Assembly: GCA_020854235.1 (NCBI GenBank)
Contig: JADZFW010000117.1
Span: 1-49,757 of the forward strand
Origin: Flavobacteriaceae bacterium
GTDB lineage: Bacteria; Bacteroidota; Bacteroidia; Flavobacteriales; Flavobacteriaceae
Direction of reading: 5' to 3'
Length of the DNA stretch: 49,757 nt
Of the stretch, positions 1 to 49,757 are shown in pieces (positions within the stretch are counted from its first letter, which is position 1; every line of letters begins with the position of its first letter). The translations under genes and the position numbers were made by a program. The notes beneath the pieces are model-generated. The model did no database searches. It was not told the DNA's origin and saw only the letters and a program-made list of their open reading frames with translations.

Positions 1-1532
1 ACGTCACGAACCTCAAATCCGGCTCTTTCACGAGAAAGACCTCCTGGGCCTAAAGCCGATAAACGGCGTTTGTGTGTAATTTCAGCCAATGGATTGGTTT
101 GATCCATAAACTGAGAAAGTTGGTTGGTTCCAAAGAATGAGTTGATTACCGATGACAATGTTTTGGCATTGATCAAATCGATTGGTGTGAATACCTCATT
201 GTCACGAACGTTCATTCTTTCACGAATGGTACGAGACATACGAGACAAACCTACGGCAAATTGATTGGCCAATTGTTCCCCTACCGTTCTTACACGTCTA
301 TTGGACAAGTGGTCAATATCATCAACCTCAGCTTTAGAGTTGATCAACTCAATCAAATATTTGATGATGGTAATAATGTCCAATTTGGTCAAAATTTCCA
401 TATTGATATCAATATTCAAATTGAGTTTCTTATTCATTCTGTAACGACCTACTTCTCCTAAACTGTATCGTTGTTCGGAGAAGAACAACTTGTCTATGAT
501 TCCTTTTGCGGTTTCATAATCTGGTGGTTCGGCGTTACGTAATTGTCTGTATATGTGTTCGACCGCTTCCACTTCTGAGTTGGTCGGGTCTTTTTGCAAA
601 GTATTGTGTATGATGGCGTAATCGGCCAACAAATTATCTTCTTTATGTAATAAGATAGATTTGGAACCTGAATCCACAATCATATCGATATGATCTTTTT
701 CAAGAATGGTATCACGGTCAAAAATAATCTCATTACGTTCGATAGAAACTACCTCGCCGGTATCCTCATCCACAAAGTCCTCAAACCATGTTTTCAAGAT
801 ACGAGCAGCAGTTTTTCTACCAACAATTCTTTTTAAACCGGCTTTAGAAACTTTAACTTCTTCAGCAAGGTCAAATATTTCAAGGATATCTTTATCACGT
901 TCAAAACCTATAGCTCTTAATAAAGTAGTAACAGGTAACTTTTTCTTTCTATCGATGTAAGCATACATCACTTGGTTGATATCGGTAGCAAATTCTATCC
1001 AAGACCCTTTGAAAGGAATTACTCGGGCAGAATACAATTTGGTACCATTGGCATGGTATGATTGACCGAAGAATACACCAGGTGAACGGTGCAACTGAGA
1101 TACAATAACTCTTTCAGCTCCATTAATGATAAAGGAACCGCTTTCGGTCATATAAGGAATGGTCCCGAGATACACATCTTGGACAACGGTTTCGAAGTCT
1201 TCGTGTTCGGGATCAGTACAATAAAGTTTTAATCGGGCTTTTAAAGGCACACTGTAGGAAAGTCCACGTTCTATACATTCTTGAATGGTATATCGAGGTG
1301 GGTCGATGAAGTAGTCCAAAAATTCCAACACAAATTGGTTTCTAGTATCTGTGATAGGGAAAATTTCGGAAAAGGTTTTGTATAAACCTTCGTTGTTTCT
1401 ATTTTCGGCTTTGGTTTGAAGTTGGAAAAAATCCTGGAAGGATTTGATCTGAATATCCAAAAAATCAGGATATTCAGTAGTTAACTGTGCCGAGGCAAAA
1501 TTGATTCTTTGGTTTGATGTTGGATTTGCCAA
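1..1532 (-). CDS. rpoB: DNA-directed RNA polymerase beta subunit, N-terminal part (runs off window start)
   Basis: Minus-strand translation reads ...[36 protein letters not shown]...[52 protein letters not shown]..., typical Bacteroidota RpoB; directly downstream of rplL. Start inferred as TTG at 1532. Confidence 0.95.
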
Positions 1533-1580
1533 TGGAATAAAATTTATAATTGATATAAGAACGAATTATATACACAAAAT

Positions 1581-1619
1581 GGTTTAGGTCATTCCCGAGC
1601 TTTCGAGATGACCTAAACC
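1581..1619 (-). promoter_or_regulatory. Perfect 12-bp inverted repeat (15-nt loop) in rplL-rpoB intergenic region
   Basis: GGTTTAGGTCAT (1581-1592) / ATGACCTAAACC (1608-1619). Confidence 0.75.
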
Positions 1620-1639
1620 GTTTGAAGTTTTGCGAGAAC

Positions 1640-2014
1640 TTATTTAAGTTCTACTACAGCTCCAGCTTCTTCTAAAGATTTTTTCAAACCTTCAGCTTCG
1701 TCTTTAGAAACACCTTCTTTGATTGGTGCAGGAGCTCCGTCTACGACGTCTTTAGCTTCTTTCAATCCTAGACCGGTTAATTCTTTTACTAATTTTACAA
1801 CTGCTAATTTAGAAGCGCCTGCATCTTTAAGAATAACATCAAAAGATGTTTTTTCTTCTACAACAGCTGCTTCAGAAGCTGCTGCTGGACCTGCTACAAC
1901 TGCTGCTGCGGCTGGTTTGATACCATAATCGTTTTCTAAAATATCAGCTAATTCTTTAACTTCTTTTACTGTTAAATTGACTAATTTCTCTGCGAAATCT
2001 TTTAAATCTGCCAT
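1640..2014 (-). CDS. rplL: 50S ribosomal protein L7/L12
   Basis: 124 aa; [39 protein letters not shown] signature. Confidence 0.99.
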
Positions 2015-2050
2015 TTTACTCTGGTTTAATTGTTATTGTTTATTTAGTGC

Positions 2051-2566
2051 TTATTTTTCAGATAATGTTTTCAATACACCTGATAATGTATTTCCTCCTG
2101 ATTGTAAAGCGGAAATCACATTTCTCATTGGTGACTGTAACATATTGATAACATCTCCGATTAAATCTTCTTTAGATTTGAGGTTGACTAGATTGTCAAG
2201 TTGTTCATCACCTACATAAACTGATTCAAGTACATAAGCACCTTTCAGAATCGGTCTATCAGAAGTTTTACGGAAATTTTTAATTAATAAAGCTGGAGCT
2301 TTGCTGTCATTGGCAATCATCATGGATGTATTGCCGTGTAAAACAGATGGTAAATCTCCAAAATCTTTATCTGATCTCTCCATTGCTTTGGCTAGCAATG
2401 TATTCTTAACCACCGACATTTTAACGTCTGCTTTAAAACACGCTCTACGTAAGTTGGACGTGTCTGTAGCGTTCAAATCTGATATATCAGCTAAGTATAT
2501 GACGTTGTTATCAGTCAGGATAGTTGTTAAATCGGCTATAATTATTGATTTTTCCTCTCTTGTCAT
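2051..2566 (-). CDS. rplJ: 50S ribosomal protein L10
   Basis: 171 aa, L10 family, position between rplA and rplL. Confidence 0.98.
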   Translation of the reverse strand: MTREEKSIIIADLTTILTDNNVIYLADISDLNATDTSNLRRACFKADVKMSVVKNTLLAKAMERSDKDFGDLPSVLHGNTSMMIANDSKAPALLIKNFRKTSDRPILKGAYVLESVYVGDEQLDNLVNLKSKEDLIGDVINMLQSPMRNVISALQSGGNTLSGVLKTLSEK

Positions 2567-2586
2567 TTGATTCGGTTTTAACTAAC

Positions 2587-3279
2587 TTATATTGACTTAA
2601 TATCAACCCCAATACTAGGACTCATGGTGCTGGAGATGTATATACTTTTCATATAATCACCTTTAGCCGCAGCAGGTTTGAGTTTTTTGATGGTTTGAAT
2701 GAGTTCCTTTGCATTTTCAGCAATCTTGTCGGCGTCAAAAGAAACCTTTCCGATACCTGCATGAATAATTCCGGTTTTATCAACTTTGAAGTCAATTTTA
2801 CCAGCTTTAATTGCAATTACCGCTTTTCCGATTTCCATGGTTACTGTACCGGTTTTTGGGTTTGGCATTAAGCCACGAGGACCTAATATACGACCGAAAG
2901 GTCCCAATTTACCCATTACACTCGGCATGGTAACAATAACGTCCACGTCTGTCCATCCTTCTTTAATTTTTTGAAGGTAATCGTCTAATCCCACATAATC
3001 TGCTCCTGCTTCTTTAGCTTCGGCTTCTTTATCGGGAGTAACTAATGCCAATACTTTCACATCTTTACCGGTCCCATGTGGCAATGATACCACACCTCTT
3101 ACCATTTGGTCAGCTTTACGAGGGTCAACAGCCAATCTCACAGCGATATCAACGGTAGCGTCGAAATTTACACTGGTGATGTCTTTAACCAACTTTGCTG
3201 CATCTGTAAGAGCATAAGTTAAGGTATTAGTGTCAAGTTTGGAAGTAGCTACTTTTTGTTTTTTAGTTAATTTTGCCAT
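2587..3279 (-). CDS. rplA: 50S ribosomal protein L1
   Basis: 230 aa; [16 protein letters not shown] signature. Confidence 0.99.
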
Positions 3280-3304
3280 TTAATAAAATGTTATAATTAA
3301 TAAA

Positions 3305-3742
3305 TTAAAAAGGAGCTGTTCCTTTTACTTTAATACCCATAGAACGAGCCGTTCCTGCAACCATTTTCATGGCTGATTCGATTGTAAATGCATTCAAATC
3401 CTGCATTTTATCTTCGGCTATCGTTTTAACTTGGTCCCAAGTAACGGTTGCTACTTTGTTTCTGTTTGGCACTCCTGATCCTTTAGGTGCTTTAGAGGTT
3501 TCCAATAACTGTACTGCTGCTGGAGGAGTTTTGATAACAAAATCAAATGATTTGTCTTTAAACACAGTGATAGCAACTGGTAAAATTTTACCAGGCTTAT
3601 CTTGAGTTCTAGCATTAAACTGCTTACAGAACTCCATAATGTTTACTCCGGCAGAACCTAAAGCAGGACCCACTGGTGGAGAGGGATTTGCTGCCCCGCC
3701 ACGTACTTGTAGTTTTACAACTTTAAATACTTCTTTTGCCAT
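3305..3742 (-). CDS. rplK: 50S ribosomal protein L11
   Basis: 145 aa; [33 protein letters not shown] signature. Confidence 0.99.
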
Positions 3743-3819
3743 TTCTGATTTACATGCGACACTTTCTCAAAGGTGGAAGCGGTTGAGATTGCATCAATTA
3801 TACTTATTGTAACACTTTT

Positions 3820-4368
3820 TTAGATCTTCTCTACTTGCATATAACTGAGTTCCAAAGGTGTTTTTCTTCCGAAAATTTTCACCATGACCTCTAGTTTACG
3901 TTTTTCTTCATTGATTTTTTCAACAGTTCCATCAAATCCATTGAAGGCTCCGTCAATTACTTTTACAGTTTCTCCAACAATAAAAGGTATCATTACATTT
4001 TCATTTGCGATAGCCAATTCATCTACTTTACCCAACATACGGTTAATCTCCGTTTTACGTAAAGGTACAGGATCACCTCCTTTTTCATCTCCCAACATAC
4101 CAATAACTCCAGGAATGGATTTGATAATATGAGGAATTTCACCACTCAAATTGGCTTGTATCATAACATAACCAGGGAAATAAACTCTTTCCTTGTTATA
4201 TTTTTTACCGTTGCGAATTTGGATAACCTTTTCAGTTGGAACTAAAACAGTCTCGATATAGTCAGCTAAATTAAGACGAACAATTTCATTATCAAGGTAA
4301 GCTTTTACCTTGTTTTCTTGGCCACCTATTGCCTTAACGACATACCATTTTTTGACAAAATCGGACAT
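3820..4368 (-). CDS. nusG: Transcription termination/antitermination protein NusG
   Basis: 182 aa; WYVVKAIGGQENKV N-terminus and KOW-like C-terminus; syntenic. Confidence 0.98.
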   Translation of the reverse strand: MSDFVKKWYVVKAIGGQENKVKAYLDNEIVRLNLADYIETVLVPTEKVIQIRNGKKYNKERVYFPGYVMIQANLSGEIPHIIKSIPGVIGMLGDEKGGDPVPLRKTEINRMLGKVDELAIANENVMIPFIVGETVKVIDGAFNGFDGTVEKINEEKRKLEVMVKIFGRKTPLELSYMQVEKI

Positions 4369-4376
4369 AATTTGAT

Positions 4377-4565
4377 TTAAAATAGTTGAAATATAAATTT
4401 GAGAATATTTTGAAATGATTTGTCAGCTGCAAAAACCAATAAGGCAAAAATTACAGTAAAAACCGCAACGACAGCAGTAGATTTTTGTGCTTCTTCCCAA
4501 GAAATCCAGGTAACATTCTCCTTCAATTCGGTAAAAGACTCTTTTACGTAGTTTACAAATTTCAT
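4377..4565 (-). CDS. secE: Preprotein translocase subunit SecE
   Basis: 62 aa single-TM protein, KEVTW-like motif (ENVTWISWEEAQKST), between tRNA-Trp and nusG. Confidence 0.95.
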   Translation of the reverse strand: MKFVNYVKESFTELKENVTWISWEEAQKSTAVVAVFTVIFALLVFAADKSFQNILKFIFQLF

Positions 4566-4642
4566 TCTTTAACTATTTCTAACGGTTTAACCCGCGTTAT
4601 TAAAAAAAATTGGAAAAAATATCTCGACTGATATTCTATTTG

Positions 4643-4715
4643 CGCGGGCGGAAAGATTCGAACTCTCGACATTTGGTTTTGGAGACCAACGCTCTACCAA
4701 CTGAACTACACCCGC
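4643..4715 (-). tRNA. tRNA-Trp (CCA)
   Basis: GCGGGTGTAGTTCAGTTGGTAGAGCGTTGGTCTCCAAAACCAAATGTCGAGAGTTCGAATCTTTCCGCCCGC folds as cloverleaf with anticodon CCA. Confidence 0.97.
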
Positions 4716-4843
4716 TTGTGGAATGCAAGCATTCCGTTTAGAACTTCAATATTTTATTTAAAAATTAAAGTTCTCTTACAACACAACAAGGTATCCCGAT
4801 GAAACGGAACACCTTATTGATGTAATTTTATGAATGAAGATGA

Positions 4844-6031
4844 TTAGTCTACTAATTCAGTAACCTGACCAGCTCCAACTGTTCTACCACCTTCACGAAT
4901 CGCAAAACGTAAACCTACGTTCAAAGCGATTGCTTGATGTAATTCAACATTGATTGTCAAGTTGTCACCTGGCATAACCATCTCTACTCCTGCAGGTAAT
5001 TGGATATTTCCAGTTACGTCAGTTGTTCTTACATAGAACTGAGGACGATAGTTGTTGTGGAATGGAGTATGACGTCCACCCTCTTCTTTTTTAAGGATAT
5101 AGACCTCTGCTTTGAATTTAGCGTGTGGTTTAACTGATCCTGGTTTACAAAGAACCATACCACGACTGATGGCTGATTTTTCAACACCTCTCAACAATAA
5201 ACCTACGTTATCTCCAGCTTCACCTCTATCTAATATTTTACGGAACATCTCAACTCCAGTAATAGTAGAAGTTAATTTTTCAGCTCCCATACCGATGATT
5301 TCAACTGGATCTCCTGTATTGGCAACACCACTTTCGATACGACCTGTAGCAACAGTTCCACGACCAGTAATTGTAAATACGTCTTCAACAGGCATCAAGA
5401 ATGGTTTATCAACATCACGTGGAGGTAATTCAATCCAGTTATCAACTGCATCCATTAATTCCATAACTTTAGCTTCCCATTCTGGTTCTCCGTTCAATGC
5501 TCCTAGTGCAGAACCTTGAATTACAGGAGTGTTATCTCCATCATATTCGTAGAATGAAAGAAGATCTCTAATCTCCATTTCTACTAATTCCAACAATTCA
5601 GGGTCATCAACTAAGTCTACTTTATTCATGAATACAACCAAACGAGGCACACCTACTTGACGTCCTAAAAGGATATGCTCACGAGTTTGTGGCATTGGTC
5701 CGTCTGTAGCAGCTACAACGATGATTGCACCGTCCATTTGAGCAGCACCTGTTACCATGTTTTTAACGTAGTCAGCGTGACCTGGACAGTCAACGTGAGC
5801 ATAGTGACGTTTTTCAGTCGCGTACTCAACGTGAGCAGTGTTGATAGTAATACCTCTTTCTTTTTCTTCAGGAGCGTTATCAATAGAATCAAACGCTTTA
5901 ATTTCTGCTAGACCTTTTTTAGAAAGTACTAAAGTAATAGCAGCAGTTAAAGTAGTTTTACCATGGTCAACGTGTCCAATAGTACCGATATTTAAATGCG
6001 GCTTATTCCTATTAAATTGTTCTTTAGCCAT
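4844..6031 (-). CDS. tuf: Elongation factor Tu
   Basis: 395 aa; [26 protein letters not shown] motifs. Confidence 0.99.
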
Positions 6032-6101
6032 AATTAATTGTTTTACTTAGTTTATATTAGTGTTAATCTTAAAAATACGATTTTATAGGTAGTTTTTTTT
6101 G

Positions 6102-6173
6102 AGCCAACGACGGGAATTGAACCCGTGACCTTTTCCTTACCAAGGAAACGCTCTACCCCTGAGCTACGTCGGC
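6102..6173 (-). tRNA. tRNA-Thr (GGT)
   Basis: GCCGACGTAGCTCAGGGGTAGAGCGTTTCCTTGGTAAGGAAAAGGTCACGGGTTCAATTCCCGTCGTTGGC cloverleaf. Confidence 0.97.
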
Positions 6174-6278
6174 GTAGCGGTAACAGCGGACACAATTCAT
6201 CGGTCATAAAGATGGTATAAACCGATTCACTTGCTCTACGAATTCAAATCAAATTGACTAGCAATTGTTTGAAAATTG

Positions 6279-6351
6279 AGCGGGAGACGGGACTCGAACC
6301 CGCGACATTCAGCTTGGAAGGCTGAAGCTCTACCAACTGAGCTACTCCCGC
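6279..6351 (-). tRNA. tRNA-Gly (TCC)
   Basis: GCGGGAGTAGCTCAGTTGGTAGAGCTTCAGCCTTCCAAGCTGAATGTCGCGGGTTCGAGTCCCGTCTCCCGC. Confidence 0.97.
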
Positions 6352-6381
6352 CTATTAGTGCTATTACACTAAATACTCTAG

Positions 6382-6462
<81 letters not shown>

Positions 6463-6479
6463 ATGATTAAAAAGAACTG

Positions 6480-6553
6480 AGCCGATGGAGGGATTCGAAC
6501 CCCCGACCTGCTGATTACAAATCAGCAGCTCTGACCAACTGAGCTACATCGGC
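6480..6553 (-). tRNA. tRNA-Thr (TGT)
   Basis: GCCGATGTAGCTCAGTTGGTCAGAGCTGCTGATTTGTAATCAGCAGGTCGGGGGTTCGAATCCCTCCATCGGC. Confidence 0.97.
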
Positions 6554-6562
6554 ATAAAAAAA

Positions 6563-6586
6563 CAGACCGCTTTTTGAAACGGTCTG
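6563..6586 (-). terminator. 7-bp hairpin plus U-run immediately 5' of the tRNA cluster (terminator-like leader element)
   Basis: CAGACCG..CGGTCTG followed on minus strand by TTTTTTT. Confidence 0.65.
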
Positions 6587-6617
6587 CAAATGTATAAACT
6601 TTTATTTTCTGTGCAAA
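6587..6617 (-). promoter_or_regulatory. Bacteroidota-type promoter TTTG-N19-TACATTTG for tRNA-tuf-secE-nusG-ribosomal-rpoB superoperon
   Basis: Minus strand TTTG (6617-6614), 19 nt, TACATTTG (6594-6587); matches TTTG / TAnnTTTG consensus. Confidence 0.65.
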
Positions 6618-6645
6618 AAAAATTGCACTTTTTTTTATTAAATTT

Positions 6646-6951
6646 TTATTCGTGCTTTTCTCTCTGTTTTTCCTTCAGCCTTTTTAGTGAATTTTTCATG
6701 CTACTAATTGCTTGTGTCAAAGCGTCTTCAAAGGTGCTTGAGGTCTTCTTTACCAATTTGTCCTTACCTGGAATTCCAACTTTTAGTTCTAAAATTTTGT
6801 TTTCCTTCTCACTTGTTTTCTGAACTTTTAGAAAAACTTCAGCTCCGATAATGTTTTCTTGAAACTTTAACAGTGCTTCGACTTTTTCTTCAATAAGTTG
6901 AACTAATTTTTTGTCTGCATTAAAATTGACGGCTTGCACTTGTACTTTCAT
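6646..6951 (-). CDS. hpf: Ribosome hibernation-promoting factor / sigma-54 modulation family (short HPF)
   Basis: MKVQVQAVNFNADKKLVQLIEEKVEALLKF...; start at internal Met (6951) rather than the ORF-track start. Confidence 0.88.
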   Translation of the reverse strand: MKVQVQAVNFNADKKLVQLIEEKVEALLKFQENIIGAEVFLKVQKTSEKENKILELKVGIPGKDKLVKKTSSTFEDALTQAISSMKNSLKRLKEKQREKHE

Positions 6952-7286
6952 ATATAATAATTTAATTGATTGTAATGACCCAATGAATATAATCTGTAAA
7001 TCAATTTTAAAGATTTCAAATTTCAAAGAGTCAATTTAATTTTAGTTTTTAGATTTTTTTAAAACGGCATGAATAGATTCATGACAACACTGTTGATTTG
7101 TTTTATTTCATATAGAACTTATTTAGAATTATACTAGGTAAAGTTACAAAAAAAAATAAATCAATTCAGCAATCAATCATAAAATTTTCAAAAATTAATT
7201 TACATTATTGTATACTTTACTAACGCATTTGAATTAAATGAAGAAGTCGTATATGCATCCTTTTTAACCTATACATATACTTTATA

Positions 7287-8177
7287 TCATTTATGAGAAT
7301 TTCTAGGGTGTGCTTTTTTATAAACTTCTTTTAATCTTTCCAAGCTGGTATGGGTATAAACTTGAGTTGATGCCAAACTAGAATGTCCTAATAACTCTTT
7401 AACCGTATTCAAATCAGAACCTTCATCCAATAAATGTGTGGCAAAAGCATGTCTTAAAACGTGGGGACTTCTTTTCTCTTTGCTACTGACCAAGGTCATA
7501 AATTGTTTGACAATCTTATAAACCATTGAATCATATATAGGTTCACCTTTATCCGTTAACAATAATTGGGTTTGTATTGTTTCCAATTGTTTTCTAAACA
7601 CAAGATATTCTTTTATCTTTATGCTGGTAACATCCAACAATGGAATAAAACGTTCTTTATTGCGTTTACCCAATACTTTAATTTGCCGACTTTCCAAATT
7701 GACATCCGATAGTTGCAAACCTATCAGTTCCGATCTACGCATACCTGTAGTGTAGAGCAATTCCATAATCAATTCATTTCTCAAATTTTCAAAGGATTTT
7801 TCAGTCCCATAAATTTCTGACAAATGTTGCATTTCCTTTTGAGAAAATGGTACTAAAACTTTTTTGGGGGTTTTAAGCGAACGATGCTGGTCTAAGGGAT
7901 TTTTTTCTAAAACTCCAGTTTTTAGTAAGAAATTGTAAAAAGTCTTAAGCGAACTGATTTTCCGATTGACACTTCTGTTTTCTAAGCCAGATTCCATCAA
8001 TGCCACAATCCAGCTCCTGATTTGACCATAAACTACTTCATGCAATTCTGAGGTATCACCTTGTTTTAGGAGAAAATCTTTAAAACTTTTTAAATCCGAA
8101 GCATAAGCAGTTAGGGTATGTTTGGAATACCCTTTCTCAACCTTTAAATAGTCTATGAATTTTTGAATAATCATCAA
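7287..8177 (-). CDS. xerC: Tyrosine recombinase XerC-like
   Basis: 296 aa; N-terminal SAM-like domain, R..R..H-x-x-H..Y (TGMRRSEL, HVLRHAFATHLL, LGHSSLASTQVYTH). Confidence 0.93.
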   Translation of the reverse strand: MMIIQKFIDYLKVEKGYSKHTLTAYASDLKSFKDFLLKQGDTSELHEVVYGQIRSWIVALMESGLENRSVNRKISSLKTFYNFLLKTGVLEKNPLDQHRSLKTPKKVLVPFSQKEMQHLSEIYGTEKSFENLRNELIMELLYTTGMRRSELIGLQLSDVNLESRQIKVLGKRNKERFIPLLDVTSIKIKEYLVFRKQLETIQTQLLLTDKGEPIYDSMVYKIVKQFMTLVSSKEKRSPHVLRHAFATHLLDEGSDLNTVKELLGHSSLASTQVYTHTSLERLKEVYKKAHPRNSHK

Positions 8178-8192
8178 TTGGTATAAAAGAAA

Positions 8193-8236
8193 AAACGCTA
8201 AAGTACAAAGTTAATAAACTTATAGCTTTAGCGTTT
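8193..8236 (-). terminator. Rho-independent terminator after rpsU
   Basis: AAACGCTAAAG / CTTTAGCGTTT 11-bp stem followed on minus strand by T-run. Confidence 0.7.
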
Positions 8237-8256
8237 AAATTTTATGAAAAATCAAA

Positions 8257-8454
8257 CTATGACTGCTCTTCTGCCGTTCTACGACGTTGTAAGTATGTCG
8301 CTTTGATTTTCATACTTCTATTTTCTACAGAAGGTTTGGTGAATTGCTTTTTCTGACGCAATTTTCTCATCACCTTGGTGTTGTCAAATTTACGTTTAAA
8401 GCGTTTTAACGCTCTATCAATATTTTCACCGTCTTTAATTGGTATGATTAACAT
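8257..8454 (-). CDS. rpsU: 30S ribosomal protein S21
   Basis: 65 aa; MLIIPIKDGENIDRALKRFKRKFDNTKVMRKLRQKKQFTKPSVENR. Confidence 0.97.
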   Translation of the reverse strand: MLIIPIKDGENIDRALKRFKRKFDNTKVMRKLRQKKQFTKPSVENRSMKIKATYLQRRRTAEEQS

Positions 8455-8461
8455 ATTGAGG

Positions 8462-8470
8462 CACCTCCTT
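8462..8470 (-). promoter_or_regulatory. Extended Shine-Dalgarno of rpsU
   Basis: Minus strand AAGGAGGTGCCTCAATATG; 9-nt complement to 16S CACCUCCUU, 7 nt from ATG. Confidence 0.9.
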
Positions 8471-8552
8471 CCAAACTGTTTCTATTTAATGGTTTATAAT
8501 GGGTGGCAAAAATAAGTTTTTTTTTATAATTAACACCTATTTAAACTAAAAT

Positions 8553-9716
8553 TTAAATGCGACTTACATCTTTATCTCCTCTACCAGATAAATTTATAAC
8601 AACTAAAGCCCCTTTATTTTTGAATAATTTGGTTGTCAATGCTACAGCATGTGAAGATTCAATGGCCGGAATAATCCCTTCTTTTTGAGACAATAATTTA
8701 TATGCTTCAATTGCCTCAGCATCTGAAACCGGATGATATTGAACCCGTTCGGTATCTCTCAAATGTGCATGTTCAGGGCCTATACCCGGATAATCCAAAC
8801 CGGCAGCTATGGAAGCTGAAGGAATCGGATTACCTTGTTCATCGGCTAAACATAAGGAATAAGAACCTTGAAATACCATTGGCTTACCTAAAGTGAGTGT
8901 TGCAGCCGTTTTACCCAATTCCATTTTCTCTCCGGCTGCTTCGGCAGCATAAAGTGCTACTTCAGGTAAATCTATAAAATGAGCAAAAGCACCAATTGCA
9001 TTTGACCCACCACCTATACAAGCTACGACTGCATCGGGTAAACGACCTTCAATTTCAATAATTTGTTTTTTGATTTCTTCACTGATGACCGATTGAAAAT
9101 ATCTGACAATGGTTGGATAAGGATGTGGCCCCACGGCTGAACCTAGTAAGTAAAAAGCTTGAGGATTATGTACATAATAGGTAAGGGCGGCATCAACCGC
9201 ATCTTTAAGAGTGGCATTTCCGTCGTTAGCAGTAATGACTTCTGCTCCTAGCGTAATCATTCTTTCCACATTCATTTTTTGGCGTTCGGAGTCTACTTTC
9301 CCCATAAACACTTTACATTTCATACCCATTAACGCAGCTACGGTTGCAGTAGCAACACCATGTTGTCCTGCTCCGGTTTCTGCAATGATTTCTGTTGCAC
9401 CCATGCGTTTGGCTAATAGAATTTGACCTAAAGTATTGTTGATTTTATGAGAACCTGTATGATTGAGATCTTCTCTTTTCAAGTAAATGGTACTTCCTGT
9501 TATACGGGAAAGGTTTTCAGCTTTATACAAAGGTGAAGGTCTACCTACAAATGTTTTTAAAAGGTTTGTGAATTCTAATTTGAATTCTGGTTCATCTTTA
9601 TAAGTTAAAAAGACTTCATAGAGATGATTGAGTTTAGCGGCTAAATGATCGGGAACAAATTGTCCTCCGTAATTTCCAAAATAGCCTACTTTAGTTTCGA
9701 TTGCTGTTGTTTCCAT
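8553..9716 (-). CDS. trpB: Tryptophan synthase beta chain
   Basis: 387 aa; YFGNYGGQFVPDHL, LKREDLNHTGSHKINN, AETGAGQHGVATA, GGGSNAIG. Confidence 0.98.
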   Translation of the reverse strand: METTAIETKVGYFGNYGGQFVPDHLAAKLNHLYEVFLTYKDEPEFKLEFTNLLKTFVGRPSPLYKAENLSRITGSTIYLKREDLNHTGSHKINNTLGQILLAKRMGATEIIAETGAGQHGVATATVAALMGMKCKVFMGKVDSERQKMNVERMITLGAEVITANDGNATLKDAVDAALTYYVHNPQAFYLLGSAVGPHPYPTIVRYFQSVISEEIKKQIIEIEGRLPDAVVACIGGGSNAIGAFAHFIDLPEVALYAAEAAGEKMELGKTAATLTLGKPMVFQGSYSLCLADEQGNPIPSASIAAGLDYPGIGPEHAHLRDTERVQYHPVSDAEAIEAYKLLSQKEGIIPAIESSHAVALTTKLFKNKGALVVINLSGRGDKDVSRI

Positions 9717-9860
9717 GATTGTTTGATTTAATTTGTTATGGTTTGATAATTTACGATTCTTGTTTATGAATGACTTGGTATGTGGATGTATTGGTTATTC
9801 GAATTTAGTTATTGAATATTGGAAATGGGAAATGGGAAATGGGAAAATGAGGCACAAAAA

Positions 9861-9884
9861 AAACCGCAGGAAATCCTGCGGTTT
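9861..9884 (-). terminator. Intrinsic terminator/attenuator in trpB leader
   Basis: Minus strand AAACCGCAGGATTTCCTGCGGTTTTTTTTG: 10-bp stem, 4-nt loop, U8 tract, ~145 nt before trpB ATG. Confidence 0.9.
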
Positions 9885-9919
9885 ATATGATGAACCCAAT
9901 CGATTATATAAACAAACAG

Positions 9920-9976
9920 TTATTCCCTATGAGAGAAAACTATTTGCCACCAATTGGTATTTAAATTTGTAAACAT
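9920..9976 (-). CDS. trpL: trp leader peptide MFTNLNTNWWQIVFSHRE
   Basis: ATG TTT ACA AAT TTA AAT ACC AAT TGG TGG CAA ATA GTT TTC TCT CAT AGG GAA TAA; tandem Trp codons before an attenuator-type terminator. Confidence 0.85.
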   Translation of the reverse strand: MFTNLNTNWWQIVFSHRE

Positions 9977-9994
9977 TGTTTTGATTTGATTGGA

Positions 9995-10025
9995 CAAATG
10001 TAGTATTAATAATGGTTTGACCAAA
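9995..10025 (-). promoter_or_regulatory. Promoter TTTG-N19-TACATTTG upstream of trp leader peptide
   Basis: Same -33/-7 spacing as the tRNA operon promoter; ~20 nt upstream of leader ATG. Confidence 0.75.
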
Positions 10026-10039
10026 TTTTTCAAAGAAAA

Positions 10040-11065
10040 TTAAGGGGTAACTTGTATTAATTTTATACCATTATTTTCCGGAATGATGCTAAATTGCTGT
10101 AATTGAGCAGGGATTAAAATGGTTTCACCCATTTGAATTGAAACTTCATGTTTATTTGAAACTATTCTCCCACTTCCTTCAACACCTATATATATAACAA
10201 AGGTGTCTGTAAATTTATGATCAAAATGCATGGATTGATTTAAATTTAAAAAATGAGTCGAAAAATAGGTTCCTTCAATCAATGTATTTTCTTTATTTTT
10301 AATATCATGGTAGGAAGTCTTAAATGATTGAGGAGTAGTAAAATCTATGGCATCTAATGCTAAATTAGTATGTAATTCACGAGAATTTCCTTGATCATCC
10401 AATCTATTCCAATCAAATAATCGGTAAGTAATATCACTACTTTGTTGAATTTCGGCTAATATTATACCACCACCTATCGCATGTACTCTACCTGCGGGAA
10501 TGTGAAATACATCTCCTTTTTGAACTTTTTCAAAATGCAAAATGCTTTCCAAAGTATCTTCTTTCAAATGTTTGGAATATGAAACTTTATCCAATTTCTG
10601 ATTAAATCCAAACATCAATCGGCTGTCTTTTGCAGCTTCCATGATGTACCACATTTCTTCTTTACCCAAAGAATGATGTCTTTGCATGGCCAATTCATCA
10701 TTGGGATGTAATTGGATACTCAAATCGGAATGCGCATCGAGGAATTTGATGAGCAATGGAAATTCTTTACCATATCTATCCAAAACGGATTGACCTAACA
10801 ATTCCAATGGAAAGCGATTGATTAAATCTCTTAAATTCAAATCTTTTAAATCACCATTAGCAACCGCAGATACACTACCTTCAACAGCGGATATTTCCCA
10901 ACTTTCACCAACTGGTTGTTCAGATTTTTCCTTATGTAGCAAGCTATTTAATTTGAAACCACCCCAAAGTCTTTCCTTGAGAATGGGATAAAATTTTAAT
11001 GGATAATCAATTTTCAAATTAGATATTTTAAAAAAATTATGCCTTTGTATCTTCAAAAGCAGCAA
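10040..11065 (-). CDS. manA: Mannose-6-phosphate isomerase, class I
   Basis: KFYPILKERLWGGFKL, IQLHPND, GKEEMWYI, PAGRVHAIGGG motifs. N-terminal start may be further downstream. Confidence 0.92.
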   Translation of the reverse strand: MLLLKIQRHNFFKISNLKIDYPLKFYPILKERLWGGFKLNSLLHKEKSEQPVGESWEISAVEGSVSAVANGDLKDLNLRDLINRFPLELLGQSVLDRYGKEFPLLIKFLDAHSDLSIQLHPNDELAMQRHHSLGKEEMWYIMEAAKDSRLMFGFNQKLDKVSYSKHLKEDTLESILHFEKVQKGDVFHIPAGRVHAIGGGIILAEIQQSSDITYRLFDWNRLDDQGNSRELHTNLALDAIDFTTPQSFKTSYHDIKNKENTLIEGTYFSTHFLNLNQSMHFDHKFTDTFVIYIGVEGSGRIVSNKHEVSIQMGETILIPAQLQQFSIIPENNGIKLIQVTP

Positions 11066-11173
11066 GCAAAAATACTATTCTTATTTACTTCCTAAAAGTA
11101 TTGAGTCAAAAACTTTCAGTTCCTGATAGAAACTTGTAAATTTGTAGCTCTAATCTTTTAAAGAACAAATTCG

Positions 11174-12178
11174 ATGGAAAAATTTATTCAAAATCTCCCC
11201 AAAGCAGAACTGCATTTACATATAGAAGGCACTTTTGAACCTGAGCTCTTATTTGAAATTGCTCAACGCAATAAAATTTCAATTCCCTACAAAACTGTTG
11301 AAGAATTGAGAAAAGCCTACCAATTTGACTGTTTGCAAGATTTTTTGGACATTTATTATCAAGGTGCCAGTGCTTTGCAAACTGAACAAGATTTTTACGA
11401 TTTGACCTTTGCCTATTTACAAAAATGCCATATTCAAAATGTACGTCATACCGAAATCATGTTTGATCCACAAACGCATACCGATAGAGGAATAGCATTT
11501 GAAACAGTTATCAACGGAATTTCCAGAGCTTGTGAGGATGCTCAAAAACAATTTGGAATTACTTCTTTTTTAATCATGAGCTATTTGAGACATTTGAGTG
11601 AAGAAGACTGCTTCAAAACATTAGAACAATCTATTCCATATAAACATAAAATAAAAGCCGTTGGTTTGGATTCATCTGAAAAAGGAAATCCGCCTAGTAA
11701 ATTCCAACGGGTTTTTGAAGCATCTGCAAAAGAAGGTTACATTCCATTGGCACACGCCGGAGAAGAAGGCCCTGCTGAGTATGTATGGGAAGCTTTGGAT
11801 TTATTGAAAATCAAACGCATTGACCACGGCAATAATGCATTACAAGATGCTGAATTGGTGAAAGAAATCATCAAAAGAGATATGGCATTGACTGTATGTC
11901 CATTATCAAATAAAGCACTCAAAGTACAACCCGATTTGACCCAACATCCACTGAAAAAAATGATGGATTTGGGATTGAAAGTAACTGTGAATTCTGATGA
12001 TCCTGCCTATTTTGGTGGACAAGTCAATAAAAATTACGAGGAAATTCAAAATGCTTTACAACTTACTAAAGCTGACTTGTATCAAATTGCTAGAAATTCA
12101 TTTGAATACTCACTTTTAGATTCTGATACTAAAAATCAATATATTAGCGAATTAGACCAGTATTATAAAATGAATTAA
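11174..12178 (+). CDS. add: Adenosine deaminase
   Basis: PKAELHLHIEGTF, HAGEE, RIDHG, TVNSDDPAYF motifs. Confidence 0.96.
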   Translation: MEKFIQNLPKAELHLHIEGTFEPELLFEIAQRNKISIPYKTVEELRKAYQFDCLQDFLDIYYQGASALQTEQDFYDLTFAYLQKCHIQNVRHTEIMFDPQTHTDRGIAFETVINGISRACEDAQKQFGITSFLIMSYLRHLSEEDCFKTLEQSIPYKHKIKAVGLDSSEKGNPPSKFQRVFEASAKEGYIPLAHAGEEGPAEYVWEALDLLKIKRIDHGNNALQDAELVKEIIKRDMALTVCPLSNKALKVQPDLTQHPLKKMMDLGLKVTVNSDDPAYFGGQVNKNYEEIQNALQLTKADLYQIARNSFEYSLLDSDTKNQYISELDQYYKMN

Positions 12179-12190
12179 AATATAAAAAAA

Positions 12191-12213
12191 GGCAGTTTAA
12201 AATTTAAACTGCC
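12191..12213. terminator. Bidirectional terminator between convergent add and DUF4294 gene
   Basis: GGCAGTTTAAAATTTAAACTGCC flanked by A-run/T-run. Confidence 0.85.
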
Positions 12214-12223
12214 TTTTTTTATT

Positions 12224-12952
12224 TTATATCCGTCTCTCAATAGGAACAAAATTACCTTTACTCTTTTTAATCTTTTCAAAATCAAACTTTAAAACTGTAG
12301 GTTTACTTACGAGTGTATTTTCTTCAAAAGCCCTTTCCAATACAAGTTCGGTAAGATAATCTTCGTTATCAGAAGCGGGTTCATATTCATCTTTGAGATT
12401 TTGTTTAAATAAGCGCGCTGTTTTTTGATTCCAAAAAGCACTCCAACCGCTTTTGTATTCTCGAGACAATTCATAAACCGTCATTCCCGTTTGACGATGA
12501 ATCAATTTAATTAAAACTCTGCCTTCGGTAACCGTAAGATCTTTTAGTTGATCCGTAAATTCGCCTTCAAAATATTCCTCCAATCTTTTGAGGTATATTT
12601 TTTTTTGACGCTTGGTTTTGATGTTTTCCAAATTGGCATTGATGACTTCCAACCGTTCCTGAGCTATTATTGCAAAAGGATACGCTTTGTGTACTTTTCT
12701 TCGCAACCAAAAGTAGTAATTGCGATCATCCTGTGTTTTAAAATTCAATTTTTTTAAAAGATGTACTTCATCCAATTCTATTAGCATGGTATCTCCTTCA
12801 AAAACGTAGTAGTCTTTATATATAACGGGTTTGCCCTTATCTTCTGTTTGAATTGTATCCGTTTGTCCCCAAATAAATATTGAATTTGAGAAAGTTATCC
12901 ATATGAATAGGATAAAAAATTTACTTTTTTGAAATTTCGTCAGGTTTTTCAT
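12224..12952 (-). CDS. DUF4294 family protein (secreted)
   Basis: 242 aa, signal peptide, YYFWLRRKVHKAYPFA...RQTGMTVYELSREYKSGWSAFWNQKTARLF typical of the family. Confidence 0.85.
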   Translation of the reverse strand: MKNLTKFQKSKFFILFIWITFSNSIFIWGQTDTIQTEDKGKPVIYKDYYVFEGDTMLIELDEVHLLKKLNFKTQDDRNYYFWLRRKVHKAYPFAIIAQERLEVINANLENIKTKRQKKIYLKRLEEYFEGEFTDQLKDLTVTEGRVLIKLIHRQTGMTVYELSREYKSGWSAFWNQKTARLFKQNLKDEYEPASDNEDYLTELVLERAFEENTLVSKPTVLKFDFEKIKKSKGNFVPIERRI

Positions 12953-13208
12953 TTTTAATTACAAATTTATAAATCCAGGTCAAAGTAAAGGTTGGGATTA
13001 CGTCTATAAAAGGAACCAATTCTTCAACAAAAGTAACCAAACTTCCAATCTTTCCTTCCGTTCCGGGATACATTTTATAGAGTATTATAGCCGAAATTGG
13101 GGCCCAAATAATATCTGAATACTCCCCAAACCAAGGAATAGCATAAGACAACATTCCTATGCCATCAAATAAAAGTCCTTTAATAAAAAGTTTGAATTTT
13201 GATTCCAT
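12921..13208 (-). CDS. Small conserved membrane protein
   Basis: 95 aa hydrophobic ORF overlapping the start of the DUF4294 gene (different frame). Confidence 0.75.
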   Translation of the reverse strand: MESKFKLFIKGLLFDGIGMLSYAIPWFGEYSDIIWAPISAIILYKMYPGTEGKIGSLVTFVEELVPFIDVIPTFTLTWIYKFVIKNEKPDEISKK

Positions 13209-13290
13209 TTAAAATTTCGTTGTAATATTAACTTAAAAATCGTTACTTTATTATCAATTTTTGTACCAAAAAAATCCTTAATTTCGCAAC

Positions 13291-13959
13291 ATGACAAGTA
13301 TAATCAAAGCCATCGACATACACAAATCCTATGGAACTTTGGAAGTTCTCAAAGGAGTTTCTCTCGACATTCAAAAAGGCGAAGTTATTGCTATTGTGGG
13401 ACCTTCGGGTGCAGGTAAAACTACCTTACTTCATATTTTGGGAACCTTAGATAATCCAAATCCTCATTATAAAACCAAAATATTCATCAATCAAAAAGAT
13501 ATTTTGGGCTTAAAATCAAATGAATTGGCTCAATTCAGAAATGAAAATATTGGTTTCATCTTTCAATTTCACCAATTATTACCCGAATTTACAGCTTTAG
13601 AAAATGTTTGTATTCCGGGATATATAGGCGGTAAAAATAGATTAGAAACCGAAAAAAGAGCCGAAGAATTACTTACTTTTTTAGGACTTAAGGATAGAAT
13701 TCATCACAAACCTGCCGAACTTTCAGGTGGAGAACAACAACGCGTGGCAGTAGCCAGAGCCTTGGTAAACAACCCATTAATCGTTTTTGCAGATGAACCA
13801 AGTGGAAATCTTGACACCGATTCGGCTACCCATTTGCATCAACTCTTTTTTGAATTACGAGACAAATTTGGTCAAACTTTCGTCATCGTGACCCATAATC
13901 CTGAACTTGCCAATATGGCAGACAGAAAGATTGAAATGGTAGATGGACGTATTGAATAG
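13291..13959 (+). CDS. lolD: ABC transporter ATP-binding protein, LolD/FtsE-like
   Basis: Walker [13 protein letters not shown], signature [15 protein letters not shown], Walker [12 protein letters not shown]. Confidence 0.88.
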
Positions 13960-14023
13960 GGGCGAATTGCATTTGCCCCAACGATTGAAAGGAATATAAC
14001 CTTTTTGCGTACTAATAAAAGGT

Positions 14024-14629
14024 TTGAAACAATCCCATCATCCTATAGTAAATTTGAAAAAAAATGATTGTATACTTTTTACGGATCGTGAATTGGTTGA
14101 AAAATCAATTCAAGACACTTCATTTTTTGCTTGTTTGTATCAACGGTATGAAAACAAATTATTGCGTTATATTCACCACATTTCCAATGTTTCGCAAGAA
14201 GAAGCCTTGGACATATTGCAGGAATCATTTATAAAAATTTGGAAAAATCTAAACGATTTTGACACTGACTTATCCTTTAGTAGCTGGGTATATCGCATTG
14301 TTCATCATCAAACCATTTCGGATTGGAGAAAATCAGTTTCCTATGGCAAAAACAAAACTGTAGATTTTGAAACACATCTGATGCATACTTCAAATGAAGA
14401 ATATACAAGCCTAGTAGATGAAAAAGAAAAAAAAGTGCTCCTTTTAATTAATCAATTACCCGAAAATTATAAAGCTGTTTTAGTACTCAAATATTTTGAG
14501 GAAAAGAACTACGAGGAAATCTCAGATATTTTAAAAATTCCGGAAGGTACTGTGGCCACCTATCTCAATAGAGCTAAGAAATCATTTGAAGCATTAGCCC
14601 AAAAACAACAAATTACTTTTTTCGATTAA
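14024..14629 (+). CDS. ECF-type RNA polymerase sigma factor (TTG start assumed)
   Basis: Sigma70 region 2 (LQESFIKIWKNLNDFD..SFSSWVYRIVHH) and region 4 (YKAVLVLKYFEEKNYEEISDILKIPEGTVATYLNRAKK). Confidence 0.92.
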   Translation: MKQSHHPIVNLKKNDCILFTDRELVEKSIQDTSFFACLYQRYENKLLRYIHHISNVSQEEALDILQESFIKIWKNLNDFDTDLSFSSWVYRIVHHQTISDWRKSVSYGKNKTVDFETHLMHTSNEEYTSLVDEKEKKVLLLINQLPENYKAVLVLKYFEEKNYEEISDILKIPEGTVATYLNRAKKSFEALAQKQQITFFD

Positions 14630-14640
14630 ATCATTTCATT

Positions 14641-15363
14641 ATGGATAATTTTGATAAAATATTAGAAAAAATTGAAACTCAAAATATTGAACCTACTCCA
14701 AGATGGTATTTTCAATTTAAAAATTTAGCATTTTGGAGTGTCTTTTTGGTTTCCATATTTATTGGATCCATAGCATTTTCCATTATCTTATACAGTGTGC
14801 AACAAACTGATTTTGTACTCATAAGTCATCTTAAACACTCTAAAATGGAGAGTTTTTTAGTGCTTCTACCCTATTTTTGGCTAATCTTGCTACTGGTTTT
14901 TTCTTTATTGGCTTTTTTTAGTTTTAAAAATTTCAAAAAAGCTTATAAATACAGTCTTGTCAGTATTTTATCACTAAGTGTCTTTTTGAGTATTATTTTG
15001 GGATGTCTAACTTTTATCAGTGGTGGCGCTCAATTTTTGGAACGAAAATTTGCTGATAAAATTGAAATCTACAATAGCATCGAAGAAAAGAAAATCCAAC
15101 ATTGGATGCAACCCGATAGTGGATTTTTAGCGGGAACAATCCTAGAAGTCAAGATTGACACACTTGTATTGGAAGATTTTAATCAAATCAAATGGCAAAT
15201 CTATTTCAAAGACGTCTTTATTCCTCCGGTGATAGAAATAACCGAAGGCGAGCAAATAAAAATCATGGGTGAAAAGACCAAGGAAGGATATTTTGTGGCT
15301 CGTGAAATAAGACCTTGGAAAGCTTTTGGAAAATCAAACCAACATGGTAGGAAAAATAAATAA
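14641..15363 (+). CDS. Membrane protein co-transcribed with ECF sigma factor (possible anti-sigma/regulatory partner)
   Basis: 240 aa, ~4 TM helices, starts 11 nt after the sigma gene. Confidence 0.75.
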   Translation: MDNFDKILEKIETQNIEPTPRWYFQFKNLAFWSVFLVSIFIGSIAFSIILYSVQQTDFVLISHLKHSKMESFLVLLPYFWLILLLVFSLLAFFSFKNFKKAYKYSLVSILSLSVFLSIILGCLTFISGGAQFLERKFADKIEIYNSIEEKKIQHWMQPDSGFLAGTILEVKIDTLVLEDFNQIKWQIYFKDVFIPPVIEITEGEQIKIMGEKTKEGYFVAREIRPWKAFGKSNQHGRKNK

Positions 15364-15634
15364 TAATCACATGAAACACCCATGATTAAATTTAAAATAC
15401 ACAGGGAAATATCCCGATGGTTTTCGAGAAAGGGTGTTCTAATCGCCTCGCTGCGAAGTTGGTCTAACCGATAAAAAACAACTGCATAAGCAAATCAGTG
15501 AACTCTGATGAAAAATAAAGACAAAGTGAACTAAATATTTAAAACATATGAAAGAAAAACCGAATGTTTACGTACTAAGAGTTGAATGATTTTATTCAAA
15601 CTTTTTTTTAATTTAAAATCTAAATTTTTATATC

Positions 15635-16342
15635 ATGAAAAATATATTTTTTTTCGCCTTTTTATTAACTTCAATAATTTTCCTTTTTAGCGGAAGCCAA
15701 AACATCAACAAACTAGCTCAAAATAAATCAACTAGTAATTTAAATGCCAAAGAAATTGAATTACTAAAACACATGCGTGAAGAAGAAAAACTAGCTCGAG
15801 ATGTGTATCAATATCTGGACAAAAAATATGACTTTTTTGTGTTTAAGAACATTTCAGAAAGCGAACAAAGACACATGGATCGCATGTTGGTTTTATTAAA
15901 TGAAAACCAAATTCCAGATCCTGCATCCGCTGAAAATGGAGTTTTCAACAATCCTGAACTACAAAAATTGTACAACCAATTGATTGCGCAAGGTGATATT
16001 TCACTCACAGAAGCCTTAAAAGCTGGAGCTACTATTGAAGACTTAGATATCAAAGATCTCATAACCTATAAAAATGATACTTCCAACCCTTTACTTTTGG
16101 ATGCATTAGACAATTTGACCTGTGGCTCCAGAAATCATATGAGAGCTTTTGTAGGGCAATTAGAACTTAAAGATGTCACCTATTCACCTCAGTTTATCAG
16201 TGCCGAAGTTTATAAAAGCATTATAGACGGTGACCATGAAAAATGTGGACAAATGGGAAATAATGGTGGTAAAGGCAAGGGGAATCAAGGTAAAAACTGC
16301 CAACAAACCAATTGTCAAAACAAATCCAATTGTAAAAAATAA
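15635..16342 (+). CDS. DUF2202 domain (ferritin-like) exported protein
   Basis: EIELLKHMREEEKLARDVYQYLDKKYDFFVFKNISESEQRHMDRMLVLL; N-terminal hydrophobic signal; Cys/Gly/Lys-rich tail. Confidence 0.9.
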   Translation: MKNIFFFAFLLTSIIFLFSGSQNINKLAQNKSTSNLNAKEIELLKHMREEEKLARDVYQYLDKKYDFFVFKNISESEQRHMDRMLVLLNENQIPDPASAENGVFNNPELQKLYNQLIAQGDISLTEALKAGATIEDLDIKDLITYKNDTSNPLLLDALDNLTCGSRNHMRAFVGQLELKDVTYSPQFISAEVYKSIIDGDHEKCGQMGNNGGKGKGNQGKNCQQTNCQNKSNCKK

Positions 16343-16374
16343 TTTGAATTTGTTGTTTTTTACTTTTAAAACAA

Positions 16375-16400
16375 AGCTGTTCATGAAAATTTGAACAGCT
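16375..16400 (+). terminator. Terminator after DUF2202 gene
   Basis: AGCTGTTCA tgaaaatt TGAACAGCT then TTTTTTT. Confidence 0.8.
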
Positions 16401-16442
16401 TTTTTTATTTTATTATTTAAATCCCTTTATCAATTTCTAAAA

Positions 16443-16460
16443 TCTTTATAAAATCTTTAT
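16443..16460 (+). promoter_or_regulatory. TCTTTAT-N4-TCTTTAT direct repeat (candidate KdpE-like operator 1)
   Basis: TCTTTATAAAATCTTTATA; 11-bp period; followed by TAATTTTG (16472-16479) -7-like element. Confidence 0.6.
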
Positions 16461-16501
16461 AGCATTTCTATTAATTTTGACAACACAAAAAAACAAATGA
16501 T

Positions 16502-17554
16502 ATGCGAAAATACAGCTTGCAAAAACAATTCTTATTCAGCATTGTACTCATTGTGAGTATTTCCATAACATTGTATTATACGGTTGACTATTTACATTAT
16601 AGAACAGTTGCACTGATCTTATTGCTTTGTGTATCGGTTTCAGCCATGTTATTTGACATTTATCCTGTTTTGGTTACCGCATTTTTGAGTGCTTTTATTT
16701 GGAATTTCTTTTTTATTCCACCTACTTTTACTTTACATATTGGTTCACCCGAAGATGCATTGATGTTTTTAATGTATTTTGTGATAGCTTTAATTAATGC
16801 TGTACTGAGTTTTAAAATCAGAGAATATCAAGTGGTTGAGCGGGATCGGATTGAAAAAGAGAATTCTATTAAATTGTACAATTCGCTTCTCAACTCGCTT
16901 TCACACGAGATGCGTACACCTATCGCTACCATTATTGGTTCTGTTGATGTATTGAATGAAAACGAACAAAATATTTCTCCAATTGGAAAAAAAGAATTGT
17001 TACAAGAAATTGAGAAAGCCGGATTGAGACTCAACCGCCAAGTAGATAATATTTTAAATATGAGCAGATTGGAATCGGGAATATTGCAACCACAACTCGA
17101 TTGGTGTGATATTGGAGAAATTACACATCTGGCCATCAAACACAATCATGAGCATCAAAAAAATCACGATATTCAGGTAATCATCCAACCCGAACTACCC
17201 TATTTTAAATTGGACAGATTTTTAATTGAACACATTCTCATTAATTTAATTCATAATGCCTTGGTATACACACCTGATCATACGCAAATCAAAGTAGAAG
17301 TTCAATATCATAAAAAAGTTTTAAAATTGATCATTTCGGATAATGGCAATGGAATACCTGAAAAAAATATTGCGCAAGTTTTCGACAAATTTTATAGGCT
17401 TCCCAATGCTGCAGCTGGTGGCACTGGACTTGGACTTTCCATAGTTAAAGGATTTACAGAAGCCCATCAGGGAAGCATTAATTTGGAAAATATCAAAACG
17501 GGTGGTGCTAAATTTACAGTATCTTTACCTGTCGAAACTTCAGAAATCATATAG
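16502..17554 (+). CDS. KdpD-like sensor histidine kinase, short form (DUF4118 + HisKA + HATPase)
   Basis: IWNFFFIPPTFTLHIGSPEDALMFLMYFVIAL (DUF4118), SLSHEMRTPIATIIGS (H-box), NALVYTP, DNGNGIP, GTGLGLSI. Confidence 0.92.
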   Translation: MRKYSLQKQFLFSIVLIVSISITLYYTVDYLHYRTVALILLLCVSVSAMLFDIYPVLVTAFLSAFIWNFFFIPPTFTLHIGSPEDALMFLMYFVIALINAVLSFKIREYQVVERDRIEKENSIKLYNSLLNSLSHEMRTPIATIIGSVDVLNENEQNISPIGKKELLQEIEKAGLRLNRQVDNILNMSRLESGILQPQLDWCDIGEITHLAIKHNHEHQKNHDIQVIIQPELPYFKLDRFLIEHILINLIHNALVYTPDHTQIKVEVQYHKKVLKLIISDNGNGIPEKNIAQVFDKFYRLPNAAAGGTGLGLSIVKGFTEAHQGSINLENIKTGGAKFTVSLPVETSEII

Positions 17555-17558
17555 CAAA

Positions 17559-18236
17559 ATGAATAAGTTGGATATATTAGTTATTGATGACGAGCCTCAA
17601 ATTCGCAAACTTTTACAAATTAGTTTGGAGAGTTATGATTACAGCGTGCATCAAGCAGCCAATGGAAAAGAAGGTTTAATCATGGCTGCCAATCATCCAC
17701 CTCATTTGATATTGTTGGATATTGGTTTACCCGATAAAAGTGGTCATGAGGTTTTACAGGAATTACGCGAATGGTATAACCAACCCATCTTGATTCTCTC
17801 TGTGCAAAACTCGGAGTACGATATTGTAAAAGCTTTGGACAATGGTGCAACCGACTATATCACCAAACCCTTTAGAACCGGCGAATTAATGGCACGTATC
17901 AGGTCGGCCATTAGATTGAGTCAAAATCAAACCGTTGAAACCATTTTATGTTTGGACGATTTACAAATAGATTTAACAGCACGCACGGTTAAAAAAAATG
18001 GAACTATTGTCAAACTAACGGCAACTGAATACCAACTCATATCACTCTTTGCAAAAAATGAAGGTAAAGTCCTAACCCATCAATTTATACTCAAGGAAAT
18101 TTGGGGAGTCGGATTTCAAACTGAAACGCAATATTTAAGAGTTTTTGTAGGAACACTTCGTAAAAAGATTGAAAACGATTTTCAAAATCCGGTACATATT
18201 ATTACAGAAAGCGGCGTCGGATATCGATTTCAATAA
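17559..18236 (+). CDS. KdpE-like OmpR/PhoB-family response regulator
   Basis: Receiver (IDDEPQIRKLLQISL..LLDIGLPDKSG..TDYITKPF) plus winged-helix; ATG at 17559. Confidence 0.93.
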   Translation: MNKLDILVIDDEPQIRKLLQISLESYDYSVHQAANGKEGLIMAANHPPHLILLDIGLPDKSGHEVLQELREWYNQPILILSVQNSEYDIVKALDNGATDYITKPFRTGELMARIRSAIRLSQNQTVETILCLDDLQIDLTARTVKKNGTIVKLTATEYQLISLFAKNEGKVLTHQFILKEIWGVGFQTETQYLRVFVGTLRKKIENDFQNPVHIITESGVGYRFQ

Positions 18237-18285
18237 TCTTTATTTTTTCTTTATTCCCTAAAAAAAATCTTTACTTTTTCTATAT
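18237..18285 (+). promoter_or_regulatory. Two tandem TCTTTAT-type direct-repeat pairs (candidate KdpE-like operator 2)
   Basis: TCTTTAT 18237-18243, 18248-18254; TCTTTAC 18268-18274 and TCTATAT 18279-18285; each pair 11 bp apart. Confidence 0.6.
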
Positions 18286-18322
18286 AAAATTTGCTTTCTC
18301 TTTGCATTGTAATTTCATTATG

Positions 18323-18652
18323 ATGGAAATAGATTCTAAAACTGCACATTTGATCGTTGAGATTTATCGCAATATTCAATCTGTAAAAGAAGTATTGAAA
18401 ACACCTCCTTTCTCAGATTCGGAATTGTTGTTTCAAAGCGGTCATGTTTTAGATGCTTTGATGAATCAAGCTTTGGCTATGTATTCGAATGATCTCATGT
18501 TGAAAAAAATTACTGCTTTGTCCAAATATGTAAAAGAGTTGAAACATCTCAACAGCATCATTATTTCCAACAACTTTCAAAATACATTAACAGTTCCTCT
18601 GGATAACATTTTTACAGATTTGGAATTGCTAAAAAATCAAATTAAAATTTAA
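18323..18652 (+). CDS. Small alpha-helical protein, paralog A, preceding trkH
   Basis: MEIDSKTAHLIVEIYRNIQSVKEVLKTPPFSDSELLFQSGHVLDALMNQALAMYSNDLMLKKITAL...; clear paralog of 21154..21480; ATG at 18320/18323 favoured over the upstream TTG. Confidence 0.85.
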   Translation: MEIDSKTAHLIVEIYRNIQSVKEVLKTPPFSDSELLFQSGHVLDALMNQALAMYSNDLMLKKITALSKYVKELKHLNSIIISNNFQNTLTVPLDNIFTDLELLKNQIKI

Positions 18653-18653
18653 T

Positions 18654-20213
18654 ATGTTTAAAACTTTTATCAAACAAATAGCTAGTTTACAGATGATTGT
18701 CGGTGGAGTAATCATGTTTCCTGCTATAGTATCTCTAATTTATGGAGAATGGTATTCGCTGATAGGATTTGTCATTTCTAGTATAGTCATCATGTTGATG
18801 GGATTTGTATTACATCATTTTTTAAATGAAACCAAAGAACCTGAATTTAAACATTCCTTGGCAATTGCTGCTTTAGGTTGGACTATGGTCATTGTATCCG
18901 GAGCACTACCTTATTACGTGACCGCATGGATAACCCCTATTGAAATCATGCAACAATTTGTTCCTACGGGAATGGTATACGAATCTAGTTTGCTCAATTT
19001 TAGAAATCCATTGCATTGTATTTTTGAAAGCACAAGTGCATTTACAACAACCGGATTATCGATGGCTTATCATGAACCATCGGTTGGAAAAACGATTTTA
19101 TTTTACCGACACTTTTCAAATTGGATTGGAGGTGCAGGTTTTATCGTAATGGCATTAGCAATATTCAAACAAATTCCTGGAAAAAGTGCAACCTTACTAT
19201 ATAATTCCGAAACTTCAGGTACCAAACTAAAAGCTACCATTATGGAAACAGCACGTTCCATTTGGAAAGCTTATCTAATCGTTTCTTTATTTTTATTCGT
19301 GTTACTTTTAGTAGGTACCTATTTGATTTTACCCGATTATCCTTTTTCTGAGAATCTTTTTGACTCCTTAAACCATGCCATGGCGGGAATATCTACTGGT
19401 GGATTTAGCACCTTGGATGATAGTATTGCAACTTATCAATCGGCTCAAATGGATATCTTGTATATTTTTCCCATGTTGATTGGAAGTTTCTCCTTACCAT
19501 TTTTCTTTCGGTTTATTTTTTTAAGAAAATACAGCGAATTGTGGAATGATATTCAAACCAGAGCCATTATAATCGGATCCATTATCGGAAGCATTCTATT
19601 GTCCATTTTCTTGATGCAATCACATCAAATATCTGATGCCTTTAGAGTTGGTACGTTTCAATTTGTAAGTGCTTTATCCACTACGGGTTGGCAAACCTCA
19701 AACATAGGTGCTTGGGATGATTTATCTATTTTGTTTATTGTTTCAGCGGGAATGATAGTAGGTGGAGCAGCTGGAGGAACTGTAGGAGGAATTAAAGTAA
19801 TCAGAGCCTTGTTATTACAAAAGGGATTGCAATGGCATATCAACAAAGTATTTCATCCTAAAAATGCAATTAAATCAATCAAATTTGACCATAAAATACT
19901 CCTCCCCGATGAAATGAATGCAGAATTGGCTCGAGCCGGAATTTTCACTTTGCTCTATTTGATTTTTGTATTTATTTCAACAATGATTACAACCTATTTT
20001 ATGAGTTCAGACTTTTCATTGGCAGATGCCTTGTTTGAATCGGCTTCGGCCCAAGGAACGGTTGGATTATCAACAGGCATAACCGACCCGGGAATGCATC
20101 CAGTATTGGAAACCGTCTACATTATTCAAATGCTTGCTGGAAGACTAGAAATCATACCCTTACTAGTATTGATTAGAATATTATTTATGGGAACAAAACC
20201 ACGACTCGTTTAA
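18654..20213 (+). CDS. trkH: TrkH/KtrB-type potassium uptake membrane subunit
   Basis: 519 aa; FESTSAFTTTGLS, AMAGISTGGFST, SALSTTGWQT, ASAQGTVGLSTG pore-loop repeats. Confidence 0.93.
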   Translation: MFKTFIKQIASLQMIVGGVIMFPAIVSLIYGEWYSLIGFVISSIVIMLMGFVLHHFLNETKEPEFKHSLAIAALGWTMVIVSGALPYYVTAWITPIEIMQQFVPTGMVYESSLLNFRNPLHCIFESTSAFTTTGLSMAYHEPSVGKTILFYRHFSNWIGGAGFIVMALAIFKQIPGKSATLLYNSETSGTKLKATIMETARSIWKAYLIVSLFLFVLLLVGTYLILPDYPFSENLFDSLNHAMAGISTGGFSTLDDSIATYQSAQMDILYIFPMLIGSFSLPFFFRFIFLRKYSELWNDIQTRAIIIGSIIGSILLSIFLMQSHQISDAFRVGTFQFVSALSTTGWQTSNIGAWDDLSILFIVSAGMIVGGAAGGTVGGIKVIRALLLQKGLQWHINKVFHPKNAIKSIKFDHKILLPDEMNAELARAGIFTLLYLIFVFISTMITTYFMSSDFSLADALFESASAQGTVGLSTGITDPGMHPVLETVYIIQMLAGRLEIIPLLVLIRILFMGTKPRLV

Positions 20214-20235
20214 TTAATTTTAAAAATAAAAAAAC

Positions 20236-20895
20236 ATGCATATCATTATTATTGGATCAGGTAAAACAGGCAAACACATTATTGACGCAGCCGTCAACGA
20301 CCAAAACGAAGTGTTTGTCATAGAAAAAAACAAGGAATTAGCTGATTGGGTGGCGACTAATTACGATTGCGTCGTTATTCATGGAGATGCAACCAAAGTT
20401 GAAATCCTAAAAGAAGCCAATGCTGAAAAAGCTGATGCTATCATTGTATCAACCAATGACGACGCAGTCAATATGTTGGTAATATTGTTAGCAAAACAAT
20501 TGGGAATCAAGCGATTGGTAAGCTCGGTAAACAATGAAGATCATATTCCGGTATTTGAGCAATTGGGAATTGATACCGTAGAAAGTCCTTATAGGTTGAA
20601 TGGAAAATATTTATATAGAGCAGTTCAAGGAGGTAACGTGAAAGATTTTTTAGATTTAGGAGACGGAATTGAAATTTTGGAATTGTTAATTGCACCAAAA
20701 TCTGTTTTAGTGGATACTGCTATAAAAGATTTACATTTTGAAAAAATCTTACCCAAAGAATGTAAAATAATAATCATCAAAAGAAATAATCAAATTATTG
20801 TTCCTGAAGGAGATACAGTTATATTAAACCATGATATAATTGTTGTTTTAACGCCTAAGGATAAAATAAGACATATTATTCAGATATCAAAATAA
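20236..20895 (+). CDS. trkA: TrkA/KtrA-type potassium uptake regulatory subunit (TrkA_N + TrkA_C)
   Basis: 219 aa; [15 protein letters not shown] Rossmann fold, [12 protein letters not shown]. Confidence 0.93.
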
Positions 20896-20941
20896 AGACT
20901 CGCAAAAAGAAAAAACAGACTTAACAAATAAATTTTTTGTA

Positions 20942-20972
20942 AACAGCACTTTTAAGTAAAAAAGTGCTGTTT
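20942..20972 (+). terminator. Terminator after trkA
   Basis: AACAGCACTTTT..AAAAGTGCTGTT then T-run. Confidence 0.8.
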
Positions 20973-21065
20973 TTTTATATTCTAAAAGCAAAAAATATAA
21001 AACATTGAATATGAGTTGATAACTAAGATAACGATTTTGAAAATACTATTTTTCTGCTTTAACAA

Positions 21066-21115
21066 TCTTTATATTTTCTTTATACTTTAACCTAATATCT
21101 TTATATTTTCCATAC
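21066..21115 (+). promoter_or_regulatory. Two tandem TCTTTAT-type direct-repeat pairs (candidate KdpE-like operator 3)
   Basis: TCTTTAT 21066-21072, 21077-21083, 21098-21104 and TCCATAC 21109-21115; 11-bp period within pairs. Confidence 0.6.
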
Positions 21116-21153
21116 TTTAAAAAAAGTTTCTTTGCATCGTAATTTTAAGTACA

Positions 21154-21480
21154 ATGCAAATTGACACCAAAACAGCTGATTTAATTGTTGAAATTTATCG
21201 CAATATTCAATCGATAAAAAACATTCTTAAAACCAAACCTTTCATCGATTCGGAATTATTGGTCCAAAGCGGTAATGTCTTGGATGCATTGATGAATCAA
21301 GCATTGGCCATACATTCCAATGCCCTAATGCTTCAAAAAATTACGCAATTAACCATTTATGTGAAAGAATTAAAAGAGACCAATCAATCTCTAATTTCAA
21401 TTCCCTTTCAAAACCATCTCAATCAACACCTTGATACCATTATCTCAGATTTAGAGGTTTTAAAATCAAATTTAAATTAA
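21154..21480 (+). CDS. Small alpha-helical protein, paralog B, preceding kup
   Basis: MQIDTKTADLIVEIYRNIQSIKNILKTKPFIDSELLVQSGNVLDALMNQALAIHSNALMLQKITQL...; aligns nearly without gaps to 18323..18652. Confidence 0.88.
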   Translation: MQIDTKTADLIVEIYRNIQSIKNILKTKPFIDSELLVQSGNVLDALMNQALAIHSNALMLQKITQLTIYVKELKETNQSLISIPFQNHLNQHLDTIISDLEVLKSNLN

Positions 21481-21483
21481 ACT

Positions 21484-23457
21484 ATGGAACACCAAAACAA
21501 AGCCTATGTTCAAAAAGTAACTGCAGCTACTTTATTAGTAGCATTGGGAATCATATATGGAGATATAGGAACCAGCCCGCTCTATGTATTAAAAGCTATT
21601 GTAGGGACCAAGCAAGTTTCCGATGTATTGGTTTATGGCGGTGTCTCGCTTATTTTTTGGACTTTGGTTTTTCAAACCAGTATCAAATACATTTGGTTAA
21701 CACTCCAAGCTGATAATCACGGTGAAGGAGGTATTTTCTCTTTGTATGCTTTAGTTAAAAGATTTGGTAAAAAGTTGGTAATACCAGCCATGATCGGTGC
21801 TACTACGCTTCTAGCAGATGGTATTATCACGCCACCCATTTCCGTAGCTTCTGCTGTTGAAGGTTTAACTATTGTCAAAGGTTTGGAAAATCTTCCAACT
21901 GTGCCAATAGTCATATTAATTTTATCTTTTTTGTTTTTCTTTCAACGTTTTGGAACGCAAAAAGTTGGGGTCTTCTTTGGTCCGGCAATGGTTGTTTGGT
22001 TCAGTATGTTGTTCATCATGGGTATGAGTCACATCATTCATCATCCGGATATTTTCAAAGCTTTAAGCCCACATTACGCCTATGAATTATTGGTACAATA
22101 TCCACATGGATTTTGGATTTTAGGTGCCGTATTTTTAGCGACAACCGGTGCGGAAGCTTTGTATAGTGACTTGGGACACTGTGGAATTAAAAATATTCGC
22201 ATCACATGGGTATTTGTTAAAACTAGTTTGGTTATCAATTATTTGGGTCAAGCTGCTTGGCTCATGCATACGGATATCCAACATTTATCCGGCAAAAATC
22301 CATTTTTTGAAATGATGCCACCTTGGTTTTTATTAACCGGTATATTCATAGCCACTAGTGCAGCCATTATAGCTTCACAAGCTTTAATCAGTGGAAGTTT
22401 TACTTTGATAAACGAAGCGATGAACTTAAACTTTTGGCCTCGAGTTAAAGTGAGACAACCTTCAGATACCAAAGGTCAAATTTATATTCCCAGTGTTAAT
22501 TTCTTATTATGGGTAGGATGTCTTTTTGTCATCCTATTTTTCAAAAATTCCAGTAATATGGAAGCAGCCTATGGATTGGCCATAACCATTACCATGATGA
22601 TGACAACCATATTGTTAGGCACATTTTTATTATACAGATTGAAGTGGAAAAAACAATTTGTATATACTATAATACCCATGTTTTTAATAATTGAATTATC
22701 CTTTTTTGTAGCCAATATCCAAAAGTTTCCTGAAGGTGGCTATATTACCCTTATTATCTCAAGTGTTTTCTTTTTTGTCATGTTTTCGATCTATTCAGGT
22801 AGAAAAATCACCAACAGACTGACCAAGTTTGTGACCTTTTCCAACTATATTGATCATTTGAAAGAATTGAGCAATGATGATAGCATTCCCAAATTTTCCA
22901 CTCATCTCATCTATTTGAGTAAAGCTGATCGAAAAAATGAAATTGAAGAAAAAATTATGAGATCAATTTTCTCAAAAAAACCAAAAAGAGCTGATGTATA
23001 TTGGTTTTTACATTTAGACCGTACGGAAGATCCTTATACCTTGAGCTACGACGTTTCAGAAATTGTAGATGATACCATCATTAAAGTTAACATCAGAATC
23101 GGATTTAGAATATTTCCGAAAACTGAAATGTATTTTAAAAAAATCGTTCAGGATTTGGTAGCTAATAAAGAACTAAACTTACACATCAGACCTGACGGAA
23201 GCACAAAATATAACAACGAACCTGATTTTAAGTTTGTAGTGATTGAAAAATTCTTATCCGTTGAAAATGAATTTACTATTAAAGAAGGAATTCTTTTAAA
23301 TGCCTATTTCTTTATGAAAAAACTGGCTCAAAAAGATGAAGCAGCATTTGGTTTGGATAAAAGCGATGTGGTGATTGAACACGTTCCTTTGGTATTTGAA
23401 AAGGTGACTAGTTTCAATTTGATAAGAGAACATAAAAAGAAGAAAAAATTGAATTGA
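21484..23457 (+). CDS. kup: Kup-family potassium uptake transporter
   Basis: 657 aa; GIIYGDIGTSPLYVLKAI, ADNHGEGGIFSLYALVKR, LADGIITPPISV, TTGAEALYSDLGH. Confidence 0.97.
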   Translation: MEHQNKAYVQKVTAATLLVALGIIYGDIGTSPLYVLKAIVGTKQVSDVLVYGGVSLIFWTLVFQTSIKYIWLTLQADNHGEGGIFSLYALVKRFGKKLVIPAMIGATTLLADGIITPPISVASAVEGLTIVKGLENLPTVPIVILILSFLFFFQRFGTQKVGVFFGPAMVVWFSMLFIMGMSHIIHHPDIFKALSPHYAYELLVQYPHGFWILGAVFLATTGAEALYSDLGHCGIKNIRITWVFVKTSLVINYLGQAAWLMHTDIQHLSGKNPFFEMMPPWFLLTGIFIATSAAIIASQALISGSFTLINEAMNLNFWPRVKVRQPSDTKGQIYIPSVNFLLWVGCLFVILFFKNSSNMEAAYGLAITITMMMTTILLGTFLLYRLKWKKQFVYTIIPMFLIIELSFFVANIQKFPEGGYITLIISSVFFFVMFSIYSGRKITNRLTKFVTFSNYIDHLKELSNDDSIPKFSTHLIYLSKADRKNEIEEKIMRSIFSKKPKRADVYWFLHLDRTEDPYTLSYDVSEIVDDTIIKVNIRIGFRIFPKTEMYFKKIVQDLVANKELNLHIRPDGSTKYNNEPDFKFVVIEKFLSVENEFTIKEGILLNAYFFMKKLAQKDEAAFGLDKSDVVIEHVPLVFEKVTSFNLIREHKKKKKLN

Positions 23458-23473
23458 TTTATAGTTTAAAAAA

Positions 23474-23500
23474 AAGAGGTTGTATAAAACAACCTCTTTT
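23474..23500. terminator. Bidirectional terminator between kup and DUF3570 gene
   Basis: AAAAGAGGTTG tataaaa CAACCTCTTTT. Confidence 0.85.
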
Positions 23501-23519
23501 TTAGTATTATAACTTTAAA

Positions 23520-24965
23520 TCAATCTACGACAAATTTAAACCCAAGCGTAGCTATATCGGCAGTCAAGCCATTGCTACGGGTGTAATGTTGGTATCTCAA
23601 ATCCACATTTTTCAAACCGATTTTCCAAATTTTAGCTTTGGTAAAAATATCAGTGTAAGACAAACCGAATCCGTATTGTTGCGCATTAAATTCAGATAAA
23701 TCATAATCGGAAGTGTAGAATTCTTCTGAAGAAAGATGTTGCTCAAAACCAGCAAAATATTTGGCTTTCGTTTGCATATAATAACGATAAGCAGGTGTCA
23801 ACGTAAATTTATCTGAAAGCTTAATCGGTAATTCGACATTAGCAGTATGAGAGGTAATATCCCAATCATCCCAATAATAACGGTAGTAGGTACGCAAACT
23901 GATTCGTTCACTCAAATAATAATTGATTCTAGCTCCAAATGGTAATTTCAATCGGGTATCAGGCAAACGTTCAATGTCATCGGCCAATCGATACACCCCT
24001 TTGTTATCTCTGGTTTCATAAACAGATATGTATTGCGTATCCCCAATATAATAATCGTCTTTATCCGCAAAGTAAATTCTATGGTAAGGCGTTGATAACA
24101 GCCCTTCTTGCATGACCACATCCATGAAAACTGAGAATTGTAAATTACGGGTTAATACTTGTGAAAAACCCAAAGTTCCGGAATAGGAATTTCTTTTGGA
24201 GTCGGCAATGGCTTCAAATTGAGTTGGCACATATTGATTGGTTCCTAATCCATTTTCATTATACACGGTGATATTTTCAAAATATCCGTTATTTAAAAAA
24301 GAAGACCCATATTTGTCATATTCGTGCAATTCAGTTGGGTAAATGGGTTTCCATTGATCCAAATACACATTGGCTTTTAATGAAATTTCAGAATTGGTAC
24401 CATTGAATAATTTGGAAACATTGCCACCTACACCAAATGAAGTGTAATCATATTCATTGGAAAAATGTATATCAGTTCCCACAATCCATTTTCGGTCATC
24501 GCTACTATGGCTGTAACTCAAGGAACCAGCCGCCAACATATCTTCTTTTGAAGCACCAGAAGAAGCTTGCCAAGGGGTTCCGGTGGGTTGTTGCGGAGCC
24601 GGAGCTAAAACTTTATCATCATCGTCATCGTCATCGTCGTCACCACCGGAAGCTCCGGAATTAAACGGATTGATATTACTGGAAGAAGCCGATGAATAGG
24701 CAGATATCCCTACATCAAAGGTCAATACATCATCGGTACTCAGTGGCATGGATACTACAATATTGGTTGCCGCATCTTGTAGGTTTTCATCCCCTATTCC
24801 ACCCGAAACGGAAGAATTAGAACCGTTTTGATTATAACCGCTCATCAAAAATTCGATTTCGGCACTTTCCAAAACCCTTTTTTTGTACACAGTCGTACTA
24901 TCCGATTCTTGTGCTAGTAAAGTTGAGAAAGGGACTATAAATAAAAATAAAAATAATTTTTGCAT
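23520..24965 (-). CDS. DUF3570 family outer-membrane beta-barrel-like protein
   Basis: 481 aa, signal peptide, aromatic/beta-rich alternation, poly-Asp tract; adjacent DUF4266 and ApbE. Confidence 0.85.
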   Translation of the reverse strand: MQKLFLFLFIVPFSTLLAQESDSTTVYKKRVLESAEIEFLMSGYNQNGSNSSVSGGIGDENLQDAATNIVVSMPLSTDDVLTFDVGISAYSSASSSNINPFNSGASGGDDDDDDDDDKVLAPAPQQPTGTPWQASSGASKEDMLAAGSLSYSHSSDDRKWIVGTDIHFSNEYDYTSFGVGGNVSKLFNGTNSEISLKANVYLDQWKPIYPTELHEYDKYGSSFLNNGYFENITVYNENGLGTNQYVPTQFEAIADSKRNSYSGTLGFSQVLTRNLQFSVFMDVVMQEGLLSTPYHRIYFADKDDYYIGDTQYISVYETRDNKGVYRLADDIERLPDTRLKLPFGARINYYLSERISLRTYYRYYWDDWDITSHTANVELPIKLSDKFTLTPAYRYYMQTKAKYFAGFEQHLSSEEFYTSDYDLSEFNAQQYGFGLSYTDIFTKAKIWKIGLKNVDLRYQHYTRSNGLTADIATLGFKFVVD

Positions 24966-24980
24966 ATTGAAATTTTATAA

Positions 24981-25146
24981 TTTAAACTGATGGATGTTGG
25001 GTGTTGGATGCTGGATGCAACCTAAAACCTGAAACCACAGTGACTTAATGAACAACTTTAAACTTTAAACTGATGGATGTTGGGTGATAGATACTGGATG
25101 AACCTACAACCTGAAACCACAGTGAATTAATGAACAACTTTAAACT
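24981..25146. repeat. Two tandem copies of an ~83-bp repeat followed by (TTTAAAC)n heptamers
   Basis: TTTAAACTGATGGATGTTGGGTG...CCTGAAACCACAGTGA(C/A)TTAATGAACAACTTTAAAC at 24981 and 25064. Confidence 0.8.
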
Positions 25147-25179
25147 TTAAACTTTAAACTTTAAACCTTAAACTATTTA

Positions 25180-25401
25180 CTAATTACACCCACATCCACC
25201 GCCGGATTTTCCACCGTTGGCACCGGAAGCAGCTTCACGATATACTTGGAAAGTGGTTTCATACCTTTCGGCTGAACGTGCCGAAAGTTTCATTTCAGGG
25301 TCATTGAGATTTTGTTTTTCGTATTCTTTTACGGAATTACAGGATGTAATACCTACTAGACCAAACCCAATGAAAAGGGTTTTCAGTGTTTTTTGTAACA
25401 T
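25180..25401 (-). CDS. DUF4266 small lipoprotein with GGGCGCN tail
   Basis: Lipobox GITSC; NDPEMKLSARSAERYETTFQVYREAASGANGGKSGGGCGCN. Confidence 0.88.
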   Translation of the reverse strand: MLQKTLKTLFIGFGLVGITSCNSVKEYEKQNLNDPEMKLSARSAERYETTFQVYREAASGANGGKSGGGCGCN

Positions 25402-25412
25402 GATTATTAATT

Positions 25413-26402
25413 TTAGTTGTAATGAAATTGATTGACTTCTATGCCTTTAGACATATGTATTTTACCTTGGTCATCGATGATGATACATTCGATTCCTTCC
25501 AATTGATTGATGAGATGCAAACCCACATCCACTCCTAGAACAAAAACACCGGTTGCCAAGGCATCGGCTATTTCCGTATGTTTGGCAAAAACCGAAACAC
25601 TTACCACACCTTGAGCCGGATAACCCGTTCGCGGATCGATGATATGCGCGTAGCGAATGCCGTTAAAAACAACGAATTTTTCATAATTTCCCGAAGTTTC
25701 GATGGCTGTTTCCTCCAATGGAAAAAATGCAAAAACTTTTTCCTTATTAACCGGATTGATAATCGCTACCGTCCAGGGTTTCCCATCGGGTTGTTTGCCC
25801 CATGAGGTAATATCGCCCGAAATATTAACCAAACCTGATGCATTGCCTGAAGCTAGTAACAATTGTTTGATGCGATCAGCGATATACCCTTGACCTATGC
25901 CACCGGTTCCGATTTTCATACCTTGTTTTTGCAAAAAAACCGTTGTGTCCTTTTCATTGAGAATCAGGTTTTGATAACCTACATTCTGAACCGAACTGCG
26001 GATGCGTTCTTCGGATGGCATTTCCTTCATACTTCCGTCAAACTTCCATATTCGATCCATGCCAGCCCAAGTCACATCAAATGCGCCATCGGTGAGTTTG
26101 GAAAATTTTACAGATCGCTGCAAAAGCTCAAAAACTTCGGCGTGCACTTTGACGGGTTGTTTCCCTGCCTGTTGGTTGACCATAGAAATATCGGAAGTAG
26201 GAATCCATTCAGAAATCAACTGTTCGATGCGTTTCAGTTCCTTCACTGACATATCGGCAAATTTTTTACCTTCCGTGCTATCTTTGACAACAACCGTGAT
26301 TTCGTAAGGACTACCCAACAAACTGTGTTTTTCTTGATACACCATTTGTGCATGTATAGAAAACACAGTGAGTAATGTCAGTATGTTGATCAGGATTTTC
26401 AC
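25413..26402 (-). CDS. apbE: FAD:protein FMN transferase (ApbE family)
   Basis: TDGAFDVTWAGM, IGTGGIGQGYIADRI, NISGDI, HIIDPRTGYPAQGVVSVSVFA. Confidence 0.94.
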   Translation of the reverse strand: MKILINILTLLTVFSIHAQMVYQEKHSLLGSPYEITVVVKDSTEGKKFADMSVKELKRIEQLISEWIPTSDISMVNQQAGKQPVKVHAEVFELLQRSVKFSKLTDGAFDVTWAGMDRIWKFDGSMKEMPSEERIRSSVQNVGYQNLILNEKDTTVFLQKQGMKIGTGGIGQGYIADRIKQLLLASGNASGLVNISGDITSWGKQPDGKPWTVAIINPVNKEKVFAFFPLEETAIETSGNYEKFVVFNGIRYAHIIDPRTGYPAQGVVSVSVFAKHTEIADALATGVFVLGVDVGLHLINQLEGIECIIIDDQGKIHMSKGIEVNQFHYN

Positions 26403-26842
26403 GATTTTTGAGCCAATGTTTTTAACTTTTGAACATATTCGGAAGCCGTGATATTTTCATATCCCATCGAACCCAATACTTTACCATCGGGCGTAAGTAC
26501 CAATACCAAAGGAAAAAGACCGCTTTTGTTGTATTTTTCGGCTAAAGCATCGTTTTCTTTTGTAAGTGCATCCGATAGTTTGTTGGCTTTTTTTCTTGGA
26601 AAATCGGCTTTATACAAAATCCATTGAGAAGCAGCTTCTTTTTTGAAAACATCCGATTGCCAAACATTCGTATCGAGTTTGATACAGGGCGCACACCAAT
26701 CGGATCCTGAAAAGACCAAGATGATTTTTTTGTTTTCTTTTTTAGCTAAAGCTTTGGCATCTTCAAAATGAGATAGCCAAGTTTGTGCGGTAAGTTGGCT
26801 ACCCAAAAAGAGCATGACCAACAACATTGAGATTTGTTTCAT
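26399..26842 (-). CDS. Thioredoxin-like protein (exported)
   Basis: Signal peptide; FSGSDWCAPCIKLDTNVW active site; stop overlaps ApbE start. Confidence 0.9.
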   Translation of the reverse strand: MKQISMLLVMLFLGSQLTAQTWLSHFEDAKALAKKENKKIILVFSGSDWCAPCIKLDTNVWQSDVFKKEAASQWILYKADFPRKKANKLSDALTKENDALAEKYNKSGLFPLVLVLTPDGKVLGSMGYENITASEYVQKLKTLAQKS

Positions 26843-26931
26843 TTTAGTTTAGTTTTTATGATTATTAAGTAAACGGATTAAAATTAAATTATTATTTTTC
26901 AATTGAAAATGACCTAGCATTTAACATTTAT

Positions 26932-27633
26932 TTACACACTTACCCCAAAAAAGTGTCCCACTAAAGCAGTTAGTCCCATGGCAATAGTACCCCAAACGGT
27001 GATTCTCAAAATGGCTTTGAAAATACCAGAGCCTCCTGTTTTAGCAGAAATTACTCCCAAAATGATGAGAAACACAATAGAAAAAGCATATAAAATGTAT
27101 TCCATTTTGGTTAATGGAGCAAAAAGGGTGACCAACAATGGGAGGATACCTCCTATACTAAATGCCGCTCCTGATGCAATAGCTGCCTGAATAGGATTGG
27201 CTTGACTTATTTCATTAATCCCCAATTCATCCCTAACATGCGCTGCCAAAGCATCGTGAGCGGTAAGTTCTTTGGCAACTTGTAAAGCAGTTTCTTTGTG
27301 TAAGCCCCTACGTTCATAAATTGTTGCTAAAATTTTCAATTCTTCCTCGGGCATAGCTTTTAATTCTTCTGCTTCCCTTTCTATATCAGCTTTCTCTGTA
27401 TCCGTTTGTGAGCTAACGGAAACATATTCACCTGCAGCCATGGACAAAGCTCCGGCAACCAAACCGGCAACAGTGGCCAAAACTATGGGTTCACGAGTGC
27501 TACTAGCAGCAGCAATACCTATGGCAATACTTGAAATGGAAATGATCCCATCATTGGATCCTAAAACGGCTGCTCTTAACCAATTGCTTCGGTGTATATA
27601 GTGATTTTCTAAATAGTTATCTATAGTTAACAT
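26932..27633 (-). CDS. VIT1/CCC1-family (iron/manganese) transporter
   Basis: 233 aa; RSNWLRAAVLGSNDGIISISSIAIGIAAA, GALSMAAGEYVSVSSQTDTEKADIERE. Confidence 0.93.
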   Translation of the reverse strand: MLTIDNYLENHYIHRSNWLRAAVLGSNDGIISISSIAIGIAAASSTREPIVLATVAGLVAGALSMAAGEYVSVSSQTDTEKADIEREAEELKAMPEEELKILATIYERRGLHKETALQVAKELTAHDALAAHVRDELGINEISQANPIQAAIASGAAFSIGGILPLLVTLFAPLTKMEYILYAFSIVFLIILGVISAKTGGSGIFKAILRITVWGTIAMGLTALVGHFFGVSV

Positions 27634-27908
27634 AGAAGATTGAATTGAATTGAATTAGAATTGAATGTGTAATGATTTCTTTACCAACAATACATTTTGG
27701 AGTTTCATCCAATAGATTAGTTCAAATCATTTGAACTATGAATGAATATTTCGTAGAAAGTTGAAAATCAAGAATTGAAATAAAAATAAATGGATTTACT
27801 TATGAAGTTTTATTTTAAAAAAATTTTATCCTATTTCAACATTCAATTTAATTATAATAATTGCGATTATCTCGAATGCATGAAATAGAATAATTTCATT
27901 AACGTAAG

Positions 27909-28292
27909 TTAAACCAAATCAGGAGGTTGAATAAATTTGTATTGCTTCAAAAATGAATAAAAGTTAATGTAAAAATAACGTTTTGAAGTCTTTTTAAACC
28001 ATTCTCTATCTGTTTCATTCTGAGCGTATTCACCAACATTTGACAGCATTAGAATATGATTATCAAATGAATGATTGAAAGGCAAATGTTTATGATGATT
28101 ATCTAACGGTAAATGTTGAGTAGATTTTTTTCCAAAATGCAAACTGACAAATTCAATCACATCACTGCCTTCTTTCAAATGTTTTTGGGCATGCGTCAAC
28201 AAATCCCCCAACCAAACCACATCGGAGGGATGAACCTGCATACTTTGTAACAGCAACAGTGTAGAAACGAAAATGATAGATATGTTTTTCAT
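27909..28292 (-). CDS. Small secreted His-rich protein, metal-efflux-associated (paralog 1)
   Basis: Signal STLLLLQSMQVHPSD, EFVSLHFGKKSTQHLPLDNHHKHLPFNHSFDN, C-terminal YKFIQPPD; paralog of 33993..34373. Confidence 0.8.
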   Translation of the reverse strand: MKNISIIFVSTLLLLQSMQVHPSDVVWLGDLLTHAQKHLKEGSDVIEFVSLHFGKKSTQHLPLDNHHKHLPFNHSFDNHILMLSNVGEYAQNETDREWFKKTSKRYFYINFYSFLKQYKFIQPPDLV

Positions 28293-28447
28293 TTAATGAG
28301 GCAAATATATACTTTTGAACGAATAAAAATGATATTTAGTGTTATTTTACATTATTTTTATTACTATTATAATAAATTTTTAAAATCTACAATATTTATA
28401 GCAACTCCTTTCTTATATATTTAGAGTTTAAACTAACATTTAATATT

Positions 28448-29560
28448 TTAGAAATTTAGCATATTGGCTCCATCTGTAATAATAAACTTATCATCAAAAT
28501 CAGTTGCGTTTGTAAATGAAACCCATTTATCGTTCTTCATGTTGATGGTCACTTGTTTTTTTTCAAAAAAATAGGTTTGTTTATCTGTATGGTCTAAAAC
28601 ATAAATATAATTTGAACTATTTTCATTTAAAACTGCGATTGAACTTACTCCCTTAATTTTTTGATTATGAGTAATAATTTTGGCATTGACATGCATTCCA
28701 TCAAATATTCTCACTGAATCTATGATTTCAGCAATTACTTGAACCGTTTTGGAATCTTGGTCTAATGAAGCACCAATATTCTTAATTTTAGCATGATACA
28801 CTTTTCCTAATGAAGAAGAAAACTCAATGGTTTGATTCACTTTAAGAGATTCCAATTGTGATTCAAAAACTTGGAGAACTAAGTTAGCCATATTAATATT
28901 CACAATTTCCAAGACCGACTCTGATGTCGATATAAAAGAGCCATTTAATCCGAAAATTTTCTTTACACTACCACTTATCGGTGCATAAATCGGGATAGAT
29001 GCATAATAATTTCCTGCCAATATTTGTGTTGGGTCAATTCCCAAAAGTTCGATTTTCTTTTTCAAACCTTTAAAATTAGCCAGATTACTTTTGTACTCAC
29101 TTTCAGCTTGTAAATATTTTTTTTCGGAATTTGCATTTTCATTATAGAGTGAAGTCTGACGTTCAAAATCATTTTTCAGATAATTCAAACTTTCATTTAA
29201 AGTTGCAAATTCTTGTTGAAGCGATATAAATTCCTGACTCTCAACATAAAATAGGATTTGTCCTTTTTGAACAAACTGACCTTCAAGAACATTCAGTTTT
29301 TTGATAATTCCGGGCATAAGCGTCGTTACAGCACTTAATTGTGATGGCGGAACTTCTACTATTCCGGCAACTTCTACTATTCCCTCAAAATTAACTTCAT
29401 TCAATTTTTCCATTTTAATGGATCCTGTTTTTATTTGTTCCGATGTCAGTTTCAAAAATTGTTGTTCAACAACATTTGATTCTTCTGAATTTGATTTGTC
29501 TGAATTACAAGAACTCAAAATAATCATAGATACTATATTTAATATTAATATTTTATACAT
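28448..29560 (-). CDS. CusB/CzcB-like efflux RND periplasmic adaptor (lipoprotein)
   Basis: 370 aa; lipobox LSSC; VTTLMPGIIKKLNVLEGQFVQKGQILFYVESQEF; barrel-sandwich hybrid features. Confidence 0.92.
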   Translation of the reverse strand: MYKILILNIVSMIILSSCNSDKSNSEESNVVEQQFLKLTSEQIKTGSIKMEKLNEVNFEGIVEVAGIVEVPPSQLSAVTTLMPGIIKKLNVLEGQFVQKGQILFYVESQEFISLQQEFATLNESLNYLKNDFERQTSLYNENANSEKKYLQAESEYKSNLANFKGLKKKIELLGIDPTQILAGNYYASIPIYAPISGSVKKIFGLNGSFISTSESVLEIVNINMANLVLQVFESQLESLKVNQTIEFSSSLGKVYHAKIKNIGASLDQDSKTVQVIAEIIDSVRIFDGMHVNAKIITHNQKIKGVSSIAVLNENSSNYIYVLDHTDKQTYFFEKKQVTINMKNDKWVSFTNATDFDDKFIITDGANMLNF

Positions 29561-29596
29561 TTTTAAAAAATTTTATAAGGTTAATTTAAAAAGATT

Positions 29597-32500
29597 TTAT
29601 TGGTGATAATACAATTCCAGTTGGATTAAATTGTATTCCAAAACGGCATTTAAGTAATTCAATTCGATTTCTTTTACCTGATCCATGGTCTGTAAGTAAT
29701 CGAAAAAATCAATTTCTCCTTTTTCATAATTAAGTTGAGCAAATTTTATCAATTGAGGAGCCAACTCAAATTTATTTTTAGAAGCTACACTCATATTCAT
29801 ATCAAGAAACTTTAAATTACCAATCAATTGATTATTTATTGTTTCAAAATCATCTAACGATTTTTCACTTTCTAAAAGTTGAGATTCGTACAAGATTTTC
29901 TGTGATTGTACCAACTTATTTTTCCCAAAGAACAAAAGTGGCAATTCAACTCCGACTTGAAAACCCTTCAATGGTTTTGATAATTCAGGACTCATCGATT
30001 GAAAATAAGAAATATTGAAATCGGGTAAAAACTCTTGTTTACTTTTTTTCCAATATAACATACTCAATTGTTCGCGTTCTGAATTTAGTTTTTTGGATAG
30101 ACTATTCTCATAATTATTTGAAAACAAATTCAAAGGAATAAGTTCTAATTGATTGATTGAAAAAACCGTATCGGGAATCAAATTGTAAAAAGTCTGATAA
30201 TTTGATTGAATTTCGCTAGCTATCAGCGCTTGATTCGTTTTAATTTGTTGCAATTTGGCATCAGCTAATAATTTTTGTAAATGATTGGTCTCCCCAAATT
30301 TATTTTTGATATTTTCATTATGGGCAAATTGTCCATACAAACTATCCAAACTTATAAATATTTTTTCTTTATTTTTGAGGTAAACTAACTCGTAATACAA
30401 AATAGAGATTTTTTTTGCCAAGTTATTTTTGAGCATTTCCAATTCTATAAATTGAGCATCATATTCTTTTTCAACCAATTTACGTTGATAAAGCAACTTG
30501 GTTGGAAAGTCAAAACTTTGTTCAATTCCAACTTCATTGAGTTTATAACCTTCCTGAGAAAAATTATTCTGATTATTGTTTAAATATACATTCGTATTTG
30601 TAAACTGTACACTACTTTGAGAGCGAAACTTAGCACTAACTAATTTTGATTCCTCAATTTTCACTTCCTTATTTTTGACAATAGCTTTGTCAATTAAATT
30701 TTTTAATTCAATATTTTCTTGAGCATTCATACTGCCAAAAATTGAGAAAAAGAAAATTATAAGCGTCATTTTCTTATTTTTAAATTTCATTTTAATTTTA
30801 TGATTATCAAAAATTGCGTATAAAACTGGGAGGACAATCATCGTTAAAAATGTCGATGTAATTAAACCACCGATGACAACTGTAGCTAAAGGTCTTTGTA
30901 CTTCTGCTCCGGCATTTTTGGATATTGCCATAGGTAAAAAGCCTAATGCTGCAGCCAATGCAGTCAATAATACAGGTCTTAACCTTTCTTTAGTCCCTCT
31001 AATAATTCTCTCATAAATATCAGAAACCCCTTCTTTTTTTAATTCTTTAAAATGCTCAATTAAAACAATCCCATTTAATACGGCAATTCCAAAAAGTGCA
31101 ATAAACCCGACACCTGCAGAGATACTAAATGGCAAACCTCTAATCCATAAAAAAATGATACCTCCTACGGCAGCTAGTGGGATTGCGGAATAAACCATTA
31201 AAGCTTCTTTGACTGATTTAAATGCAAAATGCAATAAAATAAAAATGAGCAATAAGGCAATAGGCAAAGCGATGGAAAGTCTTTTTTTAGCACTGTTTAA
31301 ATTTTCAAATTGACCGCCATAAACAACTTTGTATCCTTCGGGTAATATCACTTTTTGTTCAACTATTTTCTTTACATCATTTACTACCGATTGCATATCA
31401 CGATTTCTTACATTAATACCAATTACTATTCTTCTTTGTGTATTGTCTCTAGAGATTTTAGCGGGTCCTGTAGTGTATTTTATTTCTGCCAATTCACTCA
31501 AAGGCACTTTTCCGGCTAAAGGAGTATCAATCCATAGTTGGGTTAAATCACTAATTTCATCACGTTGCTCCTGATTAAATCTCATGACCAAATCAAACTG
31601 TTTTTCACCTTCGAAAATAGTCCCGAAAGTTGCTCCGGCAAATCCGGAAGAAATTATTTTATTGATATCAGAAGTATTAAGTCCGTATTGAGCAATTTTT
31701 TCAGTACGATAGTTAACCGACATCTGTGGAAGTTTATCAATTTTTTCAACGGAAACATCAGAAGCACCTTCGATATGATCTACTAAATTTTTTATTTCAT
31801 TGGCTTTAGCAAATAAAATATCCAAATCTTCACCATATATCTTAATGGCAACATCCGATCTAACACCGGTAATTAACTCATTGAATCGCATCTCGATAGG
31901 TTGGGTAAATTCAATATCTATTCCGGGAATCACTAACAATGCTTCTTTAAATTTATCAGCCAATTCATCTTTTGATTGAGCACTTACCCATTGATTCTTT
32001 GGTTTTAATTTAATAATAACATCAGATTCCTCCATAGACATAGGATCGGTAGGCACTTCGGCTGCTCCAATCCTACTCACAACTTGGTCTACTTCAGGAA
32101 ACTTTTCAATTAAAATCTTCTCAATTTGAGTGGTAATCTCAATAGTTTTTGTCAGAGATGTCCCTGTTTTCAAAACCGGTTGAATGACAAAATCTCCTTC
32201 ATCTAGGGTTGGAACAAATTCACCACCCATTTTGGTAAAAAGTAAAATAGAAAAAATGAAAAAGGCAAATGCTATTGCTAGTACGGTTTTTTTATAATCT
32301 AAAGCCCATTTAATGGTAGGTTCGTATAATTTATTTAAAAAAGCCATTATTTTCGAAGAAATATTTTTGGTATTTACTTTAGTAGGTTTAATGACTAATG
32401 AAGATATTACGGGAATATAGGTAAAACTCAATAACATTGCCCCTATTAATGCGAAACTAAATGTCATGGCCATTGGTTTAAACATCTTACCTTCTACTCC

Positions 32501-33913
32501 TTGTAAAGACAATATTGGAATAAATACTATCAAAATAATCATTTGTCCAAAAATGGCAGAATGAAGCATTTTATTAGTACTTTTTAAAGTAATTCTGTCA
32601 ATTTCATCCTTTCTCTCATTTACTGCTAATTGCTGAATTTGACTGTAATTTTGTGAAATTTTGAAAGCAATAAATTCAACTATTATAACAGCTCCATCGA
32701 TGATGATTCCAAAATCAATAGCCCCCAAACTCATCAAATTTGCGTCGATTTTAAAAACATACATCATAGACAATGTAAAAAGCAAACTCAACGGAATTAC
32801 TGATGCAATAACTAATCCCGAACGGAAATTTCCCAATAAGAGTACTACGATGAAAATAACAATTAGACTTCCTAAAATTAAGTTTTCTTCAACTGTAAAG
32901 GTAGTTTTTCCAATCAAATCGCTTCTATCTAAAAAGCCATTTATATAGACTCCTTTGGGAAGAATTTTCTCAACTTCCTTAATTCTTTTATGAATACTTT
33001 CAATGGTTTGCTTTGAGTTTCCATCCTTGATCATCATAATTTGTCCCAAAACCTTTTCACCTTGACCGTTACCGGTAATGGCTCCAAACCTTGTTGCGCT
33101 ACCCATACCAACAGTTGCAATATCTTTAATTAAAACTGGGGTATTTCCACGTACCATAATCGTGATATTTTCAATATCCTCAATGGTCTTTAACAAACTT
33201 TCTCCTCTAACAAAATAAGCTTCATTATTCTTTTCAATATAACCACCACCGGCTATACCATTATTGTTTTCCAATGACGCATAAACATCATTAATACTAA
33301 TATCCAACTGTTTAAGTTTATCAATATCAATTGCAACTTCATATTGCTTCAAAAATCCACCCCAAGTATTGATTTCAACAACTCCCGGAATACCTGAAAG
33401 TTGACGTTTCACAATCCAATCCTGAATAGTTCTTAGGTCAGATATTGAATATTTATTTTTGTATGGTTCTTCGACTTCTAATGTATATTGATATACTTCA
33501 CCCAATCCTGTAGTAATAGGACCCATTTCAGGATTTGCATAACCTTGCGGAATGTTATCTGCAGCTGTCTTTAGTTTTTCTGCTAATAACTGACGAGGTA
33601 AATAAGTACCCATTTTATCATCAAAAACCACGGTAACAACCGACAAACCAAATTTTGAAACAGACCTAATCTCTTTAACTCCAGGTAGATTAGCCATTTC
33701 TAATTCAACAGGATAAGTAATGAATTTTTCCACATCTTGAGTGGACAGATTTTTTGAAGTAGATATAACTTGTATTTGATTATTCGTCACATCTGGAACT
33801 GCACCAATAGATAATTGAGTCAATGAATACAATCCGAATAATACAATACTAGTTGTAAAAAGGATGACAATTAGTTTATTTTTTAAACTAAATTTAATAA
33901 TTTGTTCCAACAT
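29597..33913 (-). CDS. CusA/CzcA heavy-metal RND pump fused to C-terminal TolC-like outer membrane efflux domain
   Basis: 1438 aa; N-terminal HME-RND, C-terminal ~390 aa OEP coiled-coil domain with internal signal-peptide-like segment MTLIIFFFSIFGSMNAQ. Confidence 0.95.
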   Translation of the reverse strand: MLEQIIKFSLKNKLIVILFTTSIVLFGLYSLTQLSIGAVPDVTNNQIQVISTSKNLSTQDVEKFITYPVELEMANLPGVKEIRSVSKFGLSVVTVVFDDKMGTYLPRQLLAEKLKTAADNIPQGYANPEMGPITTGLGEVYQYTLEVEEPYKNKYSISDLRTIQDWIVKRQLSGIPGVVEINTWGGFLKQYEVAIDIDKLKQLDISINDVYASLENNNGIAGGGYIEKNNEAYFVRGESLLKTIEDIENITIMVRGNTPVLIKDIATVGMGSATRFGAITGNGQGEKVLGQIMMIKDGNSKQTIESIHKRIKEVEKILPKGVYINGFLDRSDLIGKTTFTVEENLILGSLIVIFIVVLLLGNFRSGLVIASVIPLSLLFTLSMMYVFKIDANLMSLGAIDFGIIIDGAVIIVEFIAFKISQNYSQIQQLAVNERKDEIDRITLKSTNKMLHSAIFGQMIILIVFIPILSLQGVEGKMFKPMAMTFSFALIGAMLLSFTYIPVISSLVIKPTKVNTKNISSKIMAFLNKLYEPTIKWALDYKKTVLAIAFAFFIFSILLFTKMGGEFVPTLDEGDFVIQPVLKTGTSLTKTIEITTQIEKILIEKFPEVDQVVSRIGAAEVPTDPMSMEESDVIIKLKPKNQWVSAQSKDELADKFKEALLVIPGIDIEFTQPIEMRFNELITGVRSDVAIKIYGEDLDILFAKANEIKNLVDHIEGASDVSVEKIDKLPQMSVNYRTEKIAQYGLNTSDINKIISSGFAGATFGTIFEGEKQFDLVMRFNQEQRDEISDLTQLWIDTPLAGKVPLSELAEIKYTTGPAKISRDNTQRRIVIGINVRNRDMQSVVNDVKKIVEQKVILPEGYKVVYGGQFENLNSAKKRLSIALPIALLLIFILLHFAFKSVKEALMVYSAIPLAAVGGIIFLWIRGLPFSISAGVGFIALFGIAVLNGIVLIEHFKELKKEGVSDIYERIIRGTKERLRPVLLTALAAALGFLPMAISKNAGAEVQRPLATVVIGGLITSTFLTMIVLPVLYAIFDNHKIKMKFKNKKMTLIIFFFSIFGSMNAQENIELKNLIDKAIVKNKEVKIEESKLVSAKFRSQSSVQFTNTNVYLNNNQNNFSQEGYKLNEVGIEQSFDFPTKLLYQRKLVEKEYDAQFIELEMLKNNLAKKISILYYELVYLKNKEKIFISLDSLYGQFAHNENIKNKFGETNHLQKLLADAKLQQIKTNQALIASEIQSNYQTFYNLIPDTVFSINQLELIPLNLFSNNYENSLSKKLNSEREQLSMLYWKKSKQEFLPDFNISYFQSMSPELSKPLKGFQVGVELPLLFFGKNKLVQSQKILYESQLLESEKSLDDFETINNQLIGNLKFLDMNMSVASKNKFELAPQLIKFAQLNYEKGEIDFFDYLQTMDQVKEIELNYLNAVLEYNLIQLELYYHQ

Positions 33914-33992
33914 ATTTTAGAAAATAAAAAATTAGATGTAAAATTTTTAACCTTATTAAAATTATAATAGGTTCTATTTTTCAAAAAATTTT

Positions 33993-34373
33993 CTAAAAAA
34001 TGGGAGGTTGAATTATTTTATAACTATTTAGGGTAGAATATAAATTTTTGTAATGAAAAGAAGTATTTTTCAGTTGACTCGAAAATGTTAATTCTTCCTC
34101 AGTATTTAGAGGAAAAGTGAGCGCAAGAAAAATTTGATTTTGATCAAACTGATGATGAAAAGGGAGTTGATTATGTTCACAATCTTGAGGGATATGTTTG
34201 GTAGCATCCTTACCGAAATGCAAACAATAAAACTCAAAAATATCATTACCTTCTTGAAAGTGTTCATCTATATGACCAAACAAATCATCAATCGACATTA
34301 AATCGACAGGTTTAATTTGCATACTTTGAAGCAGTATCAATGTAGATAATAATATGATTACTATTTTATTCAT
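33993..34373 (-). CDS. Small secreted His-rich protein, metal-efflux-associated (paralog 2)
   Basis: STLILLQSMQIKPVDL, FEFYCLHFGKDATKHIPQDCEHNQLPFHHQFDQ, YKIIQPP. Confidence 0.8.
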   Translation of the reverse strand: MNKIVIILLSTLILLQSMQIKPVDLMSIDDLFGHIDEHFQEGNDIFEFYCLHFGKDATKHIPQDCEHNQLPFHHQFDQNQIFLALTFPLNTEEELTFSSQLKNTSFHYKNLYSTLNSYKIIQPPIF

Positions 34374-34552
34374 TTATAGAAATCAAAAGTAGAATAAATA
34401 CCTGTCAAGGAAATAACTTAAAATTGTTTTAAAATATATAATTATAAGTTTTTCTTATAATAGCTTCTATCACACAAGAAAAATGATAAATACTTAATTG
34501 CAATTAACCGTAATTAAATATTTGCTATATATTTGCCTCAAAGTATAATATT

Positions 34553-34930
34553 TTGACAATAATTCGTAAATTTATTTTTCAGTTAGTTTGCATTGTATTC
34601 TTAACACATGCTTTTCTTCCTCATTTGCATCATGAACAAATGAAGGGTAATTATGATAGTCAAGAACATAGAAATCCAACATCTATTTGGGATTTTTTAA
34701 AAATTGGTTTTCATCTCGACGTTTCACTTAAATATGAAAATTCTAAACTTCTCTATGATGTAAAGAAAGTTGACCTAAGTGAAAAGCAAATATTTACCTT
34801 TCCTTCTTTTTTTAAAAAAATTTCAAATTATCCCAATAAAATAATATCGACAATTGGCGAAAATGCAACCTCTTTACACTATCTCCAATTTATTAAAAAT
34901 GCTATTCCTTTAAAAGCACCACCGTTTTAA
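34553..34930 (+). CDS. Small exported protein with His cluster (TTG start)
   Basis: N-terminal hydrophobic segment, HAFLPHLHHEQ, C-terminal PLKAPPF. Confidence 0.6.
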   Translation: MTIIRKFIFQLVCIVFLTHAFLPHLHHEQMKGNYDSQEHRNPTSIWDFLKIGFHLDVSLKYENSKLLYDVKKVDLSEKQIFTFPSFFKKISNYPNKIISTIGENATSLHYLQFIKNAIPLKAPPF

Positions 34931-34983
34931 AGCGTATTTAAATTTACCCTTCAATCCATATTAACACTTTAAAACATATAAAA

Positions 34984-35484
34984 ATGAACGCAACACATCT
35001 TCATTTAATACTTACTCATTTTCCAATCATCGGAACTTTATTGGGTAGTTTAATTCTCTTATATGGTATTTTCACAAAAAATACTTCCATTCAAAAATTA
35101 TCAATGTTACTTTTTATAGCGATGGCACTTGTTGCCATTCCGGTGTATTTAACCGGTGAAGGCGCTGAAGAAACCGTTGAAAAAATATCAGGTGTTTCAG
35201 AACAAACTATAAAAGTTCACGAAGAAATGGCTGAAAAAGCTATTGTTTTTATGGCAATTTTAGGTATACTTTCTTTTGTTAATCTTTTTGCCTTAACAAG
35301 ATCTCTTTCATTTGCAAAAATTTTAACTTATGTGGCTTTGATTTTTTCATTGCTTACTTTTGGAATCTATGCAAAAACCGGTAACTTGGGTGGACAAATT
35401 AGACATACTGAAATAAGCAATGTAAATACTGCTACTATCGGATCTGTAAATTCAAACCTAGAATCGGAAGAAGATGATGATTAA
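34984..35484 (+). CDS. DUF2231-like membrane protein
   Basis: 166 aa; THLHLILTHFPIIGTLLGSLILLYG, ~4 TM helices, acidic C-terminus. Confidence 0.75.
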   Translation: MNATHLHLILTHFPIIGTLLGSLILLYGIFTKNTSIQKLSMLLFIAMALVAIPVYLTGEGAEETVEKISGVSEQTIKVHEEMAEKAIVFMAILGILSFVNLFALTRSLSFAKILTYVALIFSLLTFGIYAKTGNLGGQIRHTEISNVNTATIGSVNSNLESEEDDD

Positions 35485-35617
35485 ATAGTAAATATTGTAC
35501 TAATTTAAATTCCATTGTAATTGAAATAAATTGCAATGGAATTTTTTATTTTAATACTTTTCTTCCCATTTCTTCTTTTTTTCTATCTTTACATTAGTTT
35601 TAAAACATGATAAAAAA

Positions 35618-37939
35618 ATGCCGGAATCCCAAGACCAAATTCAAGTTTTACTGAATAAAATTGAAATCCTATTGTTTCGTCAAAACGCTTTTAATGCTGA
35701 AATTGACGCTTTGAAAAAGGAAGTGGAAATTTTGAAAAACAATAACTTGACTCAAGTTCTGCCTCATGAAAAAGTTGAAAAAGAAGTGATCGAAGACACG
35801 CATATCAGTATAGAAACACCTCAACAAACTTCAACTCCGATTTCTCCCAAACCTGTTTTCACGCCGCATACTTTTGAAAACACCTCCAAAAAAGCGGATT
35901 ATTTCAATGTGGATAAAGGTTGGGAAAAATTTATCGGAGAAAATTTGTTGAATAAAATTGGAATAGTGGTATTGGTTATAGGTGTTGCCATCGGTGCTAA
36001 ATATGCCATAGACCATCAAATGATCAGCCCTTTGACCCGCATTATTATGGGCTACATCATGGGATTTGGGTTGATGGGATTTGCCTTGTATCTCAAAAAG
36101 AACTATGAAAATTTCAGTGCTGTATTATTGAGTGGATCACTTTCCATTCTGTATATCATCACTTTTATGGCATTTAGTTTTTATCAATTGATGTCGCAGC
36201 CTATTGCCTTTGGCTTGATGGTTCTATTTACCATTTTTACGGTATTGGCTGCTTCTCATTACCAACGTCAAGTCATCGCATTGCTAGGCTTGGTAGGTGC
36301 TTATGCCGTACCTTTTCTATTGAGTAATGACACCGGAAATGTATTGTTTTTATTCTCTTATATCGGAATCATCAATTTGGGTATTTTAATAATCGCATTC
36401 ATTAAAAATTGGAATTGGGTCAACATCAGTGCTTTTATATTTACATGGATGATCTATTTCTCCGTTTTTGAATCTTACTATTACAAAGATCATTTTCCCC
36501 TTTTATTTGGATTTTTATTGGGCTTTTTCCTCCAATTTTACATCACCTTATTGGCTTATAAATTTTTCAAAAATGAGCGATTTGAAGTATTGGATATTTT
36601 CCTTTTATTATCCAATTCCTTTATCTTTTTTGTAGCCGGTTATGCGCTCTGGAATTATACAAATCCTTGGAAAGAAGCTTTGGGACTATTCTCCTTAGGC
36701 AACGCCTTGTTGCATTTTGCTGTGACTTTAGCTGTTTATAAAAGACGTTTTGCCGACCAAAACATGTTTTATTTTGTAATGGGTTTGGTATTAATTTTCC
36801 TTACCATTACCATTCCGGTACAATTGGATGGCAATTGGGTAACTATATTGTGGATATTGGAAGCTGTACTGCTCTTCTGGATTGGCAGAACAAAAAAGGT
36901 TGGTTTTTACGAAACCCTTTCCTATCCTTTGATTTTTATCGCTTTTTTTAGTTTGATACACGACTGGGGTATGTTCAATATTTCGGATTATTCCTATCCT
37001 GTTTTCAATCTGAATTTTGCCTCTTCTGCCCTTTTTAGCATTGCCTTGGGTAGTATATTATATATGAATCACAAAGTACCTAAAAATGTACCGATTGGTG
37101 CCATTCCCCATCCAAATTCTTTCCTTTTTTCGCTTTTTGGGATTTTGATGTTGTTGAGTTTGTACTTTACTTTTAGATTCGAAATCTCTCGATATTGGAA
37201 TCATTTATTTGAATTATCAGGTAGAACCCAAACAGGTGAACAAACTTATGTATACAATTATCATTTACAATCGTTTGAAGCCCTATGGATTCTCAATTAT
37301 TCGATTGTTTTCTTTACCGTATTGATATATATAAACCATTGGTATTTCAAACTGAAGAATTTGGAATTCCTTAGTTTGGTTTTGGGTACCATCAGTATTT
37401 TCGTATTTCTGCTTCAAGGTTTAAACGAACTCAATAGTTTACAAAATACCTATTATCAGACGACGTCAGACCCATATTCCAAATCGATTTTTTGGGTAGC
37501 GATTCGGTTCATTTCTTTTGGAATTGTAGGTGCTTGTCTGTGGATCATTTATAGATTTATCATTAAAAACGCTACCGATTCTAAAGTAGTTTTCATCTTT
37601 GATTTGGTATTGCATATTGCGGTTTTATGGATTTTGAGTAATGAACTTGTTCAAAACTTGGCATTAACCGGTTATAAAAATGTACACAAATCGGGATTGA
37701 GTATTTTGTGGGGTTTGTATTCCTTTATACTCATTACATTTGGTATATGGAAAAAGAAAAAACATTTGCGATTGGGCGCTATGTTACTATTTGGGGTGAC
37801 TTTGTTCAAACTCGTTTTTTACGATTTGTCGCATTTGGAAACCATTTCTAAAACTATTGTATTTGTATTGTTGGGTATTCTATTACTCATTATTTCCTTT
37901 TTGTACAATAAATATCAAAAATTTATTGAAGAAGAATAA
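35618..37939 (+). CDS. DUF2339 polytopic membrane protein
   Basis: 773 aa; N-terminal coiled coil, WEKFIGENLLNKIGIVVLVIGVAIGAKYAID, ~20 TM helices. Confidence 0.9.
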   Translation: MPESQDQIQVLLNKIEILLFRQNAFNAEIDALKKEVEILKNNNLTQVLPHEKVEKEVIEDTHISIETPQQTSTPISPKPVFTPHTFENTSKKADYFNVDKGWEKFIGENLLNKIGIVVLVIGVAIGAKYAIDHQMISPLTRIIMGYIMGFGLMGFALYLKKNYENFSAVLLSGSLSILYIITFMAFSFYQLMSQPIAFGLMVLFTIFTVLAASHYQRQVIALLGLVGAYAVPFLLSNDTGNVLFLFSYIGIINLGILIIAFIKNWNWVNISAFIFTWMIYFSVFESYYYKDHFPLLFGFLLGFFLQFYITLLAYKFFKNERFEVLDIFLLLSNSFIFFVAGYALWNYTNPWKEALGLFSLGNALLHFAVTLAVYKRRFADQNMFYFVMGLVLIFLTITIPVQLDGNWVTILWILEAVLLFWIGRTKKVGFYETLSYPLIFIAFFSLIHDWGMFNISDYSYPVFNLNFASSALFSIALGSILYMNHKVPKNVPIGAIPHPNSFLFSLFGILMLLSLYFTFRFEISRYWNHLFELSGRTQTGEQTYVYNYHLQSFEALWILNYSIVFFTVLIYINHWYFKLKNLEFLSLVLGTISIFVFLLQGLNELNSLQNTYYQTTSDPYSKSIFWVAIRFISFGIVGACLWIIYRFIIKNATDSKVVFIFDLVLHIAVLWILSNELVQNLALTGYKNVHKSGLSILWGLYSFILITFGIWKKKKHLRLGAMLLFGVTLFKLVFYDLSHLETISKTIVFVLLGILLLIISFLYNKYQKFIEEE

Positions 37940-37961
37940 ATTAATTTTCAATTGTATTTTC

Positions 37962-39191
37962 ATGAATCGATTCATAGTTGGACTACTTTTAATGGGTTTG
38001 AGCCATTTGATTTACGCGCAACAACCCAATTTCAAATATCAAAGAGAAATAAAGGACGTTAAACAAAATTGGAGTAAAATCAGTATTCCCAATGACTTGT
38101 TTAAAAAACTCAATCCCGATTTTTCAGATATTCGCATCTATAGTTTCAATGATTTGGATACCATTGAAGTTCCCTACTTACTCAAAATCAAAGATGAAGA
38201 ACAATCGCTAGAATCCGTATCCTATACCAGCCTCAATGAATCGCATGACCTTGCCAATTATTTCTATACTTTTCAAATTGAGCAACATGTTCCCATCAAT
38301 GAGATAAAATTGACTTTTAATCTGGCCAATTTTGATTGGTTGGTTCAATGGCAAGGAAGTAATGACCTCTTAAAATGGTACAACATTCTCGATGACTATC
38401 GCATTTTATCCATCGTAAATGGCACTACGGATTATCAGCATACCCAACTTACTTTTCCAACTTCTCAATATAAATATTACCAATTGCAAATTCCAAGTGT
38501 TGTAAATCCGCAATTTTCCAATGCAGAAATCAGTTTGAAAAAAACGCAACCGGCGCATTTCAAACCTTTCAAAATTCAATCTTGGCAAGTAACCTTAGAC
38601 AAGCCCAATAAAGAAACCCATGTAGCAGTTACATTAGATGAATGGGTTCCGGTAAGTTATATCAAAGTTTTTGCACACAATGAAATCGCCTATTCTAGAA
38701 ATATACTCATCGAAAATCAATCTGACAGCATCAAAACCAAAGAAGGTTGGAAACCCTTTTATTACTATTTGAGTGGTGGCATTTTAAATTCAAGTGCTTC
38801 TAATGAATTTACATTTGACGGAAAATTATTGAAAAGCTTTAGAATTACCATTCAAAACAAAGACAACCAACCTTTGCAAATTGATAGTATTGAAGTCAAA
38901 GGTTTTGAACATGAGATTTGGGCGCGTTTTCCCGATTTGAAAAAAAACTATATCTTGACCTATGGGAATCAAAACCAAATGTCTCCCGACTACGATCTCC
39001 TAAATCATCCCATTGAAATTCCTGAAAATGTTCCCGCAGTTGCATTGGGAACTGAAAAATTAAGAAATACCCAACATCTCTCAAACTCCCAAGCTTTGTT
39101 TAAAAACCCTTTAACATTATGGATTATATTAGGTTTGGGCATTGCATTATTGGGCGGATTTTCTTATCTAATGTTGAAAAATAAACCCTAA
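37962..39191 (+). CDS. DUF3999 family protein
   Basis: MNRFIVGLLLMGLSHLIYAQQPNFKYQREI start preferred to ORF-track start; C-terminal TM; follows DUF2339. Confidence 0.82.
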   Translation: MNRFIVGLLLMGLSHLIYAQQPNFKYQREIKDVKQNWSKISIPNDLFKKLNPDFSDIRIYSFNDLDTIEVPYLLKIKDEEQSLESVSYTSLNESHDLANYFYTFQIEQHVPINEIKLTFNLANFDWLVQWQGSNDLLKWYNILDDYRILSIVNGTTDYQHTQLTFPTSQYKYYQLQIPSVVNPQFSNAEISLKKTQPAHFKPFKIQSWQVTLDKPNKETHVAVTLDEWVPVSYIKVFAHNEIAYSRNILIENQSDSIKTKEGWKPFYYYLSGGILNSSASNEFTFDGKLLKSFRITIQNKDNQPLQIDSIEVKGFEHEIWARFPDLKKNYILTYGNQNQMSPDYDLLNHPIEIPENVPAVALGTEKLRNTQHLSNSQALFKNPLTLWIILGLGIALLGGFSYLMLKNKP

Positions 39192-39222
39192 AACAAGTAC
39201 TAATTTTAAAAATGTTTGCTTA

Positions 39223-41328
39223 ATGGAAACTACACTTTACCCAAAAAGTCCACTTCAAATTGATTCAAATCTCACGGCATTAACGCCTTCCTATCAAGGG
39301 AAATCTACTGCTGCTATACTTTCCATATTGGTATTTTTTATCTTATATATCGGATTGATAATTGGATTGGGCTATTTAGTCTATTATGCTTTTGTTTATG
39401 AAGTGGAGGATATAAACAAATTAAGCATCTTGGTGAAATTAACTGCCATTGCGGGTTCTGTCATGCTCTTTGTTTTTACTTTGAAATTTATTTTCAAACT
39501 CAAAAATCACGTGCCGATCAATAGAGTTGAATTAACTCAAAAAGAACAACCTAAAATTTGGGATTTTATCAATAAAATATGTGATGAAACAGGTGCACCA
39601 CGACCCAAATCAATATTTATCGACCCGGATGTCAACGCTTATGTGAAATATAGCAATACTTGGTTGAGTTTGTTTTTACCCGTTCAAAAAGAACTGACCA
39701 TTGGCATGGGTATTATCAATGCCCTAAATTTATCTGAATTTAAAGCGGTTATTTCCCACGAATTTGGACACTTTGCTCAAAAAAGCATGAAGATTGGTAG
39801 CTATATCATGTCGGCCAATACCATTGTACACGATATGATTTATGCACGTGATGCATGGGATGAAGCCTTGGAAAAATGGAAAAGAATGGACATCCGAATT
39901 TCTTTTGGAGCTTGGATTATTTCGCCTATCGTATGGGGAATCAGACAAGTTTTGGCTTTGTTCTATCAATTTTTAAATATGATGTATTCCTCTTTATCGA
40001 GAGAAATGGAATTCAATGCCGATAAAGTTGCCGTTAAAACTTCAGGTAGCGAAGCTATAATTTCTGCTCTATGGAAATTAAATGATGCAAACGATTTGTG
40101 GAATAAAACACTTCAACACGCCTATGTGGCTTCTCAAAAAAATTTATATACAGCCAATCTTTACCAACATTTTCATGAAGCCATCGAAGAGAATGCAGTT
40201 ACTCAAAGAGATAAATGGGAAGCACTACCTTCAAATAAACTAGGTGGAAAACACTTTTTTATCGGATCACAACATTCCAAAGTGAGTATGTATGCCAGTC
40301 ATCCTTCCAATGATACTAGAGAAATAAGTGCCAAAACACCTTATATTGATTGTGAATTTGACAACCGTTCTCCATTGATTTTGTTTGAAAATATGGAACA
40401 GTTACAAAATATCACAACAAAATTGGTCTATACCCAAACGCTCGAGAAAAAACCTGAAAATTTCTTACCGGCTGAAGATTTTAAAAACTTCATTCAACAA
40501 GAAATCAAAAGCAGTAAATTGCTCTCAGAGTATGAAAATACTTTCGAAAACAGATTTTTGAACATTTTCCCCGAATCAGAATATGAGACCATCATATCTC
40601 AAAAGAGTACTTTAAGTAAATCGGATTTTATCGAACTGAAATCTGAACTCAAAAAACTGCATTTGCCTATTCGTGAAATTGACAATCAAATTCAATTAGC
40701 ACAAGAATTTGCAATGGGAACTACCAAACTCAAAACTTTTGAGTACAAAAAGGTGATGTACAATCAGAAAAATATCACGAATGCAATAATCGCTTTGGTC
40801 AAAGAAAAAAATGAGCTTGTTGAATCCAATTTTCCGGAATGGGACAAAAAATTTGCCGCTTTCCATTTGGCATTAGCAAATCAATTTGATCAAAAATCAA
40901 TTTTATGGGCTTATTACAAACAACATGAAATTTTAAATGATTTTTTTAAATTACTTCTTGGAGTTAAAAATAATCTTCATGAAAAATTAGATGGATTGAG
41001 AAGCCGCGAAGAAGTCCTTCCTACCGATTTAAATAATTTCTCCAATCATGCAAAAGCTTATTTTGAACAATTAAATGAAAAATTAAACTCATGGGATGCC
41101 TCTTCTTTTATACCTTTACCCAATATTGAAACTTTTGAAGAGTTGAAAGACACCATCATTACCGGTGGTATTTTTGAGCCAGAAAAAGGAGCCATATTTG
41201 AAAATGGAGGTTTAAATCGGATTTTTGTCAAATTGGAAAACGCAACACTTCAACTGCAACGTTTGGATCAGAAAAGTATAGGAGAAATTCTGACTTTACA
41301 TCAAGAATTGGAAATGAAATTGGACTAA
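39223..41328 (+). CDS. M48-family membrane metallopeptidase
   Basis: AVISHEFGHFAQ zinc motif; EMEFNADKVAV; N-terminal TM helices. Confidence 0.92.
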   Translation: METTLYPKSPLQIDSNLTALTPSYQGKSTAAILSILVFFILYIGLIIGLGYLVYYAFVYEVEDINKLSILVKLTAIAGSVMLFVFTLKFIFKLKNHVPINRVELTQKEQPKIWDFINKICDETGAPRPKSIFIDPDVNAYVKYSNTWLSLFLPVQKELTIGMGIINALNLSEFKAVISHEFGHFAQKSMKIGSYIMSANTIVHDMIYARDAWDEALEKWKRMDIRISFGAWIISPIVWGIRQVLALFYQFLNMMYSSLSREMEFNADKVAVKTSGSEAIISALWKLNDANDLWNKTLQHAYVASQKNLYTANLYQHFHEAIEENAVTQRDKWEALPSNKLGGKHFFIGSQHSKVSMYASHPSNDTREISAKTPYIDCEFDNRSPLILFENMEQLQNITTKLVYTQTLEKKPENFLPAEDFKNFIQQEIKSSKLLSEYENTFENRFLNIFPESEYETIISQKSTLSKSDFIELKSELKKLHLPIREIDNQIQLAQEFAMGTTKLKTFEYKKVMYNQKNITNAIIALVKEKNELVESNFPEWDKKFAAFHLALANQFDQKSILWAYYKQHEILNDFFKLLLGVKNNLHEKLDGLRSREEVLPTDLNNFSNHAKAYFEQLNEKLNSWDASSFIPLPNIETFEELKDTIITGGIFEPEKGAIFENGGLNRIFVKLENATLQLQRLDQKSIGEILTLHQELEMKLD

Positions 41329-41341
41329 AAAACCATTCAAA

Positions 41342-41881
41342 CTATTTCGTAGTCGATCCACCCATTTCTGTGAAAACGTGGTCAATAGGTTCCCACAATT
41401 CAATCTTATTGCCTTCAGCATCCATGATGTGGACAAATTTGCCATATTCATAAACTTCAATACTATCCAATACTACTACGTTGTTTTCTTTGAGTTTCCG
41501 AACCAATCCTTCTATATTTTGAACCCTATAATTGATCATGAATTCTTTTTTGGATGGATCAAAATAGGTGGTTTTTTCATTAAAAGGACTCCATTGCAAA
41601 TAATTGATTTCCTCCGGCCGTTTGGCATTTCTAACTTCAAATAAGGATCCGTATTCATTAACTTCCATCCCCAAATTTTGACTATACCATTCCCGAACAG
41701 CAACCGGATTTTCTGAACGAAAGAAAATCCCACCAATTCCGACTACCTTGGGAATAGTATCTCGTTCCAATATCTCGGTTGAAAGTTTGAGTCCTGCTAT
41801 ATTTGCATCCTGAATACTTGTAGTAGTTTTACATTGGCATAAAGTCATTAAAATGGGAAAAATCAAAAAATAGGTTTTCAT
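41342..41881 (-). CDS. VOC (glyoxalase-like) domain lipoprotein
   Basis: Lipobox LCQC; GIGGIFFRSENPVAVREWYSQNLGMEV; KFVHIMDAEGNKIELWEP. Confidence 0.88.
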   Translation of the reverse strand: MKTYFLIFPILMTLCQCKTTTSIQDANIAGLKLSTEILERDTIPKVVGIGGIFFRSENPVAVREWYSQNLGMEVNEYGSLFEVRNAKRPEEINYLQWSPFNEKTTYFDPSKKEFMINYRVQNIEGLVRKLKENNVVVLDSIEVYEYGKFVHIMDAEGNKIELWEPIDHVFTEMGGSTTK

Positions 41882-42015
41882 AATCTATATATTACAATTT
41901 AAAAAAATAAAAATTTAATTACCCAAACAAAAATACATTAATTAATTTCTGCTTCTAAAAAATAAGAAATATTAAAGTAGCTAATTGCTGATTCAATATA
42001 TATTCAAACCATACA

Positions 42016-42308
42016 AGAAAAGTATTAAACCAAATTAAGAAACTATTAATCCGAATCAATAAAGTATTAAACCTAAATAAGAAACTATTAAACCAAATCA
42101 ATAAAGTATTAAACCTAATTAAGAAACTATTAAACCGAATCAATAAAGTATTAAACCTAATTAAGAAAGTATTAAACCTAATTAAGGAATATTAAACCTA
42201 ATTAAGAAACTATTAAACCGAATCAATAAAGTATTAAACCTAATTAAGAAACTATTAAACCGGATCAATAAAGTATTAAACCTAATTTAGAAAGTATTAA
42301 ACCTTTTC
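42016..42308. repeat. Tandem array of ~14 units of 21 bp (A/G-rich; alternating AAGAAACTATTAAACCGAATC / AATAAAGTATTAAACCTAATT)
   Basis: Read directly; one 20-bp unit (AAGGAATATTAAACCTAATT) breaks the phase. Confidence 0.95.
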
Positions 42309-42419
42309 AATTAAGTACTATTCCACACTTAATTTTTATTCAAAATAATCTACGCTACCTCATAAAAAAATTTTCATTTACCATCCTTTTGCCTACTTTT
42401 ACACGCGTAAAACTTCCAA

Positions 42420-43073
42420 ATGACAAATTCACTTAAAGATACTCCACGACATCAAGGATTGAGAAATCAATTGGTACAGATCATTGCCAAAAAGGGTATT
42501 AAAAATGAAAAAGTACTCAAAGCCATGTCCAAAGTACCTCGACATCTTTTTATGGATTCTGCTTTAGAAATTCATGCCTATGAAGACAAACCTTTCCCGA
42601 TTGCTGCCGACCAAACCATCTCTCAACCCTATACTGTAGCTTTTCAAACCGAATTATTGGATGTGAAACCCCAAGCAAAAATATTGGAAATAGGAACCGG
42701 AAGTGGTTACCAAACCGCTGTTTTGATGGAAATGGAAGCTCTTGTTTATACTGTCGAACGTCAAAACGAGTTGTATAAATTATCCAAATTGGTATTACCC
42801 AAATTGGGTTATAAACCCCGATATATGAAATTTGGTGATGGGTATATCGGTTTGGAAGAATACGCTCCTTTTGATGGAATTATTGTAACTGCTGGTGCGC
42901 CTTTGATTCCCAAACCTTTGTTGGCTCAACTCAAAATAGGTGGAAAGTTAGTCATTCCTGTTGGTGAAAATATCCAAATCATGACGGTTTTGGAAAGAGT
43001 CAGTGAAAAAGAATTTACCAAAAAAGAATATGGCGAATTTAGATTTGTACCCTTATTAAAGGATAAAGAGTAA
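42420..43073 (+). CDS. pcm: Protein-L-isoaspartate O-methyltransferase
   Basis: VPRHLFMD, ISQPYTVAFQTELL, ILEIGTGSGYQTAVL, DGIIVTAGAP. Confidence 0.96.
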   Translation: MTNSLKDTPRHQGLRNQLVQIIAKKGIKNEKVLKAMSKVPRHLFMDSALEIHAYEDKPFPIAADQTISQPYTVAFQTELLDVKPQAKILEIGTGSGYQTAVLMEMEALVYTVERQNELYKLSKLVLPKLGYKPRYMKFGDGYIGLEEYAPFDGIIVTAGAPLIPKPLLAQLKIGGKLVIPVGENIQIMTVLERVSEKEFTKKEYGEFRFVPLLKDKE

Positions 43074-43100
43074 TATTTTGAAACAAAATTGAAAACTTTA

Positions 43101-43130
43101 TTGATTTATAAATTAAAAATTCTACATTTG
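43101..43130 (+). promoter_or_regulatory. TTG-N19-TACATTTG promoter of T9SS protease gene
   Basis: TTG 43101-43103, TACATTTG 43123-43130. Confidence 0.65.
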
Positions 43131-43159
43131 TCATAAATAAAATAACCAAATTCTTATTT

Positions 43160-46100
43160 ATGACACGGAAATTACTTTTTGTTGCATTATTTGCAATTTC
43201 ATTTCAAACCTTTGCTCAGCAAAAAACTTTCTTCACCTCAACAACCAAAACAGATTTTAATTACTTAGATAGCGGTATTCAGTTGCCTCTTAAACAAGTA
43301 TTTGAATTAAATGTAGATGCCTTAAAAGCTGAAATGGCTGCTGCACCTCAAAGAAGTGAGAACTTGAGAAAATCTGCTACCCTTATTTCTCTTCCCAATG
43401 CCGATGGTCAATTGGAAACGTTTTATGTTTTTGAAAACGCTGTAATGGATCCGGCATTAGCTGCTCGTTACCCTGAAATCAAATCTTATTATGGAATTGG
43501 AATTGACGACAATACGGCAACTATTTATTTCAGTTTATCGCCTCTTGGATTTAAATCCATGACCCTTTATCCTGATAAATCTGCTGTTTTTGTAGAACCC
43601 ATTTCTCAAGATTTACAAACCTATACGGTTTACAGAAAATCTGATAAAAAAAGTGCATTGAATGCATTTGAATGTTCGGTCATTGACGAAGTTTCAGCTG
43701 TAGATGGTATGACGTTGAGACCCAATGCCGATGATGCTGTATTGAGAACTTTTCGTTTAGCGCTTTCCGTAACAGGTGAATACACCGTGTATTTTGGTGG
43801 AACCAAAACTTTAGCTTTGGCTGCAATGAATAATACCATGACGCGAGTAAATGGAGTTTTTGAAAAAGACTTTTCAGCTCGAATGGTTTTAATAGCCAAT
43901 AATGATGTTCTGATTTACACCAACGCTTCAACCGATCCTTATTCTGTAGCTGCCAGTATGGCCAATTGGAATAAAGAATTACAAAACAACTTGACCAGTG
44001 TAATAGGCAATGCCAATTACGATATCGGACATTTATTTGGTGCTACCGGTGGTGGCGGTAATGCCGGATGTATTGGCTGTATTTGCGTGGATGACACTTC
44101 CAGCACAACCGATTTGAATAAAGGTAGTGGTTATACTTCTCCTGCAGACGGAATTCCTTCCGGTGATAATTTTGACATCGATTATGTAGCTCATGAAATG
44201 GGTCATCAATTTGGAGCCAATCACACCTTTACTTTCAGCAATGAAACCGGAACCGGTGCTCAAATGGAACCCGGAAGTGGTTCAACTATTATGGGTTATG
44301 CCGGTATCACAACCAAAGATGTTCAACCTCATTCTGATGCGTATTTCCATGCTATAAGCATTCAACAAGTTACCAATAATATTAAAGCGAAAACTTGTTC
44401 GGTAAATACCGCTACCGGAAATGCGATTCCTACTGCCAATGCAGGTGCCGATTATACAGTTCCAAAAAGTACACCTTTCATGTTGACCGGAAGTGCTACT
44501 GATGCCAATGGTGATGTGTTGACCTACTGCTGGGAACAAATGGATGCCGGAACTTCAACTACAACCACTCCATCAGCTACAAAAACAGCTGGCCCCAATT
44601 TCAGATCATATACCCCAACAACTTCTCCTACCCGATATTTTCCAAAAATGTCTTCCGTTTTGACCGGAGCAACAACTACTTCCGGAACTGAAATTCTCGT
44701 TGAAGCTTTACCATCCGTAGCCAGAACGCTTAATTTTAGATTAACCGTACGTGACAACCGTGCCGGTGGTTCAGGTAATAACAGTGATGACATGATTGTA
44801 ACTGTCAATGCTACAGCAGGTCCTTTTGCCATTACAGCTCCTAATACAGCCGTTTCTTATGTAGGCGGAAGTTCTCAAACCATAACTTGGAATGTAGCTG
44901 GAACAACCGCTAATAATGTAAATTGTGCTAATGTTGACATTTTGATTTCAACTGATGGAGGTACTACATTTACAACATTATTGGCAGCTACGCCAAATGA
45001 CGGTACTCAAGCTGTTACGATTCCCAACACTGCCGGAACTACCAATAGAATCATGATCAAAGGTACCAATCATATCTTCTTTGATGTATCCAATACCAAC
45101 TTTACCATTACAACTGGTACAACCGATACGGTAGCGCCAACTGCTCCCACTTTAGTGGCAAGTGGAACTACTGATACAACTACCAATCTATCTTGGTCAG
45201 GTGCTACAGACAACGTAGCCGTTACCGGATATGATGTGTACAGAGGAACTACTTTGTTAGGCTCAACTTCGGCTACAACTTATGCCGTTACCGGATTGAC
45301 TGCTTCTACTGCGTATACCTTTACCGTAAAAGCAAAAGATGCTGCGGGCAATATTTCTGTTGCCAGTAATACAGTTAATGTAACAACATTGGCTCCATCT
45401 ACAGACACAACTGCTCCTACTGCTCCTACTTTAACTGCATCTGGAACAACTCAAACTACGACAAACTTGTCTTGGACCGGTGCAACAGATAACGTAGGCG
45501 TAACCGGTTATAATGTGTACCAAGGAGCTACGCTTTTAGGCTCTACTACAACTGCAACAACTTATTCAGTTACAGGATTGGCAGCATCAACAACCTATTC
45601 GTTTACTGTTAAAGCCAAAGATGCAGCCGGTAATTTATCATTGGCAAGTAATACAGCAACTGTAACTACATTATCTAGTAGTGTCACTTACTGTACTTCT
45701 CAAGGAAACAGTACTGCAGATGAAAAAATCGGTAAAGTCGTATTGGGAACCATCAACAATACTTCAACAGGAACTGCAGGATATGAAGACTTCACTTCTT
45801 TATCAACTAATGTTACTAGAGGAACTGCTTATACCATCACGATTACTCCTTCTTGGACATCTACAAAATACAAAGAAGGATATGCCGTATGGATTGATTA
45901 CAACAGAGATGGAGATTTCTTGGATACCGGTGAAAAAGTTTGGACCAAAGCAGCTTCAACTACAACTCCTGTATCTGGTACTTTTACCATTCCTGCAACA
46001 GCTACTTTGGGAACAACCCGCATAAGAGTGCAAATGAAATACAATGCCATCCCAACTTCATGCGAATCTTTCTCTTATGGTCAAGTAGAAGATTATACAG

Positions 46101-46369
46101 TTAACATTGTTTCAACAGCAAGAGATGAAAGCTTCAATGAAATTTCATTCACGCTATACCCCAATCCGGTAGATGGTGATATTCTCAATATTAAGAATTT
46201 AGTAAGTGAAAATTCAACTTACAGCATCTTCAACATGATGGGCATTGAATTGAGTAAAGGATTGATTGAAAATGAAAAAATTGAAGTGGGATCACTAGCA
46301 ACAGGCACTTATGTCTTAGTGGTTACTAATGAAAATGGAACCGCAACTAAAAGTTTTATAAAGCAATAA
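43160..46369 (+). CDS. Secreted reprolysin-like zinc metalloprotease with two FnIII domains, GEVED domain and T9SS type A sorting domain
   Basis: HEMGHQFGANHTF (HExxHxxGxxH), duplicated APTAPTL.ASGTT.TTTNLSW.GATDNV modules, YCTSQGNSTADEKIGKV...GQVEDYTV, C-terminal FTLYPNPVDGDILNI...GTYVLVVTNENGTATKSFIKQ. Confidence 0.95.
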   Translation: MTRKLLFVALFAISFQTFAQQKTFFTSTTKTDFNYLDSGIQLPLKQVFELNVDALKAEMAAAPQRSENLRKSATLISLPNADGQLETFYVFENAVMDPALAARYPEIKSYYGIGIDDNTATIYFSLSPLGFKSMTLYPDKSAVFVEPISQDLQTYTVYRKSDKKSALNAFECSVIDEVSAVDGMTLRPNADDAVLRTFRLALSVTGEYTVYFGGTKTLALAAMNNTMTRVNGVFEKDFSARMVLIANNDVLIYTNASTDPYSVAASMANWNKELQNNLTSVIGNANYDIGHLFGATGGGGNAGCIGCICVDDTSSTTDLNKGSGYTSPADGIPSGDNFDIDYVAHEMGHQFGANHTFTFSNETGTGAQMEPGSGSTIMGYAGITTKDVQPHSDAYFHAISIQQVTNNIKAKTCSVNTATGNAIPTANAGADYTVPKSTPFMLTGSATDANGDVLTYCWEQMDAGTSTTTTPSATKTAGPNFRSYTPTTSPTRYFPKMSSVLTGATTTSGTEILVEALPSVARTLNFRLTVRDNRAGGSGNNSDDMIVTVNATAGPFAITAPNTAVSYVGGSSQTITWNVAGTTANNVNCANVDILISTDGGTTFTTLLAATPNDGTQAVTIPNTAGTTNRIMIKGTNHIFFDVSNTNFTITTGTTDTVAPTAPTLVASGTTDTTTNLSWSGATDNVAVTGYDVYRGTTLLGSTSATTYAVTGLTASTAYTFTVKAKDAAGNISVASNTVNVTTLAPSTDTTAPTAPTLTASGTTQTTTNLSWTGATDNVGVTGYNVYQGATLLGSTTTATTYSVTGLAASTTYSFTVKAKDAAGNLSLASNTATVTTLSSSVTYCTSQGNSTADEKIGKVVLGTINNTSTGTAGYEDFTSLSTNVTRGTAYTITITPSWTSTKYKEGYAVWIDYNRDGDFLDTGEKVWTKAASTTTPVSGTFTIPATATLGTTRIRVQMKYNAIPTSCESFSYGQVEDYTVNIVSTARDESFNEISFTLYPNPVDGDILNIKNLVSENSTYSIFNMMGIELSKGLIENEKIEVGSLATGTYVLVVTNENGTATKSFIKQ

Positions 46370-46390
46370 AATTTTTAATCTAAATTATAA

Positions 46391-46414
46391 AAGCCATACT
46401 TTTTAGTATGGCTT
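46391..46414 (+). terminator. Terminator after metalloprotease gene
   Basis: AAGCCATACTTTTTAGTATGGCTT followed by T-run. Confidence 0.85.
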
Positions 46415-46559
46415 TTTTTTTTGTTATCATTAATATAGACTTTTATAAAATCGAACTCCCGACACGACTGTTGGAACTCCTCACCCAAACTTGGTAACGC
46501 TCTACCCAAATCCCATAAATTCCCACTTAACTATAACGATAGCAGTGAAATCCCAATAA

Positions 46560-46580
46560 CCTGCCTCGCGGCAAGGCGGG
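46560..46580. repeat. GC-rich REP-like hairpin
   Basis: CCTGCCT CGCGGCA AGGCGGG. Confidence 0.6.
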
Positions 46581-46598
46581 CTTAATAACTCATTCAAA

Positions 46599-46913
46599 CT
46601 GTTGGAACTCCCGACACGACTGTTGGAACTACCGACACGACTGTTGGAACTACCGACACGACTGTTGGAACTCTCGACACGACTGTTGGAACTCCCGACA
46701 CGACTATTGGAACTCCCGATACGACTGTTGGAACTACCAACACGACTGTTGGAACTACCGACACGACTGTTGGAACTCCCGACACGACGATTGGAACTCC
46801 CGACACGACTATTGGAACTCCCGACACGACTGATGGAACTACCGACACGACTGTTGGAACTACCAACACGACTAATGGAACTACCGACACGACTGTTGGA
46901 ACTCCTAGCTGCC
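46599..46913. repeat. Tandem array of 14 full units plus one partial of 21 bp, consensus CTGTTGGAACTACCGACACGA
   Basis: Read directly; variation confined mainly to two small positions per unit. Confidence 0.97.
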
Positions 46914-47161
46914 GCACGAAATAAGGGAGTATTCATTAGATTGTGTAAACTAATTCTTTAGAGTGGACTTCAAACAAATCGAAATATAACCTACTCTAAT
47001 TAGAATTACTCGGTGGCTGAGGCATCGAAGCCCCTGACAAATCAAAATGAAACTTTCACGTCCTAAACTATACTAGAAAATCCTTAATATAATCTCAAAC
47101 CTATTAAATCGCTTGATTTATTATATTTTTTGAGTAAATATTATCTCCGAATATTAATAAA

Positions 47162-47193
47162 AAATCCCTTTTAACAGTTGTTAAAAGGGATTT
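47162..47193 (-). terminator. Terminator downstream of 47214..47594
   Basis: AAATCCCTTTTAACAGTTGTTAAAAGGGATTT plus T-run on minus strand. Confidence 0.8.
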
Positions 47194-47213
47194 AAGTGGG
47201 GAGAGATATAATG

Positions 47214-47594
47214 TTACAATTTACCGTTTACAAATGCAATGGCAGCACCGACGATACCACCCATCAAAATAGTCAAAGCGATGTCCATCACCATTTTATT
47301 GTAATCGGCTTCCATGGCTGAATACATATAAAAATTCATTGAAGCCGAATATAGACCGCCAATTACGGCTCCTACTTTGGCTCCACTTGCCCAATTGGTC
47401 AATCCGGAATGAGAAACCACCACATAGGCAACTAAAATTCCAAAAAACATACAACCCAAAAAAATGAAAAGCATGTTTTCAGTTCCGTTTGAAGGGAAAA
47501 TGTCTGTAAAAAGAATCCCATAAAATAGCCAACCCAATAAAAAATAAACAATTGTGCCGACTACTGAACCGACTAAAAGATTTTTGGTTTTCAT
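47214..47594 (-). CDS. Small 4-TM membrane protein
   Basis: 126 aa hydrophobic ORF with terminator. Confidence 0.75.
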   Translation of the reverse strand: MKTKNLLVGSVVGTIVYFLLGWLFYGILFTDIFPSNGTENMLFIFLGCMFFGILVAYVVVSHSGLTNWASGAKVGAVIGGLYSASMNFYMYSAMEADYNKMVMDIALTILMGGIVGAAIAFVNGKL

Positions 47595-47729
47595 GATTAT
47601 AAAAAGTTTAATTGGTTAATATGTAACAAATGTAACTAATTATTCAATTCAAATGAATTTTTGATTTCCCTTAAGGCTTTATAGAAATATTTCCAAAAAA
47701 GTGAGGTGTTTGGAGTACAGTTACTAATC

Positions 47730-48584
47730 CTAACCGAATACCTGAAGTGCTTCGTTATAAGCACTTTCAAAATGTAGTATTTGGATACCGGTTTCTACTT
47801 TTTGAGTTGTAAAATAGGAAAGTAGTTTTTCAGTAGGCATATTTCCGGTTAAATCATCTTTAGCCATGGGACAACCACCATACCCTTTAATGGCTCCATC
47901 AAATCGCAGACAACCACCTTTATAAGCGGCATCGACCTTTTCAAACCAATGTGATGGATGTGTGTGTAAATGTGCACCCCATTCCATTTGTGGAAATTGA
48001 GGAATCAGTTCATGAAACAAACTATAAATATGGTTGGGATCAGCACTTCCGATGGTATCGGAAAGTGACAGTATCTTAACTCCCATATCACTTAATTTTT
48101 GGGTCCATTGAGCAACCAAATCCACATGCCAAGATTCTCCATAGGGATTTCCAAATCCCATTGATAAATAGGTTACTACTTCTTTATTCTTTATAGCAGC
48201 TAGATTTAAAATTTCTTCTAATACAACAACCGATTCAGCTATCGTTTTGCCCGTATTTCGCATTTGGAAATGCTCCGAAATTGAAAAAGGATATCCTAAA
48301 TAAGAAATTTGTTCATAATTCAAGGCATCGGTTGCTCCTCTTACATTGGCAACAATAGCTAGTAACTTCGTTTTAGTAGCCGACATATCCAATCGATGTA
48401 AAACATCAACCGTATCCCGCATTTGAGGAATGGATTTGGGAGATACAAAACTTCCAAAATCTAAGGTATCAAACCCAACTTGCAATAAAGATTGCAAGTA
48501 TTTCACCTTACTTTCAGTAGGTATAAAATTTCTGATCCCTTGCATGGCATCTCGAGGACATTCTATGATTTTGACTGGATTCAT
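47730..48584 (-). CDS. Hydroxymethylglutaryl-CoA lyase-like (HMGL/DRE-TIM) enzyme
   Basis: KIIECPRDAMQGIRNFIPTESKVKYLQSLLQVGFDTLDFGSFVSPKSIPQM..., LSDTIGSADPNHI, HLHTHP, GCLRFDGAIKGYGGCPMA; Met at 48584 preferred. Confidence 0.92.
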   Translation of the reverse strand: MNPVKIIECPRDAMQGIRNFIPTESKVKYLQSLLQVGFDTLDFGSFVSPKSIPQMRDTVDVLHRLDMSATKTKLLAIVANVRGATDALNYEQISYLGYPFSISEHFQMRNTGKTIAESVVVLEEILNLAAIKNKEVVTYLSMGFGNPYGESWHVDLVAQWTQKLSDMGVKILSLSDTIGSADPNHIYSLFHELIPQFPQMEWGAHLHTHPSHWFEKVDAAYKGGCLRFDGAIKGYGGCPMAKDDLTGNMPTEKLLSYFTTQKVETGIQILHFESAYNEALQVFG

Positions 48585-48754
48585 ATAGAATTCAAACTTA
48601 CAAAATTTATCGAAACGAATGGAAAACTTTATAATTGGCAATTCAATATTTATTTACATAATCCCTGCGTTATAATCTTTATGAATCTTATTGTTTATAA
48701 AATTACAATCATTCATCAAAGTCCATTTATAAAAAAAATATGTAGTTTTGTCTT

Positions 48755-49375
48755 ATGCCAAATTATTCAATCATTGTTGTAGCCGTATTAAGTCACTTAC
48801 TGGCTGTCATCAGCCCAGGCCCTGATTTTGTGATGGCACTCAAAAATTCAATGACTTATTCACGCAAAACCGGCATCTACACTGCCATTGGGTTTGGAAT
48901 GGGTATTGGAGTCCACATCTTATACAGTTTTGCCGGGCTTGCCATCCTTATTTCTCAATCGGAAGGATTGTTTAATATGATTAAATATTTGGGTGCTGCC
49001 TATCTGTTTTATATTGGGATTAAGTCAATATTAGAAAAAACAAACAAAATAAGTGTAGGAAGTACCAAACACATTCAAGACATTACTCCTTTTAAAGCGA
49101 TAAGTATGGGATTTTTAACCAATGTATTGAATCCTAAAGCGAGTTTATTTTTCTTGAGTTTATTTACCTACATCCTTCAATCACATCCAAATTCTGGCAC
49201 TTTAATCATCATCAGTGCTTTATTGATGATCAATACGACGCTCTGGTTTAGTTTGGTGGCAATTTTCTTCAACATTCCTTATATTCAAAAACAATACAAC
49301 CAATATCAAAACCTGATAGGTAAAGCATTGGGTATTTTTCTAATTGGTATTGCTTTTTTGCTTGTGTTTAATTAA
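48755..49375 (+). CDS. LysE/RhtB-family amino-acid exporter
   Basis: AVISPGPDFVMALKNSMTYSRKTGIYTAIGFGMGIGVH; GFLTNVLNPKASLFFLSLF. Confidence 0.92.
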   Translation: MPNYSIIVVAVLSHLLAVISPGPDFVMALKNSMTYSRKTGIYTAIGFGMGIGVHILYSFAGLAILISQSEGLFNMIKYLGAAYLFYIGIKSILEKTNKISVGSTKHIQDITPFKAISMGFLTNVLNPKASLFFLSLFTYILQSHPNSGTLIIISALLMINTTLWFSLVAIFFNIPYIQKQYNQYQNLIGKALGIFLIGIAFLLVFN

Positions 49376-49500
49376 TGCACTTTTTCAATTCTGTATTTTT
49401 TATTTAGCAAAAAAACGAATAGACATTTCCTTTGTTGGGTACTTTAACACCAGTAAATTAAGGATAAAAGGTTCATTATTTTTTGATTTTTAACCTATGA

Positions 49501-49551
49501 AATAGTCATATGATTTACATCATACCAACCTATGATGATCAAATGACTATT
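49501..49551. other. Long imperfect inverted repeat downstream of the LysE-type gene
   Basis: AATAGTCAT a TGAT .. ATCAT accaacct ATGAT g ATCA a ATGACTATT. Confidence 0.6.
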
Positions 49552-49757
49552 ACATCTGACCATTAAAAACAAATAATTATAAACACATAAAAAGAAGGTA
49601 TTATTTAAATTAATAAAAATAATAATACATTTACTTCTAAAAATTAATAAAATTTATGAAATAAAATTACTCTTATATTAAATTTACTAAACTAAATTAA
49701 TTATTTATTAACATAATAAATAATTGGTATTAATTTTTTTTCTACATTTGTTATATA

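Follow-up and report, generated by a model that had tools for sequence, protein, structure and literature searches.

Candidate KdpE operators in front of the Trk and Kup potassium-uptake units of a Flavobacteriaceae bacterium

Gene order and paired boxes at the locus

We analyzed a 49,757-nt stretch of Flavobacteriaceae DNA (hereafter, the window). A motif scan located exact TCTTTAT-N4-TCTTTAT pairs at positions 16443, 18237 and 21066, confirming the 11-bp-spaced pairs that an earlier note on this DNA had claimed; all features of this locus described here lie on the + strand. The first pair (TCTTTATAAAATCTTTATA, 16443..16461) stands upstream of a kinase gene in the proximal (type I) position, and its spacing to the -7 element equals that of proximal pairs elsewhere: the -7 promoter element of the kinase-regulator operon (TAATTTTG, 16472..16479) has its TTTG starting at +34 from the box start. 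The operon encodes a reduced KdpD histidine kinase of 350 aa (16502..17554), with a DUF4118 TM domain, HisKA and HATPase_c, and a KdpE-type OmpR-family response regulator of 225 aa (17559..18236).

Directly after the regulator stop codon, the second exact pair (18237..18255) forms the distal box of a unit comprising small protein A (110 aa, 18320..18652; no Pfam or NCBIfam match), a TrkH-family K+ transporter (519 aa, 18654..20213; Pfam TrkH) and a TrkA-type K+ transport regulator with one TrkA_N plus TrkA_C unit (219 aa, 20236..20895). A proximal degenerate pair with two mismatches (18268..18286) starts 31 bp further on, and a weak -7 element (TCTCTTTG, 18297..18304) follows, with TTTG at +65 from the distal box. 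The third exact pair (21066..21084) is the distal box of a unit formed by small protein B (108 aa, 21154..21480), a paralog of A, and a Kup K+ transporter (657 aa, 21484..23457). Here, the proximal degenerate pair has three mismatches (21098..21116) and begins 32 bp downstream of the distal pair, and the weak -7 element (TTTCTTTG, 21127..21134) has its TTTG at +66. Both degenerate pairs had been reported previously, together with an offset of 20-21 bp; this figure holds from the inner half-site to the next half-site, whereas successive pairs start 31/32 bp apart, or about three helical turns. By themselves, the proximal pairs at trk and kup, with their 2-3 mismatches, would not stand out.

The TrkH, TrkA_N/TrkA_C and K_trans Pfam matches were well over the cut-offs, and the NCBIfam scores of the Trk and Kup proteins fell below the models' curated cut-offs. 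Kup is 65-67% identical to KdpE-linked Kup proteins of other genera and families and only 46-47% identical to Kup of same-order genomes; the same-order kup loci were rejected for footprinting because this identity was too low.

A KdpE-type regulator and a reduced kinase

A phylogenetic tree, the best family match and the recognition-helix residue Arg193 identify the regulator encoded at 17559-18236 as a KdpE ortholog, which bears out the earlier suggestion of a KdpE-like regulator inside this island. In the tree, it grouped with E. coli KdpE and the regulators of Bacteroidota kdpABC operons in a KdpE clade (support 97/94), with other OmpR-family regulators apart, and the subclade of Trk/Ktr/Kup regulators had a support of 99/97. 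The E. coli KdpE branch is long in this tree. The best NCBIfam model was KdpE, at 208.6 bits, below the equivalog cut-off of 325. Pfam Response_reg and Trans_reg_C domains were present, the equivalent of phospho-acceptor D52 is conserved, and so are all of the DNA-contact residues R193, R200 and T215. Arg193, found important for DNA binding in the E. coli KdpE structure study (PMC3264566), is Arg in 21/21 KdpE-clade members and Asn or Asp in 14/14 other OmpR-family regulators.

The boxes have the form of a KdpE operator, two TTTATA-like 6-bp repeats with a 5-bp spacer; the E. coli KdpE site is TTTATA-N5-TTTACA (PMC3264566), in agreement with the earlier note. KdpA was not found in the window's own genome (2.49 Mb, 76% complete), so that control of kdpFABC, by which a KdpE is also recognized, was not seen here, and the window encodes a KdpE-clade regulator whose predicted targets are other than kdpFABC.

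The kinase joins DUF4118, a membrane domain of four helices, to HisKA and HATPase_c (Pfam), the combination that marks a KdpD. A domain search found neither KdpD_N (the serine kinase) nor USP nor the cytoplasmic GAF domain in this 350-aa protein. In relatives, KdpD of 886-887 aa carries both KdpD_N and GAF, and forms of 502-523 aa likewise have GAF. We call the kinase, whose kinase activity is predicted, KdpD-like rather than full KdpD.

Promoter geometry, conservation and rarity of the boxes

The reading we favor, with a probability of about 0.9, is that the boxes are operators of the KdpE ortholog and that one autoregulated KdpDE system would induce both Trk and Kup. It draws on features of the sequence: the sites themselves, how rare and how conserved they are, the constancy of their geometry, the presence of the regulator alongside them, and the regulator's orthology. 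The earlier proposal of one self-regulated KdpDE-type system for Trk and Kup thus gains support from conservation, rarity and regulator orthology.

The Bacteroidota -7 consensus is TAnnTTTG (PMC7366714). In 72 of 88 boxes compared across Bacteroidota, the TTTG of the -7 core began precisely at +34 or +65/66 from the box start; in shuffles for TTTG at +34/65/66, the mean was 1.86 (maximum 10 of 5000). A hand-checked set, partly overlapping the 88, had TTTG at these positions in 28/35 boxes. The 31/32-bp tandem geometry of distal and proximal pairs is kept across Bacteroidota, and type II promoters conserve the proximal pair. The -7 boxes of trk and kup are indeed poor compared with TAnnTTTG, as had been noted, and both promoters lack a -33 TTTG, a combination expected of activator-dependent promoters. 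In both promoter types, the proximal pair overlaps the -33 region. This overlap would also suit KdpE, perhaps in its unphosphorylated form, acting as a repressor that covers this region and so shuts off transcription when K+ is high. We consider such a role improbable: the trk and kup promoters look as activator-dependent ones should, the strong distal pair lies upstream of the promoter in an activator position, and KdpE activates kdpFABC in E. coli and Sinorhizobium fredii.

Comparison of the promoters of relatives indicated that the box is strongly conserved upstream of orthologous loci, being present at 66/80 named Bacteroidota loci with a relative of the regulator. The 80 loci held 88 boxes, compared with 4 for the reversed motif, and 24 genomes with the regulator held 18 exact 19-mer matches, compared with 1 for the reversed control. 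The box precedes kdpA, trkH, ktrB-like, kup and KimA-like genes; those with the box before kdpA include relatives with full KdpD and KdpE. At 14/80 regulator loci, no box was found in the sequence covered. Six of these loci are cut (five kdp operons with their upstream end outside, and one contig end), and five of the other eight lie in DNA of 49-57% GC, where the AT-rich motif may have diverged. In three same-genus genomes (63-84% complete), no regulator match was found at the cut-off used.

Scans with the motif alone, which took in up to 399 family genomes, placed 8/10 and 10/11 matches at loci combining HK, RR and a K+ transporter, and two of these matches came from genomes that the protein search had missed; one of the 11 matches in the second scan was background and not at such a locus. 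In family genomes without the regulator, the exact motif stayed at background, with two matches, both inside ORFs. We predict that the box is the Bacteroidota KdpE operator. Direct repeats of 7 bp set 4 bp apart are common to OmpR/PhoB sites in general and would also fit another regulator of that family or a global AT-rich element, its nearness to KdpDE being incidental. This is highly unlikely, as the exact motif falls to background in family genomes where this regulator is lacking and occurs beside one elsewhere, including at loci found by motif alone.

Nor is the exact pair common genome-wide, a point on which the earlier note had let its reading depend: a whole-genome motif scan returned four in 2.49 Mb, three of them in the window within 4.7 kb, compared with 0.17 expected per genome from window dinucleotide frequencies, in a model that assumes less AT-rich DNA than the intergenic regions. 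The fourth exact pair (C71:46038) is flanked by two genes, taken to be recR and fabI, whose 3' ends face each other; it is not at a promoter and was rejected as a regulon member. Sites with one mismatch elsewhere in the genome were also rejected, being inside an ORF or adjoining a ribosomal-protein gene, without K+ genes; inspection of these and the fourth exact site yielded no further regulon members in this genome. Loose scans gave no signal, with 32 sites in the window at ≤3 mismatches against 25.6 expected and 102 sites genome-wide at ≤2 mismatches against 137 for the reversed control; the signal lies in the exact pairs. A chance cluster of AT-rich repeats, to which the AT-rich genome (window, 34% GC) and the lack of enrichment at 2-3 mismatches would be congenial, has a vanishingly small probability given three exact pairs so close together, and is refuted by conservation in tens of species with fixed promoter spacing.

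Proposed circuit and comparison with known systems

We infer that the KdpE ortholog binds the boxes, acts as an activator, responds to low K+ and stimulates its own operon. When K+ is scarce, the reduced KdpD, which retains the DUF4118 membrane domain and the kinase core, would phosphorylate the regulator. Dimers of phospho-KdpE would then bind the TTTATA-N5-TTTATA direct repeats, which recur every 11 bp on the same face of the DNA, and would make up for the absent -33 contact of the Bacteroidota sigma factor. A single strong pair adjoins the -7 box at the kinase promoter, where the half-sites precede TTTG by 31 and 20 nt. At the trk and kup promoters, the strong distal pair (62/51 nt upstream) would help to fill the weak proximal pair, which would take the position of the kinase-promoter pair beside the poor -7 boxes. 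A cut-down KdpD/KdpE appears to have been re-wired in Bacteroidota to Trk, Kup, Ktr or KimA-like importers, replacing or joining Kdp; in the window's subclade, control of Trk/Ktr/Kup would run via the 350-aa KdpD. New relative to the earlier note are the phylum-wide extent of the system, the kinase as a reduced KdpD, and the placing of the small proteins in a separate family.

Small proteins A and B, which are 67% identical and precede trkH and kup here, probably represent a fast-evolving helical-bundle family unknown to Pfam. The AlphaFold model of B is a four-helix bundle (mean pLDDT 91.7), and A is predicted to be one by its identity to B. Direct homology searches with B found nothing in 150 family genera or the same genus, and a homology search of genome contigs with A and B found no relatives; relatives were identified only by position and afterwards joined by profile. 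A fold search with B returned generic helical bundles only, none at E ≤ 0.001, so no function follows. In E. coli, the N-terminal serine kinase of KdpD exerts transporter-level control on KdpB. Quite tentatively, A and B may be an undescribed soluble four-helix-bundle family that directly gates or stabilizes the adjacent Trk, Ktr or Kup, replacing this serine-kinase control; sensor, regulator, operator, small modulator and any importer would then make up a complete swap-in K+ circuit.

The system offers a testable case of a regulon that keeps its signal and operator and exchanges its transporter. It also provides a candidate diagnostic motif for K+ regulons in Bacteroidota, an arrangement of sites by which response regulators may activate the -7 promoters of this phylum, and a family of unannotated small proteins with a link to K+ transport. 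In the open-licence literature, we found nothing on regulation of Trk or Kup by KdpE in Bacteroidota.

KdpDE is the textbook switch of the Kdp pump. As in E. coli (PMC3264566), the window's regulator is a KdpE ortholog with Arg193, Arg200 and Thr215, and its putative operator consists of two 6-bp direct repeats with a 5-bp spacer, here TTTATA-N5-TTTATA; the kinase, like E. coli KdpD, carries the DUF4118 TM domain and kinase core. Unlike in E. coli, the KdpD_N serine kinase is missing from the 350-aa kinase along with USP and GAF, the predicted targets are trkH-trkA and kup rather than kdpFABC, and the sites are tandem, at a fixed distance from the Bacteroidota -7 box. A sequence survey of KdpD domain variants that covered only species with the Kdp pump describes split or shortened KdpD proteins; in some, a TM/GAF/DHpCA kinase occurs apart from a KdpD/USP serine kinase (PMC11018627). 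Unlike those variants, the window kinase also lacks GAF, in a genome in which KdpA was not found.

Like the window's genome, that of S. fredii has a KdpE-orthologous K+ uptake regulator along with Trk and Kup, but its KdpE binds the kdpFABC and not the trkA or kup promoters by EMSA (PMC9239096), whereas the window's boxes stand before both the trk and kup units. The Bacteroidota sequence evidence contrasts with this case, pointing to a linkage of KdpE and its operator with importers of the Trk, Ktr, Kup and KimA-like types; in many cases, the kinase has lost the domains serving the Kdp pump. In Firmicutes, the ydaO c-di-AMP riboswitch controls ktr, kimA and kdp (PMC6488665, PMC11018627), likewise as one K+-responsive element common to several unrelated K+ importers; unlike this RNA riboswitch with its second messenger, the window would rely on a DNA operator and a two-component regulator.

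Paired boxes at potassium-uptake genes

On the + strand, the genes run in the order kinase (16502-17554), response regulator (17559-18236), small protein A (18320-18652), trkH, trkA, small protein B (21154-21480) and kup. A motif scan of the window confirmed the paired boxes that the earlier note had placed at these K+-uptake units, with exact TCTTTAT-N4-TCTTTAT pairs (hereafter KdpE boxes) at 16443, 18237 and 21066 and second, degenerate pairs at 18268 and 21098. No box precedes the gene for an ECF-like sigma factor (14024-14629) or that for a DUF2202-family secreted protein (15635-16342, just 5' of the kinase), and both apparently lie outside the regulon. The whole genome (2.49 Mb, 76% complete, 201 contigs including the window) contains four exact pairs, the fourth between two convergent genes read as recR and fabI; the chance expectation from window dinucleotide frequencies is 0.17 per genome. 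Weaker motif matches were not enriched in scans of the window or its own genome, so the statistical case consists of the exact pairs and their conservation.

Among 198 relatives, we found regulator orthologs with 65-69% identity at three loci in two genomes, and a phylum sample yielded further orthologs with up to 77% identity. At the ortholog loci, the box ATCTTTATAAAATCTTTATA lies 5' of the kinase gene and/or directly 3' of the regulator gene, and precedes trkH, ktrB-like or kup genes. The 19-mer TCTTTATANNNTCTTTATA occurred 18 times in the 24 genomes with the regulator, compared to once for the reversed control. A motif-only scan of 150 family genomes returned ten matches, eight at kinase-regulator-transporter loci and two within ORFs; loci in two genomes (G145 and G133) were recovered by motif alone, having been missed in the protein search. 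Scanning 399 genomes with a 20-mer gave 11 matches, 10 of them in kinase-regulator-transporter context. Through a profile search of genome contigs using the regulator alignment, we obtained 80 named Bacteroidota loci, spanning Flavobacterium, Leeuwenhoekiella, Cellulophaga, Salegentibacter, Litoribacter, Fulvivirga, Parapedobacter, Chitinophagaceae and Saprospiraceae, among others. The box was present at 66 out of 80 loci, with 88 boxes in total versus 4 for the reversed control. Relatives that have kdpA, kdpB and full KdpD/KdpE operons carry the same box just upstream of kdpA. In a Marinifilum MAG (L194), kdpAB and a kinase-regulator-kup unit diverge, with an exact box on each side.

Promoter layout and regulator identity

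Bacteroidota promoters have the -7 consensus TAnnTTTG (PMC7366714). Counting from the first base of the box, TTTG began at position 34 or 65/66 for 72 out of 88 boxes; shuffled downstream sequence placed TTTG at 34/65/66 in a mean of 1.86 boxes (maximum 10, 5000 trials). Relative to TTTG, type I promoters have a single strong pair with half-sites at -31 and -20, and type II promoters a strong distal pair at -62/-51 plus a weaker pair at -31/-20. The window kinase promoter belongs to type I (-7 element TAATTTTG); those of trk and kup belong to type II and have the poor -7 elements that had been noted earlier at double sites (TCTCTTTG and TTTCTTTG, respectively). The pair-to-pair distance in double sites is 31/32 bp, or three helical turns. 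These double sites therefore represent a phylum-wide design.

The regulator's top NCBIfam model is KdpE, with a score below the equivalog cut-off, and its top PDB match is E. coli KdpE. Phylogenetically, the window regulator, E. coli KdpE and kdpABC-operon regulators form one clade (support 97/94), within which Trk/Ktr/Kup-linked regulators form a subclade (99/97). Recognition-helix Arg193 is present in all 21 KdpE-clade members examined, versus Asn/Asp in 14 out of 14 other OmpR-family regulators.

Reduced kinases, a proposed transporter exchange and small proteins

Full KdpD proteins from kdp operons are 873-932 aa long, and the two checked by Pfam contain KdpD_N, DUF4118, GAF, HisKA and HATPase_c. 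Intermediate kinases (502-523 aa) lack the N-terminal part, and the window kinase (350 aa) lacks GAF as well. Across the 80 surveyed loci, short kinases (≤430 aa) were mainly paired with Kup (43 loci) or Trk/Ktr (15 loci); kinases >650 aa accompanied KdpB (4 loci). The window's own genome, 76% complete, yielded no KdpA. In E. coli, KdpD phosphorylates KdpB through its N-terminal domain (PMC11018627), so loss of this domain would make sense where no KdpB is served. The reduced kinase may respond to external K+ only.

Boxes also stand in front of APC permeases at two loci (L125 and L141). The sole PDB match of the L125 permease (4381-6315) is B. subtilis KimA, so KdpE may also control K+ uptake of the KimA type in Bacteroidota. 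At L125, L141, L201 and L230, a box precedes an APC-type permease or the regulator locus adjoins one. One genome (G100) carries two complete KdpDE-small protein-TrkH-TrkA modules, L062 and L063. The L062 module, situated a few kb 3' of another kinase and a separate KdpD_N-like gene, is itself followed by transposase genes; its small-protein gene is intact, and that of L063 (9626-9995) is apparently broken by frameshifts.

Small proteins A and B, whose genes each open a KdpE-box transporter unit, are paralogous (67% identity) and matched no Pfam or NCBIfam family. ORFs of similar size precede trkH, ktrB-like or kup genes at the same position in several relatives. A profile of these positional ORFs recovered A and B at E ~2e-6 among 855 other short ORFs (best apparently unrelated ORF, 0.06), and weakly linked a second subtype from Leeuwenhoekiella. 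For B, AlphaFold predicted a four-helix bundle with high confidence (pLDDT 91.7); a fold search with this model gave no functional lead. A and B probably belong to a rapidly evolving family of four-helix proteins that also occurs next to Trk/Ktr/Kup in other Bacteroidota.

Comparison with known KdpE systems

Box conservation, promoter geometry and regulator orthology support the earlier proposal that one KdpDE-type system controls both Trk and Kup. On this sequence evidence, the locus is read as a KdpDE regulon with a conserved operator and an exchanged transporter, for which binding and activation are predicted. E. coli KdpE binds TTTATA-N5-TTTACA (PMC3264566), which the TTTATA-N5-TTTATA core of the window boxes closely resembles. 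The coupling of KdpE to trk and kup proposed here differs from the tested precedent, S. fredii, whose KdpE binds neither the trkA nor the kup promoter (PMC9239096).
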